From Methylococcales bacterium (lineage in GTDB: Bacteria; Pseudomonadota; Gammaproteobacteria; Methylococcales; Methylomonadaceae), in the NCBI GenBank assembly GCA_030949405.1, contig JAUZSN010000002.1, positions 2,094,553 to 2,158,552 on the forward strand: a DNA stretch of 64,000 nt. Reading direction: 5' to 3'. The position numbers and the translations under genes are program-made. Positions within the stretch are counted from its first letter, which is position 1, and every line of letters begins with the position of its first letter. Shown in pieces: positions 1 to 64,000 of the stretch. The notes beneath the pieces were generated by a model. That model was not told the DNA's origin and did no database searches. It worked only from the letters and a program-made list of their open reading frames with translations.

Positions 1-2
1 TC

Positions 3-353
3 GGTCTGCTTCATGCACAATTACCTGAGATCTGTGACTGGAGAGCGGTAAAGTCAACACTTTTGGCTAAAGCCCAAAAAGACAATAGCACGGCAACGCC
101 ATTAACCCGAAGCATATTACATAACAAAGGACAGGTAACGGGTTCAGATGAAGTACACGCACGGATACTGCCTGTTGAAAATATTGATCATGTTTTTCAT
201 GGGCATACCATCGTTGATGAGATAACGACCTTGGGTAATCGTACCTTTATGGACTTGGGAACTTATAAAACTGGAAAAATGGGATTAATCAATCCTGTGG
301 CGTTTCTTATCAAAATAAAATTAAAATCTGAAGAGGAAATGTTTTGTGTTTGA
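3..353 (+). CDS. C-terminal part of an unrecognised protein, cut by the window edge
   Basis: The reading frame is open from the first bases and stops at 353, giving about 116 residues of a protein whose beginning lies outside the window. I do not recognise the family. Visible are a Lys/Thr-rich stretch, a HVFHGHT segment and a hydrophobic GLINPVAFLIKIKL tail just before the stop. No membrane segment or catalytic motif is clear. Only about 50 bases separate it from a duplicated kinase fragment on the other strand, so its last residues may derive from a recombination junction and not from the original gene. It could be a decayed gene in an accessory region. Confidence 0.35.
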   Translation, partial: GLLHAQLPEICDWRAVKSTLLAKAQKDNSTATPLTRSILHNKGQVTGSDEVHARILPVENIDHVFHGHTIVDEITTLGNRTFMDLGTYKTGKMGLINPVAFLIKIKLKSEEEMFCV

Positions 354-404
354 GCATAATCGCATGTACACTGTATCCTGCAACTCCAGCTATACCCTCA
401 AAGC

Positions 405-1006
405 AGGCTTCAATTTCTTCCGCCAAATTTTGGTTTATATTATCAAAAATCCAACGACGAATATCCCCCCGTTGCAATTGTTTGAACGCATCAAACCGAT
501 CTAAACTTGAGGCCAGAGCCTGCGCCGTGCGTACTTGAGGATACCCTGGATACGGTTTCGTCCCTTTATTTGGATCCGCATTTTGCAAACTATCTAAATG
601 CAACGCAACATGTTCACCTCGCAACCAGCCTAACACTTCGTTATAACCCCAACGATCCTCTGAATTGGGTAAGGTTAAACCCCGAAGTAATTGATGAAAA
701 TCGAGCGATAAATTATCAGGCAATGAAACGCGTCCACGTAAATGACTGACTAAAACATCATTTTTATTAAGCCCATAAAAGGGTGAACGCCCCCGCAATA
801 AATGCAACAGGGTAATCCCTAAACTATAATAATCAGTTTTTGCGCTCACTTCATGCCCGTCTAACAATTCGGGGGCGGCATAATCTAAGGTTAAATTAGC
901 CGCTGTTTGTGTATGATGAATATTGACACTTTTTTCAAGGTAAGAGCTAATTCCAAAATCACCAATCAAGGGATGACGCTGTTTAGAATTATTAAAAAAT
1001 AAATTA
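405..1006 (-). pseudogene. Duplicated internal fragment of the Ser/Thr kinase gene
   Basis: This segment matches 4525-5126, inside the kinase gene, in the same orientation with a constant offset of 4120 bases. I find three base differences over 602 bases. It covers the end of the catalytic loop, the DFG motif, the APE segment and part of the region after the kinase lobe. It has no ATP-binding lobe and no start of its own. A frame runs through it from 1017 to 310, but both ends read into unrelated sequence, so a working product is unlikely. The near identity suggests recent duplication or ongoing gene conversion with the intact gene. Confidence 0.85.
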
Positions 1007-1130
1007 GGGACTTGCACGTTCCTGAAGCTATTTCAGCATCGTTATATTCACAAAGCAAACGGCGACATTATACCCCTAATGGAAGCCTATACTAAGGAGT
1101 CATTTTGGTTAGACTCTGGAAGGTTTGTCG

Positions 1131-1540
1131 GTGTCGTAGGGCGTGACATGTATAGAGAGAAATGATGAGAACTTGTGAGACCCTTACTGTTCCTGCAATT
1201 TAAGATAAGTTGTCTAAACCAAATCTTGATGCTCAGGTAAGCTTACCCAACTAAAAGAAGGATGGCTGATGACGGTAGGGGAGTCAGATACATTCATAGT
1301 ACTCTGAGCGCGGGAAAGCCGCGTACATGGGGAAGGGATGTACAAAACTGTGTAGCCTGCAAAGGAAACTCCTACCGAACATGAAGGGTCGGAATTAGGG
1401 AGCAAACCTCACTGCGGGGAATAGCAAATAAAGCGGCATAGCCGTGTGCAAAGCGAGCAGTTTTGAAGAGCCTTGTGCGGTAATTCCGCACGCAGGGATC
1501 TGTGAGGGGGCAGTCGGGTAACTGGCTGTTCTACCTTGAT
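1131..1540 (+). ncRNA. Group II intron RNA remnant without a reverse transcriptase gene
   Basis: Near 1476-1508 lies a domain V-like hairpin: it starts GAGCC, which carries an AGC triad, then a GTGCGG/CCGCAC stem, then GGGATC. It is followed by TGTGAGGGGG and a domain VI-like stem in which A1533 can bulge as the branch point. Seven bases later the sequence reaches ...GAT at 1540, matching the usual AY 3' end. Upstream is about 340 bases of G-rich, non-coding, structured-looking sequence with no open frame for a maturase. GTGTC at 1131 is a tentative 5' end. The 3' boundary is fairly firm; the 5' boundary and completeness are not. Confidence 0.6.
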
Positions 1541-1600
1541 CGGATAAAAGCGTCACAAAATTTGCGCCCCTTTTATCCGCCGCTTATTTTGGCGTTAGCT
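1541..1600 (+). other. Right part of an integron attC site
   Basis: An inverted repeat (CGGATAAAAG ... CTTTTATCCG) is followed by CGCTTATTTTGGC and a GTTAGCT core at 1594-1600. The loop shares AAAAGCGTCACAAAATTTGC with the complete attC at 2330-2431, as expected for sites of one array. The left-hand core arm is missing; the intron 3' end sits directly against the stem. Confidence 0.6.
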
Positions 1601-1746
1601 TCAAGTGAAAAATTTAGTATAAATGTGAATTAATCGTTAAATTAGAACGAATAAGTCCACTGGGTTACAAGAGCAGAGAATAAAATTTCTTGCAAGAAAG
1701 AAGTAGTTACATTATAATTACTACTTCTTTTGTTATTGGAGTTCTT

Positions 1747-2001
1747 ATGGCTCACTTAGTTAGAATTGGTAACTCTCAAGGCGTTAGAATACCTAAACCA
1801 CTGATAGAGCAAGCTGAGCTTGAAGGAAAAGAGCTTAAATTTGAAGTGCTGAATGGTGGTCTTTTTATTGCTCCTATTAAAGAAGCAAGGAAAGGTTGGG
1901 CTAACTCTATTAATACAATATTTGCCTCTCATGGAAAAGAGTTAATGGATAGTGAGTGGCTTGATGCTGAATTAACAAATGAAGATGAATTAGAATGGTA
2001 G
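1747..2001 (+). CDS. mazE: MazE-like antitoxin (AbrB/SpoVT fold)
   Basis: This 84-residue protein begins MAHLVRIGNSQGVRIPK, the classical beta-strand DNA-binding start of MazE-type antitoxins, and ends in an acidic tail (ELTNEDELEW) of the kind that binds the toxin. The ATG at 1747 is preferred over an upstream in-frame start because GGAG lies about 7 bases before it and the family begins here. The gene overlaps the following toxin gene by 7 bases, the usual toxin-antitoxin arrangement. The pair normally represses its own promoter. It lies between two attC sites, so it is a gene cassette; such modules are known to stabilise cassette arrays. Confidence 0.88.
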   Translation: MAHLVRIGNSQGVRIPKPLIEQAELEGKELKFEVLNGGLFIAPIKEARKGWANSINTIFASHGKELMDSEWLDAELTNEDELEW

Positions 2002-2324
2002 TTTCCAGTATTCATCGGTTTGACATATGGCTTGTTGGTCTTAACCCAACACAAGGCAAAGAAATTAATAAAACTCGTCCTTGTGTTATTATTTCTCCTA
2101 ATGAGATGTCTGCATTATCGACAGTGCTAGTTGCTCCAATGACAAGCAAGGGTTTTGAATTTCCTTGCCGAGTTGAATGTAACTTTAAAGGTAAAAACGG
2201 ATTAATACTGTTAGATCAAATTAGAGCAGTTGATAAAACACGCCTAATAAAGAAGCTAGGTATTCTTGATGAGGAGATCCAGATTAAATTATGTGGTTCA
2301 CTTCAAGAAATGTTTATATTTTAA
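1995..2324 (+). CDS. mazF: MazF/PemK-type mRNA interferase toxin
   Basis: This 109-residue protein has the MazF/PemK layout: an N-terminal FDIWLVGLNPTQGKEINKTRPCVIISP segment containing the RP-C-VI motif, a central VLVAPMTSKG strand and the LLDQIRAVDKTRLIKKLG segment seen in the family. Members cleave cellular mRNA at short sequences and are held inactive by the partner MazE. The start overlaps the antitoxin stop, so translation is probably coupled. The stop codon is six bases before an attC site, typical of cassette genes. The length is normal and nothing looks broken. Confidence 0.9.
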   Translation: MVVSSIHRFDIWLVGLNPTQGKEINKTRPCVIISPNEMSALSTVLVAPMTSKGFEFPCRVECNFKGKNGLILLDQIRAVDKTRLIKKLGILDEEIQIKLCGSLQEMFIF

Positions 2325-2329
2325 AAATC

Positions 2330-2431
2330 AGCTAACCAGCGCTTCCAGCCAACCGTAAAAAGCGTCACAAAATTTGCAAAAAGACGCAAATTTTCCGCCT
2401 CTTTTTACGGCGGCTGAAGCGGTCGTTAGGC
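2330..2431 (+). other. Integron attC recombination site
   Basis: About 100 bases form two nested imperfect inverted arms: AGCTAAC...GCGCTTCCAGCC on the left and GGCTGAAGCGG...GTTAGGC on the right. Inside them are CCGTAAAAAG/CTTTTTACGG and further symmetric sequence. GTTAGGC (2425-2431) fits the consensus GTTRRRY core and the left core fits it loosely. Position directly after a stop codon and similarity to 1541-1600 support the call. The mazEF cassette would run from 1594 to 2424. No integrase gene is in the window. Confidence 0.8.
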
Positions 2432-2452
2432 TAAAATAATTTCTCGCCATAT

Positions 2453-2887
2453 ATGCTCAATTTAATTTTTATTTTAGTCCTTTTTCTATCTATTTGGTCA
2501 GGGTATGCCCTTGTTCAATATTTCAAATTTATTTTAGGAATAAAACAAGTTATAGGAATCATTCAAGAAGTTGTTTACGATGAGGGTTTTGATTGTCAAT
2601 TTTCAGCTTCTTTTGTGTATGAATATGAGGTGGGTGGCAAAATTTATTCTTCGCCTGTAATCCAAATCGGAAGAGGGCAGCGAGGTAGCAATAATTTAGT
2701 CAACCTTTCTGAGTTGCATAATAAATATTCGGAAGGAAACGAAGTCAAGGTTGTATATAATAGAAAAAAACATGAAATGTCTGAGGTGTTGGATAGTTTG
2801 TTTTTTCTGAAAGCAGTTATGATTCCATTCGTTTTTATCACTTTTGTATACATTGATGCTAGGTTATTTAGTACTTTATTTTTATGA
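2453..2887 (+). CDS. DUF3592-like membrane protein, gene-cassette cargo
   Basis: This 144-residue protein has an N-terminal membrane helix (about residues 3-28), a middle domain with a strand-rich VYEYEVGGKIYSSPVI segment and a YSEGNEVKVVYN motif, and a second helix near residues 118-140. That pattern is typical of DUF3592 proteins, whose function is unknown. It begins about 20 bases after an attC core and is followed by another interrupted core near 2916, so it is the second cassette. No good ribosome-binding site is visible, which is common for cassette genes read from an upstream promoter. Its AT-rich codon use matches the neighbouring cassette. Confidence 0.7.
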   Translation: MLNLIFILVLFLSIWSGYALVQYFKFILGIKQVIGIIQEVVYDEGFDCQFSASFVYEYEVGGKIYSSPVIQIGRGQRGSNNLVNLSELHNKYSEGNEVKVVYNRKKHEMSEVLDSLFFLKAVMIPFVFITFVYIDARLFSTLFL

Positions 2888-2920
2888 ATAGGCGTGGTTA
2901 TCTGAATATGTACAAGCCTA

Positions 2921-3184
2921 ATCGGGTAGCCAAGGGTATTTCACCAACACCCTGCGTGCGGATCCGCACAGGGCGTTTCATTAACCGTGATGACACTTAA
3001 TCCAGCCATCTCGTAATGAAAATAACCCTTGTTGTTTCAGGTAATATTTCCCCAACCCCTTATTAATGCAAGGAGTTTTCGCGTTTTTCCAGTAGGATTT
3101 ACTGCTCAATCCAGCCAAAATAGCGGCGTGTTTTTCTACGCCCAATTTCATTAAATTGCGTATCTTTGTGCGTGGCTGTCTCGT
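2921..3184 (-). mobile_element. 3' fragment of a class C-like group II intron inserted in an attC core
   Basis: On the minus strand a domain V hairpin begins ACGCCCTG (CGC triad, typical of class C introns), continues GTGCGGATCCGCAC and closes CAGGGTGT. A short domain VI follows and the element ends CTACCCGAT. The flank TAGGC on that strand is the bottom strand of a GCCTAA attC core at 2916-2921. Class C introns of the attC subgroup are known to insert into the bottom strand of attC sites. Only the 3' end and the last part of the maturase gene remain. Confidence 0.7.
2981..3184 (-). pseudogene. C-terminal fragment of a group II intron reverse transcriptase/maturase
   Basis: About 67 residues match the end of intron-encoded proteins: a TKIRNLMKLGV segment, then SSKSYWKNAKTP, then QQGLFSLRDGWIKCHH just before the stop. 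This is the thumb/DNA-binding end of class C-type maturases. The reverse transcriptase palms are missing. The frame runs on upstream into unrelated sequence and the break coincides with a 28-bp palindrome at 3181-3208. The protein cannot be active; it marks where a full element once stood. Confidence 0.75.
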
Positions 3185-3208
3185 TTCTAAGCTCCAGCTT
3201 GGAAACGA
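3181..3208. repeat. 28-bp near-perfect palindrome
   Basis: TCGTTTC...GAAACGA with inner TAAGCT/AGCTTG arms forms a palindrome with only one or two mismatches. It lies exactly at the truncation point of the maturase fragment. It resembles the short dispersed palindromes found in many copies in some bacterial genomes; only one copy is in this window. Confidence 0.6.
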
Positions 3209-3334
3209 AAAATTCTTATAATTAGCTGGATACACTTTAACTCTAAAACTGATTCTAAACCCTATCAAAAAATATCAACAAAAACATAAAATTCATAAAT
3301 AACTAAGGTCTTCCGTTATTCGTAAATTTATATT

Positions 3335-5662
3335 TCAAAAAAAGCGATCCAATAAAGACTGCCACCAAGGTACGGCTTCCTCTGCTTGCACACGTACCGT
3401 AAAGCGTACTGGAATTTCCATATCCCCCCCATTACTACGAATATGTAATACATTACGATGCACCCCTGCCTTCAAGGTCTCCATAACTTTAATTGTTACC
3501 TTATAACATTGATAATTCCCTTCAATACTGTATTTATCTAAAAATACCCCCTCGCCATAATGAGCTAAAATAATTTCACCATTAAGATAACCCCGACCTT
3601 CATTAGAAAGCACCCAATTCAGCGTTCGACTCTCACCCTGATAAATACGATAAAAATTAAGCTGAGCAAGATCACTGTGTAATTGAGGAAAAGGGAGCTG
3701 TGGATGAAGTAAATGCAAAATAGCCTCAAGCTTAGCCTCCGTACTGTCTTTTATATTTAATAACGCTTGGTCTAATTCCATTGATCGTATTTTCCCACTT
3801 CCGACCAACCAAGCACGTAACCAACCGTTACTGAGCAAAACAAGCCCTTTTTGAGTATTTTCTATTGACGCGTCAATTAGCGTAGCCAGCATAACAGGCT
3901 CGGTAATAGACTGTTGTGCAAAGGAAAAAGGTAAGTCAGGATAATAATGCCATAACACACAATAAGTACCCATTTTTTTTTGGTCTAAATAAAAACTACG
4001 CGTATTCTCAATAAAATGTAAATCCTCTTGCCAATCTGGAAATTCAGCCGCACGTAACCATTCATCAAAACGTTTGGAATAAATAAACTCAGTTAAAAAC
4101 ACTTCAACAATTTTGCGTTCTGCCTTAAAAAGTTGCGGTAAAGAGTGGGGGGAATTCAGTTGCAGTGATTCATTAATTTGAACGGGACGTTGAGGATCTA
4201 AGCTATAACACAAGGCAAATAAAGCCGCCTCTGGAGCTCGGTAATGAAGGCGTTCACGTAAACCTATAATTTGAGTAACTAACTTAACATGAGCCTCGCC
4301 TCCTGCTTTGGTACTGATTAACCAACTTTCAAGATATTCATTCCATAGAACATCGAGTAAAGAATCTGCTAATTTCGTATTCGTTTCTGCTTTTTTAAGT
4401 AGCTCAACCAAGGCACGTAAATTATTAACCGTTTGTTTTCCTACAGGTAACGGAGTATCAGGGGTAAGTAACCCTTGTAGTTTATACAAAGCGAGTTCAG
4501 GGCGATCCTCATAATTTGTTTCTAAGGCTTCAATTTCTTCCGCCAAATTTTGGTTTATATTATCAAAAATCCAACGACGAATATCCCCCCGTTGCAATTG
4601 TTTGAACGCATCAAACCGATCTAAACTTGAGGCCAGAGCCTGCGCCGTGCGTACTTGAGGATACCCTGGATACGGTTTCGTCCCTTTATTTGGATCCGCA
4701 TTTTGCAAACTATCTAAATGCAACGCAACATGTTCACCTCGCAACCAGCCTAACACCTCGTTATAACCCCAACGATCCTCTGAATTGGGTAAGGTTAAAC
4801 CCCGAAGTAATTGATGAAAATCGAGCGATAAATTATCAGGCAATGAAACGCGTCCACGTAAATGACTGACTAAAACATCATTTTTATTAAGCCCATAAAA
4901 GGGTGAACGCCCCCGCAATAAATGCAACAGGGTAATCCCTAAACTATAATAATCAGTTTTTGCACTCACTTCATGCCCGTCTAACAATTCGGGGGCGGCA
5001 TAATCTAAGGTTAAATTAGCCGCTGTTTGTGTATGATGAATATTGACACTTTTTTCAAGGTAAGAGCTAATTCCAAAATCACCAATCAAGGGATGACGCT
5101 GTTCAGAATTATTAAAAAATAAATTATTGGGTTTAATATCGCGATGAACAATACCTTGTCTATGACAATGTTCCAAGGCCTGAATAATTCCTGGTAAAGC
5201 CTTGCGTAATTCCTCTTCACTAAAGGGCATGTATTCACTCATGACTCCCCCCTCGCAAAACTCCATGACCTCATAAAAATGCCCCTGCCATTCACCATGT
5301 TCATATAAACTGATGACGTTGGGATGCTTCAATTGTTGTAACCTAAGAATAACATCAGTTTTGGGAACAGCAGAATAGTGATAGACCTTAACAGCAACGG
5401 TCTGTTGAGTCGTATTATCTAAACATTGATATACATTCGCTTCACCACTAATATCGCCTAAAGGGCCTTTTTGAATACGGTAGCGTTCAGCAATTAAGGT
5501 ATCGGCGGCTAAACCTTGACGTGTTGTCTTTTTTTGAGTCAGTGATGCGGACAAATAACGCTGAGTAATCTGAGTCGGTTTATCGTCGTATTTTTCGGTT
5601 ACGTTCGTTGCCTTTTTATTTTTTGGATTAGAATAGCACTGTGTCACTGATTGAGTCGCCAT
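3335..5662 (-). CDS. Ser/Thr protein kinase with long C-terminal extension
   Basis: With the ATG at 5662 (AAGGAA upstream) the product is 775 residues; a TTG seven codons earlier is possible. Residues about 55-330 are a Hanks-type kinase: VAVK lysine at 92, HRDIKPNN catalytic loop at 173-180, DFG at 195-197, APE at 223-225. The remainder has an all-helical middle and an Ig-like beta-rich end (about 660-760). No membrane helix is evident. It was the last gene of the operon starting at 11890; before the IS66 insertion the gap to the FHA gene was about 40 bases. It probably phosphorylates partners read by the FHA protein. The kinase call is firm, the target unknown. Confidence 0.92.
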   Translation of the reverse strand: MATQSVTQCYSNPKNKKATNVTEKYDDKPTQITQRYLSASLTQKKTTRQGLAADTLIAERYRIQKGPLGDISGEANVYQCLDNTTQQTVAVKVYHYSAVPKTDVILRLQQLKHPNVISLYEHGEWQGHFYEVMEFCEGGVMSEYMPFSEEELRKALPGIIQALEHCHRQGIVHRDIKPNNLFFNNSEQRHPLIGDFGISSYLEKSVNIHHTQTAANLTLDYAAPELLDGHEVSAKTDYYSLGITLLHLLRGRSPFYGLNKNDVLVSHLRGRVSLPDNLSLDFHQLLRGLTLPNSEDRWGYNEVLGWLRGEHVALHLDSLQNADPNKGTKPYPGYPQVRTAQALASSLDRFDAFKQLQRGDIRRWIFDNINQNLAEEIEALETNYEDRPELALYKLQGLLTPDTPLPVGKQTVNNLRALVELLKKAETNTKLADSLLDVLWNEYLESWLISTKAGGEAHVKLVTQIIGLRERLHYRAPEAALFALCYSLDPQRPVQINESLQLNSPHSLPQLFKAERKIVEVFLTEFIYSKRFDEWLRAAEFPDWQEDLHFIENTRSFYLDQKKMGTYCVLWHYYPDLPFSFAQQSITEPVMLATLIDASIENTQKGLVLLSNGWLRAWLVGSGKIRSMELDQALLNIKDSTEAKLEAILHLLHPQLPFPQLHSDLAQLNFYRIYQGESRTLNWVLSNEGRGYLNGEIILAHYGEGVFLDKYSIEGNYQCYKVTIKVMETLKAGVHRNVLHIRSNGGDMEIPVRFTVRVQAEEAVPWWQSLLDRFF
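4525..5126. repeat. Parent copy of the 602-bp kinase duplication
   Basis: Direct repeat partner of 405-1006, lying inside the intact kinase gene. The similarity begins at the bases AGGCTT and ends at AAATTA on both copies, with unrelated sequence outside. Homologous exchange between the two would delete or duplicate the 4.1 kb between them, including the cassette array. Confidence 0.9.
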
Positions 5663-5706
5663 CGCTCTATTCCTTGTAGTCAATAATGGTCGTGATGCTA
5701 AGTAAT

Positions 5707-5714
5707 GATTTTAA
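5707..5714. repeat. Target-site duplication, left copy
   Basis: GATTTTAA directly abuts the left end of the IS66-type element. The same eight bases follow its right end at 7547-7554. Eight-base duplications are characteristic of IS66-family insertion. Confidence 0.92.
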
Positions 5715-7546
5715 GTATCTACTTTAAATCTCAGGGTAAAGATAAAATTTCTAAAATAGATTTGACAACATATCATAAAAGAACGAACATTTACATACTT
5801 TGAATATCCACGACCTACAGGCTGAAACTAACGCCATTTATCAAGCAATCGCTCAAATGGAAAGTAGCGAAGCGCAGGATATTGTCAAAAAAATATTCAA
5901 TCTTATTGAACGCTTAGCCAGTGATAAATTGTCTTTAGAAACTGAATTACAGCAACTTCGTGACGAGGTTAATCGCTTGAAAGGTGAGCAGGGAAAGCCT
6001 GATATCAAACCCAATAAAAATAATAAGGGTGATGATATTTCATCCGAAGACGAACGTAAAAAGCACAAGTTGACGCGCAAAAAGAAACTAATAACGACAC
6101 TGAAAATACGGACTCGGATAAGAAAAAACGCCGCCGTAAACCCAAGATCCCACGAGTTAAAATCGACCAAACGCTAAAATGCCTACTCGACAAAACTGGC
6201 TTGCCTAGCGACTTAGTATCTAAAGGCTTTGCGGAAGTGGTGATTCAAGACATTGTCATCAAAACCAATAATATTAAGTATCTCCGTGAGATTTTTTATT
6301 CACCTTCTGAAAATAAGTATTACCGCGCCCAATTGCCTGAAGGCGTTCGAGGTCAGGGCGAATTTGGTATTGGAATTCGTAGCTTGATTCCCATGCTTAA
6401 GATGATGGGCGTGACCGAAAAACCCATGGTCGGTTTTTTGAAAATATTGGCATTGTGGTGTCGCCGACTTATGTTTCTCAGCAATGGACAGGCGGTTATG
6501 ACTGGGCGCATCAGGAAAAAAGCGAGCTTTATCGCAGCGGCATTCTCAACAGTGATTATGGACAGATTGATGATACCAGTGCGCGAGTCAATGGTGATAA
6601 CCACTATTGTCAGGTGGTCTGCAACGACTTGTTTACCGCTTATTTCACCACTAAAAACAAAGACCGTTTATCGGTTCTGGACGTGCTGACCGACTATGCG
6701 CCACGCCATTATATCTACAATCAACAAGCTCAATCCTTGCTTGACGAGTTCAAGTTAGCTGATAAAGCGCGGGCAAAAGTTGATGCTCAAATACCTGTCA
6801 ATACAGTGATGAATGAAGCGCAATTTAAGTTGCACTTAGCGATCTTAAATACCTTAGGCGTAAGACAGGCAACGCATGTCACCGAAGCTTGCGCCATTGT
6901 CTATTATCAGCAACAAACGGATTTTCCTGTTATTGAAACCTTGCTTGCAGACGATGCGCCGCAATTCAAATTACTGACGGAACATTTGGGGTTATGCTGG
7001 GTTCACGATGCTCGCCACTACAAAAAACTCCGTCCAATTCTGGAAATACATCAGCAAGCATTAGCCGATTTTCGAGGGCACTATTGGGAGTATTATAAGG
7101 AGTTGCTTAACTATCAAAAAAATCCCTGCCCCGATAAAAAGGCATGGTTGTTAACGCGATTTGATGAATTGTTTGCAACCACAAGCGATTATGAAGACCT
7201 CAATGACCGCATCGCCAAAACACTGGCGAAAAAGACCGAATTATTGCGAGTTTTGGAACTTCCGAAATTACCATTACATAACAATGCAGCCGAACTCGGC
7301 GCAAGAAGACAAGCGCGTGCGCGAGACATAAGCTTCCAGACTCGAAATGAGAAAGGCACGAAAATCAAAGACAGTTTTATGAGTCTTGCTGAAACGGCTA
7401 AAAAACTAGCCGTGAGTTTTTATGATTATGTTTATGACCGAGTTAGTGGTGAATTCAAAATGCCGTCTATGGCGAATCTTATCGCTCAAAAAGCGCAAAG
7501 TTTGCAGGTCTGATATTTGTTTTACCCTGAAATTTAAAGTAGATAC
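5715..7546 (+). mobile_element. IS66-family insertion sequence (single-transposase type)
   Basis: The element is 1832 bp with 26-bp terminal inverted repeats, GTATCTACTTTAAATCTCAG... at 5715 and its complement ending at 7546 with one mismatch. It is flanked by perfect 8-bp duplications of GATTTTAA. It carries only the large transposase gene; the small tnpA/tnpB genes of classical IS66 are missing, as in the ISBst12 subgroup. It sits in the last codons of the FHA gene, splitting a five-gene operon. A rearranged relative lies at 31200-32535. Confidence 0.93.
5800..7513 (+). pseudogene. tnpC: IS66-type transposase with two frameshifts
   Basis: Read across frames, the protein has an N-terminal coiled coil (LETELQQLRDEVNRLKGEQGKP), a Lys/Arg-rich linker, then the catalytic DDE region including a NGDNHYCQVVCNDLFTAYF segment, and a C-terminal NNAAELGARRQARARDIS motif typical of IS66. 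Frame breaks occur at a run of five A near 6060, where six restore the frame, and at a run of six T near 6433-6438, where seven restore it. The start is TTG at 5800. Both errors are in homopolymers, so recoding or sequencing error is possible, but as written no full transposase is made. Confidence 0.85.
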
Positions 7547-8089
7547 GATTTTAACCTGAAAAGATAAGCCCGATAAACTTAATACGTCGCCATTTTTAAT
7601 CTGCCTCGCTTTATCGGCGGGAAGGGTTTTACTGTTAACGTTAGTCGGATTGGTAAATTTACCTTGATAGCGTTTTTGATCTAACGCTTGTACATACCAT
7701 AATTGTTTTTTACAAATAAAACGACAATGACGACGATGCACATATTCACTCCCTTCTATTTCACGGTCTATTTGAATTTCAGCTTGGTTATTGACATAAG
7801 ACTGCCCCATAAACCAACCTGATTTTACCGTGAAAAGAGGCTTATCATTCGATTGCAGTTCCAAATAAATAGCTGGGGGTTCAGTTTTAAGCTGAGTTTG
7901 AGGGGCTTTATCTTCCTGCTTAAGATCAGGTTCAGGCTTAAGATCTAATTCCCTGTTGGGTTCAACATCGTTAACAGGAACGGCTGTAGGACTTTCCATC
8001 GCAATAAAATGCCCACAAGCGTTGCAAATATGCTCATATTCAGGGTTCTGTGTTTGACACTTTGGGCAGATACGGACAAATTCACTCAT
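7406..8089 (-). CDS. Zinc-ribbon and FHA-domain protein, tail altered by IS66
   Basis: An N-terminal zinc ribbon (C8, C11, C22, C25) leads through a Pro/Glu-rich linker to an FHA-like domain at about residues 73-182. That domain carries a YVHRRHCRF strand, an NPTNVNS loop and an NGDVLSLSGLSFQV end. FHA domains bind phosphothreonine, so this is the likely reader of the operon's kinase. The ATG overlaps the stop of the radical SAM gene (ATGA). After residue QVKI the frame enters the IS66 end, adding about 46 foreign residues; without the element it would end QVKIIT. The FHA fold itself should be complete, but the usual GR motif reads GQ. Confidence 0.82.
   Translation of the reverse strand: MSEFVRICPKCQTQNPEYEHICNACGHFIAMESPTAVPVNDVEPNRELDLKPEPDLKQEDKAPQTQLKTEPPAIYLELQSNDKPLFTVKSGWFMGQSYVNNQAEIQIDREIEGSEYVHRRHCRFICKKQLWYVQALDQKRYQGKFTNPTNVNSKTLPADKARQIKNGDVLSLSGLSFQVKIVSTLNFRVKQISDLQTLRFLSDKIRHRRHFEFTTNSVINIIIKTHG
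7547..7554. repeat. Target-site duplication, right copy
   Basis: GATTTTAA repeats the eight bases at 5707-5714. Removing the element and one copy joins the FHA frame to Ile-Thr-stop, which shows the pre-insertion gene end. Confidence 0.92.
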
Positions 8090-8703
8090 GATGGCTGATT
8101 TAAACTTAATTTTTGATGTATTTGACGACGTTCATGCGGTCGGATAATACCGACTAAACGCTGTGTAGGATCGGTCCCGATGGCTAAATTAGCATGATTC
8201 ATCGCTAACGAATCGTAAGCTGGGGCCAAGGCTTCACCGCGTTGAGTTAAATAATGGATGCGCTGATTAGCCGAGGCGGTTAGAGGATGTTTACCGACAT
8301 TATTTTGCTGATAAACCCCATCGACTAAACTATCTATTTGCGCCAATAAATCGTTAGTTTTTTTCATCCCTTGTAAATACGCTAGAGAATACCCCGAAAA
8401 GGCTAAAACATCCCACGCGGGGCGTTTTTGCTTTAAGGTAATTAATAATGCCGTTAACCCCTCCGCTTGCTCAAAAGGTTCCCCTCCACTCAGCGTGATT
8501 CCATCTAATTCAGTGGTTAAGGCCAATAAATGGGTCGATAAACTATCAATACTAATCTCTTTAGCCTTATGAGTCGTTTGCAGCTCAGGACTAATACAGC
8601 CTTTACAGTTGAGACTGCAACCACTCACCCACAAGACAACTCGTTTCCCCACGCCTAGCGCAGTAACAGGATAAGCAATACTATGTAATTTTAGTTTTAA
8701 CAT
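8086..8703 (-). CDS. Radical SAM protein, NrdG-like 4Fe-4S activating enzyme
   Basis: This 205-residue protein has the cluster motif C29-SLN-C33-KG-C36, a SAM-contacting LSGGEPFEQ at about 72-80 and the compact single-domain size of NrdG/PflA-type activases. Such enzymes bind a 4Fe-4S cluster and S-adenosylmethionine to generate a radical on a partner protein. No anaerobic ribonucleotide reductase or other glycyl-radical enzyme is nearby. Instead it overlaps the AAA+ gene by one base upstream and the FHA gene by four bases downstream. The tight coupling suggests that it modifies a component or client of this operon. The family call is firm, the substrate unknown. Confidence 0.85.
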   Translation of the reverse strand: MLKLKLHSIAYPVTALGVGKRVVLWVSGCSLNCKGCISPELQTTHKAKEISIDSLSTHLLALTTELDGITLSGGEPFEQAEGLTALLITLKQKRPAWDVLAFSGYSLAYLQGMKKTNDLLAQIDSLVDGVYQQNNVGKHPLTASANQRIHYLTQRGEALAPAYDSLAMNHANLAIGTDPTQRLVGIIRPHERRQIHQKLSLNQPS

Positions 8704-10649
8704 TAACCTTTCTTGAGTTCATCCGCTTTTTGAAAACGTAGTTCCACACTAAAGCGTTGTTTTGCATCCTCGTCATGAACCATTAAATGAGTCAGCATAA
8801 TTTTTGAATCGGCTTTCAATTCAAGTTCAAATAACCGACTCGCTAAAGGGTTGATTAAAGCCGCATCTAAAACATTACGAATTCCACGTCCTCCATGATC
8901 AAGATGAGGGCGGGCCAATTCGACTAGCTTATCACGGACATTCCGCTGAATTCGTAGCGTTAATTTTTGCTGTTCCGCTAAAGACGCAATCAATTGTTTC
9001 AATAAATTATCAATAATATGCTCATCAACGGGGGGACGAATAAAATCAAAAATAACAAAATTATCACCAAAACGATTCAAAATTTCTGGGCGACCGAGAA
9101 CTAAATTAAAATGATCGCGAATACTTTGTAAAATAGTGGCTTGAACCTCTTGGTAGGACATGGATGATGTCACCATTTCGCGGCGTATTCCCTGCTGCAT
9201 TTCCAATGGCGCGACCGTTCCTAAATTACTGGTAAAAATGATAATACATTCCGAAAAATAAACCGTTTCGCCCTTACCATCCGTTAACCGTCCATCGTCT
9301 AAAATTTGTAAAAATTTATCAAAAATTGAGGCATGTGCTTTTTCTATTTCATCAAATAATAAAATTGAAAACGGCTGTTCTTTGATGGCGTTGGTGAGTT
9401 TCCCGCCCTCTTCATAGCCCACATAACCTGGAGGTGCGCCGAGTAATTTTTGATCGGCATGGGCGGCGGCATATTCACTCATATCAAAACGAATCAAACG
9501 TTCTTCTCGGCCAAATAATAATTCCGCCAAGGCTTTCGCTAATTCCGTTTTTCCAACACCCGTTGGGCCTGCAAAAAATAACACCCCACGAGGACGCTGA
9601 CTTTTTCGTGCTGTACCTGCCGCCAATCCTAAACGCGCCCGTTTAATTAATTCCAATACTCGCTGAACGGCACTCTCCTGTCCTTTGATTCGCTGACGAA
9701 TAAAGCCTTCTGCTTTGGCTAGGTGATGCTTATCCAATTTATCCCATTCGCTTTCTGTAATACCGTATTTAAAGCGTTCACAAAGATTGCGAATTTGTTC
9801 AAGCGGTACGTGTTCACGCCGAGATAAGCCGATTAAACTAAGCATTTCATAATAGGAAAAACCTTCCGTCAAATGACTAAACTGAATGATTAGCTCTGTC
9901 GTGGGTGGCTGCTCTCGGTTTCCTCCTTCAAACCCCGCGTAATTACTTTCAATAAAGCGATTTCGCTCTACTGTCGTCGGTTTTTCTAAATAAATTGAAC
10001 GACTGCGCGGATTGTTTAAATATAAAAAAGTGGGTAGATCATTGAGCTTGTCACAAACTAAAATAAGAACATTATTCCAGCTTTGGTTGTCTCGTAAGAC
10101 ATGATGACTTTCTAAAGAAGCTTTGAGTATCCGAGTAAATAAGTGCTGTTCCTTAGCGGATAAATGCTCAGGGTTTCCCACTAAACGCGAGGCAAAATTA
10201 ATCACGAATGCGGTGGGAATATCACGATTGGCCAAGACGGTTGATATATCTTTGACAATGGGTTCTAATTCAGGCACAGCCCCAGCCGTCGTTGGACGAC
10301 GCAATGGGACGGTTTTTTTAGGGGGATTTTTTTTCTCTTCAATAAAATCAATACGTTCTCCCGCAACAAGCCGCTGAAATAAATCGCCCATGATTTTTTC
10401 ATTATCGAACTGCAGACCTTCCAATGGATCAACTAAACCGACGATTTCATAGCCTAAACCCGTTAAAAATCGCTTGAAAAAATCACCAAGGTTACTTTCA
10501 GTCCAATAAATATCCGCATCAGCCGATCTTTGTACGGGATAAGAGGCTAAATCTAACACATTGCCATGAATAAATAATAAGCTTTTTAAATGCACAAAAC
10601 GGTCTAATTCACGCATCCATCGGGGGGTGCTTTCATTTAAAACAATCAT
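8703..10649 (-). CDS. ClpB/ClpA-like AAA+ ATPase with degenerate N-terminal module
   Basis: The 648-residue protein has one complete Clp-type AAA+ module: Walker A GPTGVGKT at 361-368, pore-loop GYVGYEEGG at about 408-416, Walker B ILLFDE at 429-434, a TSNLG sensor 1 and a GGRGIRN sensor 2 near the end, followed by a D2-small domain. Residues 1-290 look like a second AAA fold without Walker motifs. There is no Clp N-domain and no ClpP-binding loop that I can see, so remodelling is likelier than proteolysis. Its stop overlaps the next ATG, and its own ATG overlaps the previous stop. It is the motor of this operon. Confidence 0.88.
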   Translation of the reverse strand: MIVLNESTPRWMRELDRFVHLKSLLFIHGNVLDLASYPVQRSADADIYWTESNLGDFFKRFLTGLGYEIVGLVDPLEGLQFDNEKIMGDLFQRLVAGERIDFIEEKKNPPKKTVPLRRPTTAGAVPELEPIVKDISTVLANRDIPTAFVINFASRLVGNPEHLSAKEQHLFTRILKASLESHHVLRDNQSWNNVLILVCDKLNDLPTFLYLNNPRSRSIYLEKPTTVERNRFIESNYAGFEGGNREQPPTTELIIQFSHLTEGFSYYEMLSLIGLSRREHVPLEQIRNLCERFKYGITESEWDKLDKHHLAKAEGFIRQRIKGQESAVQRVLELIKRARLGLAAGTARKSQRPRGVLFFAGPTGVGKTELAKALAELLFGREERLIRFDMSEYAAAHADQKLLGAPPGYVGYEEGGKLTNAIKEQPFSILLFDEIEKAHASIFDKFLQILDDGRLTDGKGETVYFSECIIIFTSNLGTVAPLEMQQGIRREMVTSSMSYQEVQATILQSIRDHFNLVLGRPEILNRFGDNFVIFDFIRPPVDEHIIDNLLKQLIASLAEQQKLTLRIQRNVRDKLVELARPHLDHGGRGIRNVLDAALINPLASRLFELELKADSKIMLTHLMVHDEDAKQRFSVELRFQKADELKKG

Positions 10650-11890
10650 TGATCTAAATACCTTTTAACGGCGTTCTGTTGAGAGTGCGTTCTCTCGTCT
10701 TCTGCGGCCAACAAATCATCAACGGTTTCCAAAATGACAATAGGAATTCCATCATCAGGCAACTGACGTTCAAAATCAACCCGATAGTTCAAGCCATCTT
10801 TCTGTAACTGCATTAATAATTTAGGTAAATCGTTACACCATTTTGCTTCTTGCTGATGCAAAAAAGCCGTTTCTGGTAAACTTAAAGCCGCATCAGAGTG
10901 TTGCGTACGCTCATGGGCGACTTGAAAACCTAGCTTGAAATCAGGCTGTAAAGAGAAACGTACTTGCTCTCCTCCTGGAATTTCCCAGCTCTGAATCGGT
11001 TCTCCTTGCTGTCGAATCGCACGATACCCCATAGATTCCATGTGATGATGAATGCGTTTATAAACAGTCGCTTCCGTTGCTTGTTGTTCAAGGCGTTCAT
11101 CAATACCTTGCTTTAAATGTGCTGATTTTTTTGCCAATAAACTCAATGCACTCAAGTGAGTAGAACGACCTTTCTGCTCTAAAATAGTCAATAAATGGGC
11201 CTGCAAAGCCGCGATTTCTTCTGTCTCAATCTCTGATTCTGCAAAGTGCTGATAATTTAATAAGACATCCAGTTGTTGCTCGGCTTGTTGTAAGACTTGA
11301 GCCTGTTGTTGCTGTTGTTTATCTAAACGTGTCATTAATTGGCTCACACTGAGTTTCGCCGTTGCTATAAAGCTTTCGACCGTTTCTAAGCGAGGGGACT
11401 GTGTTTTTAATTGATCGAATTGTGTTTTTAATTGCGGTATCAGTGATGATTCATGCTCGGATAATTTAGCGGGTAAGGCGAACAGCCAACGCTCTAATTT
11501 TGCAAGGTGTTGTTCTACTTGTGAATGTTCATCCGTGTCTAAAAAAACTTGCGCTTGCGCACCGAGTTCAGGGGTATTGTCATTTTTTTGAGACTTTACT
11601 TCTGGCATTTCCAAATTCAGATGCAAGTTTTCAAAAGCGTCGAGGGCTATTTGACGTTTTTCATTTAAAGCCTCCATAGATTTCTGTTGATTCATTTGAT
11701 AATCTTGCCAAGCGGTTAACTTCTTTTTTTGTTCAAATGCTTTTTTTTGTGCATCGAAAAACCGCTGTTCTTGATGTGTTTTTGCCATTTTATAGGCGAG
11801 GCTACCAAGTGCCATCAGGCCACCAAAAGCTAATACAGCACCCACGGTACCTGCACTAATAGTACTAACAACAACAGCTTCTCCACTCAT
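10646..11890 (-). CDS. Membrane-anchored coiled-coil protein, first gene of the kinase/AAA+ operon
   Basis: The 414-residue product has one hydrophobic segment near the N-terminus (about residues 6-33, rich in Gly/Ala/Val). Long Gln/Glu/Lys/Leu-rich helices follow to about residue 290, including runs of Gln that should form coiled coils. A short globular end contains an ESMGYRAIRQQGEPIQSWEIPGG segment. I do not recognise a named family. It overlaps the AAA+ start by four bases (ATGA) and heads a minus-strand operon. It could tether the ATPase to the membrane or serve as an adaptor. The 138-base gap to the next gene upstream holds a palindromic element. Confidence 0.7.
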   Translation of the reverse strand: MSGEAVVVSTISAGTVGAVLAFGGLMALGSLAYKMAKTHQEQRFFDAQKKAFEQKKKLTAWQDYQMNQQKSMEALNEKRQIALDAFENLHLNLEMPEVKSQKNDNTPELGAQAQVFLDTDEHSQVEQHLAKLERWLFALPAKLSEHESSLIPQLKTQFDQLKTQSPRLETVESFIATAKLSVSQLMTRLDKQQQQQAQVLQQAEQQLDVLLNYQHFAESEIETEEIAALQAHLLTILEQKGRSTHLSALSLLAKKSAHLKQGIDERLEQQATEATVYKRIHHHMESMGYRAIRQQGEPIQSWEIPGGEQVRFSLQPDFKLGFQVAHERTQHSDAALSLPETAFLHQQEAKWCNDLPKLLMQLQKDGLNYRVDFERQLPDDGIPIVILETVDDLLAAEDERTHSQQNAVKRYLDQ

Positions 11891-11938
11891 TTTAAAATAA
11901 TCCTCTATTTTAGAAAAAAGTTATATATTAAGATTGTA

Positions 11939-12010
11939 GGCTACTAACTTAAGACGGGACACGTTGAGGTTAAGCCTCGCGCCATAGTGTCTGGTCTTAA
12001 GTTGGTAGCC
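11939..12010. repeat. Short palindromic repeat element, copy A
   Basis: A 72-bp unit is bounded by GGCTACTAACTTAAGAC and its near-exact complement GTCTTAAGTTGGTAGCC. It encloses an inner GAGGTTAAGCCTC palindrome. It lies between divergently arranged signals of two minus-strand genes and could act as a terminator or be a MITE-like repeat. A relative is at 33592-33713. Confidence 0.65.
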
Positions 12011-12028
12011 AAAGACATCAATGCATCG

Positions 12029-13594
12029 TTAAATGCGCTTAACTTTTTTCTTAAGTAAGCGTATTAATTTTGCATCACGGCCATAAACATCATTCAGAAA
12101 GGTAACTGAAGAATTTTCAAGTGCCAGTGCCGTACTATAAAAAAGTATCACGGGAATTTCTTTTTCTAGGTTTTGTCGTCTACCGCCACTGCCTCTATTC
12201 ATCGCCCGTTTAACACGACTCGTTTTCCATTTTAAGAGATAAGCCGCTAACGTAGCGGGTTTTGAGACTCTCACACACCCATGACTAAAGTCACGTCGTG
12301 TCCGTCTAAATAAACTCTTAGAGGGGGTGTCGTGTAAGTAAATAGAATATTTATTAGGAAATATAAATTTAACTAGGCCCAAAGCATTACGTGACCCAGG
12401 GCGTTGACGAACACGGTTCCCAATTAATTCCATATTACGATTCGTTAAATAATTGGCATCCCGTTTCATTCCAGGAAACACTTCATTTTTTAGAATGCTA
12501 TAAGGGATTCCCCAATAAGGTCTAAAAACCAAGTATTTCATTTTAGAACTAAAGGTGGGCGTTTTATGACGACTGGCTTTGCCAACAACAACACGGATTG
12601 TTAAGGGTTTAACTTTTTTATCGGTCAACGAATTAAAGGCCCAAAGTCTAAAACTTGGGATATTAACAAAAATTAATTGATCTTCATCATAGCGAGGAAC
12701 CCAGCGAAATCGTTCGAGTCCTAATTCTATTTTTTCAAGACGTTTTGTAAGTGGAAAATTTAATGCTCTCACGGTTTGCTTACTAACCCGACCCGTTGCC
12801 TTTAAACGATGTCGTTTTTGGAAACGTTTAATCGCCTCACTCAACGGCTTATCATAAAGTTGACTGTTTAAAACGGACAGTGAGATTTCTTTAATGGATA
12901 CAAAGTCAGCCAAGGTTATTAACAAACGCCGTAACTTAATAACTTGAGGATCTTTCTGCCCTATTTTTAACGGTTTTTTAAACTTAAACGCTATTTTAGG
13001 AAAGTCTTTAATGGCTTTTTGGTAATTATGTAGAGCTTTCTTCAGGTTATGATAAAACGATAACGTGGGTTCAAATTGTTGACCTAGTTGAATCAACGTG
13101 CTTTTTTGAATCGCATTCCATATTTTTTGAGCTAATTCTATCGGATCTTTAGAATAAGTAAATTTAGAGTTGGCCCGCGATGGTTTGATTCTACCGTAGC
13201 GTACATCTGAATAATAATGCAATAAATTATGAGTTAACGTGGTATCAAATAAAGCCTGTTGATGCAACGAAGGAAATGGAATGGTTTTTAAATGATCCCA
13301 TTGCGCCGATAACCATTGACTTTGATAATCATTACTTTTTAAGCCCTGTTCAGCCGCATTTGCTAATAATAATAAGGCCACTTTGGTTTCTTCATTTTTT
13401 AACCAAATAAACTGATCATTAGCTAACCGATAAAGCTCAAGGGTCGCGTCTTTTTCTTGAGGCGTAAGTTTAATCAATGCGTATAAAGCTTCACTAATCA
13501 TCATTTTTGACGACGGTGGGTTATCAACAGCATAATTTATATTACTATAAAATGCGAGTATCAAAGTAATAATAAGGCTGCGAAATGGAATCAT
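12029..13594 (-). CDS. L,D-transpeptidase of the YcbB type
   Basis: The 521-residue protein starts with a signal peptide (hydrophobic residues about 5-20). A helical domain follows, then a peptidoglycan-binding repeat (QVIKLRRLL...FQKRHRLKATGRVS, about 215-265) and a YkuD catalytic domain. The domain carries HDTPSKSLF and SHGCVRVS with the catalytic cysteine at residue 440. This family makes 3-3 crosslinks between peptidoglycan stems in the periplasm. Length and domain order match YcbB/LdtD, including an inserted lid between the strands of the catalytic domain. The ATG at 13594 gives a normal signal peptide. It is 24 bases downstream of uvrA on the same strand. Confidence 0.88.
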   Translation of the reverse strand: MIPFRSLIITLILAFYSNINYAVDNPPSSKMMISEALYALIKLTPQEKDATLELYRLANDQFIWLKNEETKVALLLLANAAEQGLKSNDYQSQWLSAQWDHLKTIPFPSLHQQALFDTTLTHNLLHYYSDVRYGRIKPSRANSKFTYSKDPIELAQKIWNAIQKSTLIQLGQQFEPTLSFYHNLKKALHNYQKAIKDFPKIAFKFKKPLKIGQKDPQVIKLRRLLITLADFVSIKEISLSVLNSQLYDKPLSEAIKRFQKRHRLKATGRVSKQTVRALNFPLTKRLEKIELGLERFRWVPRYDEDQLIFVNIPSFRLWAFNSLTDKKVKPLTIRVVVGKASRHKTPTFSSKMKYLVFRPYWGIPYSILKNEVFPGMKRDANYLTNRNMELIGNRVRQRPGSRNALGLVKFIFPNKYSIYLHDTPSKSLFRRTRRDFSHGCVRVSKPATLAAYLLKWKTSRVKRAMNRGSGGRRQNLEKEIPVILFYSTALALENSSVTFLNDVYGRDAKLIRLLKKKVKRI

Positions 13595-13618
13595 GGCAAT
13601 AATAAAAATAAAATAGCG

Positions 13619-16441
13619 TTAAGAAACATTAAAAAAGCGTTTTAAATAATGCCCCGTATGAGAGTTTGGATGTTGAGCTAATTGTTTAGGCGTTCCTTGA
13701 GCAACTAAAGTGCCGCCTTTTTCGCCCCCTTCAAGCCCAATGTCAATAATCCAGTCGGCAGTTTTGATGACATCAAGGTTATGCTCAATAATAATAAGGG
13801 TATTGCCATGATCGCGTAATCGATGCAATACCGCTAATAAATGTTTTATATCATGAAAATGTAACCCTGTGGTCGGTTCATCTAAAATATAAAGCGTTTT
13901 TCCCGTATCACGCTTAGAAAGCTCTTTGGCCAACTTGACCCGTTGCGCTTCGCCACCCGATAAGGTGACCGCATTTTGACCTAAAGTTAAGTAACTTAAG
14001 CCAACATCAATTAAGGTCTGTAATTTTTTGGCTAACACAGGGATGGCTTTAAAAAATTGAGCCGCCTCTTCAATGGTCATTTCTAAAATTTCATTGATGG
14101 TTTTAGCTTTGTAGTGAATTTCTAAGGTTTCACGATTATAACGTTTACCCCCACATCGTTCACAAGGGACAAATATATTCGGTAAAAAGTGCATTTCAAC
14201 TTTAATAACCCCATCGCCTTTACATAATTCACAGCGACCGCCCTTAACATTAAAACTAAATCTTCCTGGGGTATAACCACGTGAACGTGCTTCTGGGGTC
14301 GCGGAAAATAATTCGCGTATCGGCGTAAAAATTCCTGTGTACGTTGCAGGGTTTGAGCGAGGCGTTCTGCCGATAGGGTTTTGATCTATCGCCACGACTT
14401 TATCTATTTGCGCTAAGCCGTCAATGGTTTCACATGGGGCGGCTTGCACGCTCGATTTATTGATTAGACGCGCACTGTAACGGTATAAGGTATCATTAAC
14501 TAAAGTCGATTTACCTGACCCAGAAACACCAGTAACACAGGTTAGTAAGCCAATAGGAAAAGAAACATCAATATTTTTAAGATTATGACCCGAGGCGTTA
14601 CGAATAACAATTTGTTTTGCTTTATCAGGCTGGGTTAACTGCTTAGGAATGTCAATTTGTTGCCGTCCTGATAAATATTGCCCCGTTAAGGACGCGGGCG
14701 TATTGATAATATCATCAACGGTTCCTTTCGCAACAACCTGTCCGCCATGTATACCTGCGCCTACGCCTATATCAACAATATACTGGGCTGAACGAATCGT
14801 CTCTTCATCGTGTTCAACAACAATGACGGTATTGCCTAAATCACGGAGTTTAAAAAGTGTTTTTAATAAACGTTGGTTATCACGTTGATGTAAGCCTATA
14901 GACGGTTCATCCAATACATACATTACGCCGACTAAGCCTGCTCCAATTTGACTGGCTAAACGAATACGTTGAGCTTCGCCCCCTGATAACGTATCGGCAC
15001 TACGGTCTAGGGTTAAATAATCCAAACCAACATTGACCAAAAATTCAAGGCGGTTTTGAATTTCTTGATTAATTTTAACGGCAATCGCCCCTTTATACCC
15101 CTGAATATCCAAATTTTTAAAAAAATTCAATAACGCACTGATGGATAATGCCGTTAAGTGGTGTAAGGGTTTATGCGTAATAAAAACATGTCTTGCGGCG
15201 GTATTTAGACGCGCCCCCTGACAGCTATCACAGGTTTTTTTAGCTAAATATTTGGAGAGTTCTTCACGCACCGCTTGGGAATCGGTTTCATGATAACGTC
15301 GTTCCATATTAATCATAATACCTTCAAAAGGATGGCACTTACTGATTAATTTTCCTGAACCCGTTTTAAATTCAAATTGAATGGACTCGTCGCCACTTCC
15401 GTATAAAATAATTTCACGAATGTTCGGCGGTAATTTAGCAAACGATTGATTAATATTAAACTTATAATGTTTAGCTAACGCGGATAAAATTTGAAAATAG
15501 TATTGATTTCGCTGGTCCCAACCACGAATAGCCCCTTTAGCAAGACTTAACATGTCATCATGTATCACCAAACTCTGCTCAAAATGCTGGCTAATACCTA
15601 AGCCCTCACAAGTTGAACACGCGCCTTTCGGATTATTAAATGAAAAAATACGCGGCTCTAATTCGCTTAGGCTATAACCACATAAAGGACAGGCATATTT
15701 ATCTGAAAAAATAAGCTCAGTTTTTGCATCCATTGAGATCACTTTCGCCATGCCGTCGGCTATTTTTAATGCGGTCTCAAATGATTCAGAGAGACGTAAA
15801 CGTAAATCATCCCGAATTTTAAAACGATCCACCACAACTTCAATCGTATGTTTTTTATGTAAATCCAGCTTAGGAGGCGCTTCTAAGTCATAAATTTCAT
15901 TATTAATCCGCGCACGAATAAACCCTTGGGCGCGTAAATGCGTGAATAACTGGAGGTGTTCCCCTTTACGTTGATTAACAACAGGCGCAAGTAAAGCCCA
16001 GCGTTGATCTTTATTTTGGGTTAAAACTAAATCCACCATTTGACTAATGGTTTGAGCCTCTAATGATTCGCCATGTTCAGGGCAACAAGGCGTTCCTACT
16101 CTAGCGTATAATAAACGTAGGTAATCATAAATTTCGGTAATGGTTCCAACGGTTGAACGAGGGTTATGCGAGGTTGATTTTTGTTCAATTGAAATTGCAG
16201 GTGAAAGACCTTCAATATGATCCACATCAGGTTTTTCCATCATGGATAAAAACTGACGTGCATACGCGGATAAAGATTCTACATAACGACGTTGGCCTTC
16301 GGCATAAAGGGTATCAAATGCCAATGATGATTTACCTGATCCCGATAGTCCCGTAATAATAATTAAGGCATTACGGGGTAACTCAAGGTCAATATTTTTA
16401 AGGTTATGCGTCCTAGCCCCTTTAATATTGATAGTGTCCAT
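13619..16441 (-). CDS. uvrA: UvrA, excision nuclease subunit A
   Basis: The 940-residue product has the full UvrA plan: an N-terminal Walker [15 protein letters not shown], a zinc module [10 protein letters not shown]...CSTCEGLG, and an ABC signature [12 protein letters not shown]. The second half has [12 protein letters not shown], the [11 protein letters not shown]...[10 protein letters not shown] zinc finger and [12 protein letters not shown]. It is an ABC-type ATPase that scans DNA for bulky damage with UvrB in nucleotide excision repair. Both nucleotide-binding sites and zinc fingers appear intact and the length is normal. It starts at the ATG at 16441. In many bacteria uvrA is SOS-controlled, but I see no clear LexA box in the upstream 170 bases. 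Confidence 0.97.
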
Positions 16442-16616
16442 TAATAAAGCACTTGATAAATAAAAACAACTGATTAATATACGACTTAAAATGCCTCATG
16501 TCCAACATCATTTTAACGTAGAGTCAAGAATCTAAGTTTGAAACTTAAGATTGAAGCGAATAATGCCCTTAAGTCGTAAAGGTTAAAGTGTAGAAATTTT
16601 TGCAGGTTGTTTACGA

Positions 16617-16838
16617 TTATTCCACCCATTCATAGAGTTCTGTTAACGCGGGATCACATTGACAGCAACCCGTTCCACAATTTGAATTAGGGTTAAGTCG
16701 TTGAACCTTTCCTTTACTAATCCATTTGCCAAGCATTCCTCTTAAGGCATCGGCATCACAATCAAAATGAACCACCAGTTGGTGTAAAGTAACCCGTTGT
16801 TGTTGCTTTAAATAATCACGTAATTTCGATAAAATCAT
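16617..16838 (-). CDS. feoC: FeoC-like regulator of ferrous iron transport
   Basis: This 73-residue protein has a winged-helix start (ILSKLRDYLKQQQRVTLHQLVVHF) and a C-terminal cysteine group (CGTGCCQC) in the position where FeoC proteins carry an iron-sulfur or redox-sensing loop. FeoC binds FeoB and modulates its stability. The start codon overlaps the feoB stop by four bases, so translation is coupled. The order feoA-feoB-feoC is the standard one in gammaproteobacteria. Length and motif order fit the family well. Confidence 0.85.
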   Translation of the reverse strand: MILSKLRDYLKQQQRVTLHQLVVHFDCDADALRGMLGKWISKGKVQRLNPNSNCGTGCCQCDPALTELYEWVE

Positions 16839-19165
16839 GAGCTTAGCACCTTTGTCATCGCTGTTTTATCTTTGCTTTTACCGTAAAACCACAGTCCGAT
16901 TAAAACACTTATAAAAATAGATAATAAACCACTAATCCATGCCAGTGAATAATTAGGATGTTGTTCATAGGTGGCCACTTGATAAAAAATGGTTGCTGTT
17001 AAATAGGCTAATCCTGTTGTCCAAAAAAGTACAAAGACCGTCCAACCCAGATTAGTTTCTCGATAAATAGCCGCCGTAGCCGCAACACAGGGGGCGTATA
17101 ATAAAATAAAGAGTAGGTAAGCAAAAGCCGCCGCTTGGCCGTCAAAACTATCTTGCATCGCTTTAAACGTCCCGTGTTTCACTTCTTGCGATTCAACAGC
17201 CGACTCTAAATCAGCGACATTACCAATATTAAGTCCAAGGGGGTCTAATAAATTATCAATAACCCCGCCTAAATTTTCAGGAATGGTTGCAAACGCATCG
17301 ATTATAGCGGTTTCTAGGTTAAAAACTTCGGCTTCTTGAAGGCTATCTTTAGTGGCCATTTGACTATAAAGCGCATCTAATGTGCCAACAACCGCTTCTT
17401 TAGCTAATACACCCGTAAAAATTCCGACGGTCGCGGGCCAATTATCTTTTTCGATTCCCATCGGTTTAAATAAAGGGGTTAAGCTTCGGCCGATTTCACT
17501 TAAGACCGATTGCTCACTATTTTCTTGCCCGAAGCTGCCATCGGTTCCCAGTGCATTTAAAAAATTTAAAACTAACACCATAGGGACAATGACTTTTCCT
17601 GCATTCACCAAAAAGGCTTTTAGTCGATCCCATGTTTTGGTTAATACGCCTTGTAAGGTCGGTAGATGATAAGCCGGTAGTTCCATAATAAAAGGCGTTG
17701 CCGTGCCTTTAAACAAGGTATAACGCATAATCAACCCAGTTAAGACTGCGACAATGATTCCAAAAATATACAAACCAAAGACTAAGTTTTGTCCGCCAAC
17801 AGGAAAAAAGGCCGCTGCAAAAAGCGCGTAAACAGGTAATCGTGCCCCACACGACATAAAGGGGTTCATTAGATTCGTTAAAATCCGATCTTTTTCATTA
17901 TCTAAGGTTCGCGTTGCCATGATAGCGGGGACGTTGCAACCAAAACCAACAATCATCGGTACAAAGGCTTTACCCGGTAAGCCAATCATTCGCATAAACC
18001 GATCCATCACAAAAGCCGCCCGTGACATATAACCTGAATCTTCCAACGCCGATAAGAATAAAAATAAAAATCCGACAATAGGAATAAAGGTTGCGACCAC
18101 TTGAACCCCGCCTCCCAGTCCTTGGGTTAATAAAACAATCAACCAATCTGGAAAACTAAGATGGGTTAAGGCTTGACCCAGACCCTCCACTAAAAAAGCC
18201 CCGACTAATTGATCAAAAACATCAATAAAGGCACTGCCGATATTAATCGTAAACATAAACATCAGGTACATCACTAATAAGAAGATGGGGATGCCTAAAA
18301 AGCGATTTAAAACAATAGCATCTATTTTTTCGGTATAATGATGACTCACCTCTCCCAGTTTACATAATGAATCCTGTGTCAGTTCATTAACAAAGCCATA
18401 ACGTGCATCGGCGGCCAGAATATCAATTTCATCGTCTGTTTCTAATTCAATCTGTTGCTGTAAGTGTTGTATTTTTAAAGTAGCCGCTTGATCTATCAAG
18501 GTATGCGCTAAGGTATCATTTTCTAACGCCCGTAAACTTAACCAACGCAGATCACAATGATGACGTTGCGCACTTTCGGTTAATAATTCACACGTGGTTT
18601 CAATGGCTTTTTCTAACGCATCGGGGTAATTGATGGTTAAAGTCGGCGTTGGGTGACTATGAATGGCCAAATTAATCGCCAGTTTTAAGCTTTCTATGCC
18701 GGTTTTATGACTTGCAATAACAGGAATAACAGGGCATTCTAATTTTTGAGATAGACTCTCTAGGTTGATTTTTAATCCGTGCTGTTTAACCGCATCCATC
18801 ATATTGAGAACCAATATCATCGGTACCCGCATTTCAATCAGTTGTGAGGTTAAATACAGATTACGTTCCATATTGGACGCATCAATAATATTGATGATTA
18901 AATCCGCCTCTTTTGAAGCCACATAATCACGGGCTACTTTTTCATCTAACGAAACGTCATCATCCGTTGATTCTAGTGAATACGTTCCTGGTAAATCAAC
19001 CAACTCAATGGTCTTATTATCAAATGAATAATCCCCTGTTTTTTTCTCAACGGTCACGCCTGGCCAATTACCAACGTGCTGCTTTGAACCCGTCAGTGCA
19101 TTGAAAAGCGTTGTTTTTCCACAATTAGGATTACCGACCACCCCAACAATAAAATGACGGGACAT
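16835..19165 (-). CDS. feoB: FeoB ferrous iron transporter
   Basis: The 776-residue protein begins with a cytosolic G domain: GNPNCGKTTLFN P-loop, DLPGTYSL (G3) and NMMD (G4). A helical spacer and about eight to ten membrane helices follow, with Gate motifs around GFGCNVPA and FMSCGARLPVY. FeoB imports Fe2+ across the inner membrane in a GTP-dependent way. All key motifs are present and length is normal. It follows feoA with touching start and stop codons and overlaps feoC. The Fur-box-like sequence before feoA implies repression when iron is plentiful. Confidence 0.97.
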   Translation of the reverse strand: MSRHFIVGVVGNPNCGKTTLFNALTGSKQHVGNWPGVTVEKKTGDYSFDNKTIELVDLPGTYSLESTDDDVSLDEKVARDYVASKEADLIINIIDASNMERNLYLTSQLIEMRVPMILVLNMMDAVKQHGLKINLESLSQKLECPVIPVIASHKTGIESLKLAINLAIHSHPTPTLTINYPDALEKAIETTCELLTESAQRHHCDLRWLSLRALENDTLAHTLIDQAATLKIQHLQQQIELETDDEIDILAADARYGFVNELTQDSLCKLGEVSHHYTEKIDAIVLNRFLGIPIFLLVMYLMFMFTINIGSAFIDVFDQLVGAFLVEGLGQALTHLSFPDWLIVLLTQGLGGGVQVVATFIPIVGFLFLFLSALEDSGYMSRAAFVMDRFMRMIGLPGKAFVPMIVGFGCNVPAIMATRTLDNEKDRILTNLMNPFMSCGARLPVYALFAAAFFPVGGQNLVFGLYIFGIIVAVLTGLIMRYTLFKGTATPFIMELPAYHLPTLQGVLTKTWDRLKAFLVNAGKVIVPMVLVLNFLNALGTDGSFGQENSEQSVLSEIGRSLTPLFKPMGIEKDNWPATVGIFTGVLAKEAVVGTLDALYSQMATKDSLQEAEVFNLETAIIDAFATIPENLGGVIDNLLDPLGLNIGNVADLESAVESQEVKHGTFKAMQDSFDGQAAAFAYLLFILLYAPCVAATAAIYRETNLGWTVFVLFWTTGLAYLTATIFYQVATYEQHPNYSLAWISGLLSIFISVLIGLWFYGKSKDKTAMTKVLSS

Positions 19166-19398
19166 TAGGACTTCTCGATGCGTAATACGGCGGCTTCATC
19201 TTTGCGTAACGTTAATGAAAAGCCCCGTATTTTTATTTCAACAGGATCGCCCATTGGTGCAAAACGAATAATACTAAAGGGCGTTCCAGGGGTTAATCCC
19301 ATCGCAAGTAATCGTTTACGATAAGCCTTTCCTGACTGTTCAAAACCTGTTATTTTTCCACTATCACCGACCGCTAATGCTTTAAAGTTTGTAACCAT
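19165..19398 (-). CDS. feoA: FeoA, small SH3-like partner of FeoB
   Basis: This 77-residue protein has the FeoA beta-barrel sequence pattern: ALAVGDSGKITGF, RLLAMGLTPGTPF, APMGDPVEIKIRGFSLTLRKDEA. FeoA is a cytosolic SH3-like protein that supports FeoB-mediated Fe2+ uptake. It is the first gene of feoABC. The ATG at 19398 is the natural start. A Fur-box-like sequence lies 43-66 bases upstream. Confidence 0.95.
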   Translation of the reverse strand: MVTNFKALAVGDSGKITGFEQSGKAYRKRLLAMGLTPGTPFSIIRFAPMGDPVEIKIRGFSLTLRKDEAAVLRIEKS

Positions 19399-19440
19399 AA
19401 TCTCTTATACCTTTGAAAAATGAAAAATATACTAGTGATG

Positions 19441-19464
19441 TTATCAATAATCATTCTCATTTGC
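19441..19464 (-). promoter_or_regulatory. Putative Fur box upstream of feoA
   Basis: Read on the minus strand, AATGAGAATGATTATTGATAA resembles the Fur consensus of repeated GATAAT units around a centre. It is placed where a repressor of the feoABC promoter would act. A fur gene is present at 45873. The match is imperfect; I have not scored it against a matrix. Confidence 0.55.
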
Positions 19465-19646
19465 AATGTAAACTTAAAGACTCCCCCTTGCAGTTCTGAT
19501 ATCCCTATGGTATTTATATCAATTATTTTTTTCGGCGTTAACGCCTCTCTTTATTAGCGTGCTAAAAATTTAATTAAAGTAAAATCCCGTGTATGACTTT
19601 CAGGCGTTATTATGTTCTTATTCCTTAAACTAAAAATTTAAGTCTT

Positions 19647-20003
19647 GTGAAGAAAAAAAATTTTAACGCCAGTGGCCAGCATCTAATTATTGATTTATAT
19701 CACGCTCAAAATCTTAATGACCTTGCCTTGATGAAGACGGCAATCCATGAAATTATTCGGCAAACGGAAACCACTTTATTATTTGAAAATTTTCACCCGT
19801 TTCAACCCTCAGGGATTACAGGGATTGCTTGCCTAGCTGAATCACATATTTCGGTACATACATGGCCAGAACAACACTTTGCCGCCTTTGATATTTTTAT
19901 GTGTGGAACGGCTAACCCTAAAATTGCTATTGACATCATTAAAGACTATTTTGGTGGTAGTGAACAGGTAATTATGCTACAACGGGGTAAAAATGGTCGT
20001 TAA
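19647..20003 (+). CDS. speD: S-adenosylmethionine decarboxylase proenzyme
   Basis: The 118-residue protein is the short prokaryotic AdoMetDC. The self-cleavage site is the serine in ESHISVHTWPE, which becomes the catalytic pyruvoyl group. The following FDIFMCG segment holds the conserved cysteine. The enzyme makes decarboxylated AdoMet, the aminopropyl donor for spermidine. The start is GTG at 19647, chosen because the protein begins just before the first conserved strand (GQHLIIDLYH). No speE is adjacent. It is read divergently from feoABC. Confidence 0.93.
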   Translation: MKKKNFNASGQHLIIDLYHAQNLNDLALMKTAIHEIIRQTETTLLFENFHPFQPSGITGIACLAESHISVHTWPEQHFAAFDIFMCGTANPKIAIDIIKDYFGGSEQVIMLQRGKNGR

Positions 20004-20087
20004 AACCGTTAACTTTGATAAGATGGTTTTGGGTGTTATTTAATTTTCACCCGCCTCTCGATTTTTTTTCAATGATAGGAAATAAAT

Positions 20088-20504
20088 ATGAACAAATGTT
20101 TAAACCAAGCGTACTCAGCCTTAGTTGATTATGTTGCCGACGATGACAGTCGTTTTCATGTCACCGTGACAGAAGAAAGTGATTTAGAAATGTTAACCGT
20201 GATTCGTGATGATTTAGAAGAATTTGCAATTCTTGTCACGGCGAGTGAAACGCAATTATTATTTAATGTTGCCTTATTCGATAGTGGACAAATTGCAGAA
20301 GGAAAAACGGCTGAATTAAACCAAATGATGCTCGAACTTAATATGGCAATGCCTTTATCATCTTTTGCAAAAACAGGGGCCATTTATTCTATTTTTGGCG
20401 CGATGTCGGTCGATTCAGATGCGAATCAAATTCAAGAAGAAGTCTTAGTCTTATCTGAAAACATTATGGATGCACTTGAAGTGTGCCAAAATTACTTAAA
20501 TTAA
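20088..20504 (+). CDS. DUF2170 family protein (YjfI-like)
   Basis: This acidic 138-residue protein matches the YjfI/DUF2170 pattern: an FHVTV...MLTVIRDDLEEFAILVT first half and a LNMAMPLSSFAKTGAIYSIFGAMS central motif. The function is not established. The gene is followed after 12 bases by a PspA/IM30-type gene, the same order as yjfI-yjfJ in Escherichia coli. That suggests a role in envelope maintenance with that partner. There is no signal peptide or membrane helix. AAATAAAT precedes the ATG, with AGGAAAT about 8 bases upstream. Confidence 0.82.
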   Translation: MNKCLNQAYSALVDYVADDDSRFHVTVTEESDLEMLTVIRDDLEEFAILVTASETQLLFNVALFDSGQIAEGKTAELNQMMLELNMAMPLSSFAKTGAIYSIFGAMSVDSDANQIQEEVLVLSENIMDALEVCQNYLN

Positions 20505-20516
20505 GGGGAAAATACG

Positions 20517-21203
20517 ATGGGATTTTTAAATAATGTATTTAAAACAGTTAAAGGATTAGGAAATGATGCGAATGATGCCTTTGTAGATAGTCAAGGTATC
20601 CGCATTATGGAACAAGAAATACGTGATGCGAAAGAAAATCAAAGTAAAGCGAATGGCTCGTTAACAGGAGTTATGGCAGAACAAAAAGGAATGGCTCGTA
20701 AAGTCGCTAATTTAAAAGCTACGGTTGATGAATACAGTGAAGCCATAGGGAAATTATTGGATTCTGGAAATGAAGCCTTAGCGTTAGAAACGGCTGAAAA
20801 ATTAGCCGATGTAGAAAGTGATTTAGACACCAACCAAGCGGTTTTAGACTCTTATACCGAACAAGTTAAAGAGCTAAAAGGAATTATTAAAGATTCGGCC
20901 AAACAAATTGAAGCCCTAGGTCGCGAAGTTGCTATTGTTAAATCGACGGAAGCGGTACAAAAAGCCAGTGAAGCAACCTCGGCACAGTTTTCGGGAACAA
21001 ATTCCTCACTTAATTCCGCGACAGCATCAATGGAACGCATTAAGGCCAAACAACAAAAGCGGAAAGATAAAATGAAATCTGCGCGAGAACTCGCTCAGGA
21101 AAACAGTGGCGGTGACTTACAAGCTAAATTAAAAGCCGCTGGTGTGATTGGTAATCAATCTTCCGCTAATTCTATTTTAGATCGTTATAAAAAAACGGAA
21201 TAA
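20517..21203 (+). CDS. PspA/IM30 family protein (YjfJ-like)
   Basis: The 228-residue product is almost entirely helical with long heptad-like Ala/Glu/Lys stretches, as in PspA/Vipp1 (ESCRT-III-like) proteins that polymerise on the inner membrane. The first helix carries NNVFKTVKGLGNDANDAFVDS, and the C-terminal tail ends SANSILDRYKK. It follows the DUF2170 gene with a strong AAGGGGAA ribosome-binding site. No PspB/C or PspF genes are here, so it is the YjfJ-type branch and not the classical Psp regulon. Confidence 0.87.
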   Translation: MGFLNNVFKTVKGLGNDANDAFVDSQGIRIMEQEIRDAKENQSKANGSLTGVMAEQKGMARKVANLKATVDEYSEAIGKLLDSGNEALALETAEKLADVESDLDTNQAVLDSYTEQVKELKGIIKDSAKQIEALGREVAIVKSTEAVQKASEATSAQFSGTNSSLNSATASMERIKAKQQKRKDKMKSARELAQENSGGDLQAKLKAAGVIGNQSSANSILDRYKKTE

Positions 21204-21253
21204 TTTAACCTAAAACTACAAAGGGAACCCCTCGTTTTGAAAAAATACGCAGA

Positions 21254-22477
21254 ATGAATCCAACGGTTGAAATTTTCTCACAAGGTGAAGAAGTTATCAC
21301 AGGGCAAGTGGCCGACACTAATGCCGCGTGGTTATCATCACACCTTATTTCATTAGGATTTGAGGTATCTCGACATACAGCAGTCGGTGATAATCTAAAC
21401 GATTTAACGGTTTTGCTTCAAGAAATTGCAAGCCGCAGTGCATGTTGTCTTTGCACAGGCGGTTTAGGGCCGACAACAGATGATTTAACGCGTGAAGCGG
21501 TTTCAAACGCCTTTGACACGCCTTTAATTATTGACCCTATCGCCTTAGAAAATATTCAAACTTATTTTCAAAAACGTGAAAAAAAAATGGCGGAGGTTAA
21601 TCGTCAACAAGCTTTTTTTCCACGAGGTGCAACGCGAATTGACAATCCGTGGGGAACCGCACCTGCGTTTAGCTTTAAATACGAACAGTGTTTATTTATT
21701 TTTTTACCAGGGGTTCCCTTTGAAATGCGGAATTTATTTAATGAAAAAATAAAAGCCATTTTAACCACGGATTTTACGTTAACCCCACAGCCTTTAATTA
21801 CCTTAAAAACCTTTGGCATTGGGGAATCTGAGTTACAATCCTGTCTCAATCAACTTGATTTACCTAAAACGCTTAAAATCGGTTTTAGAGCGACACCCGA
21901 AGAAAATCAGCTTAAATTATTATTTCCTCAACAATTTCCCCCCGCCACTAAAGCGTTATTAATAAATCAGATAACAGCGGCCATAGGAGATCCTTTATTT
22001 GCTATTGAGACCTTAGAAAATAAGACAGGCGGGCTGGTTGAGGTTGTCTCTAAACAATTACAACAAAATAAGCAAACCCTTGCCGCGATTGAAACACTGA
22101 GCCAAGGGTTATTTGCCGCTAAATGTATCGGTCATACGTGGTTAACAACATCCTCTTTTTTTAATACCCTAGAGTCACTCAGGCGACACTGGAAAATTGA
22201 CCTAGAAAGTGACTTATCAATCTTCGCAAAACAGTTAGCTAAAAAATTACAGCATCATAATGGGACAGATTTTGCCTTAGTACAACTTTATCAGGATGAT
22301 AATCAAGTGGATAGGAATGAAAACCATCCTGTTATTTTATACAACACATTACAAACGCCGACAGGGATTCATCAACGTATTGAAACCTTAAATGGATCAT
22401 TAGATCGCAAACAAAATCGTGCCGCAATGCTGGGTTTAGACCTACTGCGCCGTTATTTACAACCTAAAAAAATATAA
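21254..22477 (+). CDS. cinA: CinA-like protein with degenerate deamidase domain
   Basis: The 407-residue protein has the N-terminal molybdopterin-binding-like domain of CinA (SQGEEVITGQVADTNAAWLS, CTGGLGPTTDDLTREAV, FLPGVPFEMR) and a middle linker domain. The C-terminal deamidase domain is divergent: where active NMN deamidases have AESCTGG, this protein reads IETLSQG, so the catalytic serine context is lost. The N-terminal domain in the family hydrolyses ADP-ribose-type substrates. The stop overlaps the next gene's ATG region (ATAATG). I infer that only the N-terminal activity could persist. Confidence 0.85.
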   Translation: MNPTVEIFSQGEEVITGQVADTNAAWLSSHLISLGFEVSRHTAVGDNLNDLTVLLQEIASRSACCLCTGGLGPTTDDLTREAVSNAFDTPLIIDPIALENIQTYFQKREKKMAEVNRQQAFFPRGATRIDNPWGTAPAFSFKYEQCLFIFLPGVPFEMRNLFNEKIKAILTTDFTLTPQPLITLKTFGIGESELQSCLNQLDLPKTLKIGFRATPEENQLKLLFPQQFPPATKALLINQITAAIGDPLFAIETLENKTGGLVEVVSKQLQQNKQTLAAIETLSQGLFAAKCIGHTWLTTSSFFNTLESLRRHWKIDLESDLSIFAKQLAKKLQHHNGTDFALVQLYQDDNQVDRNENHPVILYNTLQTPTGIHQRIETLNGSLDRKQNRAAMLGLDLLRRYLQPKKI

Positions 22478-24375
22478 TGCCTTTATTACAACTTTCAAAT
22501 GTTTCCATTGCTTACGGAACCCACTCTTTATTAGATCATGCTAACTTTCAATTGGATGCGGGTGAACGCGTAGGCCTCCTAGGTCGTAATGGGGAGGGAA
22601 AATCCACGTTGATGAAAATTATTGCAGGCAACATTCAAGCGGATGAGGGCGATATTTGGCGAGATTCTGCCTTGAAATTATCATGGTTAGAGCAATCGCC
22701 TGAGCTAACCGAAGGAATGACCATTTATGATGCAGTCGCTGATGGACTCGGTGATTTAGGCCATTGGATTTGTCGTTATCATAGCTTATCCATGACTTTA
22801 GATGCGAGTGATGAGAAAGCACTCCATGAACTGGGCGACTTACAACATAAATTGGAAACCCACAACGGTTGGCATTTCCAACAGCGAGTTGAAAACACCT
22901 TAAGCAAACTTAATTTACCCGCTGATGTTCAAGTCAGCAGTTTATCTGGCGGCTGGAAACGTCGGGTTGCTCTTGCTCAAGCGTTAGTCATCGAGCCTGA
23001 TGTTTTGTTATTAGACGAACCGACCAATCATTTAGATTTTGAAAGTATTACATGGTTAGAAGAACAAGTCAGTAATTTTAAAGGCGCTGTTTTATTTGTG
23101 ACTCATGATCGCTCTTTTTTACAAAAATTAGCCACGCGAATTGTTGATTTAGATCGAGGTCAATTAGTCTCATGGCAAGGGAGTTATAGCGATTATTTAC
23201 GTCGCAAAGCGAGTGCCTTGGAAGATGAAGCCAACCAAAATTCTGAATTTGATAAAAAACTGGCTCTAGAAGAAGTCTGGATACGCCAAGGGGTTAAAGC
23301 CAGACGAACACGTAATGAAGGACGGGTTAGAGCCTTAGAGCAGTTACGCCGTGAACGCTCTGAACGCCGAAATCAACAAGGAACCAGTAAATTAACCTTA
23401 GGGTCATCCGATGCCTCGGGTAAAAAAGTAATTGAAGTGGAAAATTTAAACTTTAAATACAGTGATAAAGTGATTATTGAGGATTTTTCTACGTTAATTC
23501 AACGAGGCGATAAAATTGGATTAATTGGCGGAAATGGGAGTGGAAAATCAACCTTTTTAAAATTACTTTTAAAGCAATTAGAACCGACTCAAGGAACCGT
23601 CACTCAAGGTACTAAATTAGACATTGCCTATTTCGATCAATTGAGAGAGCAATTAGATCCTGAAATGACGGTTGCCGATTCTGTGGCCGAAGGCAGTGAT
23701 TTTATTGAAATTGCAGGAAATAAACGTCATGTGATGTCTTATTTATCTGATTTTTTATTCAGCCCTGCAAGAGCGCGGTCGCCGATTAAAAGTTTATCAG
23801 GAGGCGAAAAAAATAGATTATTATTGGCTAAATTATTTACCCGCCCTGCCAATCTCATCATTATGGATGAGCCAACCAATGATTTAGATTTAGAAACCTT
23901 AGAGTTATTGGAAGCTAAGTTAGTTGACTTTGAAGGAACGTTACTCTTAGTCAGTCATGATCGTGCTTTTTTAGATAATGTGGTCACTAGTGTCCTTGTT
24001 TTTGATGGACACGCTCAAATTGATGAATTTATTGGGGGCTATAGCAACTGGTCACTTCATCAGCAGCAACAACGAAAAAAAAATCAAATAACCCAAAAAT
24101 TAAAAAACACGTCAAAACCTGAAAAAGCAGCCGTTGTTTCCAAGAAAAAAATAACGTACAAACAGCAGCAGGAGCTTGACTCGCTTCCTGAAATCATTGA
24201 TACGTTAGAAGAATTACAACAAACGATTAATAAAAAAATTAATGCGTCTGATTTTTATCAACAAGCGAAAGAAATGACCGCTAACGTTTTAAATGAACTT
24301 CAAGAAACGGAACAAAAATTAGAAAAATCCTATCGACGTTGGGATGAGCTAGAAGCCATCGCAGATAACGCTTAA
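22477..24375 (+). CDS. uup: ABC-F ATPase, Uup type
   Basis: The 632-residue soluble protein has two ABC modules: GRNGEGKST, LSGGWKRRVALAQAL, LLLDEPTNHLD; and GGNGSGKST, LSGGEKNRLLLA, LIMDEPTNDLD. A linker lies between them and a C-terminal coiled coil spans about residues 555-625, the hallmark of Uup over EttA. ABC-F proteins act on ribosomes, and Uup is also tied to branched DNA structures and transposon excision. No membrane domain is present. It touches the cinA stop. A hairpin follows the gene at 24389. Confidence 0.92.
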   Translation: MPLLQLSNVSIAYGTHSLLDHANFQLDAGERVGLLGRNGEGKSTLMKIIAGNIQADEGDIWRDSALKLSWLEQSPELTEGMTIYDAVADGLGDLGHWICRYHSLSMTLDASDEKALHELGDLQHKLETHNGWHFQQRVENTLSKLNLPADVQVSSLSGGWKRRVALAQALVIEPDVLLLDEPTNHLDFESITWLEEQVSNFKGAVLFVTHDRSFLQKLATRIVDLDRGQLVSWQGSYSDYLRRKASALEDEANQNSEFDKKLALEEVWIRQGVKARRTRNEGRVRALEQLRRERSERRNQQGTSKLTLGSSDASGKKVIEVENLNFKYSDKVIIEDFSTLIQRGDKIGLIGGNGSGKSTFLKLLLKQLEPTQGTVTQGTKLDIAYFDQLREQLDPEMTVADSVAEGSDFIEIAGNKRHVMSYLSDFLFSPARARSPIKSLSGGEKNRLLLAKLFTRPANLIIMDEPTNDLDLETLELLEAKLVDFEGTLLLVSHDRAFLDNVVTSVLVFDGHAQIDEFIGGYSNWSLHQQQQRKKNQITQKLKNTSKPEKAAVVSKKKITYKQQQELDSLPEIIDTLEELQQTINKKINASDFYQQAKEMTANVLNELQETEQKLEKSYRRWDELEAIADNA

Positions 24376-24388
24376 ATTATAAGATAAC

Positions 24389-24413
24389 GAGAGCCGATAT
24401 TTTTTCGGCTCTC
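24389..24413. terminator. Hairpin between convergent uup and sufS
   Basis: GAGAGCCGA pairs with TCGGCTCTC around an AT-rich loop. It lies between two convergent genes and could serve both. The T-run is within the loop, not after the stem, so termination strength is uncertain. Confidence 0.55.
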
Positions 24414-24440
24414 CCATCTGGACGCGAGTTTTCTATCCCG

Positions 24441-25661
24441 TTATCCAAAAACAACCATCAATTCCTCAATCGCTTCCATTAACACATCAATTTCAGCTTT
24501 CGTATTATACATAGCAAATGAAGCCCGCGCGGTAGCAGGTACTTCAAAGAAATCCATCACAGGCATTGCACAATGATGACCTGCGCGAATAGCAATTCCG
24601 ACACTATCCAACATAGTGCCTATATCATGTGGATGAATTTTATCCAATGTAAAAGATAAAATAGCCCCTTTTTCAGCAGCATCGCCAATAAGGGTCAAGC
24701 CGTTAATTTTTCGTGCTTTTTCGGTGGCATACACTAACAGCTCATGTTCATAAGCGGCAATTGTATCCATTCCTATTTCATTCAAATAATCAATAGCCGC
24801 CCCTAAGGCGACCGTATCTGCAATATTAGGCGTACCCGCTTCAAATTTATGCGGTAAACCTGAATAGGTGCTTTTTTCAAAAGTAACGGTCCTAATCATA
24901 TCACCGCCGCCTTGATAGGCAGGCATCGCCTCCAATAAAGCTTGTTTACCGTATAAAACTCCAATACCCGAAGGTGCATAAAGTTTATGCCCTGAAAAGA
25001 CATAAAAATCACAATCTAAAGCCTGTACATCCACCGACATGTGAGGAATCGCTTGAGCACCATCTAATAAAACAGGAATATTTTTAGCATGGGCGGCGGC
25101 AATTATTTTTTTAATCGGGTTAACCGTTCCGAGTGCATTTGACATGTGTACAACCGCAACCAGTTTGGTTTTATCAGTAATCAGACTTTCAAACGCCTCA
25201 TAAATTAATTCCCCCTGATGGTTGATCGGAGCTACCTTAAGAACGGCTCCTTTTTGCTTACACAGCATTTGCCACGGTACAATGTTAGAATGATGCTCCA
25301 TGGCGGTAATTAAAATTTCATCCCCGGCCTTAATAGTGGCTTGTCCAAAGGTTTGGGCAATTAAATTAATTGCCTCCGTTGCACCGCGCACAAAAATAAT
25401 TTCTTTCTCGGAATTCGCGTTGATAAAATCTTTGACTTTAGTTCGTGCTTGTTCATATTTATCAGTTGCCCGCTGACTTAATGTATGAACCCCGCGATGA
25501 ATATTAGAATAATCTTGCCGATAAAAATCACTAATACAATCAATCACTTGATTGGGCTTTTGACAACTGGCGGCATTATCTAAATAAATTAACGGTTTAT
25601 TACGAATTTTTTGCGCTAAAATAGGAAAATCAGCACGAATTTTTTCAATGGGGTAAGTCAT
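24441..25661 (-). CDS. sufS: SufS cysteine desulfurase
   Basis: With the ATG at 25661 (MTYPIEKIRADFPIL) the protein is 406 residues, normal for SufS; an in-frame start 12 codons earlier is less likely. Landmarks are YLDNAA near the start, ATEAINL, MEHHSNIVPW, DGAQA, the PLP lysine in FSGHKLYAPSGIG, and RAGHHCAMPVM with the persulfide cysteine. It takes sulfur from cysteine for Fe-S cluster assembly. No sufBCD is adjacent here; a SufU scaffold/transferase is at 49447, so the SUF genes are dispersed. The gene stands alone between a convergent uup and the divergent Rpn gene. Confidence 0.94.
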   Translation of the reverse strand: MTYPIEKIRADFPILAQKIRNKPLIYLDNAASCQKPNQVIDCISDFYRQDYSNIHRGVHTLSQRATDKYEQARTKVKDFINANSEKEIIFVRGATEAINLIAQTFGQATIKAGDEILITAMEHHSNIVPWQMLCKQKGAVLKVAPINHQGELIYEAFESLITDKTKLVAVVHMSNALGTVNPIKKIIAAAHAKNIPVLLDGAQAIPHMSVDVQALDCDFYVFSGHKLYAPSGIGVLYGKQALLEAMPAYQGGGDMIRTVTFEKSTYSGLPHKFEAGTPNIADTVALGAAIDYLNEIGMDTIAAYEHELLVYATEKARKINGLTLIGDAAEKGAILSFTLDKIHPHDIGTMLDSVGIAIRAGHHCAMPVMDFFEVPATARASFAMYNTKAEIDVLMEAIEELMVVFG

Positions 25662-25912
25662 AGTGTGTGAGTTAGTTATTGAACTTACAAGCCTCATCTT
25701 TAAGGCTATGCGTGATAGAAAAATTAAAAAATTTCCCTAATTATTTCAGTATTATGAATTGAAATAATATTTTACCATTTTATTTCTAGTTACCTAGCGA
25801 GTCAATGTTATAATAACGCTTCAAAAAACAAGGTTTTACCCATTTAAACATTACGATTCATCCGATTATTTATAATCAAAAACTTGGCTTATCTTAGATA
25901 ACGTTTAAAATC

Positions 25913-26824
25913 ATGGCTCATAAAGATATTATCAGTAAACAAAGTATCAAGCGGATTGCTGTTGATATTGCTATTCATTTATTAAAGTTAAAAATAGATC
26001 CTAACGAAGTCGAACTCTTAACCACAGAACAACAGCGAATAGAAGAACGCCGTGCTGATTTAGTCGTCAAGTTGAAGCTTAAAAACAATCAAGCGTTTAT
26101 ATTGCACATCGAAATTCAAAGCAGCAACGATTCTAAAATGCCCCTGCGAATGATGCGCTATTATACGGATATTGCCCTTGCTAACCGTAAATTACCCATT
26201 AAACAATATGTCATTTATATAGGCCAAAAACCATTAAAAATGCATAGCGGCATCAAAGAACCTGATTGGCACTATTGTTATAACTTAATTGATATGAAGG
26301 ATGTTGATTGCCAAACATTAATGGCTCGAAATAACCCTGATGCGTTAGTTTTAGCAATTCTATGTGACTTTCAAGGTCGTGATGAACAAGAAATGGTCAA
26401 TCATATTGTGCTAGGTTTACATGAATTATTCAAAGATGATCCTAAGCAGTTTCGGGAATATTTAAGTATGGTTGATGTTTTAGCTGAAAATAGAAATCTG
26501 CAATCACACATAGAAAAGGCAAGTGAGATGATAACTCAAATAACTATTGAAAAATCTGGGCTTTATCAACTAGGAGCAAAACGCGGTGAAAAACGCGGTG
26601 AAAAACGCGGTGAAAAACGGGGTGAAATACGGGGTGAAATACGCGGTATCATTGCTACGCTACAGCAAAATATTATTAATATTCTGACCACACGCTTCCA
26701 AGAAATTCCAGAGCCTACCCATACTAAATTATTAAATATAAACAATATAGACCGCTTAAATAAATTATTAATTAGCGCAATTAGTATTGGTAACGTCGAA
26801 AATTTACTTGATGATGAGGTCTAA
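25913..26824 (+). CDS. Rpn/YhgA-like putative PD-(D/E)XK nuclease
   Basis: The 303-residue protein has the Rpn-family core: RRADLVVKLK (the D of the nuclease motif), then FILHIEIQSSND (ExQ), then MPLRMMRYYTDIAL and a later YNLIDMKDVD. Rpn proteins are recombination-promoting or defence-type nucleases related to PD-(D/E)XK enzymes and occur in many mobile copies. The C-terminal half contains a short repeated GEKR motif from a 12-bp tandem repeat (26579-26647) and then a DUF4351-like helical end. It lies directly upstream of narG without evident functional link. Confidence 0.82.
   Translation: MAHKDIISKQSIKRIAVDIAIHLLKLKIDPNEVELLTTEQQRIEERRADLVVKLKLKNNQAFILHIEIQSSNDSKMPLRMMRYYTDIALANRKLPIKQYVIYIGQKPLKMHSGIKEPDWHYCYNLIDMKDVDCQTLMARNNPDALVLAILCDFQGRDEQEMVNHIVLGLHELFKDDPKQFREYLSMVDVLAENRNLQSHIEKASEMITQITIEKSGLYQLGAKRGEKRGEKRGEKRGEIRGEIRGIIATLQQNIINILTTRFQEIPEPTHTKLLNINNIDRLNKLLISAISIGNVENLLDDEV
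26579..26647 (+). repeat. 12-bp tandem repeat inside the Rpn gene
   Basis: About six units of AAACGCGGTGAA-like sequence encode GEKRGEKRGEKRGEIRGEIRG. The last units drift (CGGGG, ATA). Length changes by multiples of 12 would stay in frame, so copy number could vary between strains. Confidence 0.85.
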
Positions 26825-26909
26825 CGATCTCTCAGTATAAACACGCATTACCTATCAATCGTATTCACATAAGTCTGAAAGCGATAAACGCCAACAAGGA
26901 GACAAATTA

Positions 26910-29900
26910 ATGAGTCATTTTCTCGACCGATTAAATTTTTTTAAAAAGACAAAAAGCACGTTTTCCAATGGTCATGGCATCGTCACCGATGAAAGTCGTC
27001 ATTGGGAAGATGGTTACCGTAATCGTTGGCGTTTTGACAAGGTTGTTCGTTCAACCCACGGAGTCAATTGTACGGGCGGCTGTTCTTGGAATGTCCATGT
27101 AAAAAATGGCTTAGTTGCCTTTGAAATGCAAGCAACGGATTATCCACGCACGCGTCCTGATCTACCCAATCATGAACCACGCGGCTGTCAACGCGGAGCT
27201 AGTTTTTCATGGTATTTATACAGCCCACATCGCGTTAAACATCCCATGATACGAGAACGTTTAGTCACGATTTATCGTGCTGAACGGGCAACGGGTAAAG
27301 ATCCTGTTGAAGCTTGGGGAGCGATTCAAAAAGATCCTGAGAAGCGTAAAAAATATACGGCTGTTAGAGGATTGGGCGGTTTTGTTCGCGCAGAATGGGA
27401 TGAGGTCAATGAAATCATGGCGGCAGCCAATGTTTACACCGCAAAAGAACATGGCCCTGATCGCATCGTAGGTTTTTCACCGATCCCTGCAATGTCGATG
27501 ATTAGTTATGCCGCAGGCAGTCGTTACTTATCGTTAATTGGGGGTGTGTGTTTATCCTTTTACGATTGGTATTGCGATTTACCGCCCGCCTCACCGCAAA
27601 CATGGGGCGAGCAAACGGATGTACCTGAGTCGGCTGATTGGTATAACTCAACATACTTAATCGTTGCGGGTGCAAATTTACCGATGACGCGTACGCCTGA
27701 TGCACATTTTTATTCAGAAGTGCGTTACAAAGGGACAAAAGTTGTTGCGATTGCGCCAGATTATGCAGAGTATGTTAAATTTGCCGATCTTTGGATGCCT
27801 GCAAAACAAGGCACGGATTCTGCGATTTTTCTTGCAATGGGGCATGTGGCTCTCAAAGAATTTTTCATCGACAATCAAAATGATTATTTTCAAGAATACG
27901 CACGGACCTATACCGATTTACCGATGTTAGTGATGCTAGAAGCGCATGATGAATCATTCACGACGGGACGTTTAGTTAGAGCGGCTGATTTTGATAATTC
28001 ATTAGGTGAAAAAAATAACCCTGAATGGAAAACAGTGGTTTTAGATGAAAAAACAGGGGATATTATTGCCCCTAATGGATCCGTTGGTTTTCGTTGGGGC
28101 GAAGAAGGAAAATGGAATTTATTGCCTAAAAAAGGCGACTTAGAAACTCACCCTCAATTAAGTTTAATTTCGGGTAATAACGATCGTGTCGAAGTTATTT
28201 TTCCAAGCTTTGATTCAGGCAAAGATTTAGGCATGAAACGTAACGTGCCTGCGAAAAAAATCATACTGAATGGCAAAGAAGTTATGGTTGCCACTGTTTT
28301 TGATTTACAAGTTGCTCAATATGGCATTGATCGTGGGTTAGGAGGCGATGTTGCTTTAGGTTATGACGATGCGAATACCCCGAACACACCTGCCTGGGCA
28401 GAGGCGATAACAGGGGTTAAACAAGCGGATATTATTCGTACAGGACGTGAGTTTGCTGATAATGCGGCAAAAACACGTGGTAAATCCATGGTTATTTTAG
28501 GCGCGGGTATCAATCATTGGTATCACAATGATATGAACTATCGCGCTATTATGAATCTATTACACATGTGTGGTTGTGTCGGTCAAAGTGGCGGCGGTTG
28601 GGCGCATTATGTTGGACAAGAAAAATTACGTCCTCAAGCAGGTTGGTTACCTGTTGCCTTTGGTTTAGATTGGCATCGCCCCCCACGTCACATGAATGGG
28701 ACTACTTTCTTCTACTTTCATACCGACCAATGGCGTTATGAGCGTTTAGATGCGGATGGTTTATTAGCAGCGAATGCTAAGGAAAAATACAAGGGCAGTA
28801 ATTTAGCGGATTATAACGTCGTCTCACAACGGTTAGGCTGGTTACCTTCAGCCCCGCATTTTAATAAAAATCCTTTAGAAATTTGCAAAGAGGCGATGGC
28901 TGCTGGGGCAGATGATGAAAAAAGCATTGCGGATTATGTGGTCGAAAAACTTAAAAGTGGCGACATTGCCTTTGCTGCTGAAGATATTGATGCCGAAGAA
29001 AATCACCCGCGTAATTTATTCGTTTGGCGAGCCAATTTATTAGGCTCTAGTGCCAAAGGGCATGAATATTTTCTGAAACATTTACTCGGTGCGCAAAATG
29101 GAGTAATGCAAGATGTAGTGCAAGATGCCAAAGGTAATGAAATTAAATGGCATAAAGACGCGCCGATTGCAAAACTTGATTTAATGGTTGATATTAATTT
29201 TCGGATGAATTCCACAGGCGCGTATTCGGATATTGTTTTACCGACCGCGACTTGGTATGAAAAAGATGATTTAAATACCACCGATATGCACCCCTTCATC
29301 CATCCTCTCGCCGAAGCTGTTAACCCTGGTTGGGAATCTAAATCGGATTGGCAAATTTTTAAAACCTTAGCGGAACATTTTTCACCGTTAGCGGAAAAAC
29401 ATTTAGGCACCCAAAAAGATCTAGTCGCCTTACCCATGTTACATGATACCCCCGCGGAATTAGCACAACCGATGGAGGTTAAAGATTGGAAACGAGGCGA
29501 ATGTGAGCCGATTCCAGGTAAAACTTTACCGATTTTAAAAGTCGTTGATCGTGATTTTGGGAATACTTATAAAAAATTTACCGCTCTAGGCCCTTTAATA
29601 CCTAAGTTAGGTAATAATGTCAAAGGGATCGACTGGACTACGGATAAAGAATACGAGCATTTAAAAGAAATTTGTTACACCATTCAAGAGGAAGGAATTT
29701 CAAAAGGAATGCCTTCGTTAGAAAAAGATATTAATGTTTGTGAAACAATTTTAGCCTTAGCCCCTGAAACCAATGGCGAAGTTGCGGTTAGATCATGGGA
29801 TGCGTTAAGTAAAAAAACGGGGATAGATCACGGGCATTTAGCTAAATCGCGTGAAGATGACAAAATCACCTTTCGTGATATTAAAGCCCAACCGCGTAAA

Positions 29901-30686
29901 ATTATTACTGCGCCAACGTGGAGTGGTATTGAATCAGAAAAAGTCAGTTATAACGCGGGTTATACCAATATTCATGAGCATATTCCTTTTAGAACTTTAA
30001 CAGGTCGAGCTCAATTTTATCAAGATCATCAATGGATGCGTGATTTTGGTGAATCCTTTTGTACTTATCGGCCCCCTGTGGATTTAAGTGCGACCCAAGG
30101 GATTGAAAAAATCATCAAAGATAAGCCACATTTAACCTTAAATTGGATTACGCCCCATTCTAAATGGGGAATTCATAGTACTTACAGTGATAATTTACGG
30201 ATGTTGACGTTATTCCGTGGAGGCCCTGGGGTTTGGGTCTCGGAAGTTGATGCGAAGTCTATTGATTTAGAAGATGGGGATTGGGTTGAAGCGTTAAATA
30301 CCAATGGTGCGACGATGGCACGTGTTATTGTGAGTCAACGCATTCCAGAAGGGATGGCGATGATGTATCACGCGCAAGAGAAACATATTAATACCCCAGG
30401 GGCGAAGTCATCGGGCAAACGCGGCGGTATTTTAAATAGTGTTACTCGTATTACGGTTAAACCGACACACATGATTGGGGGTTATGCTCAATTGAGTTAT
30501 GGTTTTAATTACTATGGTACGGTTGGGTCTCAACGTGATGAGTTTGTGGTGTTACATAAAATTGAAGATCAAGATATAGATTGGTTGGAACGTGAATTAA
30601 CGCCCGAACGGGAAGCTCAATTAAATCCTGAAGGCATTCATCAAGCCCCTTATGTTCAAGATGATGAGCCAGAACCTGAAGTTTAA
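26910..30686 (+). CDS. narG: NarG, membrane-bound nitrate reductase alpha subunit
   Basis: The 1258-residue protein is a full-length NarG. The N-terminal STHGVNCTGGCSW with a downstream GCQRGAS supplies the His and three Cys of the FS0 cluster. YDWYCDLPPASPQTWGEQTD holds the molybdenum-ligand aspartate. The C-terminal molybdopterin-binding region contains NWITPHSKWGIHSTYSDN. It reduces nitrate to nitrite with quinol electrons supplied through NarH and NarI. No narH, narJ or narI follows; instead insertion-sequence debris begins 200 bases downstream. AAGGAG precedes the ATG. Unless the partners are elsewhere, NarG alone cannot form the enzyme. Confidence 0.96.
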   Translation: MSHFLDRLNFFKKTKSTFSNGHGIVTDESRHWEDGYRNRWRFDKVVRSTHGVNCTGGCSWNVHVKNGLVAFEMQATDYPRTRPDLPNHEPRGCQRGASFSWYLYSPHRVKHPMIRERLVTIYRAERATGKDPVEAWGAIQKDPEKRKKYTAVRGLGGFVRAEWDEVNEIMAAANVYTAKEHGPDRIVGFSPIPAMSMISYAAGSRYLSLIGGVCLSFYDWYCDLPPASPQTWGEQTDVPESADWYNSTYLIVAGANLPMTRTPDAHFYSEVRYKGTKVVAIAPDYAEYVKFADLWMPAKQGTDSAIFLAMGHVALKEFFIDNQNDYFQEYARTYTDLPMLVMLEAHDESFTTGRLVRAADFDNSLGEKNNPEWKTVVLDEKTGDIIAPNGSVGFRWGEEGKWNLLPKKGDLETHPQLSLISGNNDRVEVIFPSFDSGKDLGMKRNVPAKKIILNGKEVMVATVFDLQVAQYGIDRGLGGDVALGYDDANTPNTPAWAEAITGVKQADIIRTGREFADNAAKTRGKSMVILGAGINHWYHNDMNYRAIMNLLHMCGCVGQSGGGWAHYVGQEKLRPQAGWLPVAFGLDWHRPPRHMNGTTFFYFHTDQWRYERLDADGLLAANAKEKYKGSNLADYNVVSQRLGWLPSAPHFNKNPLEICKEAMAAGADDEKSIADYVVEKLKSGDIAFAAEDIDAEENHPRNLFVWRANLLGSSAKGHEYFLKHLLGAQNGVMQDVVQDAKGNEIKWHKDAPIAKLDLMVDINFRMNSTGAYSDIVLPTATWYEKDDLNTTDMHPFIHPLAEAVNPGWESKSDWQIFKTLAEHFSPLAEKHLGTQKDLVALPMLHDTPAELAQPMEVKDWKRGECEPIPGKTLPILKVVDRDFGNTYKKFTALGPLIPKLGNNVKGIDWTTDKEYEHLKEICYTIQEEGISKGMPSLEKDINVCETILALAPETNGEVAVRSWDALSKKTGIDHGHLAKSREDDKITFRDIKAQPRKIITAPTWSGIESEKVSYNAGYTNIHEHIPFRTLTGRAQFYQDHQWMRDFGESFCTYRPPVDLSATQGIEKIIKDKPHLTLNWITPHSKWGIHSTYSDNLRMLTLFRGGPGVWVSEVDAKSIDLEDGDWVEALNTNGATMARVIVSQRIPEGMAMMYHAQEKHINTPGAKSSGKRGGILNSVTRITVKPTHMIGGYAQLSYGFNYYGTVGSQRDEFVVLHKIEDQDIDWLERELTPEREAQLNPEGIHQAPYVQDDEPEPEV

Positions 30687-30703
30687 GGTTTTGTAAATAA
30701 AAG

Positions 30704-30728
30704 AAAGGGTGATTTATTCACCCTTTTT
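30704..30728 (+). terminator. Rho-independent terminator after narG
   Basis: AAGGGTGA and TCACCCTT form a stem around TTTAT, followed by a T-run. Its position 18 bases after the narG stop means narG is terminated as a single gene, so the loss of narHJI is not simply an unseen continuation. Confidence 0.85.
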
Positions 30729-30887
30729 TTATTTTAATCCTATATTGCAATGCCTTTGCCAAACGGACAGAATTAGTCTCTAAAAACAAAAATAGTCAAA
30801 TTAAGTAAAATTCTAGGAGTTTGTCGGACTTTTAGTCTTTCTGCTACAATTTATAGCTAATATACTTAAAATTAAGATTGCCTTAAA

Positions 30888-31199
30888 ATGAGTCAGAAAT
30901 TCATAAAAATAGATAGACGCGAGCCAATTGTCTTACCTGATAATTTAGTGGAATGGTTAAAGGATGACGATTTAGCTATTTTTATAATTGATGTCGTTGA
31001 GCAATTGGATACTCGTGTGATAGAAAATGCTTATAAACGTGGAGGAAGTAAGGGGTATCCGCCGAAAATGATGTTAGCTTTACTCTTTTATTGCTATGCC
31101 AAGGGCATATTTTCCAGTCGTAAAATAGAAAGAGCAATCTATGAGTTAATTCCCGTATTGTATATTGCTTCTGGCTTGCATCCTGACCACGATAGCATC
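30888..31199 (+). pseudogene. IS1182-like transposase, truncated after about 104 residues
   Basis: The reading frame starts MSQKFIKIDR and contains GGSKGYPPKMMLALLFYCYAKGIFSSRKIERA, the conserved N-terminal DNA-binding segment of IS1182-type transposases (YxPxxMLxxLLYxYxxGxxSSRxIE). It then runs into the inverted right end of an IS66 element at 31200, so the DDE catalytic region is missing. An IS66 copy seems to have inserted into or recombined with this older insertion sequence. No other part of the element is visible downstream. Confidence 0.8.
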
Positions 31200-31440
31200 G
31201 TATCTACTTTAAATTTCAGGGTAAAACAAATATCAGACCTGCAAACTTTGCGCTTTTTGAGCGATAAGATTCGCCATAGACGGCATTTTGAATTCACCAC
31301 TAACTCGGTCATAAACATAATCATAAAAACTCACGGCTAGTTTTTTAGCCGTTTCAGCAAGACTCATAAAACTGTCTTTGATTTTCGTGCCTTTCTCATT
31401 TCGAGTCTGGAAGCTTATGTCTCGCGCACGCGCTTGTCTT
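31200..31440 (-). mobile_element. Inverted 241-bp right-end fragment of the IS66 element
   Basis: This stretch is the reverse complement of 7306-7546 of the first IS66 copy, including its terminal repeat. It butts directly onto the left end of a second IS66 copy at 31441. The arrangement looks like a one-ended or intramolecular transposition product. Confidence 0.9.
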
Positions 31441-32535
31441 GTATCTACTTTAAATCTCAGGGTAAAGATAAAATTTCTAAAATAGATTTGACAACATATC
31501 ATAAAAGAACGAACATTTACATACTTTGAATATCCACGACCGACAGGCTGAAACTAACGCCATTTATCAAGCAATCGCTCAAATTGAAAGTAGCGAAGCG
31601 CAGGATATTGTCAAAAAAATATTCAATCTTATTGAACGCTTAGCCAGTGATAAATTGTCTTTAGAAACTGAATTACAGCAACTTCGTGACGAGGTTAATC
31701 GCTTGAAAGGTGAGCAGGGAAAGCCTGATATCAAACCCAATAAAAATAATAAGGGTGATGATATTTCATCCGAAGACGAACGTAAAAAAAGCACAAGTTG
31801 ACGCGCAAAAAGAAACTAATAACGACACTGAAAATACGGACTCGGATAAGAAAAAACGCCGCCGTAAACCCAAGATCCCACGAGTTAAAATCGACCAAAC
31901 GCTAAAATGCCTACTCGACAAAACTGGCTTGCCTAGCGACTTAGTATCTAAAGGCTTTTTCGTAGCTTAATTCCCATGCTTAAGTCTCAGGAAAAAAAGC
32001 GAACTTTATCGCAGCGGTATTCTCAACAGTGATTACGGGCAGATTGATGATACCAGTGCGCGAGTCAACGGTGATAACCACTATTGTCAGGTGGTCTGCA
32101 ATGACTTGTTTACCGCTTATTTCACCACCAAACACAAAAACCGTTTATCGGTTCTGGACGTGCTGACCGATTATGCGCCACGCCATTATATCTACAATCA
32201 ACAAGCTCAATCCTTGCTTGACGAGTTCAAGTTAGCTGATAAAGCGCGGGCAAAAGTTGATGCTCAAATACCTGTTAATACAGTGATGAATCAAGAAGAC
32301 AAGCGCGTGCGCGAGACATAAGCTTCCAGACTCGAAATGAGAAAGGCACGAAAATCAAAGACAGTTTTATGAGTCTTGCTGAAACGGCTAAAAAACTAGC
32401 CGTGAGTTTTTATGATTATGTTTATGACCGAGTTAGTGGTGAATTCAAAATGCCGTCTATGGCGAATCTTATCGCTCAAAAAGCGCAAAGTTTGCAGGTC
32501 TGATATTTGTTTTACCCTGAAATTTAAAGTAGATC
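31441..32535 (+). mobile_element. Internally deleted IS66-family element
   Basis: The left 26-bp end at 31441 and the right end near 32535 match the intact element at 5715-7546. At least three internal segments are missing: around equivalents of 6230-6370, of 6400-6500, and of 6812-7300. It is therefore non-autonomous and MITE-like. The last bases read AGATCC instead of AGATAC, so the right tip is altered. No 8-bp target duplication is visible around the composite. Confidence 0.88.
31526..32503 (+). pseudogene. Decayed IS66-type transposase
   Basis: Pieces of the same protein as at 5800-7513 can be followed: the N-terminal coiled coil, the Arg/Lys-rich linker in another frame, part of the catalytic domain (NDLFTAYFTTKHKNRLSVLDV) and the C-terminal KKLAVSFYDYVYDRV end. 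The first frame breaks at a run of seven A, where the intact reading needs six; the other copy has five. Large deletions remove the rest of the catalytic core. No product is expected. Confidence 0.85.
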
Positions 32536-32556
32536 CATGCTTTACTTATTAATTTA

Positions 32557-33564
32557 ATGAACGACCATAACAATCAAGCCTATCAACTCAATCAAATTGA
32601 TTATTTTTACAAAAAAAATAGCGGGTTTAACTTAACACTCCCAACATTAAACATTCCCGCTCAAAAAATTACCGCTTTAATGGGCGATAATGGCAGCGGT
32701 AAAAGTACCTTACTCAAATTATTAGGCTTATTAGAACGCCCCAAGCAAGGAAGCCTAAAATTCTTTAATACCCCAGTGACGTTAAAACAACACACCTATT
32801 TTCGTAGACAAATCGGCTTTTTAGCACAAAAACCCTATCTCTTTAGAGGGTCGGTAAATGACAACCTGCGTTTAATCTTAAAAATCCATCAAATTCCAAA
32901 CAATCAACACCGCGCTAAAATAACCACTATTTTAGAGCAACTAACCCTAGATAACCTCCAAGAACATCCTGCAAAAATGCTATCAGGGGGCCAATTACAA
33001 AAAGTTGCCCTCGCACGCGCCTTAATCACCCAACCTAAAGTCCTATTAATGGATGAACCGTTTAGCTACTTAGATCAAACAAGCAGCCAATTATTAGAAC
33101 AATTTATTTTAAATTATGTGATAAATACTCAAAATACACTGATCTTTAGTACCCACAACCGTTTACAAGGCTTGGCCATTGCCGATAATATGATTTCATT
33201 AGCCAAGGGGAGGCAAATTGAATCCCCCTTAGTTAATTTGTTTAAGGGCATCTTTGAGGCGGGTTATTTTAAAACAGCGCATTTAACGATATTAGCGACA
33301 AAATCATTCGATTCGTCAACGCATATTTCAATAGATCCCCGTGATATTGTCTTATCAAAAAACCGTTTAAATTCAAGTATGCAGAATCAATATCAAGGTC
33401 GTGTGATTGCAATTACGAAGGAGAATGAATTAGTTCGTGTGAGTGTCAATGCAGGGGATATTTTTCAGGTTATGATTACTCAAGAGGCTCTAACGGGATT
33501 AGACTTGAGGTTAACCGCTCTTATTTGGATGAGTTTTAAAGCGAATGCAGTCGTAATCGTTTAG
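32557..33564 (+). CDS. ABC transporter ATPase of the tungstate/molybdate type
   Basis: The 335-residue protein is an ABC ATPase: MGDNGSGKSTLLK Walker A, LSGGQLQKVALARAL signature, VLLMDEPFSYLD Walker B, STHNR switch. It has a C-terminal TOBE/mop-like oxyanion-binding end (about 260-335, with MQNQYQGRVIAITKENELVRVSVNAG). This combination fits TupC/ModC-type importers that supply Mo or W to molybdopterin enzymes such as NarG. The start is close to the IS66 end, only about 22 bases away, with no clear ribosome-binding site. The permease and binding protein are absent, so upstream genes were probably lost at the IS junction. Confidence 0.8.
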   Translation: MNDHNNQAYQLNQIDYFYKKNSGFNLTLPTLNIPAQKITALMGDNGSGKSTLLKLLGLLERPKQGSLKFFNTPVTLKQHTYFRRQIGFLAQKPYLFRGSVNDNLRLILKIHQIPNNQHRAKITTILEQLTLDNLQEHPAKMLSGGQLQKVALARALITQPKVLLMDEPFSYLDQTSSQLLEQFILNYVINTQNTLIFSTHNRLQGLAIADNMISLAKGRQIESPLVNLFKGIFEAGYFKTAHLTILATKSFDSSTHISIDPRDIVLSKNRLNSSMQNQYQGRVIAITKENELVRVSVNAGDIFQVMITQEALTGLDLRLTALIWMSFKANAVVIV

Positions 33565-33591
33565 AAAGCCACTTTTTTATAAAATTAAAGT

Positions 33592-33713
33592 GGCTACTAA
33601 TTTAAGATGGGATATTACAGGGCGAGGCTTAACCGCTTGTCCTGAGTTCAGTCGAAGGGCAGACGGTTAAGCCGTTCCTACTTCGATAAGCTCACACGAA
33701 TGGGTTGGTAGCC
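33592..33713. repeat. Short palindromic repeat element, copy B
   Basis: A 122-bp unit starts GGCTACTAATTTAAGA and ends GGTTGGTAGCC, with inner GAGGCTTAACC...GGTTAAGCC arms. The outer and inner motifs match the 72-bp element at 11939-12010; this copy carries extra sequence in its middle. It lies between convergent genes. Confidence 0.6.
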
Positions 33714-33746
33714 ATTAAAGTTAAGTGGCTCTTAACGCGGTTTAGA

Positions 33747-35243
33747 CTAGGCTTTAGCGCGCATGTGAGGAAATAATAAAACATCACGAATTGACGGCGC
33801 GTCAGTAAATAGCATCACCAAACGATCTATGCCAATGCCTTCGCCTGCTGTGGGCGGCATTCCATATTCTAATGCCGTAATATAATCACTATCATAGTGC
33901 ATAGCTTCATCATCGCCCGCGTCTTTTTCATTCACTTGTTGCTGAAAACGCTGCGCTTGGTCTTCGGAATCATTTAATTCGGTAAATCCATTGGCAATTT
34001 CACGACCTCCGACAAAAAACTCAAAGCGATCCGTCACATGAGGGTCATCATCATTACGGCGGGCAAGTGGGGAAACTTCGACAGGATAAGCGGTAATAAA
34101 CGTTGGATTCATTAACCGATGCTCAACGGTTTTTTCAAAAATTTCAATTTGAACTTTTCCTAACCCATAACTCTCTTTAATAGGAATACTAAGTTTTTCG
34201 GCCACGTCGATAGCCGCCTCACGCGTTGAAAGATTATCTAATGTTAATTCTGGATTGAAATGTAAAATAGACTCCACCACCGTCATGCGTACAAAGGGCT
34301 GACCAAAATCATAGGTTTCCCCTTGATAGCTGACTTGAGTTGACTCACCAATATCCAGTGCAATGCCTTGTAACATCGCTTCGGTTAAATCCATTAATTC
34401 GCCGTATTCCGCGTAGGCTTGATAAAACTCAAGCATGGTAAATTCAGGATTATGTCGTGATGATAAGCCTTCGTTCCGAAAATTACGATTAACTTCAAAA
34501 ACACGCTCAAATCCACCAACAACAAGGCGTTTTAAATAGAGTTCGGGCGCAACGCGTAAATATAAGTCCATATCGAGCGCATTATGATGGGTGGTGAACG
34601 GTTTTGCCGTCGCGCCGCCTGGAATTGTTTGCATCATCGGGGTTTCGACTTCCATGAATTGCCGTTCCGTTAAAAATTGGCGAATATAACTCACTATTTT
34701 TGAACGAATAACAAAATTTTTACGCGAATCAGGATTCATGATTAAATCTAAATACCGTTGTCGATATTTAATTTCTTGATCGGTAATGCCATGAAATTTT
34801 TCAGGTAACGGGCGTAAGGCTTTGGTCAAGAGACGAATCGCATCGACTCGAATACTTAATTCCCCTACTTTGGTTTTAAATAAAACGCCTTCACAACCAA
34901 TAATATCGCCAATATCCCATTTTTTAAATTGGGTATTATAAAAACCTTCGGGTAAGGTGTCACGGGTGACATAAAGTTGAATTTTAGAGGACATATCTTG
35001 AATATGGGCAAAACTCGCTTTCCCCATAATACGGCGGGTCATAATGCGTCCCGCTAATTTAACTCTAATCGGCGTTTCGTCTAATTCTTCTTTGGTTTGA
35101 TCGCTGTAAGTGGCTAATAATTCACTGGCAAGATGTTCGCGGCGAAAATCAGTCGGAAAAGCAATGCTTTCTTCACGCAAAAGAGTAAGTTTTTCACGAC
35201 GTTGTTTAATTTGGATTTGTTCGTCTGGTTGGCTTTCTGACAT
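33747..35243 (-). CDS. lysS: Lysyl-tRNA synthetase, class II
   Basis: The 498-residue protein has an N-terminal OB-fold anticodon-binding domain ([23 protein letters not shown]), then class II motif 1 ([27 protein letters not shown]), motif 2 ([23 protein letters not shown]) and motif 3 ([13 protein letters not shown]). It charges tRNA-Lys in the cytoplasm. Length and motifs are typical and the start at 35243 fits. It follows ppiD on the same strand after about 160 bases with no gene between. Confidence 0.97.
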
Positions 35244-35400
35244 GTTTTTAGTAAGGTTGGCTAAACGATAAGGGGTAAGAGGAAATTAATTAAAGAGTGA
35301 TTTAAGACTGAAACTTTAATAATTTCCAAAACGCACACGGGGTAGGGTGGGCAATGCCCACTCTACCCAATTTAAATGGAGTCAATAGGCGTTCTTATTT

Positions 35401-37269
35401 TTATTCGGTCGCTATTTTTTTCATAGTCACCTCAGTATTGGCTTGTAGACTATTTAATACCGCTTCAAAGGTGGCTTCGCCTAATGCTTTTCCAATATTA
35501 AGTTGAGCTAACTTTAATTGTTTTTTATCACTTTCACTCATAACCCCTTCAGTCACCTTATTAATACGCATAACGTACTGCTCGCCTGTTTCTAAACCCA
35601 CAGTGAGTAAAGTGGGTTTATCGGTAAGCGGTTTTGAGGCTTTAAAGATAGCTTGACTCACTTGCCAAGGAAGCTCTTTATTATTACGCACTAAGGTTGG
35701 GTTATGTTTAAGCTCTAATGTTTTTTCAGTGGCCAGTGTTTGCATATCTACGCCAGCGACTAATTGTTTTTTAAGGTCGTTAGCGGTTTTTTCAGCCTGT
35801 TGTTGTGCTTGTTGTCTTAATAAAACGGTGATGATTTCGGCTTTAACGGCAATCAGGGGGCGTACACTTTTCGGTTGATGTTGCGCCATTCTCAATACAA
35901 TCACGCGATCCGTTCCCATTTCAATGGATTCACTATTATTACCCGCTAAGACATCTTCTGAAAAGGCCGCGGTACGGACTGCGGCATTATTGGCAACACC
36001 TTCGCCCTTATCTTTAGAAAATAACGCGCTGGTTTCAACCTTGGCATCAATGGCATCGGCTGCGGCGGTTAAATTATCAGCATTTTCATAACTGATATTG
36101 GCGAGTCTTTCCGCCATTTCATAAAAACTATTTTCGGCTTCTTTACGTTGTAACGCTTTGCTAACCTCAGCTTTGACGGCCTCAAAGGGTTTTGTTTTTG
36201 CAGGCACTAATTCAACGACTTTTAATAAGTGATAACCAAAACTTGATTTAACGGGTGCGGTCACTTCACCTAGTTTTAAGGGGCTAACCGCCTCTTCTAA
36301 TACTTTTTCTAAGCCTCCAATTTCAAATAAACCTAAGTCACCGCCCTTTTTAGCGGTGGTGGTATCATCGGAGACTTCGGCGGCTAAGGCTTCAAAACTT
36401 TTAGTGGCGAGTTCTTTTTGTGCCGCTTGTGCTTTAGCTAAGACCGCTTCATCATTGCCATCTTTTCCAAATGAAAATAAAATATGGCTGATTTTTCGTC
36501 GTTCTTTGGTGGTGTAAAGATCTTTTTGATCGGTATAAAAACTGAGTAATTGGTCATCAGTGACTTCTACTTTTTGGGCTAGATCATCCAATGATAAACT
36601 AACGTATTCGATAGACATCTGTTCGGCCGTTTGATAAGCGGCTTGGTTTTTCTGATAATAACTATTAATCGCCTCATCGGTTGGCGCGACGGTTATCGGC
36701 GTTAAAGGAATGCTTAAATAATCAATATCACGTTGCTGGTTTTGAATTTTAAAGAATAATTCAATGTCATATTGGGTCGCAAAACTACTGGCCAATACAC
36801 TGCGCTGGTATTGCTCCATGACTTGAGCTTTTTTAATTCGTTGAATAAACTGGGTGGAGGACAGTTGTTGTGAACTTAATAGGGCTTTATATTGAGCTTT
36901 ATCAAATTTTCCATCAACTTGAAAATATTCCAACGATTGGATGAATTTTTTTGCGGTTTCATCAGGAATAACTAAGGCTTCTTCGCGGACATGCTGTAAT
37001 AAAACTTCATCTTTAACGAGTTTTAAGAGGGCTTGCTGTCTTAAGGTGGTTTCGTTAACGGTCATGCCAGCAAATTTTTGACTGTATTGCTGATAGGCTT
37101 TATTAATATCTTGTTGATAAAACTCTGTCCCCCCCACGGTAACAATAGCATCTTCCGATGCCCCACCAATGTAGTTTTGAATTCCCCATAATGCAAAAGG
37201 GACACAAATCACTATGAGGATAATCCAAGCAAAAACGCCTTGTGATTTTTCTCTAATCTTTAATAGCAT
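35401..37269 (-). CDS. ppiD: PpiD, membrane-anchored periplasmic folding factor
   Basis: The 622-residue protein has a single N-terminal membrane helix (GVFAWIILIVICVPFALWGI), a SurA-like chaperone domain (QQYSQKFAGM...LVKDEVLLQH) and a parvulin-type PPIase domain at about 255-365 (ISHILFSFGKDG...GDLGLFEIGG...SSFGYHLLKVVEL). Long helical C-terminal parts follow. PpiD sits at the SecYEG exit and helps newly secreted proteins fold. It lies downstream of hupB and the two tRNA genes, a conserved gammaproteobacterial arrangement. A bidirectional hairpin separates it from tRNA-Asp. Confidence 0.94.
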   Translation of the reverse strand: MLLKIREKSQGVFAWIILIVICVPFALWGIQNYIGGASEDAIVTVGGTEFYQQDINKAYQQYSQKFAGMTVNETTLRQQALLKLVKDEVLLQHVREEALVIPDETAKKFIQSLEYFQVDGKFDKAQYKALLSSQQLSSTQFIQRIKKAQVMEQYQRSVLASSFATQYDIELFFKIQNQQRDIDYLSIPLTPITVAPTDEAINSYYQKNQAAYQTAEQMSIEYVSLSLDDLAQKVEVTDDQLLSFYTDQKDLYTTKERRKISHILFSFGKDGNDEAVLAKAQAAQKELATKSFEALAAEVSDDTTTAKKGGDLGLFEIGGLEKVLEEAVSPLKLGEVTAPVKSSFGYHLLKVVELVPAKTKPFEAVKAEVSKALQRKEAENSFYEMAERLANISYENADNLTAAADAIDAKVETSALFSKDKGEGVANNAAVRTAAFSEDVLAGNNSESIEMGTDRVIVLRMAQHQPKSVRPLIAVKAEIITVLLRQQAQQQAEKTANDLKKQLVAGVDMQTLATEKTLELKHNPTLVRNNKELPWQVSQAIFKASKPLTDKPTLLTVGLETGEQYVMRINKVTEGVMSESDKKQLKLAQLNIGKALGEATFEAVLNSLQANTEVTMKKIATE

Positions 37270-37447
37270 TACGTTGACCTTATTTTAATCAGGTTATAAA
37301 AAGTGTATGTAATTGTTGGCTATCCATTTCAAAGCAATACCCGACTTTCGCTGGCTTCATTATTTAATGATTAGCCAAAATTATTTTAACAAATCGAGGA
37401 ATTATCTTCCAGACGGCTTTTAACGGCAACTTTCTAAGAAGCAAAAA

Positions 37448-37482
37448 AAAACCCCGAATCATTATGATTCGGGGTTTTTTTA
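37448..37482. terminator. Bidirectional terminator between tRNA-Asp and ppiD
   Basis: AACCCCGAATC and GATTCGGGGTT form a strong stem with a short ATTAT loop. It has an A-run before and a T-run after, so it can end transcription on either strand. On the minus strand it would terminate the hupB-tRNA transcript before ppiD. Confidence 0.88.
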
Positions 37483-37486
37483 TATT

Positions 37487-37563
37487 TGGCGGAGCGGACG
37501 GGACTCGAACCCGCGACCCCCGGCGTGACAGGCCGGTATTCTAACCAACTGAACTACCGCTCC
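37487..37563 (-). tRNA. tRNA-Asp (GTC)
   Basis: On the minus strand the gene starts GGAGCGGTAGTTCAG. It has the anticodon loop CTGTCAC with anticodon GTC, a TTCGAGTC T-loop and an encoded CCA. The acceptor stem GGAGCGG/CCGCTCC is fully paired. It lies eight bases after tRNA-Val. Confidence 0.96.
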
Positions 37564-37571
37564 TTTAATCT

Positions 37572-37647
37572 TGGTGGGTGCTGAGGGGTTCGAACCCCCG
37601 ACCCTCGCCTTGTAAGGGCGATGCTCTCCCAACTGAGCTAAGCACCC
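37572..37647 (-). tRNA. tRNA-Val (TAC)
   Basis: On the minus strand the gene starts GGGTGCTTAGCTCAG. It has an anticodon loop CTTACAA with anticodon TAC, a TTCGAAC T-loop and an encoded CCA. The acceptor GGGTGCT pairs with AGCACCC. It is 13 bases downstream of hupB and probably shares its transcript. Confidence 0.96.
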
Positions 37648-37660
37648 GACTAAAGAAATG

Positions 37661-37933
37661 CTATTTTACTGCATCCTTTAAACCTTTACCAGCTTTAAAT
37701 GCAGGAATCCTTGCTGCACTGATTGTAATCTCTTCTCCTGTTTGTGGATTGCGGCCTTTTCTAGCCGCTCTTTCTTTAATAGAAAACGTTCCAAAGCCTA
37801 CGAGTGCTACACTGTTGCCTTCAGATAGTTCAGATGTGACTGTCGTTAAAAAACCATCTAAAGCTCTACCCGCTTGTGCTTTTGGTAACTCAGCAGCGGC
37901 AGCAATTGCGTCTATTAGTTGTGATTTGTTCAT
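37661..37933 (-). CDS. hupB: DNA-binding protein HU-beta
   Basis: The 90-residue protein is a typical [44 protein letters not shown], and the conserved [15 protein letters not shown] end. It bends and compacts DNA as a nucleoid protein. AGGAGG precedes the ATG. The tRNA genes follow directly on the same strand. The R-x-x-RNPQTG arm that enters the minor groove is intact. Confidence 0.97.
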
Positions 37934-38105
37934 TTTTCCTCCTTAGGAAATGTTAATTATCAATGATGTTTATAGAATAATTCAAATTTCTTAACCCTTG
38001 CCCTAGTTTTAGGGCGTAAGAAACTGCGTCATTTATATCAATGCCACCGTAAGGTGTCAAGCATTTAAAACTCTACAGACCCTGTACTTTAAGGTTTTTT
38101 AACGA

Positions 38106-39971
38106 TTAAGCACAAAACCGTTCGATGTTTGAAAGAATTCCTTGTATATCTAAACCACATAAACTTAATAATTCTTCTCGTGTCCCTTGTTCAACAAACT
38201 CATCGGGAAGCCCTATATTTAAAATGGGCATTAAAATTTGTTTGGCTTGTAAGAACTCATTAACCGCACTGCCTGCTCCCCCTGCAATGACATTTTCTTC
38301 AACGGTGATGATGACATCATGTGTTTTTGCAACGTCTAAAATTAAATCTTCATCAAGGGGCTTGATAAAACGCATGTTAACCGCTGTTGCGCTGAGTTGT
38401 TTGGCGACAGCTATGGACGGGGTGACTAAACTTCCCCATGCTAAAATAGCAATGCGTTCACCTTGATGACAGACCTGTGCTTTTCCTATTTCAAGTTTTG
38501 TCATTGAACTTTTAACCAGCGCGCCCGGTCCTTTTCCGCGAGGGTAGCGGACTGAGGCAGGGCCTTTAAATAGGAAACCCGTGTAGAGCATATTTCGTAA
38601 CTCATCTTCATTCGCAGGGGCCATGACCACCATGTTAGGAAGGCAACGCATATACGAATAATCAAATGATCCTGCATGAGTCGGTCCATCAGGGCCGACT
38701 AAACCTGCTCGATCAATGGCAAATAGGACATCTAAATTTTGTAAAGCCACATCGTGAATAAGCTGGTCGTAAGCCCGTTGTAAAAAGGTGGAATAAATAG
38801 CAACAACAGGTTTAGCCCCTTGACAGGCTTGCCCTGCGGCTAAGGTGACCGCATGTTGTTCGGCAATAGCGACATCAAAATAGCGATTAGGGTAGGTTTC
38901 TGAAAATTTAACTAACCCTGATCCTTCACGCATGGCAGGGGTAATGCCTAATAACCGTTCTTCTTTGGCGGCCATATCACATAACCATTGCCCAAATACT
39001 TGGGTATAAGTGGGATGAGGGGATGGTTTGGGTTTGGGTAAGCTATCTTTCGTCACATCAAAAGCAGGTACCCCGTGATAGGCAAGGGGGTCTTTTTCAG
39101 CGGGCGAGTAGCCTTTACCTTTTTTAGTGACGATATGTAAAAATAAAGGCCCTGACAGGTTTTTTAAGTTTTCCAGCGTTGAAACCAGTCGATCAATATC
39201 ATGACCATCAATGGGGCCTATGTAATTAAAGCCTAATTCTTCAAACAAGGTTCCTGGTACAATCATGCCTTTCATGTGTTCTTCGGTTTTTTTCGCTAAT
39301 TCCCACATACTGGGCATTCGACTTAGGACTTTTTTACTTTCTTTTTTAACCGAAGAATAAAGCTGACTGGATAAAACTTTGGTTAAATAATTACTCATCG
39401 CCCCGACAGGCGGTGAAATTGACATGTCATTATCATTTAGAATCACTAATAAATTAGCATCTAATGCGCCTGCATGATTCATGGCTTCATAAGCCATTCC
39501 ACCCGTAATGCTGCCATCGCCAATAATAGCCACCATTTTTTTATCGTCCCCGTTTAATTTTGAGGCAATGGCCATGCCTAATGCCGCACTAATAGAGGTG
39601 CTTGAATGACCGACCCCAAAGGCATCGTATTCACTTTCACTACGGCTAGGAAACGCAGAGACACCATCTTTTGTGCGTATCGTGGGCATTTGTTTTTTTC
39701 GCCCCGTTAAGATTTTATGAGGATACGCTTGATGACCTACATCCCAGACTAATTGATCTTCGGGGGTATTAAAAACGTAATGGAGTGCGACGGTTAGTTC
39801 AACCGTACCCAGACCTGCCGAAAAATGTCCGCCTGAAAGACTAACGGTATGAGTTAGGTATTCGCGTACTTCTTTACACAGAGCTTGAAGCTGGTCTTTA
39901 GGGAGCGCGCGAACATCGGCGGGCAAATTAATGGTGTCTAGCAATGGGTAATTACCTGATAAGGTATTCAT
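38106..39971 (-). CDS. dxs: 1-deoxy-D-xylulose-5-phosphate synthase
   Basis: The 621-residue protein has the thiamine-diphosphate motif [18 protein letters not shown]...NDNDMSIS, the transketolase central region ([14 protein letters not shown]) and the C-terminal transketolase domain. It condenses pyruvate and glyceraldehyde 3-phosphate in the first step of the MEP isoprenoid pathway. It lies 74 bases downstream of ispA on the same strand, the usual pairing that links precursor and farnesyl diphosphate synthesis. Length is standard. Confidence 0.97.
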
Positions 39972-40044
39972 AGATCAATGTGTCCTTTGTAGCGGGCGCG
40001 TTATTTAATAAATAAGGCAATAAATTAGGGGGGATGAGGTTGTT

Positions 40045-40941
40045 TTAATGGTTTCGTTGGATAATATAAAGTGATAGATCACGCAATAGATCCGCTTCGC
40101 GGCCAAAATCATCAAGACTCACAAGTGCTTGTTGGTGCAACTCCTCCGCTTTCTGTTTAGCCCCTGCCAGTCCTAAGAGAGCAGGGTAGGTTGGTTTATC
40201 ATTACTTTGATCCTTACCTTGTGTTTTACCCAGTGTCGCTGTGTCACTTTCTTCATCTAAAATATCATCTTTGACCTGAAAGGATAATCCAATACATTTA
40301 GCATAGTGATCTAATTTTTGAGCGGTATGGGGTGTAATATCTGTTTTAGCAATCACCGCCATAGTAACACTGGCTCGAATTAACGCGCCTGTTTTATGGA
40401 TGTGCATGTTTTCTAATTCAGGCAAGCTGATTTGTTTGCCTACGGATTCTAAGTCGATGGCTTGTCCGCCTACCATGCCTTGTGAACCACTGGCTTTGGT
40501 TAAGGTCGCAATCATTTTTAGACGTTGTTCGGGCGTGGCTTTGATTGTGGGGTCATTAGCTAAGACTTCAAAGGCTAAAGCTTGTAATCCATCGCCTGCT
40601 AAGATAGCGGTTGCGTCATCAAAGGCAATATGATTGGTTGCTTTTCCTCGTCTCAAATCATCATCATCCATAGCGGGTAGATCATCATGTATGAGTGAGT
40701 AAACATGAATAAATTCCACGGCACACGCCATGCCATCTAAACAGGCTAAATCAAGTCCCAAGGCTTGTCCTGTGCTGTAGGTCAACATGGGACGCATTCG
40801 TTTCCCCCCGTCTAAGGCACTATAACGCATCGCTTGGTGAAGACGATTGGGTAAGATGTTGGCAGGAGGGAGTCGCGCATCTAAGGCTTTTTCAACACGA
40901 TTTTGACAAAGGGTTAGGTATTCTTTTAATGCGTTACTCAT
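40045..40941 (-). CDS. ispA: Farnesyl diphosphate synthase
   Basis: With the ATG at 40941 (GGAG upstream) the protein is 298 residues, normal for IspA; an earlier in-frame start adds 19 atypical residues. The first aspartate-rich motif is DDLPAMDDDDLRRG, preceded by FIHVYSLI, and the second is DDILDEESD. The two residues inside the first DDxxD motif mark the type that makes C15 products. It supplies farnesyl diphosphate for quinones and undecaprenyl phosphate. xseB, often placed before it, is missing here. Confidence 0.95.
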   Translation of the reverse strand: MSNALKEYLTLCQNRVEKALDARLPPANILPNRLHQAMRYSALDGGKRMRPMLTYSTGQALGLDLACLDGMACAVEFIHVYSLIHDDLPAMDDDDLRRGKATNHIAFDDATAILAGDGLQALAFEVLANDPTIKATPEQRLKMIATLTKASGSQGMVGGQAIDLESVGKQISLPELENMHIHKTGALIRASVTMAVIAKTDITPHTAQKLDHYAKCIGLSFQVKDDILDEESDTATLGKTQGKDQSNDKPTYPALLGLAGAKQKAEELHQQALVSLDDFGREADLLRDLSLYIIQRNH

Positions 40942-41192
40942 AGGTAAAATACTCCAATATTTAGAGAGAGGTTTTAGTTTATAGATAATAAATCCCAATA
41001 GTATGATCCAAGGTCATCCTTGGGTTTTAAGCTAAAACGTTACTTTGTTTTTTAGCATCGTAATAAAAGGGTGATACGATGTTCTTTGTAGGGTCGTTAA
41101 ATTTATAGTTTGAACGTGAAGCTTATTAGACGCAAGTCAAGCCCAATTTCTAAACGTAACCGACTATTATATCTTAAAATTAAATGAAGTGA

Positions 41193-43091
<1,899 letters not shown>

Positions 43092-43094
43092 TGC

Positions 43095-43127
43095 AAAAAA
43101 ACCCTCATCTAAGATGAGGGTTTTTTG
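43095..43127. terminator. Terminator between convergent parE and a small gene
   Basis: CCCTCATC and GATGAGGG form a perfect eight-base stem around TAA, flanked by A-run and T-run. It can serve both the parE transcript and the convergent small gene. Confidence 0.9.
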
Positions 43128-43132
43128 AACTA

Positions 43133-43318
43133 CTATTCTACGAACGTATTTCCTGGAGGATGATTTCTTTCTAAAATTTGATCTTTAGATTGACTGGCTG
43201 CTTGAGGCTCAAGATGCTCAGTTTCTCTTTGTTTTAAAATAACTACTAATGTAATTGTAATAACAGCGATAACGCCAATAATTTTGAAAAAATTATCTTT
43301 TTCTTTTTTTTCAGCCAT
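43133..43318 (-). CDS. Small single-pass membrane protein, unknown
   Basis: This 61-residue frame starts MAEKKEKDNFF, has one hydrophobic helix (about residues 13-27, IIGVIAVITITLVVILK) and a polar Glu/Gln/Pro-rich tail. I do not recognise a family. Support for a real gene is its position between a bidirectional terminator and a 300-base gap, a plausible GGGGATAG-type ribosome-binding region before the ATG, and a coherent inner-membrane anchor pattern. It could still be non-coding. Confidence 0.5.
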   Translation of the reverse strand: MAEKKEKDNFFKIIGVIAVITITLVVILKQRETEHLEPQAASQSKDQILERNHPPGNTFVE

Positions 43319-43643
43319 TTTTCTATCCCCTATTGGATTTTAATTATTATAATGAAATCTCCTTTTATAGAAAAGGAGACAGCACAATAGCTACGAACTA
43401 GTGAGCTGTTGTGTCGTTGAAAACGCATTTCTTTTAATCGACGGGTGTATTTTTATCATGATGCCCCTAGTATGTCAAAATAAACGATAAAATCAGAGTA
43501 ACGAATGATCCTTTTAAGGTCGGGGCTTTTTTTAAGATAAGTTGCTAAGTGATTGCTACAGCTCACTTTATTTTGTTCAGGCTAGGTTCAGGTTAACCGT
43601 GAAAAAAATACGCATTGATCCAGCCGTTGCTGCGGTCGTAAAA
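43319..43643. other. Intergenic region, 325 bases
   Basis: The only clear structure is a nine-base stem TCTCCTTTT/AAAAGGAGA with ATAG loop at 43358-43379. On the minus strand it is followed by TTTCATT and might weakly end transcripts from trhP. I see no open frame or RNA gene in the rest. Confidence 0.5.
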
Positions 43644-45002
43644 TTAGGCTTTAGTATACCGCGCTAAAAGCCCTTGATTAGTCGCTATTTCAGGTAATGG
43701 AATTTTAACTTCATAGCCACCGCCTAACGCTTCTTGCATTTTATTACCTCGCATATCTTCCATCGCTTCAACTGTAATATTTTTATTACCATCGGGCAAA
43801 ATTAATTCTAATTGATCCCCGACGGCAAATTTATTTTTTACATCAATTTCTGCAAGTCCTGTTGTTTTATCATAGGCTCTAATTTCACCACAAAACTGTT
43901 GTTGATGACTTTTAGAGTAGCCTGTAATGTAATTTTGATATTCATGGGTATGATGGCGTTGATAAAAACCATCGGTATAGCCTCGGTTAGCTAGGTTTTC
44001 TAACACGCCTATTAAATTAGGGTTAAACTCACGTCCTGCAAGCGCGTCATCAATGGCTTCCCGATAGGTTTGTGCGGTGCGTGCAACATAATAATGGGAT
44101 TTAGTTCGCCCTTCTATTTTTAAGCTATCCACTCCTATTTCCACTAAACGCTGTACATGTTCTATCGCGCGTAAATCTTTGGAATTCATTATATAAGTCC
44201 CATTTTCATCTTCGATGATCGGTAATAACTCACCTTTACGGCCTTCTTCCTCTAAAAAATAGACCTTATCGGCTAAAGGGTGACGCTCTGCTCCACCACA
44301 GCTTGCGGTTTGACTGATGTTATTAATCGCATCCATTGAAATTGGGGCCGTTCCTTGAACATAATCCCCCTCTGCATTTTCATGGGCGGGAAGGGTGTCG
44401 TATTTCCAGCGACAGGAGTTAGTACAGGTTCCTTGATTGGGATCACGGTGATTAAAATACCCTGATAATAAACAGCGTCCTGAATAGGCAATACATAAGG
44501 CCCCATGAACAAAGACCTCTAGCTCCATCTCAGGACATTGTTGTTTAATTTCAGCAATCTCATCTAATGATAATTCACGCGATAAAATAACCCGTTCTAT
44601 ACCTTGTGCTTGCCAAAACTTAACCGTTGCGTAATTAACCGTATTGGCTTGTACCGATAAATGCAGGGGCATATCAGGCCATTTTTCTTTAGCGAGCATG
44701 ATTAAACCTGGATCTGCGATAATTAACGCATCAGGTTTCATCGCAATAATCGGTTCTATATCCTTGATAAAGGTTTTTACTTTGGTATTGTGTGGGATAA
44801 CATTCGTTGCTAAAAAAAACTTTTTCCCTAATCGATGGGCCTCATCAATTCCTTTTGCAAGATTTTCTTCTAAAAAATCATTGTTACGAACACGTAAACT
44901 ATAACGCGGCTGACCAGCATAAACAGCATCAGCCCCGTATGCAAAGGCATAACGCATATTTTTAAGGGTGCCTGCGGGTGAAAGTAATTCAATTTGTTTC
45001 AT
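43644..45002 (-). CDS. trhP: U32 family tRNA hydroxylation protein (TrhP/YegQ)
   Basis: The 452-residue protein starts KQIELLSPAGTLKNMRYAFAYGADAVYAG, the U32 signature. It has the cysteine group VHGALCIAYSGRCLLSGYFN...GTCTNSCRWKY and the KIEGRTKSHYYVARTAQTYREAID motif. Length and order match YegQ (TrhP), which with prephenate is needed for 5-hydroxyuridine at tRNA wobble positions. The older label peptidase is misleading for this branch. It is a single gene, 640 bases from the next minus-strand gene. Confidence 0.9.
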   Translation of the reverse strand: MKQIELLSPAGTLKNMRYAFAYGADAVYAGQPRYSLRVRNNDFLEENLAKGIDEAHRLGKKFFLATNVIPHNTKVKTFIKDIEPIIAMKPDALIIADPGLIMLAKEKWPDMPLHLSVQANTVNYATVKFWQAQGIERVILSRELSLDEIAEIKQQCPEMELEVFVHGALCIAYSGRCLLSGYFNHRDPNQGTCTNSCRWKYDTLPAHENAEGDYVQGTAPISMDAINNISQTASCGGAERHPLADKVYFLEEEGRKGELLPIIEDENGTYIMNSKDLRAIEHVQRLVEIGVDSLKIEGRTKSHYYVARTAQTYREAIDDALAGREFNPNLIGVLENLANRGYTDGFYQRHHTHEYQNYITGYSKSHQQQFCGEIRAYDKTTGLAEIDVKNKFAVGDQLELILPDGNKNITVEAMEDMRGNKMQEALGGGYEVKIPLPEIATNQGLLARYTKA

Positions 45003-45233
45003 AGCTTGTTTATAAAAAGGGGAGGGTTTGATTTGTTGATAAAGAATGAGAAGTGAACAACCTTTTAATAAAAATTACAGCGGTTGTTAACGCTTCATTG
45101 CTAATAAATAAGGATTAATACTTAAATAACAGATTTCAGATCTTTTGGGCGCACAAAAAATGTTTTGTACGCGGGTATTTATTTAGAGGTTGGCGTTTAA
45201 GATCGTTTACATTTTATGCTTAGGGATTTTGAA

Positions 45234-45758
45234 TTAATCCGTGCTTTCTTCAATGGCTTGCTTTTTTTCGATTATTTCATTGATTGAGGGTTCAGTCGTC
45301 TCTATTTCGTTCTCATGAGTACCTGTATTAAAAAGGCCCTTGATTTTTTCTGACATGGTTTTTTCTAACTCTCTTTTGGGTACCTCAACCGTGACTTCTT
45401 TAGAAATTATTTTGGTATTCGCTGTCGGTTTAAAGTCGCCTTGAACCCCGACTAAAATATCACCTTCAAAATACAAAGAAATTCGTGTTTGCTCTCTTAA
45501 TTCCCCGCCAGGTTGATTAGAATATAGATAATCCCAACGTTTTTTATGAAAGACATCAATTAACATCGGAGAACCCATAATGTAACGTACTTGGCGTTTA
45601 TTCATTCTAGGTTTTAACTGATTTATCATCTCCTGGCTGACTCTATTACCTTGTTGTATGTCAATGCTATAGACTCCAGGAAGATTGTTCATAATCGTTG
45701 AGCAACCACTGAGTATAAAAAAAACGAATAACGGTGATAAAAAAATCAATTTACGCAT
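45234..45758 (-). CDS. bamE: BamE lipoprotein of the outer membrane assembly machine
   Basis: With the ATG at 45758 the product is 174 residues: a lipoprotein signal with FILSGC lipobox, then the SmpA/OmlA domain ([43 protein letters not shown]). It stabilises the BamABCD complex that inserts beta-barrel proteins. A C-terminal extension of about 60 charged residues goes beyond the short E. coli protein. It is divergent from fur, a conserved arrangement in gammaproteobacteria. Confidence 0.93.
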
Positions 45759-45872
45759 AAAAAACAATTGGCAAAAAGATGAAATGATACAGGATGTTAA
45801 ACATTTATCCTATAAACTCTATGCGATTATGCTGAAAAAAAGGCTACAATAGACTTCGTAATCTAAATTAAA

Positions 45873-46313
45873 GTGAAAGGGGATGTCTTTTTGGAAACTC
45901 AGGATTTAAGAAACGCAGGTTTAAAAGTAACCCTACCTAGAGTGAAAATTTTAGAAATTTTAGAGAATCAAACCAGTGAACGGCATTTAAGTGCGGAACA
46001 GGTCTATAAAATTCTATTAAAAGAAGGCGAAGATATAGGTTTAGCAACGGTTTATCGTGTTTTAACACAATTTGAAACGGCAGGGCTGGTAACACGTCAT
46101 CACTTTGAAGGTGGGAATTCTATTTTTGAACTGGATTCGGGAAAACACCATGATCATATTGTCTGTGTAAAATGTGGTAAAGTGGATGAATTCATTGATA
46201 TCATTATTGAAAAACAACAATTAAAAATTGCTGAAAAACTAGGTTATACCCTAACAGAGCATAGTCTTTGTCTCTATGGTTTTTGTAAAGACTGTCAAAC
46301 TACTAATCGCTAA
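45873..46313 (+). CDS. fur: Ferric uptake regulator
   Basis: The protein (up to 146 residues from the GTG at 45873; a TTG at 45891 with AGGGGA upstream is also possible) has the Fur pattern: LRNAGLKVTLPRVKILEIL, the GLATVYRVLTQFETAGLV recognition helix region, HHDHIVCVKCGKVDEF with the metal ligands, and a C-terminal CLYGFCKDC. It represses iron-uptake genes with Fe2+ bound. A candidate site lies before feoA at 19441. Start choice is the only uncertainty. Confidence 0.95.
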   Translation: MKGDVFLETQDLRNAGLKVTLPRVKILEILENQTSERHLSAEQVYKILLKEGEDIGLATVYRVLTQFETAGLVTRHHFEGGNSIFELDSGKHHDHIVCVKCGKVDEFIDIIIEKQQLKIAEKLGYTLTEHSLCLYGFCKDCQTTNR

Positions 46314-46318
46314 TACTT

Positions 46319-47572
46319 ATGTTTAAACCCCTTATTTTATATATTGGTTTGCGCTATACCCGCGCAAAACGACGAACACAGTTTATTTCTTTTATTACCT
46401 TAACGTCGGTATTGGGTATTGCCTTAGGGGTTACTGCCTTGATTGCGGTTTTATCCGTTATGAATGGGTTTGAGGCTGAACTCCGAGAACGTATTTTAGG
46501 GATGACCTCACATAGTACGATTACTGAAAATAATGGTCGGTTAAGTCACTGGAAGGCACTAGAACAGCAGCTGAGTGATTACCCTCATATAGAAGGAACG
46601 GCTCCTTTTATACAAGGGCAAGTGATGGTGAATGCGGATCGTCAAGTGAGTGGAACCATGCTACGAGGGGTTAACCCGCTTTATGAGCCTAAAGTTTCAG
46701 AAGTCGCTGAAAAAATGTTAGAGGGAAATCAATTAACTAATTTAGTTGCAGGGAAATTTCAAATTATTTTAGGCGCGGAATTAGCCGCTTATTTAGGTGT
46801 TTTTGTCGGGGATAAAGTGACGGTTATTAGTCCTCAATTAAATTCAACGCCTGCGGGGATTTTACCGCGTTTACGCCGCTTTACTATTGTGGGTGTTTTT
46901 AAAGTAGGCATGTATGAATATGATCGTAATATGGCCCTTATTCATATTGAAGATGCCGCTAAATTATTTCGTTTAGGGGATCAGGTCTCAGGTCTGCGCT
47001 TAAAGTTAGATGATGTTTTTAATGCCCCTAAATTAAGCCGAGAGCTTGCAGATAGTCTTTATGATAAGGGCTATCGTGTGAGTGATTGGACACAAGCCCA
47101 CAGTAATTTTTTCCGTGCCGTAAAAACAGAAAAGCGGGTGATGTTCATTATTCTATTATTAATTGTTGCCGTTGCTGCATTTAATATTGTTTCAACCCTC
47201 GTCATGGTGGTCACCGATAAACGGGGTGATATTGCTATTTTAAAAACGCAAGGGTTATCTAATTTATCTGTTATGGGGATCTTTATTGTTTTAGGAACCA
47301 TTATCGGTATCATTGGAACCCTTCTGGGAATACTAGGCGGGGTGTTGTTGGCTTTAAATATCGAAACAATCGTCCCTGCTATTGAAAACCTATTAGGCTT
47401 CGATATTATGGCGGCGGATGTTTATTATATTAGTGAAGTCCCCTCTAAATTAGTTTGGGAAGATGTTTATCATATTTCAGGAATGGCCTTTATTTTATCC
47501 TTATTAGCTACGCTATACCCCGCATGGCAAGCCTCTAAAGTAAATCCAGCGGAGGTATTACGTTATGAGTAA
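46319..47572 (+). CDS. lolC: LolC/LolE lipoprotein-releasing membrane subunit
   Basis: The 417-residue permease starts LILYIGLRYTRAKRRTQFISFI, has an N-terminal membrane helix, a large periplasmic domain with FIQGQVMVN, and three C-terminal helices (FIILLLIVAVAAFNIVSTLVMVV). The usual LolC/E end YPAWQASKVNPAEVLRYE is present. With LolD it releases outer-membrane lipoproteins to LolA. Only one such permease gene is here, so it may work as a homodimer (LolF type) or its partner is elsewhere. It starts six bases after fur and overlaps lolD by eight bases. Confidence 0.92.
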   Translation: MFKPLILYIGLRYTRAKRRTQFISFITLTSVLGIALGVTALIAVLSVMNGFEAELRERILGMTSHSTITENNGRLSHWKALEQQLSDYPHIEGTAPFIQGQVMVNADRQVSGTMLRGVNPLYEPKVSEVAEKMLEGNQLTNLVAGKFQIILGAELAAYLGVFVGDKVTVISPQLNSTPAGILPRLRRFTIVGVFKVGMYEYDRNMALIHIEDAAKLFRLGDQVSGLRLKLDDVFNAPKLSRELADSLYDKGYRVSDWTQAHSNFFRAVKTEKRVMFIILLLIVAVAAFNIVSTLVMVVTDKRGDIAILKTQGLSNLSVMGIFIVLGTIIGIIGTLLGILGGVLLALNIETIVPAIENLLGFDIMAADVYYISEVPSKLVWEDVYHISGMAFILSLLATLYPAWQASKVNPAEVLRYE

Positions 47573-48299
47573 TCACGTTATTTTAGAATGTAAAGGACTT
47601 ACCAAGTATTATCAACAGGGTGGTCTGGATGTTAGCGTCTTAAAAGGGGTTGATTTAACGATTCAAGCGGGTGCGCGCGTCGCTATTATGGGTGCGTCAG
47701 GATCGGGAAAAAGTACCTTGCTTCATTTGCTTGGGGGGTTGGAAAAACCGACTTCAGGGTCAGTCATTTTAGATAGCGTTAATTTGGCCACGATTAAAGC
47801 GTCTAAACTGGCTAAACTTCGTAATCAATCTCTTGGGTTTATTTATCAGTTTCATCATTTGCTGGGCGAATTTACCTTATTAGAAAATGTAGCGATGCCC
47901 TTATTAATAGGTAATAAAACCATTAAAGAGGCACAGAAGCAAGCACTTGAATTGTTAGATCGCGTCGGTTTAGGGCATCGGGTTAAACATAAACCCGGTG
48001 AATTATCGGGCGGAGAACGTCAACGTGCAGCGATTGCGCGTGCCTTAATTAATCATCCTAAATGTGTATTAGCGGATGAACCTACGGGTAATTTAGACAG
48101 TAAAACGGCCGAAAACATTTATCAATTAATGCAAGAGCTTAATCAAGAGCTACAGGTTAGTTTTTTAATTGTTACCCATGATCCTGCTTTAGCACAGCGG
48201 ATGGATACGGTCTTACACATGGAAGATGGTTTAATTGTAGAAACACTGACCCCCGCTAAACTTAAATCATTAAATTCAGTCCATGAGTCTTACCCTTAA
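47565..48299 (+). CDS. lolD: LolD ATPase of the lipoprotein-releasing system
   Basis: The 244-residue ABC ATPase has [23 protein letters not shown], the family-typical FIYQFHHLLGEFTLLENVAMPLL, LSGGERQRAAIARAL and VLADEPTGNLD. It powers lipoprotein extraction by LolC/E at the inner membrane. Overlap with lolC and the Q-loop FHHLL motif make LolD the best call over other MacB-type ATPases. It overlaps the next small gene by 17 bases. Confidence 0.95.
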   Translation: MSNHVILECKGLTKYYQQGGLDVSVLKGVDLTIQAGARVAIMGASGSGKSTLLHLLGGLEKPTSGSVILDSVNLATIKASKLAKLRNQSLGFIYQFHHLLGEFTLLENVAMPLLIGNKTIKEAQKQALELLDRVGLGHRVKHKPGELSGGERQRAAIARALINHPKCVLADEPTGNLDSKTAENIYQLMQELNQELQVSFLIVTHDPALAQRMDTVLHMEDGLIVETLTPAKLKSLNSVHESYP

Positions 48300-48543
48300 A
48301 CTAACCGAACTAAAAATTAACACGCTGTTAAAACTTTTTAACGAGAGAACAGGTCATAAACTCGAATTAGTTTTAACGCTTAATGAACAAGATAACACGT
48401 TGCGAGGTTATGCGGCGACAGGCTTTAGAACAGGTGAAGAGGTCATTCATTTTATAGACTTACTTAAACTTAAAGGGGTCAAAGCCAAACCCTTGCAAGA
48501 ACATAATTTTATTGTTCACGTTGACGCGGCCATTAAGTCATAA
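48283..48543 (+). CDS. Small conserved-looking protein of unknown function downstream of lolD
   Basis: This 86-residue soluble protein starts inside the last codons of lolD (17-base overlap in another frame). It has alternating helix and strand segments: LKINTLLKLFNERTGHKLELVL, GYAATGFRTGEEVIHFIDLL, VKAKPLQEHNFIVHVD. I do not recognise the family. The position, codon pattern and overlap suggest translational coupling to lolD, so it is probably real. Nothing more can be said about function. Confidence 0.6.
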   Translation: MSLTLKLTELKINTLLKLFNERTGHKLELVLTLNEQDNTLRGYAATGFRTGEEVIHFIDLLKLKGVKAKPLQEHNFIVHVDAAIKS

Positions 48544-48707
48544 GGTGAATTTTGCTTATTTTGGGGTTATATGCTTAAATCAACTCGCTTTTTTGCTAGC
48601 TATTAAGATGGGTTAGCCTATTTATGAATTAAGTTTTGTGGCATCACCTCACTGCAAAACCTAACACAAACTTTGATTAATGAGGTAATAAATTTGGAGA
48701 AATTAAT

Positions 48708-49235
48708 ATGAAGAGCCTTACCGCACTTTCGTTAAGTATTGGTGCTTTAGCAGGACTTGCGACCTTTTTAGCCGTCGGTCCATTGAGTGGTATCTTTTTT
48801 ATCTGGGCAGCAACAATCGCTTGGGCCTCTTACTTTGCTTTAGGTGGCAATTGTGATGCGGCAAAAAATACAATTGTTTGTGGTATCTTTGGTGTTTTCA
48901 TGGCGTGGTATGCGGCGGTTTTGATCGTGAGTATTGCACCTGATTGTATCGTTCCTTTTCCATTAATGGCAGGAATTATTGTTGCCGTTTCGGTTGTTGT
49001 GACCTGTCTTGCGGCAAATATTCCTATGCTTGCAGCGATTCCAGCCAGTGTACTGGGTTATTCTGCAACGTTTGCTTACTTATTACAAACACCTGAAAAG
49101 CTATCAAAAGAAGTTTTGCTTAATGTTCAATGGGATAACCCATTAATAATCATTTCTTTCTCATTGGTTCTTGGAACGGCCTTTGGCATTGGTTCTGGTA
49201 AACTAGCGGCTAAATGGACAACCGTAGAAGATTAA
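48708..49235 (+). CDS. DUF1097 family membrane protein
   Basis: The 175-residue protein has six or so hydrophobic helices rich in Ala/Val/Ile. It starts MKSLTALSLSIGALAGLATFLAV and has a characteristic WAATIAWASYFALGGN segment seen in DUF1097 proteins. Its function is unknown; it is an inner-membrane protein. GGAGAAATTA precedes the ATG. It stands alone between the lol operon and the minus-strand sufU, followed by a GGGCTAAC/GTTAGCCC hairpin at 49245-49266. Confidence 0.8.
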   Translation: MKSLTALSLSIGALAGLATFLAVGPLSGIFFIWAATIAWASYFALGGNCDAAKNTIVCGIFGVFMAWYAAVLIVSIAPDCIVPFPLMAGIIVAVSVVVTCLAANIPMLAAIPASVLGYSATFAYLLQTPEKLSKEVLLNVQWDNPLIIISFSLVLGTAFGIGSGKLAAKWTTVED

Positions 49236-49244
49236 ACGTCTACT

Positions 49245-49266
49245 GGGCTAACCTAACTGTTAGCCC
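49245..49266 (+). terminator. Hairpin after the DUF1097 gene
   Basis: GGGCTAAC pairs with GTTAGCCC around a six-base loop, ten bases after the stop codon. No T-run follows, so it is a weak or Rho-assisted terminator at best. Confidence 0.4.
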
Positions 49267-49446
49267 CGCTTAACCTTGCTAAAGGCAGGCTTAAGTACCT
49301 GAACATAAAATATCGTCTATTTTTTCAATGGATTATCATTCTATAGAGTAGATGAAATTTTTTGTTTAGGTCGTTAGCCGACCCTTAATATTTACGGTAA
49401 ATAGGATGCTGTAATAGGTTTTAAAGGGTTACTTTACCCCCCTTAA

Positions 49447-49899
49447 TTATTCGGTCGAAATTGAATTCGCTTCATTTTTTAAGGCCGCATCTAAGGTATG
49501 CCAGGCTAACGTTGCACATTTTACCCGAGCTGGATAGTCACGAACTCCCGCTAAAACAGCTAACTTACCCACAGCTTCTAATTGAATTTCTTCCTCTTTC
49601 CCTGTTGTCATTTTATGAAAAACAGTGAATAAACTCATCGCTTCTTGTTCTGTTTTTCCTTTAATAATATCAGTCATTAACGATACAGATGCTGTAGAAA
49701 TTGCACAGCCTGATCCTTGAAAGCTTGCATCTTCAATAACATCATTTTGTATCTTTAAAAATAAGGTTAAGCGGTCACCGCATAAAGGGTTAAATCCCTC
49801 AACTTTTCGGTTCGCATTTTCGATTACCCTAAAATTGCGAGGGTTACGATTATGATCAAAAATAACCTCTTGATAAAGGTCGCGCAAGTCTTCAAACAT
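49447..49899 (-). CDS. sufU: SufU-type Fe-S assembly protein
   Basis: With the ATG at 49899 (MFEDLRDLYQEVIFDHNRNPRN) the protein is 150 residues; a TTG four codons earlier is weaker. The metal ligands are present: NPLCGDRL, GSGCAISTAS and RVKCATLAW, with the long insertion between the second and third that separates SufU from IscU. SufU accepts sulfur from SufS through a zinc site. Its partner SufS is about 24 kb away. It is a single gene here. Confidence 0.92.
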   Translation of the reverse strand: MFEDLRDLYQEVIFDHNRNPRNFRVIENANRKVEGFNPLCGDRLTLFLKIQNDVIEDASFQGSGCAISTASVSLMTDIIKGKTEQEAMSLFTVFHKMTTGKEEEIQLEAVGKLAVLAGVRDYPARVKCATLAWHTLDAALKNEANSISTE

Positions 49900-49961
49900 A
49901 GTATTTCTCAAATAATTAATCGTTCAGTATAAGCTGAATTCAAATTATAAGAAATCAATAG

Positions 49962-50086
49962 TTCGGACAGTTTTTGTAACCCATTGATTTAAAAAAGAAT
50001 TTACCAACACACCTCGTAAATATAAAACCCTTTAAAATCAATTGCTTATAGAATTAAGACCGCTATCTTTTTTAAAACTGTCCGAA
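49962..50086. repeat. MITE-like element with 13-bp inverted ends
   Basis: TTCGGACAGTTTT at 49962 is exactly complementary to AAAACTGTCCGAA ending at 50086. The 99 bases between are AT-rich with no open frame. Size and perfect terminal repeats fit a small non-autonomous element. I see no second copy in the window. Confidence 0.6.
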
Positions 50087-50590
50087 GTACTGAGAAATAA
50101 GAGGGGATAAAAGTTTGACGAAAATAGCTAAAAAATAGAGTGGAGTGATTAATAACCTGTAAGTTAACGTGAATTTTAGCGACAAACTATTAAGATGAAA
50201 TAAACACGATTAAATTGGATGCTATTACGTTTTTATTCCTTGAGAGAGGAGGGGCATTATACATCTAAATTTAGGCTTAAGATTAAAGGCTAAAAAGCAG
50301 ATGAACGCAGGAGAAAAATTAAGACAGGGGTAAAATTAAAAAAACTATTGAAATGATTAGAGGTAATTGATACTGTTTATCTTGATTACGATAGCCTTGA
50401 TATTTTATTTAAGTGGAAATATTATTAAGTTGTAGAAAGACGGGCAGTGAAATCAGGATTAAATTTATTAGGTTATTATAATCAGTTGGTTATGGGTGAG
50501 TTAAATGCTTTATGTGTGTGTTTAAAGGCGACTAATGATGTTTTTTAATCTAAAAAAAAAATATTAAGGACGATACATCAGGGTAGATTT

Positions 50591-50619
50591 AAAACATGTC
50601 TGTTTTTTTACGCTATAAT
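50591..50619 (+). promoter_or_regulatory. Candidate sigma-70 promoter of the chemosensory operon
   Basis: A perfect TATAAT occurs at 50614-50619, about 100 bases before the first large gene. A poor -35 (AAAACA) lies 17 bases upstream. No other strong -10 is seen nearby. Confidence 0.4.
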
Positions 50620-50675
50620 TATAGTTTTTTTAGACGCTAATCATTAAAACAATCCTATTTTTGGTAATAAGAATT

Positions 50676-50723
50676 ATGGCGAACAACATTTTTTCATTAC
50701 AACAGCAGCAGAGGAATAGCTGA
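50676..50723 (+). CDS. 15-residue leader frame overlapping the first chemosensory gene
   Basis: An ATG at 50676 opens a short frame (MANNIFSLQQQQRNS) whose TGA shares its last base with the ATG at 50723. The ribosome-binding site for the large gene (AGAGGAA) lies within the leader. Such overlaps can couple translation. It may equally be chance. Confidence 0.35.
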   Translation: MANNIFSLQQQQRNS

Positions 50724-53440
50724 TGCAAGAAAATGGTAATACTATACGCCTGCTCACTTATCGTGAGTTATTATTGGTTTTGCAAAAATTATGCAAGGAA
50801 AAGCATTCAGGGGTGATGGTTATCAAAAATGAGGCTGATGAAACAGCTGAATTTTTACTGGAAAAAGGCGCTATCTTTGATGTTGTTTTTAAAGCGAGAA
50901 GTGGAAAAGCTGCGCTAGGCTTAATTAAAGAAATAAAGAAAGGGCATGTTACTTTTTCTAATCATCTTAATCAGGGTGAAATAATAGAGAAAAAAATTGC
51001 CTTATCAACCGTTCAAATTTTTCAGATATTAACCTCTGATATTGAATTATCCGCAAAAAAATCGCAACAAAATCCGCTTAAACCCATAATGACGACGAAT
51101 GATGGATTAGCAACTAATTCATCTATGATTGAAGATGTGGTTACAAATTATGATGAATACAGTAGCATGGCTGAAAATGGAGGCATGGTAACCATTGAAG
51201 CGCAATTAGCCGCAATTATAGGACCGGTTGCTAAAATTGTATTTTTTGATTATTCGAAAGAAATTATTCGTGCGGCGAATGATTTTAAAATATTAAATGC
51301 GGTAGTAGAAAAAATTTCGAAAGAGGTTTTAACTGCTGAACAGCAAAAGATTTTTAGACAGAATATTTTAGCCTTTATTTCCCAATATAACTTGAAGGGG
51401 CATGATGCTATTTTACAGGCTTTAAAAGGGTCTGATAAAAAACTAAGGTTAAATAATTCAACATTGGGACTTTATGTTGCTAAGTACGGAATTCAAGGTG
51501 AATTTAACTCGCTACTCATAGATAAGTTATTATTACAGATTGAAATGGCTGGAAATTTAGGGCCTTCTGTTGATTTACTCGCTTTATTACGGTTATTGGA
51601 AAAATCAGGTCGCACTGGATTGCTGGAAGTTCGTGAAAAAGCAAAAGCAGGCGGATTTTATTTCGACAAAGGTGTTCTGATTAATGCAGTTGAGTGTGGT
51701 ATGAATGGCAAAATCATTGCCATGGATATTTTGCAATGGAATCATGATTATTTAGTGTTTAGAGCCGTCGCTCAAAAAAAGGTCTCTCGTCAGATTCAAC
51801 AAACGGTTGATTCTTTAGCTAAGGAAATGGAACTGTTAAAGATCGACGGCGTGGGGGTTCATAAAACGGCCATGCCTGAGTACAGTAAAGCCGACGAAAT
51901 TACGTTGGTTGCAAAAGCGATTGAATTAATTGAAAGTTGTGATGGTGCGCGTGCTGAAAAAATATTAACAAATATTTTAATAAGTCACGATGATAATTTT
52001 AAAGCCTGGTTATGGCTTTCGCGTGTGTTAACGAATATGACAGCCATTGAATTAGCATTGAAAAAAGCAGGGCATATTCACTCAAAAAATGCAGATTTAA
52101 TTGAGGAAGTTAGAAAATTTACTTTGGCGCGTAAAACAATCACCTCAGATTTTGTTATACGCTGTCCTTTTTGTTGGATGCCAACCGTTGAAAAAGAGAC
52201 GGAATGCAGTTATTGTCAGTCAAATTTTTTTATTGAGCCTAACTTTTTTAAACAGATAGGTAAAGCAAAAATAGATATATTAGATAAGGCAATTGACCGC
52301 TATAGTCATGCGTTACAAAAAGAAAATGACGGTAATAATCAAATTTACTTGCGGTTTTATTTTGCGATGGCGTATTTAAATCGACAATATTTTCAAGAGG
52401 GCTTAGATCAGTTTAATGAAATAACGCGTTTATTTCCTAAAAATAAGGCGCTGAATACCCAAGGACGTATTTTAACGGATTATATGAATGCGAGAGGGTT
52501 GAATTTTGACACGGCAGCTCCGACCAAGGAAAAACAGGTCAGTCATGATACCGAAAAACTGAAAATTTTAGTGGTTGAAGATAGTTTAGTTACTCGGAAA
52601 GTGATTACCAGAACACTCGTTGCTAATGGTTATGAAATTTTTGAAGCGAAAAATTCTTTTGAGGCACTCAATGGCTTAGAAGAAAAGAAACCTGATATGA
52701 TTTTATTGGATATTATCCTACCAGGAAAAGATGGTTACGAAATTCTTGAAGAAATTCGGCAAAAACCCATATTTGAAAAAACGCCCGTAATTATGTTAAC
52801 GTCACGGGATGGCTTGTTTGATAAGCTCAAAGGTAAGGTTTCAAGTGCCGATGAATATTTGACAAAACCATTTCAGCCGGATGAGCTGTTGACAGTTGTT
52901 CGTAAACATTTTGCAACAACTCAAAGTTTTTCACCCCCTCAAGTCAATGAAAAACCTGAGATTAATGAAAAATTTGAAGTCAATGAAACGCCTGAAGTCA
53001 ATGAAAAACTTGAAGATTCGATTACAATACCTTTAGAGCCGATTGTTGAAGAAAAAATACCCGCAAAAATAGGGTTGAAAACAAAAATTTTAATTGTGGA
53101 AGATAGTTTAGTAACGCGAAAAGTTATTGTAAGAACGCTTGTTGCAAGGGGGTATGAAGTGTTTGAGGCGAAAGACTCATTTGAAGCTTTAGAAGGCTTA
53201 GAACAAAAGAACCCCGACTTAATTTTATTGGATATTATTTTACCAGGTAAGGATGGTTATGAAATACTTGAGGAAATTAAGCAAAAACCATTATTTGAAC
53301 ATACGCCTGTTGTGATGTTAACGTCACGCGATGGTTTGTTTGATAAAATCAAGGGTAAAGTATCAGGAGCGAATGAATATTTAACGAAACCTTTTCAGCC
53401 TGAAGAGCTATTAACCATTGTGAGGAAATATTTAAGGTAA
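50723..53440 (+). CDS. DUF4388 protein with two receiver domains
   Basis: The 905-residue protein starts with a DUF4388/PatA-like domain (about 8-90, ending GHVTFSNH). It has a second such domain around 285-370 (LLRLLEKSGRTGLLEVREKAKAGGFYFDKGVLINA), a helical repeat region, and a CPFCW...CSYC zinc ribbon near 480-500. Two receiver domains follow, at about 614-730 and 788-903. Both receivers keep the VVEDS acidic pair, LLDIILPGKDG phospho-Asp and TKPF lysine. They are so alike that a recent duplication is likely. A linker repeats NEKxE-type units. No DNA-binding output is seen, so it is likely a phospho-relay or scaffold. Confidence 0.82.
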   Translation: MQENGNTIRLLTYRELLLVLQKLCKEKHSGVMVIKNEADETAEFLLEKGAIFDVVFKARSGKAALGLIKEIKKGHVTFSNHLNQGEIIEKKIALSTVQIFQILTSDIELSAKKSQQNPLKPIMTTNDGLATNSSMIEDVVTNYDEYSSMAENGGMVTIEAQLAAIIGPVAKIVFFDYSKEIIRAANDFKILNAVVEKISKEVLTAEQQKIFRQNILAFISQYNLKGHDAILQALKGSDKKLRLNNSTLGLYVAKYGIQGEFNSLLIDKLLLQIEMAGNLGPSVDLLALLRLLEKSGRTGLLEVREKAKAGGFYFDKGVLINAVECGMNGKIIAMDILQWNHDYLVFRAVAQKKVSRQIQQTVDSLAKEMELLKIDGVGVHKTAMPEYSKADEITLVAKAIELIESCDGARAEKILTNILISHDDNFKAWLWLSRVLTNMTAIELALKKAGHIHSKNADLIEEVRKFTLARKTITSDFVIRCPFCWMPTVEKETECSYCQSNFFIEPNFFKQIGKAKIDILDKAIDRYSHALQKENDGNNQIYLRFYFAMAYLNRQYFQEGLDQFNEITRLFPKNKALNTQGRILTDYMNARGLNFDTAAPTKEKQVSHDTEKLKILVVEDSLVTRKVITRTLVANGYEIFEAKNSFEALNGLEEKKPDMILLDIILPGKDGYEILEEIRQKPIFEKTPVIMLTSRDGLFDKLKGKVSSADEYLTKPFQPDELLTVVRKHFATTQSFSPPQVNEKPEINEKFEVNETPEVNEKLEDSITIPLEPIVEEKIPAKIGLKTKILIVEDSLVTRKVIVRTLVARGYEVFEAKDSFEALEGLEQKNPDLILLDIILPGKDGYEILEEIKQKPLFEHTPVVMLTSRDGLFDKIKGKVSGANEYLTKPFQPEELLTIVRKYLR

Positions 53441-53445
53441 TAATT

Positions 53446-54498
53446 ATGGTTAAAGCACCTTATAAGGTTTTAGTTGTTGATGACTCGAGTATTATTCGCC
53501 AAGCTATTATTGCTATTCTGAATTCTAGTAATGATTTGAACGTTGTAGGCGAAGCTGCGAATGGGCATGAAGCACTAATACAAATCCCTAAGTTAAAGCC
53601 AGATATAATCACTCTGGATATTGTTATGCCAGAAATGGATGGTTTAACCGCTTTAAAGCATATAATGATTTTTTATCCAACGCCTACGGTGATTTTAAGT
53701 AGTTTTATTCAGGAAGGAACGCCGATTACGTTTGATGCTATTCGTTATGGTGCCATTGACTTTATAAATAAGCCTTCTAATTTAGCTAATAGTGCGTCTA
53801 GGCTTCAAAAAGAACAGTTAATAAAAAAAGTTTGTTTGGCGGCAAAAGTTAGAAGTAACGCACTTCAATATATTAGATTGAAACCTAATATAAAAGTGAC
53901 TAGCACTCAAAAGCAAGGATGTAAAAATTTAGTCGTCTTGGGCGTGGGTGAAGGGGGCTATGGAACGTTGTTAAAAATAGTTCCTAAATTATTGGTTAAT
54001 AATACGACCGCTTATATTATTATTTTTTATGAAGCTGCGGCGCATGTAGATGGTTTTATTCGTTATCTTAACCATTTTAGTACAGTAAATGTGCAACGTG
54101 CGGTGAATAACGCTTTATTAGAAGTCGGCGGCTGTTACATTAGTACGGGTGAAGAATATGTCACAGTTCATGGAGAAAGAGGAAAATTAACAACGTATGT
54201 CAGTCCGGCTCCTTTTTCATCACGTCGTGGTTCAATTGATATGTTGATGTTTTCTGTGGCAGAAAACTTAGATAAACACTCATTGGGTGTAATACTTTCG
54301 GGTGCAGGAAGTGATGGTGCTGAAGGACTCGAAGAAATAGTACGTGTGGGGGGTGGGGCTATTATTCAGTCACCGGTTAGTTGCCTTTATAAAAGTATGG
54401 CTTTGTCAGCTTTAAATTTATGTGAAGCAGAAGTAGTGGTTGCCGATAGGGAAATTGCTACTGAAATAAATAATTTTTTAATGTATTCGGTCGATTAA
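53446..54498 (+). CDS. CheB-like response regulator lacking catalytic Ser and His
   Basis: The 350-residue protein has a receiver (VVDDSSIIRQ, phospho-Asp in ITLDIVMPEMDG, KPS lysine) and a CheB methylesterase fold. In the fold the nucleophile motif GASTGG is GVGEGG and the QHMP histidine motif is replaced by FYEAA; the aspartate motif GSDGA is kept. So it is probably not a methylesterase and may act as a phospho-controlled binding protein. It starts five bases after the previous gene and belongs to the same operon. No CheR is in the window. Confidence 0.85.
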   Translation: MVKAPYKVLVVDDSSIIRQAIIAILNSSNDLNVVGEAANGHEALIQIPKLKPDIITLDIVMPEMDGLTALKHIMIFYPTPTVILSSFIQEGTPITFDAIRYGAIDFINKPSNLANSASRLQKEQLIKKVCLAAKVRSNALQYIRLKPNIKVTSTQKQGCKNLVVLGVGEGGYGTLLKIVPKLLVNNTTAYIIIFYEAAAHVDGFIRYLNHFSTVNVQRAVNNALLEVGGCYISTGEEYVTVHGERGKLTTYVSPAPFSSRRGSIDMLMFSVAENLDKHSLGVILSGAGSDGAEGLEEIVRVGGGAIIQSPVSCLYKSMALSALNLCEAEVVVADREIATEINNFLMYSVD

Positions 54499-54536
54499 GT
54501 GCCGTATGAATATGATGACTCTATGAGGAAATTAAA

Positions 54537-57500
54537 ATGAAATGGTTTAGAGACCTCAGTCTCAGGATAAGACTACTGGCTTTCTTCTTGGTTGTAGGGA
54601 TTGTTCCTTTTGCAGTAAGTGGATTTATTGCGGCAACGAGTTCTTCTGCTGCTTTGGAAGAACAAATTTTTGACTCGTTAACAGCGGTTCGACAAGTAAA
54701 AAAAGAACGCCTTGAGTCTTATTTTGCTGCTCGTAAAGGGGATGTCTCGGTTTTGGCAAACACCGTATCTGCGATGAAAAATGAAGGGTTTAGTAAGCTA
54801 GAAGCTATTCAAGCGTTACAAAAAATTCAGCTTGAAGACTATTTCGATACTCGATTTAAATTAATGGCTGACGTACAACAAAATATACGTTTTACTGAGG
54901 GGGTAAAGTTGTTTTCAGCCGCTTTTAAGCAAGGTATAAAAAGTGAAGCGTATAGGGCATTATCCTCAACAAAAGAAAAGGGCTTTAAAACTTTTTTAGT
55001 TCAATCAGGTTTTTATGATCTTTTTTTAATTGATGCTGAAGGTAACGTTGTTTACAGTGTTGCGAAAGAGTCAGATTTTGGTGTTAATATTAAAACAGGT
55101 GCATTAAAGACATCAGGAATAGGACGTGTATTTACTAAATCACGAACACAAATTGTGATTGAGGATTTTTCGTGGTACGAGCCTTCTAAAGCCCAAGCTG
55201 CTTTTTTGGCCACGCCTTTAACAGACAATTCAGGACGATATATCGGAAGTGTTGTTTTTCAAATTTCAGCAGATCCTATTAATAAAATCACTCAACAACG
55301 AAGTGGTTTAGGTCAAACCGCTGAGAGTTATTTGGTGGGTCGATCGTCTGACAATAAAAACTCCTTGCGAAGTAAACGATTATTAAAGAAAGGTGGCGTT
55401 GGTGACGAAGAGTTAGGTGCAGACGTTAACTCGGTACTGGATGGCGATCAAGGACGGATTACTAAATCGGGCGGAACGGGGATATTAAAGATTAGTGTTT
55501 ATACCCCACTTGAGATACCTGGTTTAAAATGGGGGATTATTTCTTCGGCAACTATGGAAGAGGTCGTTGTACCCAAGATAAAAGGGGAAGAGGAAGATTA
55601 TCTGGTTAAGTATAAAAAAGCCTATGGTTATAATGATTTATTCTTAATTGATCCAAGTGGTTTTATTTTCTATACCACAGATCATGATTTAGAATATCGT
55701 ACTAATATTTTGACAGGAATTTATTCATCAACCAATCTTGGAAAACTGATTGGTCAAATTAATAAATCTAAGACATTTGGGTTTGCTGATTTTAAACTTT
55801 ATGCCCCTTCAAATAATTATCCTGCGGCTTTTGTGGCTCAACCGGTTGTTAAGGATGGAAAAGTAGAATTAATTGTTGTATTAAAGCTCTCTATTAAAAA
55901 AATTAACGAAGTCATGCAGCAACGTGCAGGGATGGGGGAAACGGGAGAAAGTTATTTGGTGGGTTCGGATAATTTAATGCGTTCTGATTCTGTTTTTGAT
56001 AAAACACATAAAGTAAAAGCTTCATTTGAAAACCCGAATAACGGGAGTGTAAAAACTAAAGCGTTTAAAGAAGCCTTAGCGGGTAATGACGGTGCGATAC
56101 GAATTGATAACTATCGGGGAGTTTCTGTATTATCGTCGTATACGCAATTAAAAGTTTTTAATACGACATGGGCTCTTATTGCTGAAATTGATGAAGACGA
56201 AGCGTTAAGTTCTGTAACCGCATTACGACGCTATATGATGATTTTAGGCTTAATTGTTGGAGTTTTGATTGTTGCCTTTGCTCTTTATGTTGCGAAATCA
56301 ATTGCGAATCCGATTGTAAACATGGCGAATACGATTACAAAAATTGCTGAAAATAGAGATTTAACGCTAGATGTTCCCGTGGAATCGGATGATGAAATTG
56401 GACATATGTCGGTTGCGTTTAATAATATGATGCATATTATTCATGAAGCGTTTAAAACAGTAAATGAGTCCGCGTTTAAAGTGGCGGATGGTGCAGAAAA
56501 CGTGGCAAGACGAGCAGCAGCAAATAGAGAGAGGGCGCAAAGTGAGTTAGTTCGTGCGCATGAATCGGTGGATATTATCTCAGAAATGGGAGGGACTGCA
56601 CGTCAAGTGAGTCAGGCATCGGAAGCACAGAAAATGGCGGCAGAAACATCAACGATAACGATTACACGATTACTGGATTCAGTCTCAAAGGTATCAGAAT
56701 TAGCGGCAACTCAGAATAAAGAGGCTACTGAAACCATGGTACGGGTATCTGAGATGGGGCAAATCGGAACGAAGGTTGTTGCAACCGCAAGAGAACAGGG
56801 GGCGATGGTAGCCCGGGTATCTTCAGCGGTAGCATCAATTACAGGGGCTGTGGAAAATATGAATAAAGCCGTTGGACAAGCCACAGAACATGGTAAAGCA
56901 TCACTAATCGCCGCTGAAGAAGGTCGAAAATCAGTATCATCAACGGTAGAAGGGATGCAGGCTATTGCGGACTCATCTGAACAAATCTCTGATATTATCG
57001 GGGTAATTACTGAAATTGCTGAACAAACTAACTTATTAGCACTGAATGCTGCGATCGAAGCGGCAAGAGCGGGAGCGCATGGTAAAGGTTTTGCGGTGGT
57101 TGCGGATGAGGTAGGTAAACTAGCCCAACGTTCATCGGAAGCGGCAAAAGAAATTACCCAGTTGATTAAGGATTCAAGTGAAAGGGTTGCCGATGGGTCA
57201 AAACTGACTGATGAATCTCAACAATCATTGATTAAAATTGATGAAGGGGGTCGAGATAATATGCGAGCCATTGATGAGATTGAAAGAACGGCGGATGTTT
57301 TAGCACAAGGTACAGAGCAAGTACAAGGCCTGATGAAAGAACTTAATGTTTTGGCCGAACAAATTGCGGGTATGGCGGGCGAGCAGGGTGAGCGTCGTGA
57401 GGTTGCAGAAAAAGCATTATTATTATTACTTGAAGAATCAAATCGTATTACAGAATTAGTTGGTGAGGCGAATAAGGGTGCGAATGAAATTGGGACAGAA

Positions 57501-57710
57501 ATGAATAGTATTGTATCGCGCACAGAGGAAATGAGTACGATGACAGATCAACAAGCAAAACGTTCTGCAAAAGTGGTAAATATTTCTAATTCATCCGCGC
57601 AGGCAGCAGAACAAACAGTGGAAGGAGCGGGAACCGTTGTAAAAATTACTGAGGGTTTACAAGATTTGTCAAAAGATCTAACAACTCAGGTCGAAAACTT
57701 CAAAATTTAG
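54537..57710 (+). CDS. Methyl-accepting chemotaxis protein with tandem sensor domains
   Basis: The 1057-residue receptor has a membrane helix at about 12-32 and a very large periplasmic part with two related Cache-like units ([13 protein letters not shown] near 160 and [13 protein letters not shown] near 360). A second helix lies at about 563-585, followed by a HAMP domain and a long cytoplasmic coiled coil with the hairpin tip [31 protein letters not shown]. The repeated sensor half suggests duplication. It is the only receptor in the operon. The signalling tip that contacts CheA and CheW is intact. GGAAAT precedes the ATG. Confidence 0.94.
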
Positions 57711-57724
57711 TCAAGGGGTTCAAT

Positions 57725-58252
57725 ATGACTGATAATTATAGAATGAGGGATGATACACTGGATAAGGAACAGCTTATTCAGATGGTCGGGTTTAAAATTG
57801 GTAAAGAAACATTTGGTGTCGATATTCTCATGGTACAAGAGATTATTCGTTCGGCACCCATTACTTATGTCCCTAATTCACCTGAATTTGTTGAGGGTGT
57901 GATTAATTTACGGGGAAGTATTATTCCCGTCATTGATTTACGGAAGCGATTAAACCTAAATACAGGTGATTATCGTCAAGAAACCGATTGGATTCTCATT
58001 TTAGATATAGGGGGTCGAATTACGGGTTTTATTGTTGATTGGGTCACAGATGTTATTAAAATTCAAGAAAATACAATAGATCCGCCCCCTGATATTCTGG
58101 TTGCAGGATTGCAAAGCCAGTATATTAGAGGCGTTTGTGAGGTTGAAGAGGCGCTATTGATTTTGTTAGATTTTAATCGTATTTTGTTAGTTGATGAAAT
58201 TATAAAATTAAAAAATGTAAGCGTTGACCAAGAAAAAAATGAGGCAGGTTAG
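57725..58252 (+). CDS. cheW: CheW coupling protein
   Basis: The 175-residue protein is a CheW: MVGFKIGKETFGVDILMVQEIIR, PNSPEFVEGVINLRGSIIPVIDLRKRL, and a VDWVTDVIKI segment. It links the receptor to CheA. It is 14 bases after the MCP gene. A 20-residue N-terminal and a short C-terminal extension exceed the minimal family size. Nothing is missing from the two-barrel core. Confidence 0.93.
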   Translation: MTDNYRMRDDTLDKEQLIQMVGFKIGKETFGVDILMVQEIIRSAPITYVPNSPEFVEGVINLRGSIIPVIDLRKRLNLNTGDYRQETDWILILDIGGRITGFIVDWVTDVIKIQENTIDPPPDILVAGLQSQYIRGVCEVEEALLILLDFNRILLVDEIIKLKNVSVDQEKNEAG

Positions 58253-58289
58253 TGAAAGCGTATTTAGAGATTAATAAGGTGTATAGGTA

Positions 58290-58646
58290 ATGGGAAAACG
58301 TATTTTAATTGTTGATGATTCCTCTATGATGCGCAAAATGATTACTAAAGTATTAACTAATCGTGGAGGTCATACAATTATTGGAGAAGCTAAAAATGGT
58401 CTTGAAGCGTTGGAGGAGTATAAAAGACTACAGCCTGATTTAATTACTATGGATATTACCATGGGAGAGATGGATGGCTTAAGTGCGGCGAGAGCTATTT
58501 TAGAGCATGATAGTCAGGCAAATATTTTATTTCTTTCAAATTTAGATAAAAATAAATATGGTGAGGATGTGGAGAGCATTGGTGCAATAGGATTTGTTAA
58601 TAAGCACAAGTCTCAAGATATTCTTGATGTGATAGCGGCTAATTAA
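58290..58646 (+). CDS. cheY: CheY-like single-domain response regulator
   Basis: The 118-residue protein is a stand-alone receiver: IVDDSSMMRKMI, phospho-Asp in LITMDITMGEMDGLSA, LSNLD switch residue and NKHK lysine region. It should be phosphorylated by CheA. The pattern is that of CheY variants acting outside flagellar motors as well, so the output target is not certain. It sits between cheW and cheA with short gaps. Confidence 0.9.
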   Translation: MGKRILIVDDSSMMRKMITKVLTNRGGHTIIGEAKNGLEALEEYKRLQPDLITMDITMGEMDGLSAARAILEHDSQANILFLSNLDKNKYGEDVESIGAIGFVNKHKSQDILDVIAAN

Positions 58647-58657
58647 AAGGGCTGATA

Positions 58658-61615
58658 ATGATTGATTTATCTTTACTTGAAGATTTTGTAATGGGGGCTG
58701 GGGAAAGTCTGGAAGAGATGGAAGCCGCTCTACTTACACTTGAATCAACGCCTGATGATAATGAATTACTTAATACCATCTTCAGAGCGATACATACAAT
58801 TAAAGGTGCTGCTCAATTTGTAGGGTTGGAAAGGGCCTCTGCACTTAGTCATGCGTTAGAAGATTTACTTGATTTACTTCGAGAAGGTAAAAAACAGGTC
58901 ACAATAGAAATTATTGCGCTTTTAATTCAAGCAAAAGATAGAATCACTTTATTAGTTACCGACTTAGAACGATCACAAACAGAAGAAACAGAAGTTAATG
59001 ATTTAATTGCAAAGCTTAATGTCCATTTAGGTCTTGAACCTGTTGAAGCACCCTCTGATAGTCATGAGGATGCTTCGGTGCAAAATGAGGAAGAACTTAC
59101 TTCCTTCTTATCAAATGATGAAGAACTTACTCCTTTTCTTTCAGAGGAAGAAGTTAGCGATGATATTGCCTCGTTTTTAAGTGATGATGCGTTAAATACG
59201 GATTCTTTTTTGTTAGAGGATAAGGAACAAACAACTGTTAGTTCTTTTTTAGAAGAAACGAATGAAAATGAAGCCACGAGTTCTTTTTTATCAGAAGATG
59301 ATTTAACGCTGGGTAGCTTTCTATCAGAGGCAATTGATGAGCAAGAGAATAATTCATTTAATTTAAATGAAAATAATCAGCCGCCTTTATCATTTGAATT
59401 GGATAAAAATTTAAAATCACCTACGGATGAAGAATTTTCTATCCCTGAAGAAGAATACGATCAGGAGTTGTTTGGAATTTTTATTTCACAACTAGAAGAA
59501 CAGTTTTCGGTATTGAAAGGTTGTCTCGTTCAGCCAGATAGTTTTCAGCATAAAAAAGAACTGCTTGAGACGGTGTTAAAAGCATTAGAAAGTCTTAAAT
59601 TTTCTGCGAACTACATGACGTATGAAAAATTAACACATTTTTATGCAGGCTGGATCCATAAAGTTGTTAATGTTAAAGAAAATTTACACGTAACAGACGA
59701 GCTTTCGCTTACGTGTATAAAAGAATACTTACTTAGATTGCAGACTATTTTTCCGCAACTTAAAGAAAATAAAGTTGAGAGTGACTATGTCGCGCCTAAA
59801 AAAGTAGATGCCGTTGTTACCGATGTATTTAATGAAAAAAATATATCAGGCGGTGAATTAGCCTTTATTAATAATTTAGAGGTTCGAAATAAACAATCCC
59901 CACTCATAGTTGATAAACCTAAGAAAGAGAGCATCGACGATAATGACGGTGATTTATTTGATCGATTAAGCTCAGCATTGGATGCTTCTGTAATAGAGCA
60001 ATCTATTACTTCGGTTCCTATCAATGAAGTTTTTAGTTCATTACTTGACTCAACCGTTGAACACCGAAAACACGTTAATGTTAATAAAGACAAAGGTTTA
60101 GTACTTGATGTTAAAACATTAGCGGAAGCTAATAAAGAACCGTTTAAACCGGTCGAAACATCAGAAGTATTAGACGTATTAGAACCTAAACGTGTGGTTG
60201 AAGATAAAACGTCTGTTGGGGCAAAAATAGAGCCTCCTTCCAAACCAGATATTGTTAAACCATCCCCAACTAAGACGGATGATAAAAAAGCGACCGCTGC
60301 CCCGCCAGCAACAGGTAAAGTTTTTAAGAAAAGTATTCGGGTTGATGCGGATAAAATTGATTCACTGATGAACCAAGTTGGCGAACTGATTGTGGATCGT
60401 GCTTATTTCTTTCAATTAGCCACAGAAATCTCGGAATTACAACAATATTTAAAAGAGACGGGGTTAGGACAAAAAGATCTTAAGCCTGTAAGAACGTTTG
60501 CTTATCGGTTTAGCGAAGCCATTATTTCATTAGGTCGAACCTCTAATGAGCTTCAAGAAGGCGTAATGAAGGTTAGAATGTTGCCTGTCGCGCAAATTTT
60601 TAACCGTTTTCCTCGTTTAGTCCATGATGTTGCAAATACGAATAATAAAAAAGTGAATTTAGATATTCGAGGAGAGGAAACTGAACTTGATAAAATGATT
60701 ATTGAAGAAGTGGCCGATCCATTGATGCATATGATTAGAAATGCCATTGGACATGGCATAGAATTACCTGAAGATCGAATTAAGGCAGGGAAACCAGAAA
60801 TTGGAACGTTAGTTTTAGAAGCCTTTCACGAAAGTAATCATATTGTTATAGAAGTAACGGATGATGGTCGTGGTATTGATGTTGAACGCATTAAAGTTAA
60901 AGCAGAGCAAATGGAATTGTTCACTAGAGATGAACTTGATCGAATGAGTACGAATGATCTAACGCGTTTTATTATGATGCCAGGTTTTTCAACCGCCAAA
61001 GAAATTAGTAGCACTTCAGGACGCGGTGTGGGCATGGATGTGGTTAAGAAAAATATTGAAAAACTTAATGGCACGATTGAGGTTGAATCGAAAAAAGGCA
61101 TTGAAACTAAAATGCGTTTGAAAATTCCATTGACACTGGCTATTATTCCCGCTTTATTAGTGAAAGTAGGGGTTGATTCATTTACCATTCCATTGGCGAA
61201 TGTTGAAGAAACATTGCGAGTTGAACACAATGAAGTTTCAATTATGGAAGAAACCGAAGTGATGTATCTACGTGGAAAAACAGTGCCTATTTTTCGCTTG
61301 GCAACGTTATTTTCATTAAAATCTGATAGTAAAATGGGTTTAGATGATTTTTTTGTGGTGATTGTTAACACGGGGACTCAAAAAATAGGGCTAATGGTTG
61401 ATGCACTGATCGGGCAAGAAGAGGTTGTTATTAAACCCTTAGCCGATTATTTGTATGAACAAAACTGTTTTTCAGGTGCAACCATCATTGGTGATGGACG
61501 GATTTCTTTAATTTTAGATATTTATGAGTTGATTAATATGACAACCGATAAACAAATTAAAATGCATCGTAAACAAGAACAAAAATCATTAGCAACACTG
61601 GGAAATAAGACGTAA
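58658..61615 (+). CDS. cheA: CheA histidine kinase with repeated acidic motif linker
   Basis: The 985-residue kinase begins with an HPt domain with phospho-His46 (FRAIHTIKGAAQF). Residues about 145-230 hold repeated SFLxxD-type acidic motifs. A second HPt-like region (about 265-370) has no His at the expected place (ESLKFSANYM). Dimerisation starts near 560, the N box is HMIRNAIGHG at about 691, then DDGRGID and GRGVGMDVV, then a CheW-like C-terminal domain. It drives the operon's phospho-signalling. The repeats could be docking sites for several receivers. Core catalytic motifs are intact. Confidence 0.95.
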   Translation: MIDLSLLEDFVMGAGESLEEMEAALLTLESTPDDNELLNTIFRAIHTIKGAAQFVGLERASALSHALEDLLDLLREGKKQVTIEIIALLIQAKDRITLLVTDLERSQTEETEVNDLIAKLNVHLGLEPVEAPSDSHEDASVQNEEELTSFLSNDEELTPFLSEEEVSDDIASFLSDDALNTDSFLLEDKEQTTVSSFLEETNENEATSSFLSEDDLTLGSFLSEAIDEQENNSFNLNENNQPPLSFELDKNLKSPTDEEFSIPEEEYDQELFGIFISQLEEQFSVLKGCLVQPDSFQHKKELLETVLKALESLKFSANYMTYEKLTHFYAGWIHKVVNVKENLHVTDELSLTCIKEYLLRLQTIFPQLKENKVESDYVAPKKVDAVVTDVFNEKNISGGELAFINNLEVRNKQSPLIVDKPKKESIDDNDGDLFDRLSSALDASVIEQSITSVPINEVFSSLLDSTVEHRKHVNVNKDKGLVLDVKTLAEANKEPFKPVETSEVLDVLEPKRVVEDKTSVGAKIEPPSKPDIVKPSPTKTDDKKATAAPPATGKVFKKSIRVDADKIDSLMNQVGELIVDRAYFFQLATEISELQQYLKETGLGQKDLKPVRTFAYRFSEAIISLGRTSNELQEGVMKVRMLPVAQIFNRFPRLVHDVANTNNKKVNLDIRGEETELDKMIIEEVADPLMHMIRNAIGHGIELPEDRIKAGKPEIGTLVLEAFHESNHIVIEVTDDGRGIDVERIKVKAEQMELFTRDELDRMSTNDLTRFIMMPGFSTAKEISSTSGRGVGMDVVKKNIEKLNGTIEVESKKGIETKMRLKIPLTLAIIPALLVKVGVDSFTIPLANVEETLRVEHNEVSIMEETEVMYLRGKTVPIFRLATLFSLKSDSKMGLDDFFVVIVNTGTQKIGLMVDALIGQEEVVIKPLADYLYEQNCFSGATIIGDGRISLILDIYELINMTTDKQIKMHRKQEQKSLATLGNKT

Positions 61616-61665
61616 TGTCTTATTTATTAATAGCTATGAATGTGTTTACTTAAGCAGAGAATATT

Positions 61666-62727
61666 GTGGCAGAAAAAATAAAGGTCTTGGTGGTTGATGA
61701 TGCAAGTTTTATGGTTAAAGCTATTAGTGAAATTTTAAACTCTGATCCTGATATTGAAGTGGTGGGTTCAGCTAAAAATGGAAAATTGGCTTTAGATCAA
61801 ATTAAAGCACTGAAACCTGATGTAATTACATTGGATGTTGATATGCCTGTTATGGATGGAATCAAGGCGGTTCGTCATATTATGCTAGGATGTCCTGTTC
61901 CTATTGTTATGTTAAGCTCGCTATTTAGTAATGGGGCGATTTCTTTTGAGGCATTAAGATTAGGTGTTGTTGATTTTTTACCTAAACCTTCAGGGGCTAT
62001 CTCACAAGATATTCATAATGCGAAGCAGCAAATTATAAAACGTATAAAAATTGCGGTTTCAGTTAATATTCATAATATTCATCGTGTAAAAATTCAACCT
62101 ACGAATGAATCTAGCGAATTAGACAACTATGCTTTTCAAAACTTAGATCATTTATTACTCTTAGGAACAACGTTAGGGGGACCTAATACGAGTATTCGTC
62201 TTTTTTCTAAATTGGCCCCTAAATTATCGACGGCTGCGATTATAGTACAAGAAATTTCACCTAAAATATTATCCGCTTTTGTCGAGGAATTTGATAAATA
62301 CAGTGCATGGAATATGCGAGAAGCTGTTGATGGCGCTCTGTTAGAATCAGGCGTTTGTTATATTGCCTCAAATGAATATGCTATTTCATTAGAAGTTAGG
62401 GAAAATAATGAAGTTTTTTTAAAGCTTGTCGATGCCGTTGAAAAACCTTTAAATAAGCTTTTTTCTTCGGCTGCTCATGTGTTTGGTGAAAATACCATCG
62501 GTGTGTTATTGACAGGTATCGGTGATGACGGTTCAGAAGGTTTTTTAACCATTAAAGAAAAGTTAGGGGTTACGATTGCACAAAAAAGTGATACCTGTGT
62601 TTATCCTAATTTAGTAGAATGTGCCGTTGAACGAGGGTTAGTTGATAGGATTGTTGACGAAGCTGATCTTATTAATGATATAGACATGTTAATTAATGAG
62701 CATATAAATGATTTATCGTCGTCTTGA
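61666..62727 (+). CDS. Second CheB-like regulator without the catalytic Ser and His
   Basis: The 353-residue protein (GTG start at 61666) has a receiver (VVDDASFMVKAI, phospho-Asp in ITLDVDMPVMDG, KPSG) and a CheB fold. The nucleophile motif reads GTTLGG in place of GASTGG, so the serine is a threonine. The histidine motif reads VQEIS in place of TQHMP. The aspartate motif GDDGS is present. It is a paralogue of the gene at 53446 with different losses. Both are therefore unlikely to demethylate the receptor. Confidence 0.85.
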   Translation: MAEKIKVLVVDDASFMVKAISEILNSDPDIEVVGSAKNGKLALDQIKALKPDVITLDVDMPVMDGIKAVRHIMLGCPVPIVMLSSLFSNGAISFEALRLGVVDFLPKPSGAISQDIHNAKQQIIKRIKIAVSVNIHNIHRVKIQPTNESSELDNYAFQNLDHLLLLGTTLGGPNTSIRLFSKLAPKLSTAAIIVQEISPKILSAFVEEFDKYSAWNMREAVDGALLESGVCYIASNEYAISLEVRENNEVFLKLVDAVEKPLNKLFSSAAHVFGENTIGVLLTGIGDDGSEGFLTIKEKLGVTIAQKSDTCVYPNLVECAVERGLVDRIVDEADLINDIDMLINEHINDLSSS

Positions 62728-62742
62728 GTATAGAGTTTTTTA

Positions 62743-63645
62743 ATGATTATTATTTGTGATAAATGTAAAACTAGGTTTCGGCTAGATATTAGTTTAATAA
62801 AAAAAACACTTTTTAAGGTACGGTGCTCAAAATGCAAGCATGTTTTTTCGGTTGATACGTCCCCTAAAGAGGAGGTTTATGAGCTAGAACAAACGAGTAT
62901 AGAGCCTGAGAAAAAAATTATTACTATCTGTAATCATAAAGGGGGGGTTGCTAAAACATCGACGTGTTTAAATTTAGGCACATCGTTATCCCTCTTAGGT
63001 AAGCGAGTATTGTTGATTGATTTTGATGTACAAGCTAATTTGAGTTTGTTGTTAGGACAAAATAATCAATTTTCTTTTTATGAAATTATTCAAGAAGATA
63101 TTGATATTTTAAAAGTAATTAAAAATGTGCGGACTAACTTATGGTTATTGCCTTCAAATAGTCGTATGGCCTTATTGGCAAAACAATGCTTGCAGCAAAA
63201 AGACTTCGGTTTTTTCTTACGAGATGCGTTAAAGCCGATAAAAGATCATTTCGATTATATTTTAATTGATACCCCGCCCTCGGTGAAATTTTTTACCCCC
63301 AATGCTTTGATGGCCGCTGATTTTGTTGTTATTCCAACACAAAGTGAGTTTTTATCAATGAATGGAGTATTGCAAACGGAAAATATTATTAAAGCGGTGG
63401 CAAAGACACATGCCATTGACTATAAGGTATTAGTAACCTTGTTTGATGAACGTAATACCGCTTCAAAAGTTATTTATTCTAAATTAAAGAAAAAATATCA
63501 AGGAAAAATATTTGAAACGGTCATTAATTTTGATTCTAAAATGCAAGAGTCTCAAATTGTTAATGAACCTATTGCCTACTATGATGAAAAAGCAATAGCG
63601 GCTAAGCAGTATCACGCCTTAGCAAAAGAAATTGAAGTTATCTAG
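62743..63645 (+). CDS. ParA/MinD-family ATPase with N-terminal zinc ribbon
   Basis: The 300-residue protein starts with a MJ0042-type zinc ribbon (C5-DK-C8 ... C28-SK-C31), then a ParA ATPase. The deviant Walker A is NHKGGVAKTSTCLNLG, the LLIDFDVQANLSLLLG motif follows, and the Walker B-like FDYILIDTPP comes next. ParA proteins form ATP-dependent gradients on DNA and position plasmids, chromosomes or protein arrays. As the last gene of a chemosensory operon it most likely positions the CheA/MCP array, as ParC/PpfA do elsewhere. The zinc ribbon may bind a partner. No ParB is seen. Confidence 0.88.
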   Translation: MIIICDKCKTRFRLDISLIKKTLFKVRCSKCKHVFSVDTSPKEEVYELEQTSIEPEKKIITICNHKGGVAKTSTCLNLGTSLSLLGKRVLLIDFDVQANLSLLLGQNNQFSFYEIIQEDIDILKVIKNVRTNLWLLPSNSRMALLAKQCLQQKDFGFFLRDALKPIKDHFDYILIDTPPSVKFFTPNALMAADFVVIPTQSEFLSMNGVLQTENIIKAVAKTHAIDYKVLVTLFDERNTASKVIYSKLKKKYQGKIFETVINFDSKMQESQIVNEPIAYYDEKAIAAKQYHALAKEIEVI

Positions 63646-63866
63646 GTGGTAAAAATGTTGAGTGTATAAAGACTGTAGAGACATGACACATTATATTAAA
63701 GACTGGCTGTAAAATGATTGGAATTAAGACGTTAGTATTTTAATGAGAGTGTCTATTAATTGAGTATTTTTATAGAATTAGCAAGCTAAAAATAATTTAA
63801 TAAAACATATCTATCCACATGATGATAGTAGCGGTTAATTTCATCGTCTAAAAAAAGGAATCTTGA

Positions 63867-64000
63867 ATGTTTCGTAGAGAAATTACTTTCCCTTTAATAA
63901 CATTTCTATCTATTTTGTTAATTTGGGAATTAATAACGCGCTTTAGTGGCTGGAGTAACCAAGTGTTTCCAAGTCCTTTGGCGGTATTAATGAGTATGGG
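63867..64000 (+). CDS. Start of an ABC transporter permease (SsuC/TauC-like), cut by the window end
   Basis: An ATG at 63867 with AAAGGAA upstream opens a frame running off the window: MFRREITFPLITFLSILLIWELITRF..., followed by VFPSPLAVLMSMG. This is the usual N-terminus of SsuC/TauC/NrtB-type permeases (first membrane helix, then PxPxxV). Substrate class cannot be told from this piece; sulfonate, nitrate, bicarbonate or pyrimidine-precursor importers are all possible. About 220 bases without features separate it from the ParA gene. Confidence 0.6.
   Translation, partial: MFRREITFPLITFLSILLIWELITRFSGWSNQVFPSPLAVLMSM

Follow-up and report, generated by a model that had tools for sequence, protein, structure and literature searches.

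A chemosensory operon with two predicted CheB pseudoenzymes and no detected CheR in a methane-oxidising bacterium

Introduction

Methylation and demethylation by CheR and CheB are the textbook memory of bacterial chemosensing. How, then, might a chemosensory array reset or send its signal when its operon encodes two CheB proteins that both seem to have lost their active site, and no CheR? The question is raised by an eight-ORF operon (positions 50723-63645, forward strand) of the window, i.e., the whole 64,000-nucleotide stretch of DNA analysed, from a methane-oxidising bacterium whose genome is 96.3% complete.

Results

Two CheB proteins without a catalytic triad

The operon encodes a PATAN/REC regulator, CheB1, a chemoreceptor (MCP), CheW, CheY, CheA, CheB2 and ParA in this order (Table 1), and a Pfam scan found the expected domains above cut-off in all eight ORFs. 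The CheA/CheW/MCP make-up is complete within the operon, with CheY and with a CheA that has both Hpt and ATPase domains. Five receiver domains, in CheY, the PATAN regulator, CheB1 and CheB2, face a single CheA. The genes downstream of ParA, starting after a gap of 221 bases, encode an SsuABC/NMT1-like ABC transporter. The promoter scan was at chance level (47 found, 50.2 expected), and the terminator scan gave 12 against 8.2 expected.

Table 1. Coordinates of the operon genes, the CheB triad-position codons and the adjoining transporter genes
Feature	Position	Strand	Content
Response regulator	50723..53440	+	One DUF4388 (PATAN-type) match, two C-terminal REC domains
CheB1	53446..54498	+	REC, predicted dead methylesterase domain
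CheB1 codon G168 (Ser position)	53947-53949
CheB1 codon Y195 (His position)	54028-54030
CheB1 codon D290 (Asp position)	54313-54315
Chemoreceptor (MCP)	54537..57710	+	dCache, HAMP, MCPsignal
CheW	57725..58252	+	Pfam
CheY	58290..58646	+	Single REC
CheA	58658..61615	+	Hpt (HTIKG), dimerisation, HATPase, CheW domains
CheB2	61666..62727	+	REC, predicted dead methylesterase domain
CheB2 codon T169 (Ser position)	62170-62172
CheB2 codon E196 (His position)	62251-62253
CheB2 codon D288 (Asp position)	62527-62529
ParA-type ATPase	62743..63645	+	N-terminal MJ0042-type zinc ribbon
ABC permease, start of gene	63867..64000	+	Runs beyond window; whole gene L087:920-1681
ABC ATPase	L087:1660-2472		After permease
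SsuA/NMT1-like binding protein	L087:2462-3478		After ABC ATPase

In the alignment with Escherichia coli CheB, the positions of S164, H190 and D286 are occupied by G168, Y195 and D290 in CheB1 (contexts GVGEGGY, IFYE and GAGSDG) and by T169, E196 and D288 in CheB2 (GTTLGGP, VQE and GIGDDG). The receiver aspartate is present in both proteins. Alignments by phmmer to the solved CheBs 1a2o and 6ymz gave the same register. AlphaFold models of the pair (pLDDT 85.4 and 83.1) predict the CheB fold for both. In Foldseek comparisons, the CheB2 model matched 1a2o and 6ymz over both domains with a query TM of 0.82-0.86, and the CheB1 model, compared per domain with 1chd and 3sft, gave target TM values of 0.85 and 0.89. 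The full-length TM for CheB1 was 0.54-0.55, and the domain arrangement of its predicted model differs from that of solved CheBs. Since Foldseek gave no residue pairs, the triad register rests on sequence alignment within the confirmed fold. An alignment error hiding an intact triad was ruled out by the alignments to solved CheBs together with the predicted fold. CheB1 does have a His five residues past the H190 position, yet Ser is absent at the nucleophile in 23 of 24 CheB1s.

Both proteins score below the cut-offs of NCBIfam NF001965 (CheB, 293 bits; CheB1 238.6, CheB2 274.3) and NF009206 (342; 209 and 220.1 for the pair). Among ten triad-bearing control CheBs, all passed NF001965 (391-496 bits) and five passed NF009206. 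CheB1 and CheB2 have the REC and CheB_methylest architecture and the fold of a CheB methylesterase, without its Ser-His-Asp triad; lacking nucleophile and general base, they are predicted to be catalytically dead pseudoenzymes. The original prediction had stated that both keep receivers and the CheB aspartate, with G and T in place of Ser and no His, and this held against the solved structures, none of which restored the triad.

CheR and CheB elsewhere in the genome and the genus

An excerpt of PMC3447774 describes CheR as a core enzyme throughout the chemosensory families. A profile search of the host genome gave no match to CheR (PF01739; positive control, 7 of 14 known genomes), and hence no candidate for a CheR acting in trans there. 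CheB_methylest (PF01339) had exactly two matches, both in the operon, and no third CheB was found. The original prediction would have been contradicted by a CheR and an active CheB elsewhere acting on this receptor; neither was found in this genome. CheR was found in none of the four genomes of the genus (92-96% complete), and adaptation in a genus lacking CheR would have to be non-covalent or absent. CheC (PF04509), the CheY phosphatase family covered by the analysis, had no match in the host genome.

From its one H-kinase_dim match, the operon could be taken for the sole chemosensory system of the genome. This was ruled out by a second cluster (L088), which encodes a 1584-aa CheA/REC hybrid missed by PF02895, a 597-aa MCP and a CheW-like protein. 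We take this cluster to be Pil-Chp-like by its make-up; the genome-wide searches placed neither CheR nor CheB there.

The operon MCP has no strict methylation motif. The motif is absent in 20 of 26 operon MCPs, this one included, and in 12 of 18 others, and the scan does not discriminate between the two groups; its hairpin pattern was a loosened one, as a stricter form missed the E. coli receptors, and the control MCPs include 10 from the family taken irrespective of the triad in adjoining CheBs.

CheR across module genomes

At the level of loci, phmmer found CheR in 0 of 31 module loci versus 7 of 17 loci with a triad-bearing CheB, the other ten having none within the fetched stretch. No CheR lay on a contig carrying the module, as read by eye from the genome search listings. 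CheR occurred elsewhere in 23 of 32 module genomes, and further CheB matches in 22 of 32, so receptor methylation in trans is possible in those genomes. CheR was absent from 8 of the 10 genomes whose only CheB matches were apparently the module's own and from 1 of the 22 with further matches (p = 3.6e-5; 2.6e-4 and 0.02 in the locus-level comparison), p values that overstate independence because genomes and loci are related. This table covers 32 of 38 genomes, the six triple-CheB genomes being left out. In these 22 genomes, further CheBs were counted irrespective of triad, those of G006 alone having been inspected, by eye; that of G019 is a fragment, and the second CheB of G011 was likewise entered irrespective of triad. 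No other chemotaxis gene was recognised by eye among the ORFs around the CheRs of G011 (L089, whose CheR was the one of the two put through a Pfam scan) and G026 (L090, the first 12 kb of a 26-kb contig), and the CheR of G019 (L140) lies on a separate contig from the module, with CheW- and MCP-like ORFs.

CheR is missing outside the module as well, in 10 of the 55 genomes of the family that have no CheB2-type protein. The original view that adaptation by methylation seems absent is supported, but good support for signalling without methylation is confined to the genus of the host; in the 23 genomes with CheR elsewhere methylation could be supplied in trans.

Distribution and conservation of the module

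A search for operons with the same CheB pair, which the original prediction had called for, found the module in 31 further loci from Methylococcales, other Gammaproteobacteria, Desulfobacterales and others, conserved and apparently under selection. A second locus type has three dead-type CheBs, often adjoining MglA-like GTPase and roadblock genes. L040 combines two dead-type CheBs with an intact CheB and a CheR nearby, and PATAN-fused forms also exist.

The complete triad was found in 0 of 84 aligned dead-type CheBs (24 CheB1, 31 CheB2, 4 CheB3, 23 from triple-CheB loci and 2 from L040; one, from L138, ends before the Asp position). Outside the module and the triple loci it was present in 17 of 19, the two exceptions being the L040 pair. 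These 17 form the canonical group in the tree, with the two L040 rows set apart; the tree omits the CheB fragments of L011, L029 and L030 as well as the copies of L046, which is close to L042. The first CheB of L050 fell outside the residue selection, and L142 repeats L024. Ser is kept in one CheB1, three CheB2s, three triple-locus CheBs and one of the L040 pair, and His at its position in four CheB1s, never both in one protein. The receiver phospho-Asp is present in 78 of 78 dead-type rows. All 31 CheB2s have an acidic residue where His would stand and Asp or Glu at the Asp position; 30 of the 31 have Thr or Ser at the nucleophile position, and residues of the pocket loops are invariant. No such uniformity is seen in CheB1, CheB3 and the triple-locus CheBs, whose triad positions vary widely.

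The CheB2 frame is open in 30 module loci, the exception being that of Competibacter (L030), which has a broken CheB2 and in which no ParA was detected. For the dead domain, dN/dS was 0.07-0.16 in CheB2 (five pairs) and 0.06 and 0.15 in CheB1 (two of three pairs, dS being saturated in the third), rough values because dS exceeds 1 in most pairs. The domain is thus under purifying selection where measured, and decay seems unlikely.

An ABC permease is present in 30 of 31 related loci, with a median gap of 30 bp between ParA and the ABC genes in 29 loci (mechanically called ORF starts). That an SsuABC/NMT1-like transporter adjoins the module so regularly suggests that the array is coupled to solute uptake. 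No flagellar switch gene was found in the host genome (no FliG_C match; positive control, 4 of 14 genomes), and type IV pilus motor genes are present (four PilT-family matches over cut-off). PATAN regulators are tied to type IV pili in cyanobacteria in an excerpt of PMC7690835.

Discussion

With two CheBs short of catalytic residues and no adjoining CheR, the pathway is likely to use some means other than the textbook methylation cycle for resetting, or for sending its signal. We propose, as a reading that could equally well prove right or wrong, that the dead CheBs bind partners under the control of phosphorylation and thereby feed back on the array non-covalently, output being carried by CheY and the PATAN-REC protein. 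The dCache receptor would control CheA, which would phosphorylate the receivers of CheY, the PATAN regulator and both CheBs. As in ordinary CheB, phosphorylation would make the receiver let go of the esterase domain, here a dead one, which would then bind a partner without chemistry. The likeliest partner would be the signalling core (receptor helices, CheA or CheW), and phosphorylation-driven non-covalent feedback would then replace methylation and demethylation. The likeliest targets of output would be type IV pili, the ABC transporter encoded alongside, or both, and ParA would position the complex. A role in the signalling core is favoured because dead CheBs and CheA are common to two locus types with differing neighbours, the ABC transporter in one and the GTPase and roadblock genes in the other.

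That constancy also bears on whether the dead CheBs are output response regulators, whose phosphorylated esterase-like domain would bind the ABC transporter, ParA, the pilus motor or a GTPase and have no role in adaptation. ParA directly follows CheB2, with the ABC genes close behind; dead CheBs fused to PATAN occur; and in L040 the intact CheB and CheR indicate that the dead CheBs are not needed there as methylesterase. However, the neighbours change between the locus types while the dead CheBs stay, and two or three paralogues per locus would require separate targets, and we regard such a role as rather unlikely. If the CheB receivers instead drained phosphate from CheA and CheY, with the esterase-like domain as a scaffold, then five receivers per CheA, the missing CheC match and the universal phospho-Asp would all be expected, and the receivers would be explained as well as by binding and feedback. 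A sink could do without a conserved domain of 180 residues, however, let alone one whose pocket loops are invariant and whose dN/dS is 0.06-0.16, which makes this role improbable.

The uniformity of CheB2 at the triad positions and in its pocket loops could point to new chemistry, such as a Thr/Glu/Asp or metal site, but the wide variation of CheB1, CheB3 and the triple-locus CheBs at these positions makes this very improbable. The broken CheB2 of Competibacter, and the CheRs elsewhere in most module genomes, would fit genes decaying toward loss, or another system that provides methylation in trans. We give this hardly any credence, considering the open CheB2 frames in several phyla (as judged from record titles), the purifying selection where measured and the lack of any CheR match in the host's genus; for the host genome it is largely contradicted.

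Somewhat more doubtfully, the module may represent an old chemosensory class of several phyla, in which methylation has been replaced by two or three paralogous CheB pseudoenzymes that bind when switched by phosphorylation, one branch being coupled to an ABC transporter and the other adjoining MglA-like polarity genes. CheB has been kept, duplicated and selected, yet none of the module copies examined retains the triad. The module is thus a natural setting in which to test whether binding by CheB suffices to regulate an array. We found no description of such a module in open-access papers, in keeping with the suggestion that it is an undescribed variant.

Comparison with known systems

The two proteins resemble the CheB methylesterase/deamidase (E. 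coli; 1a2o, 1chd, 6ymz and 3sft) in REC and CheB_methylest architecture, fold, phospho-Asp and catalytic Asp. They differ in that Ser and His are absent, no CheR was found and both fall below the two NCBIfam cut-offs. In the Pil-Chp system, of the type IV pilus class, the kinase is the hybrid ChpA; PilG/PilH are present, joined in complete systems by PilK (CheR) and ChpB (CheB). Our operon is similar in CheA, MCP, CheW and receivers, and a type IV pilus link is possible, but the host has a separate cluster of Pil-Chp make-up. The Myxococcus Dif system is not known to have CheR/CheB methylation enzymes, CheB included, and uses a CheC-type protein; here, in contrast, the operon retains two CheB pseudoenzymes and the genome gave no CheC match. 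The cyanobacterial Tax/Pix systems, linked to type IV pili in an excerpt of PMC7690835, share a PATAN response regulator within a chemotaxis-like system, whereas here predicted CheB pseudoenzymes, ParA and an ABC transporter are part of the module.

Catalytic residues of CheB1 and CheB2

A domain search recovered the expected domains in all eight operon genes, whose coordinates and orientation agreed with the original prediction, and a REC plus CheB_methylest architecture in both CheB1 and CheB2. Alignment with E. coli CheB (S164/H190/D286) placed G/Y/D at the catalytic positions of CheB1 and T/E/D at those of CheB2. The phmmer alignments of both proteins to the solved CheB structures 1a2o and 6ymz gave the same register and did not restore the triad, which is listed for P. 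atrosepticum CheB as S165-H191-D287 in excerpted text of PMC7698151. Both proteins have a CheB fold in their predicted structures, and their receivers contain the phospho-Asp. Neither passes the NCBIfam CheB cut-offs, the main one of which was passed by 10 of 10 triad-bearing control CheBs. The proposal that both paralogues retain their receivers and the catalytic Asp while lacking Ser and His is therefore confirmed.

Distribution of the module

A scan with CheB2 matched 205 places. Among the best 80, which were kept, 31 loci (L003-L030, L037, L038 and L043) match the module over whatever part of it their contigs cover; the CheB pair recurs in other operons. CheA and CheB2 are present in all 31 (CheB2 as pieces in L030), the ABC permease in 30 (all except L027, a 3.6 kb stretch), ParA in 29 (L027 stops short of its position, and none was found in L030), CheY in 27, and MCP and CheW in 26 each; the positions of absent genes lie at contig or stretch ends. 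The common order is regulator, CheB1, MCP, CheW, CheY, CheA, CheB2, ParA, ABC permease, ATPase and binding protein, the last with similarity to SsuA/NMT1. A third CheB (CheB3) precedes CheB2 in L025, L027, L028 and L037, some loci have an additional gene between CheY and CheA, and in L015, L018 and L021 the match to the REC/PATAN regulator falls downstream of the ABC genes. Of the 29 loci in which the distance could be measured, 24 have a permease that overlaps ParA or begins within 80 bp after it; the median gap is 30 bp, and the window has 221 bp. The carriers, mostly metagenome bins for which mis-assignment is possible, are labelled Methylococcales, other Gammaproteobacteria including Ca. 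Venteria and Ca. Competibacter, Desulfobacterales, Deltaproteobacteria and one Polarisedimenticolaceae bin. The broken frames in L030 possibly reflect module loss or sequencing errors.

Chemosensory features in the own genome and in compared loci
Locus	Coordinates	Description
L088	1040-8305 (own genome C2, about 2656040-2663300)	second chemosensory cluster: 1584-aa CheA/REC hybrid, 597-aa MCP, CheW-like gene
L131	own genome C2:834644-835042	CheW-domain protein apart from both clusters
L091	4413-5462	extra CheB of G006 (genome of L008), separate cluster, Ser/His/Asp kept by eye
L012	14533-15919	small membrane protein and TauE/SafE-type permease genes adjoining the module
L018	16683-18060	as L012
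L030	7475-11063	Competibacter; module CheA and CheB2 frames broken
L035	7893-16581	three tandem dead CheBs, CheY, CheA, beside Ras/Arf-like GTPase, roadblock and HDOD-like genes
L036	7793-16968	as L035
L040	4035-14819	planctomycete: two dead CheBs (SQD, GYD), one triad-bearing CheB, one CheR

CheR and other chemosensory genes

The own genome (2.98 Mb, 5 contigs, 96.3% complete) gave no match to CheR, CheC or FliG anywhere, and its two CheB matches are CheB1 and CheB2. The dead pair thus represents the only CheBs found, and the search for CheR was negative genome-wide. The genome also has two MCPsignal matches, five CheW-domain matches, and four PilT-family matches over the cut-off. The second MCP belongs to the L088 cluster, which has no CheR or CheB match and whose hybrid kinase is missed by PF02895.

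Using E. coli CheR and the CheR of L089 (a stretch of genome G011) as phmmer queries against the ORFs of L001-L085, we recovered no CheR from the 31 module loci or from the nine triple-CheB loci, a second locus type, but did recover it from 7 of the 17 loci that encode a triad-bearing CheB (L039, L040, L052, L053, L055, L056 and L085; module versus triad-bearing loci, Fisher 2.6e-4). At genome level, 23 of 32 module genomes have a CheR match, never on the module's contig as read by eye. CheR is missing in 8 of 10 genomes whose only CheB matches appear to be the module's, and in 1 of 22 with additional CheB matches. G006 has no CheR match despite its extra CheB. Within a family sample of 61 genomes, six encode a protein of the CheB2 type, scoring 576-625 bits against 262 for the next best. 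The four from the own genus have no CheR, and the two from another genus have two CheR matches each. Ten of the 55 others likewise lack CheR.

Triple-CheB loci

Three tandem CheB-like genes occur in L031, L032, L035, L036, L041, L042, L046, L047 and L050, followed in most by CheY and then CheA; L032 ends in CheY, and in L041 CheA directly follows the CheBs. Seven of the nine have, upstream on the opposite strand, a roadblock gene and a Ras/Arf-like GTPase that we take to be MglA-like (the Pfam scan covered one protein of each kind), and eight have an HDOD-like gene, named by eye. PATAN-REC-CheB architecture was found in both third CheBs scanned (2 of 8), and REC-PATAN-REC-CheB in three of four scanned CheB3s.

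Conservation of the dead CheBs

The Ser/His/Asp positions read AYD (9), AHD (4), HYD (3) and SYD (1) in 17 CheB1s, and TED (21), TDD (4), SED (3), TEE (1) and NED (1) in 30 CheB2s. Further dead rows comprise four CheB3s, 7+8+8 triple-locus CheBs and two from L040; Ser-His-Asp occurs in none of these classes. Adding CheB1 and CheB2 of the window and six further CheB1s brings the dead-type CheBs to 84, none of them with a complete triad (one is cut before the Asp). The receiver phospho-Asp is kept in 78 of 78 dead rows. Outside the module and triple-CheB loci, 17 of 19 rows have the triad, the exceptions being those of L040.

In a quick, unrooted tree with SH-aLRT support, CheB1, CheB2, the triad-bearing group and the three triple-locus groups each form one side of a branch (99-100), as does CheB3 at 73. 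CheB2 groups with the first of the triple-locus CheBs and with one CheB of L040 (97), and CheB3 with the third of the triple-locus CheBs (99). The triad-bearing group is placed closest to the cluster of CheB2 with that first triple-locus CheB (84). The tree suggests an old paralogue set rather than repeated recent decay, to be read with caution given the long branches; the triad may have been lost in a single event or several times. In comparisons of the window with its closest relatives, dN/dS of the dead domain is 0.07-0.16 for CheB2 and 0.06 and 0.15 for CheB1 (two usable pairs), inside the range of CheY, CheW, ParA and CheA (0.035-0.174).

Possible function

With a kinase, five receivers and intact phospho-sites, signalling can run. 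The dead CheBs might act as a bare phosphate sink; the conservation of the dead domain instead argues for binding, and their occurrence beside different neighbours in the two locus types favours a function in the signalling core. We propose that the dead CheBs would bind a partner and thereby give feedback, and that output might pass to a pilus or the transporter. To the original prediction this looked like an undescribed variant; no account of catalytically dead CheBs or of the module was recognised in open-access literature, represented mostly by titles and abstract beginnings, and a prior mention may exist elsewhere, including the subscription journals, which lay mostly outside this scope. 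In L040 an intact CheB and a CheR share one neighbourhood with two dead CheBs, which shows that the dead type can occur alongside genes for methylation; this is also compatible with a role in output or modulation.
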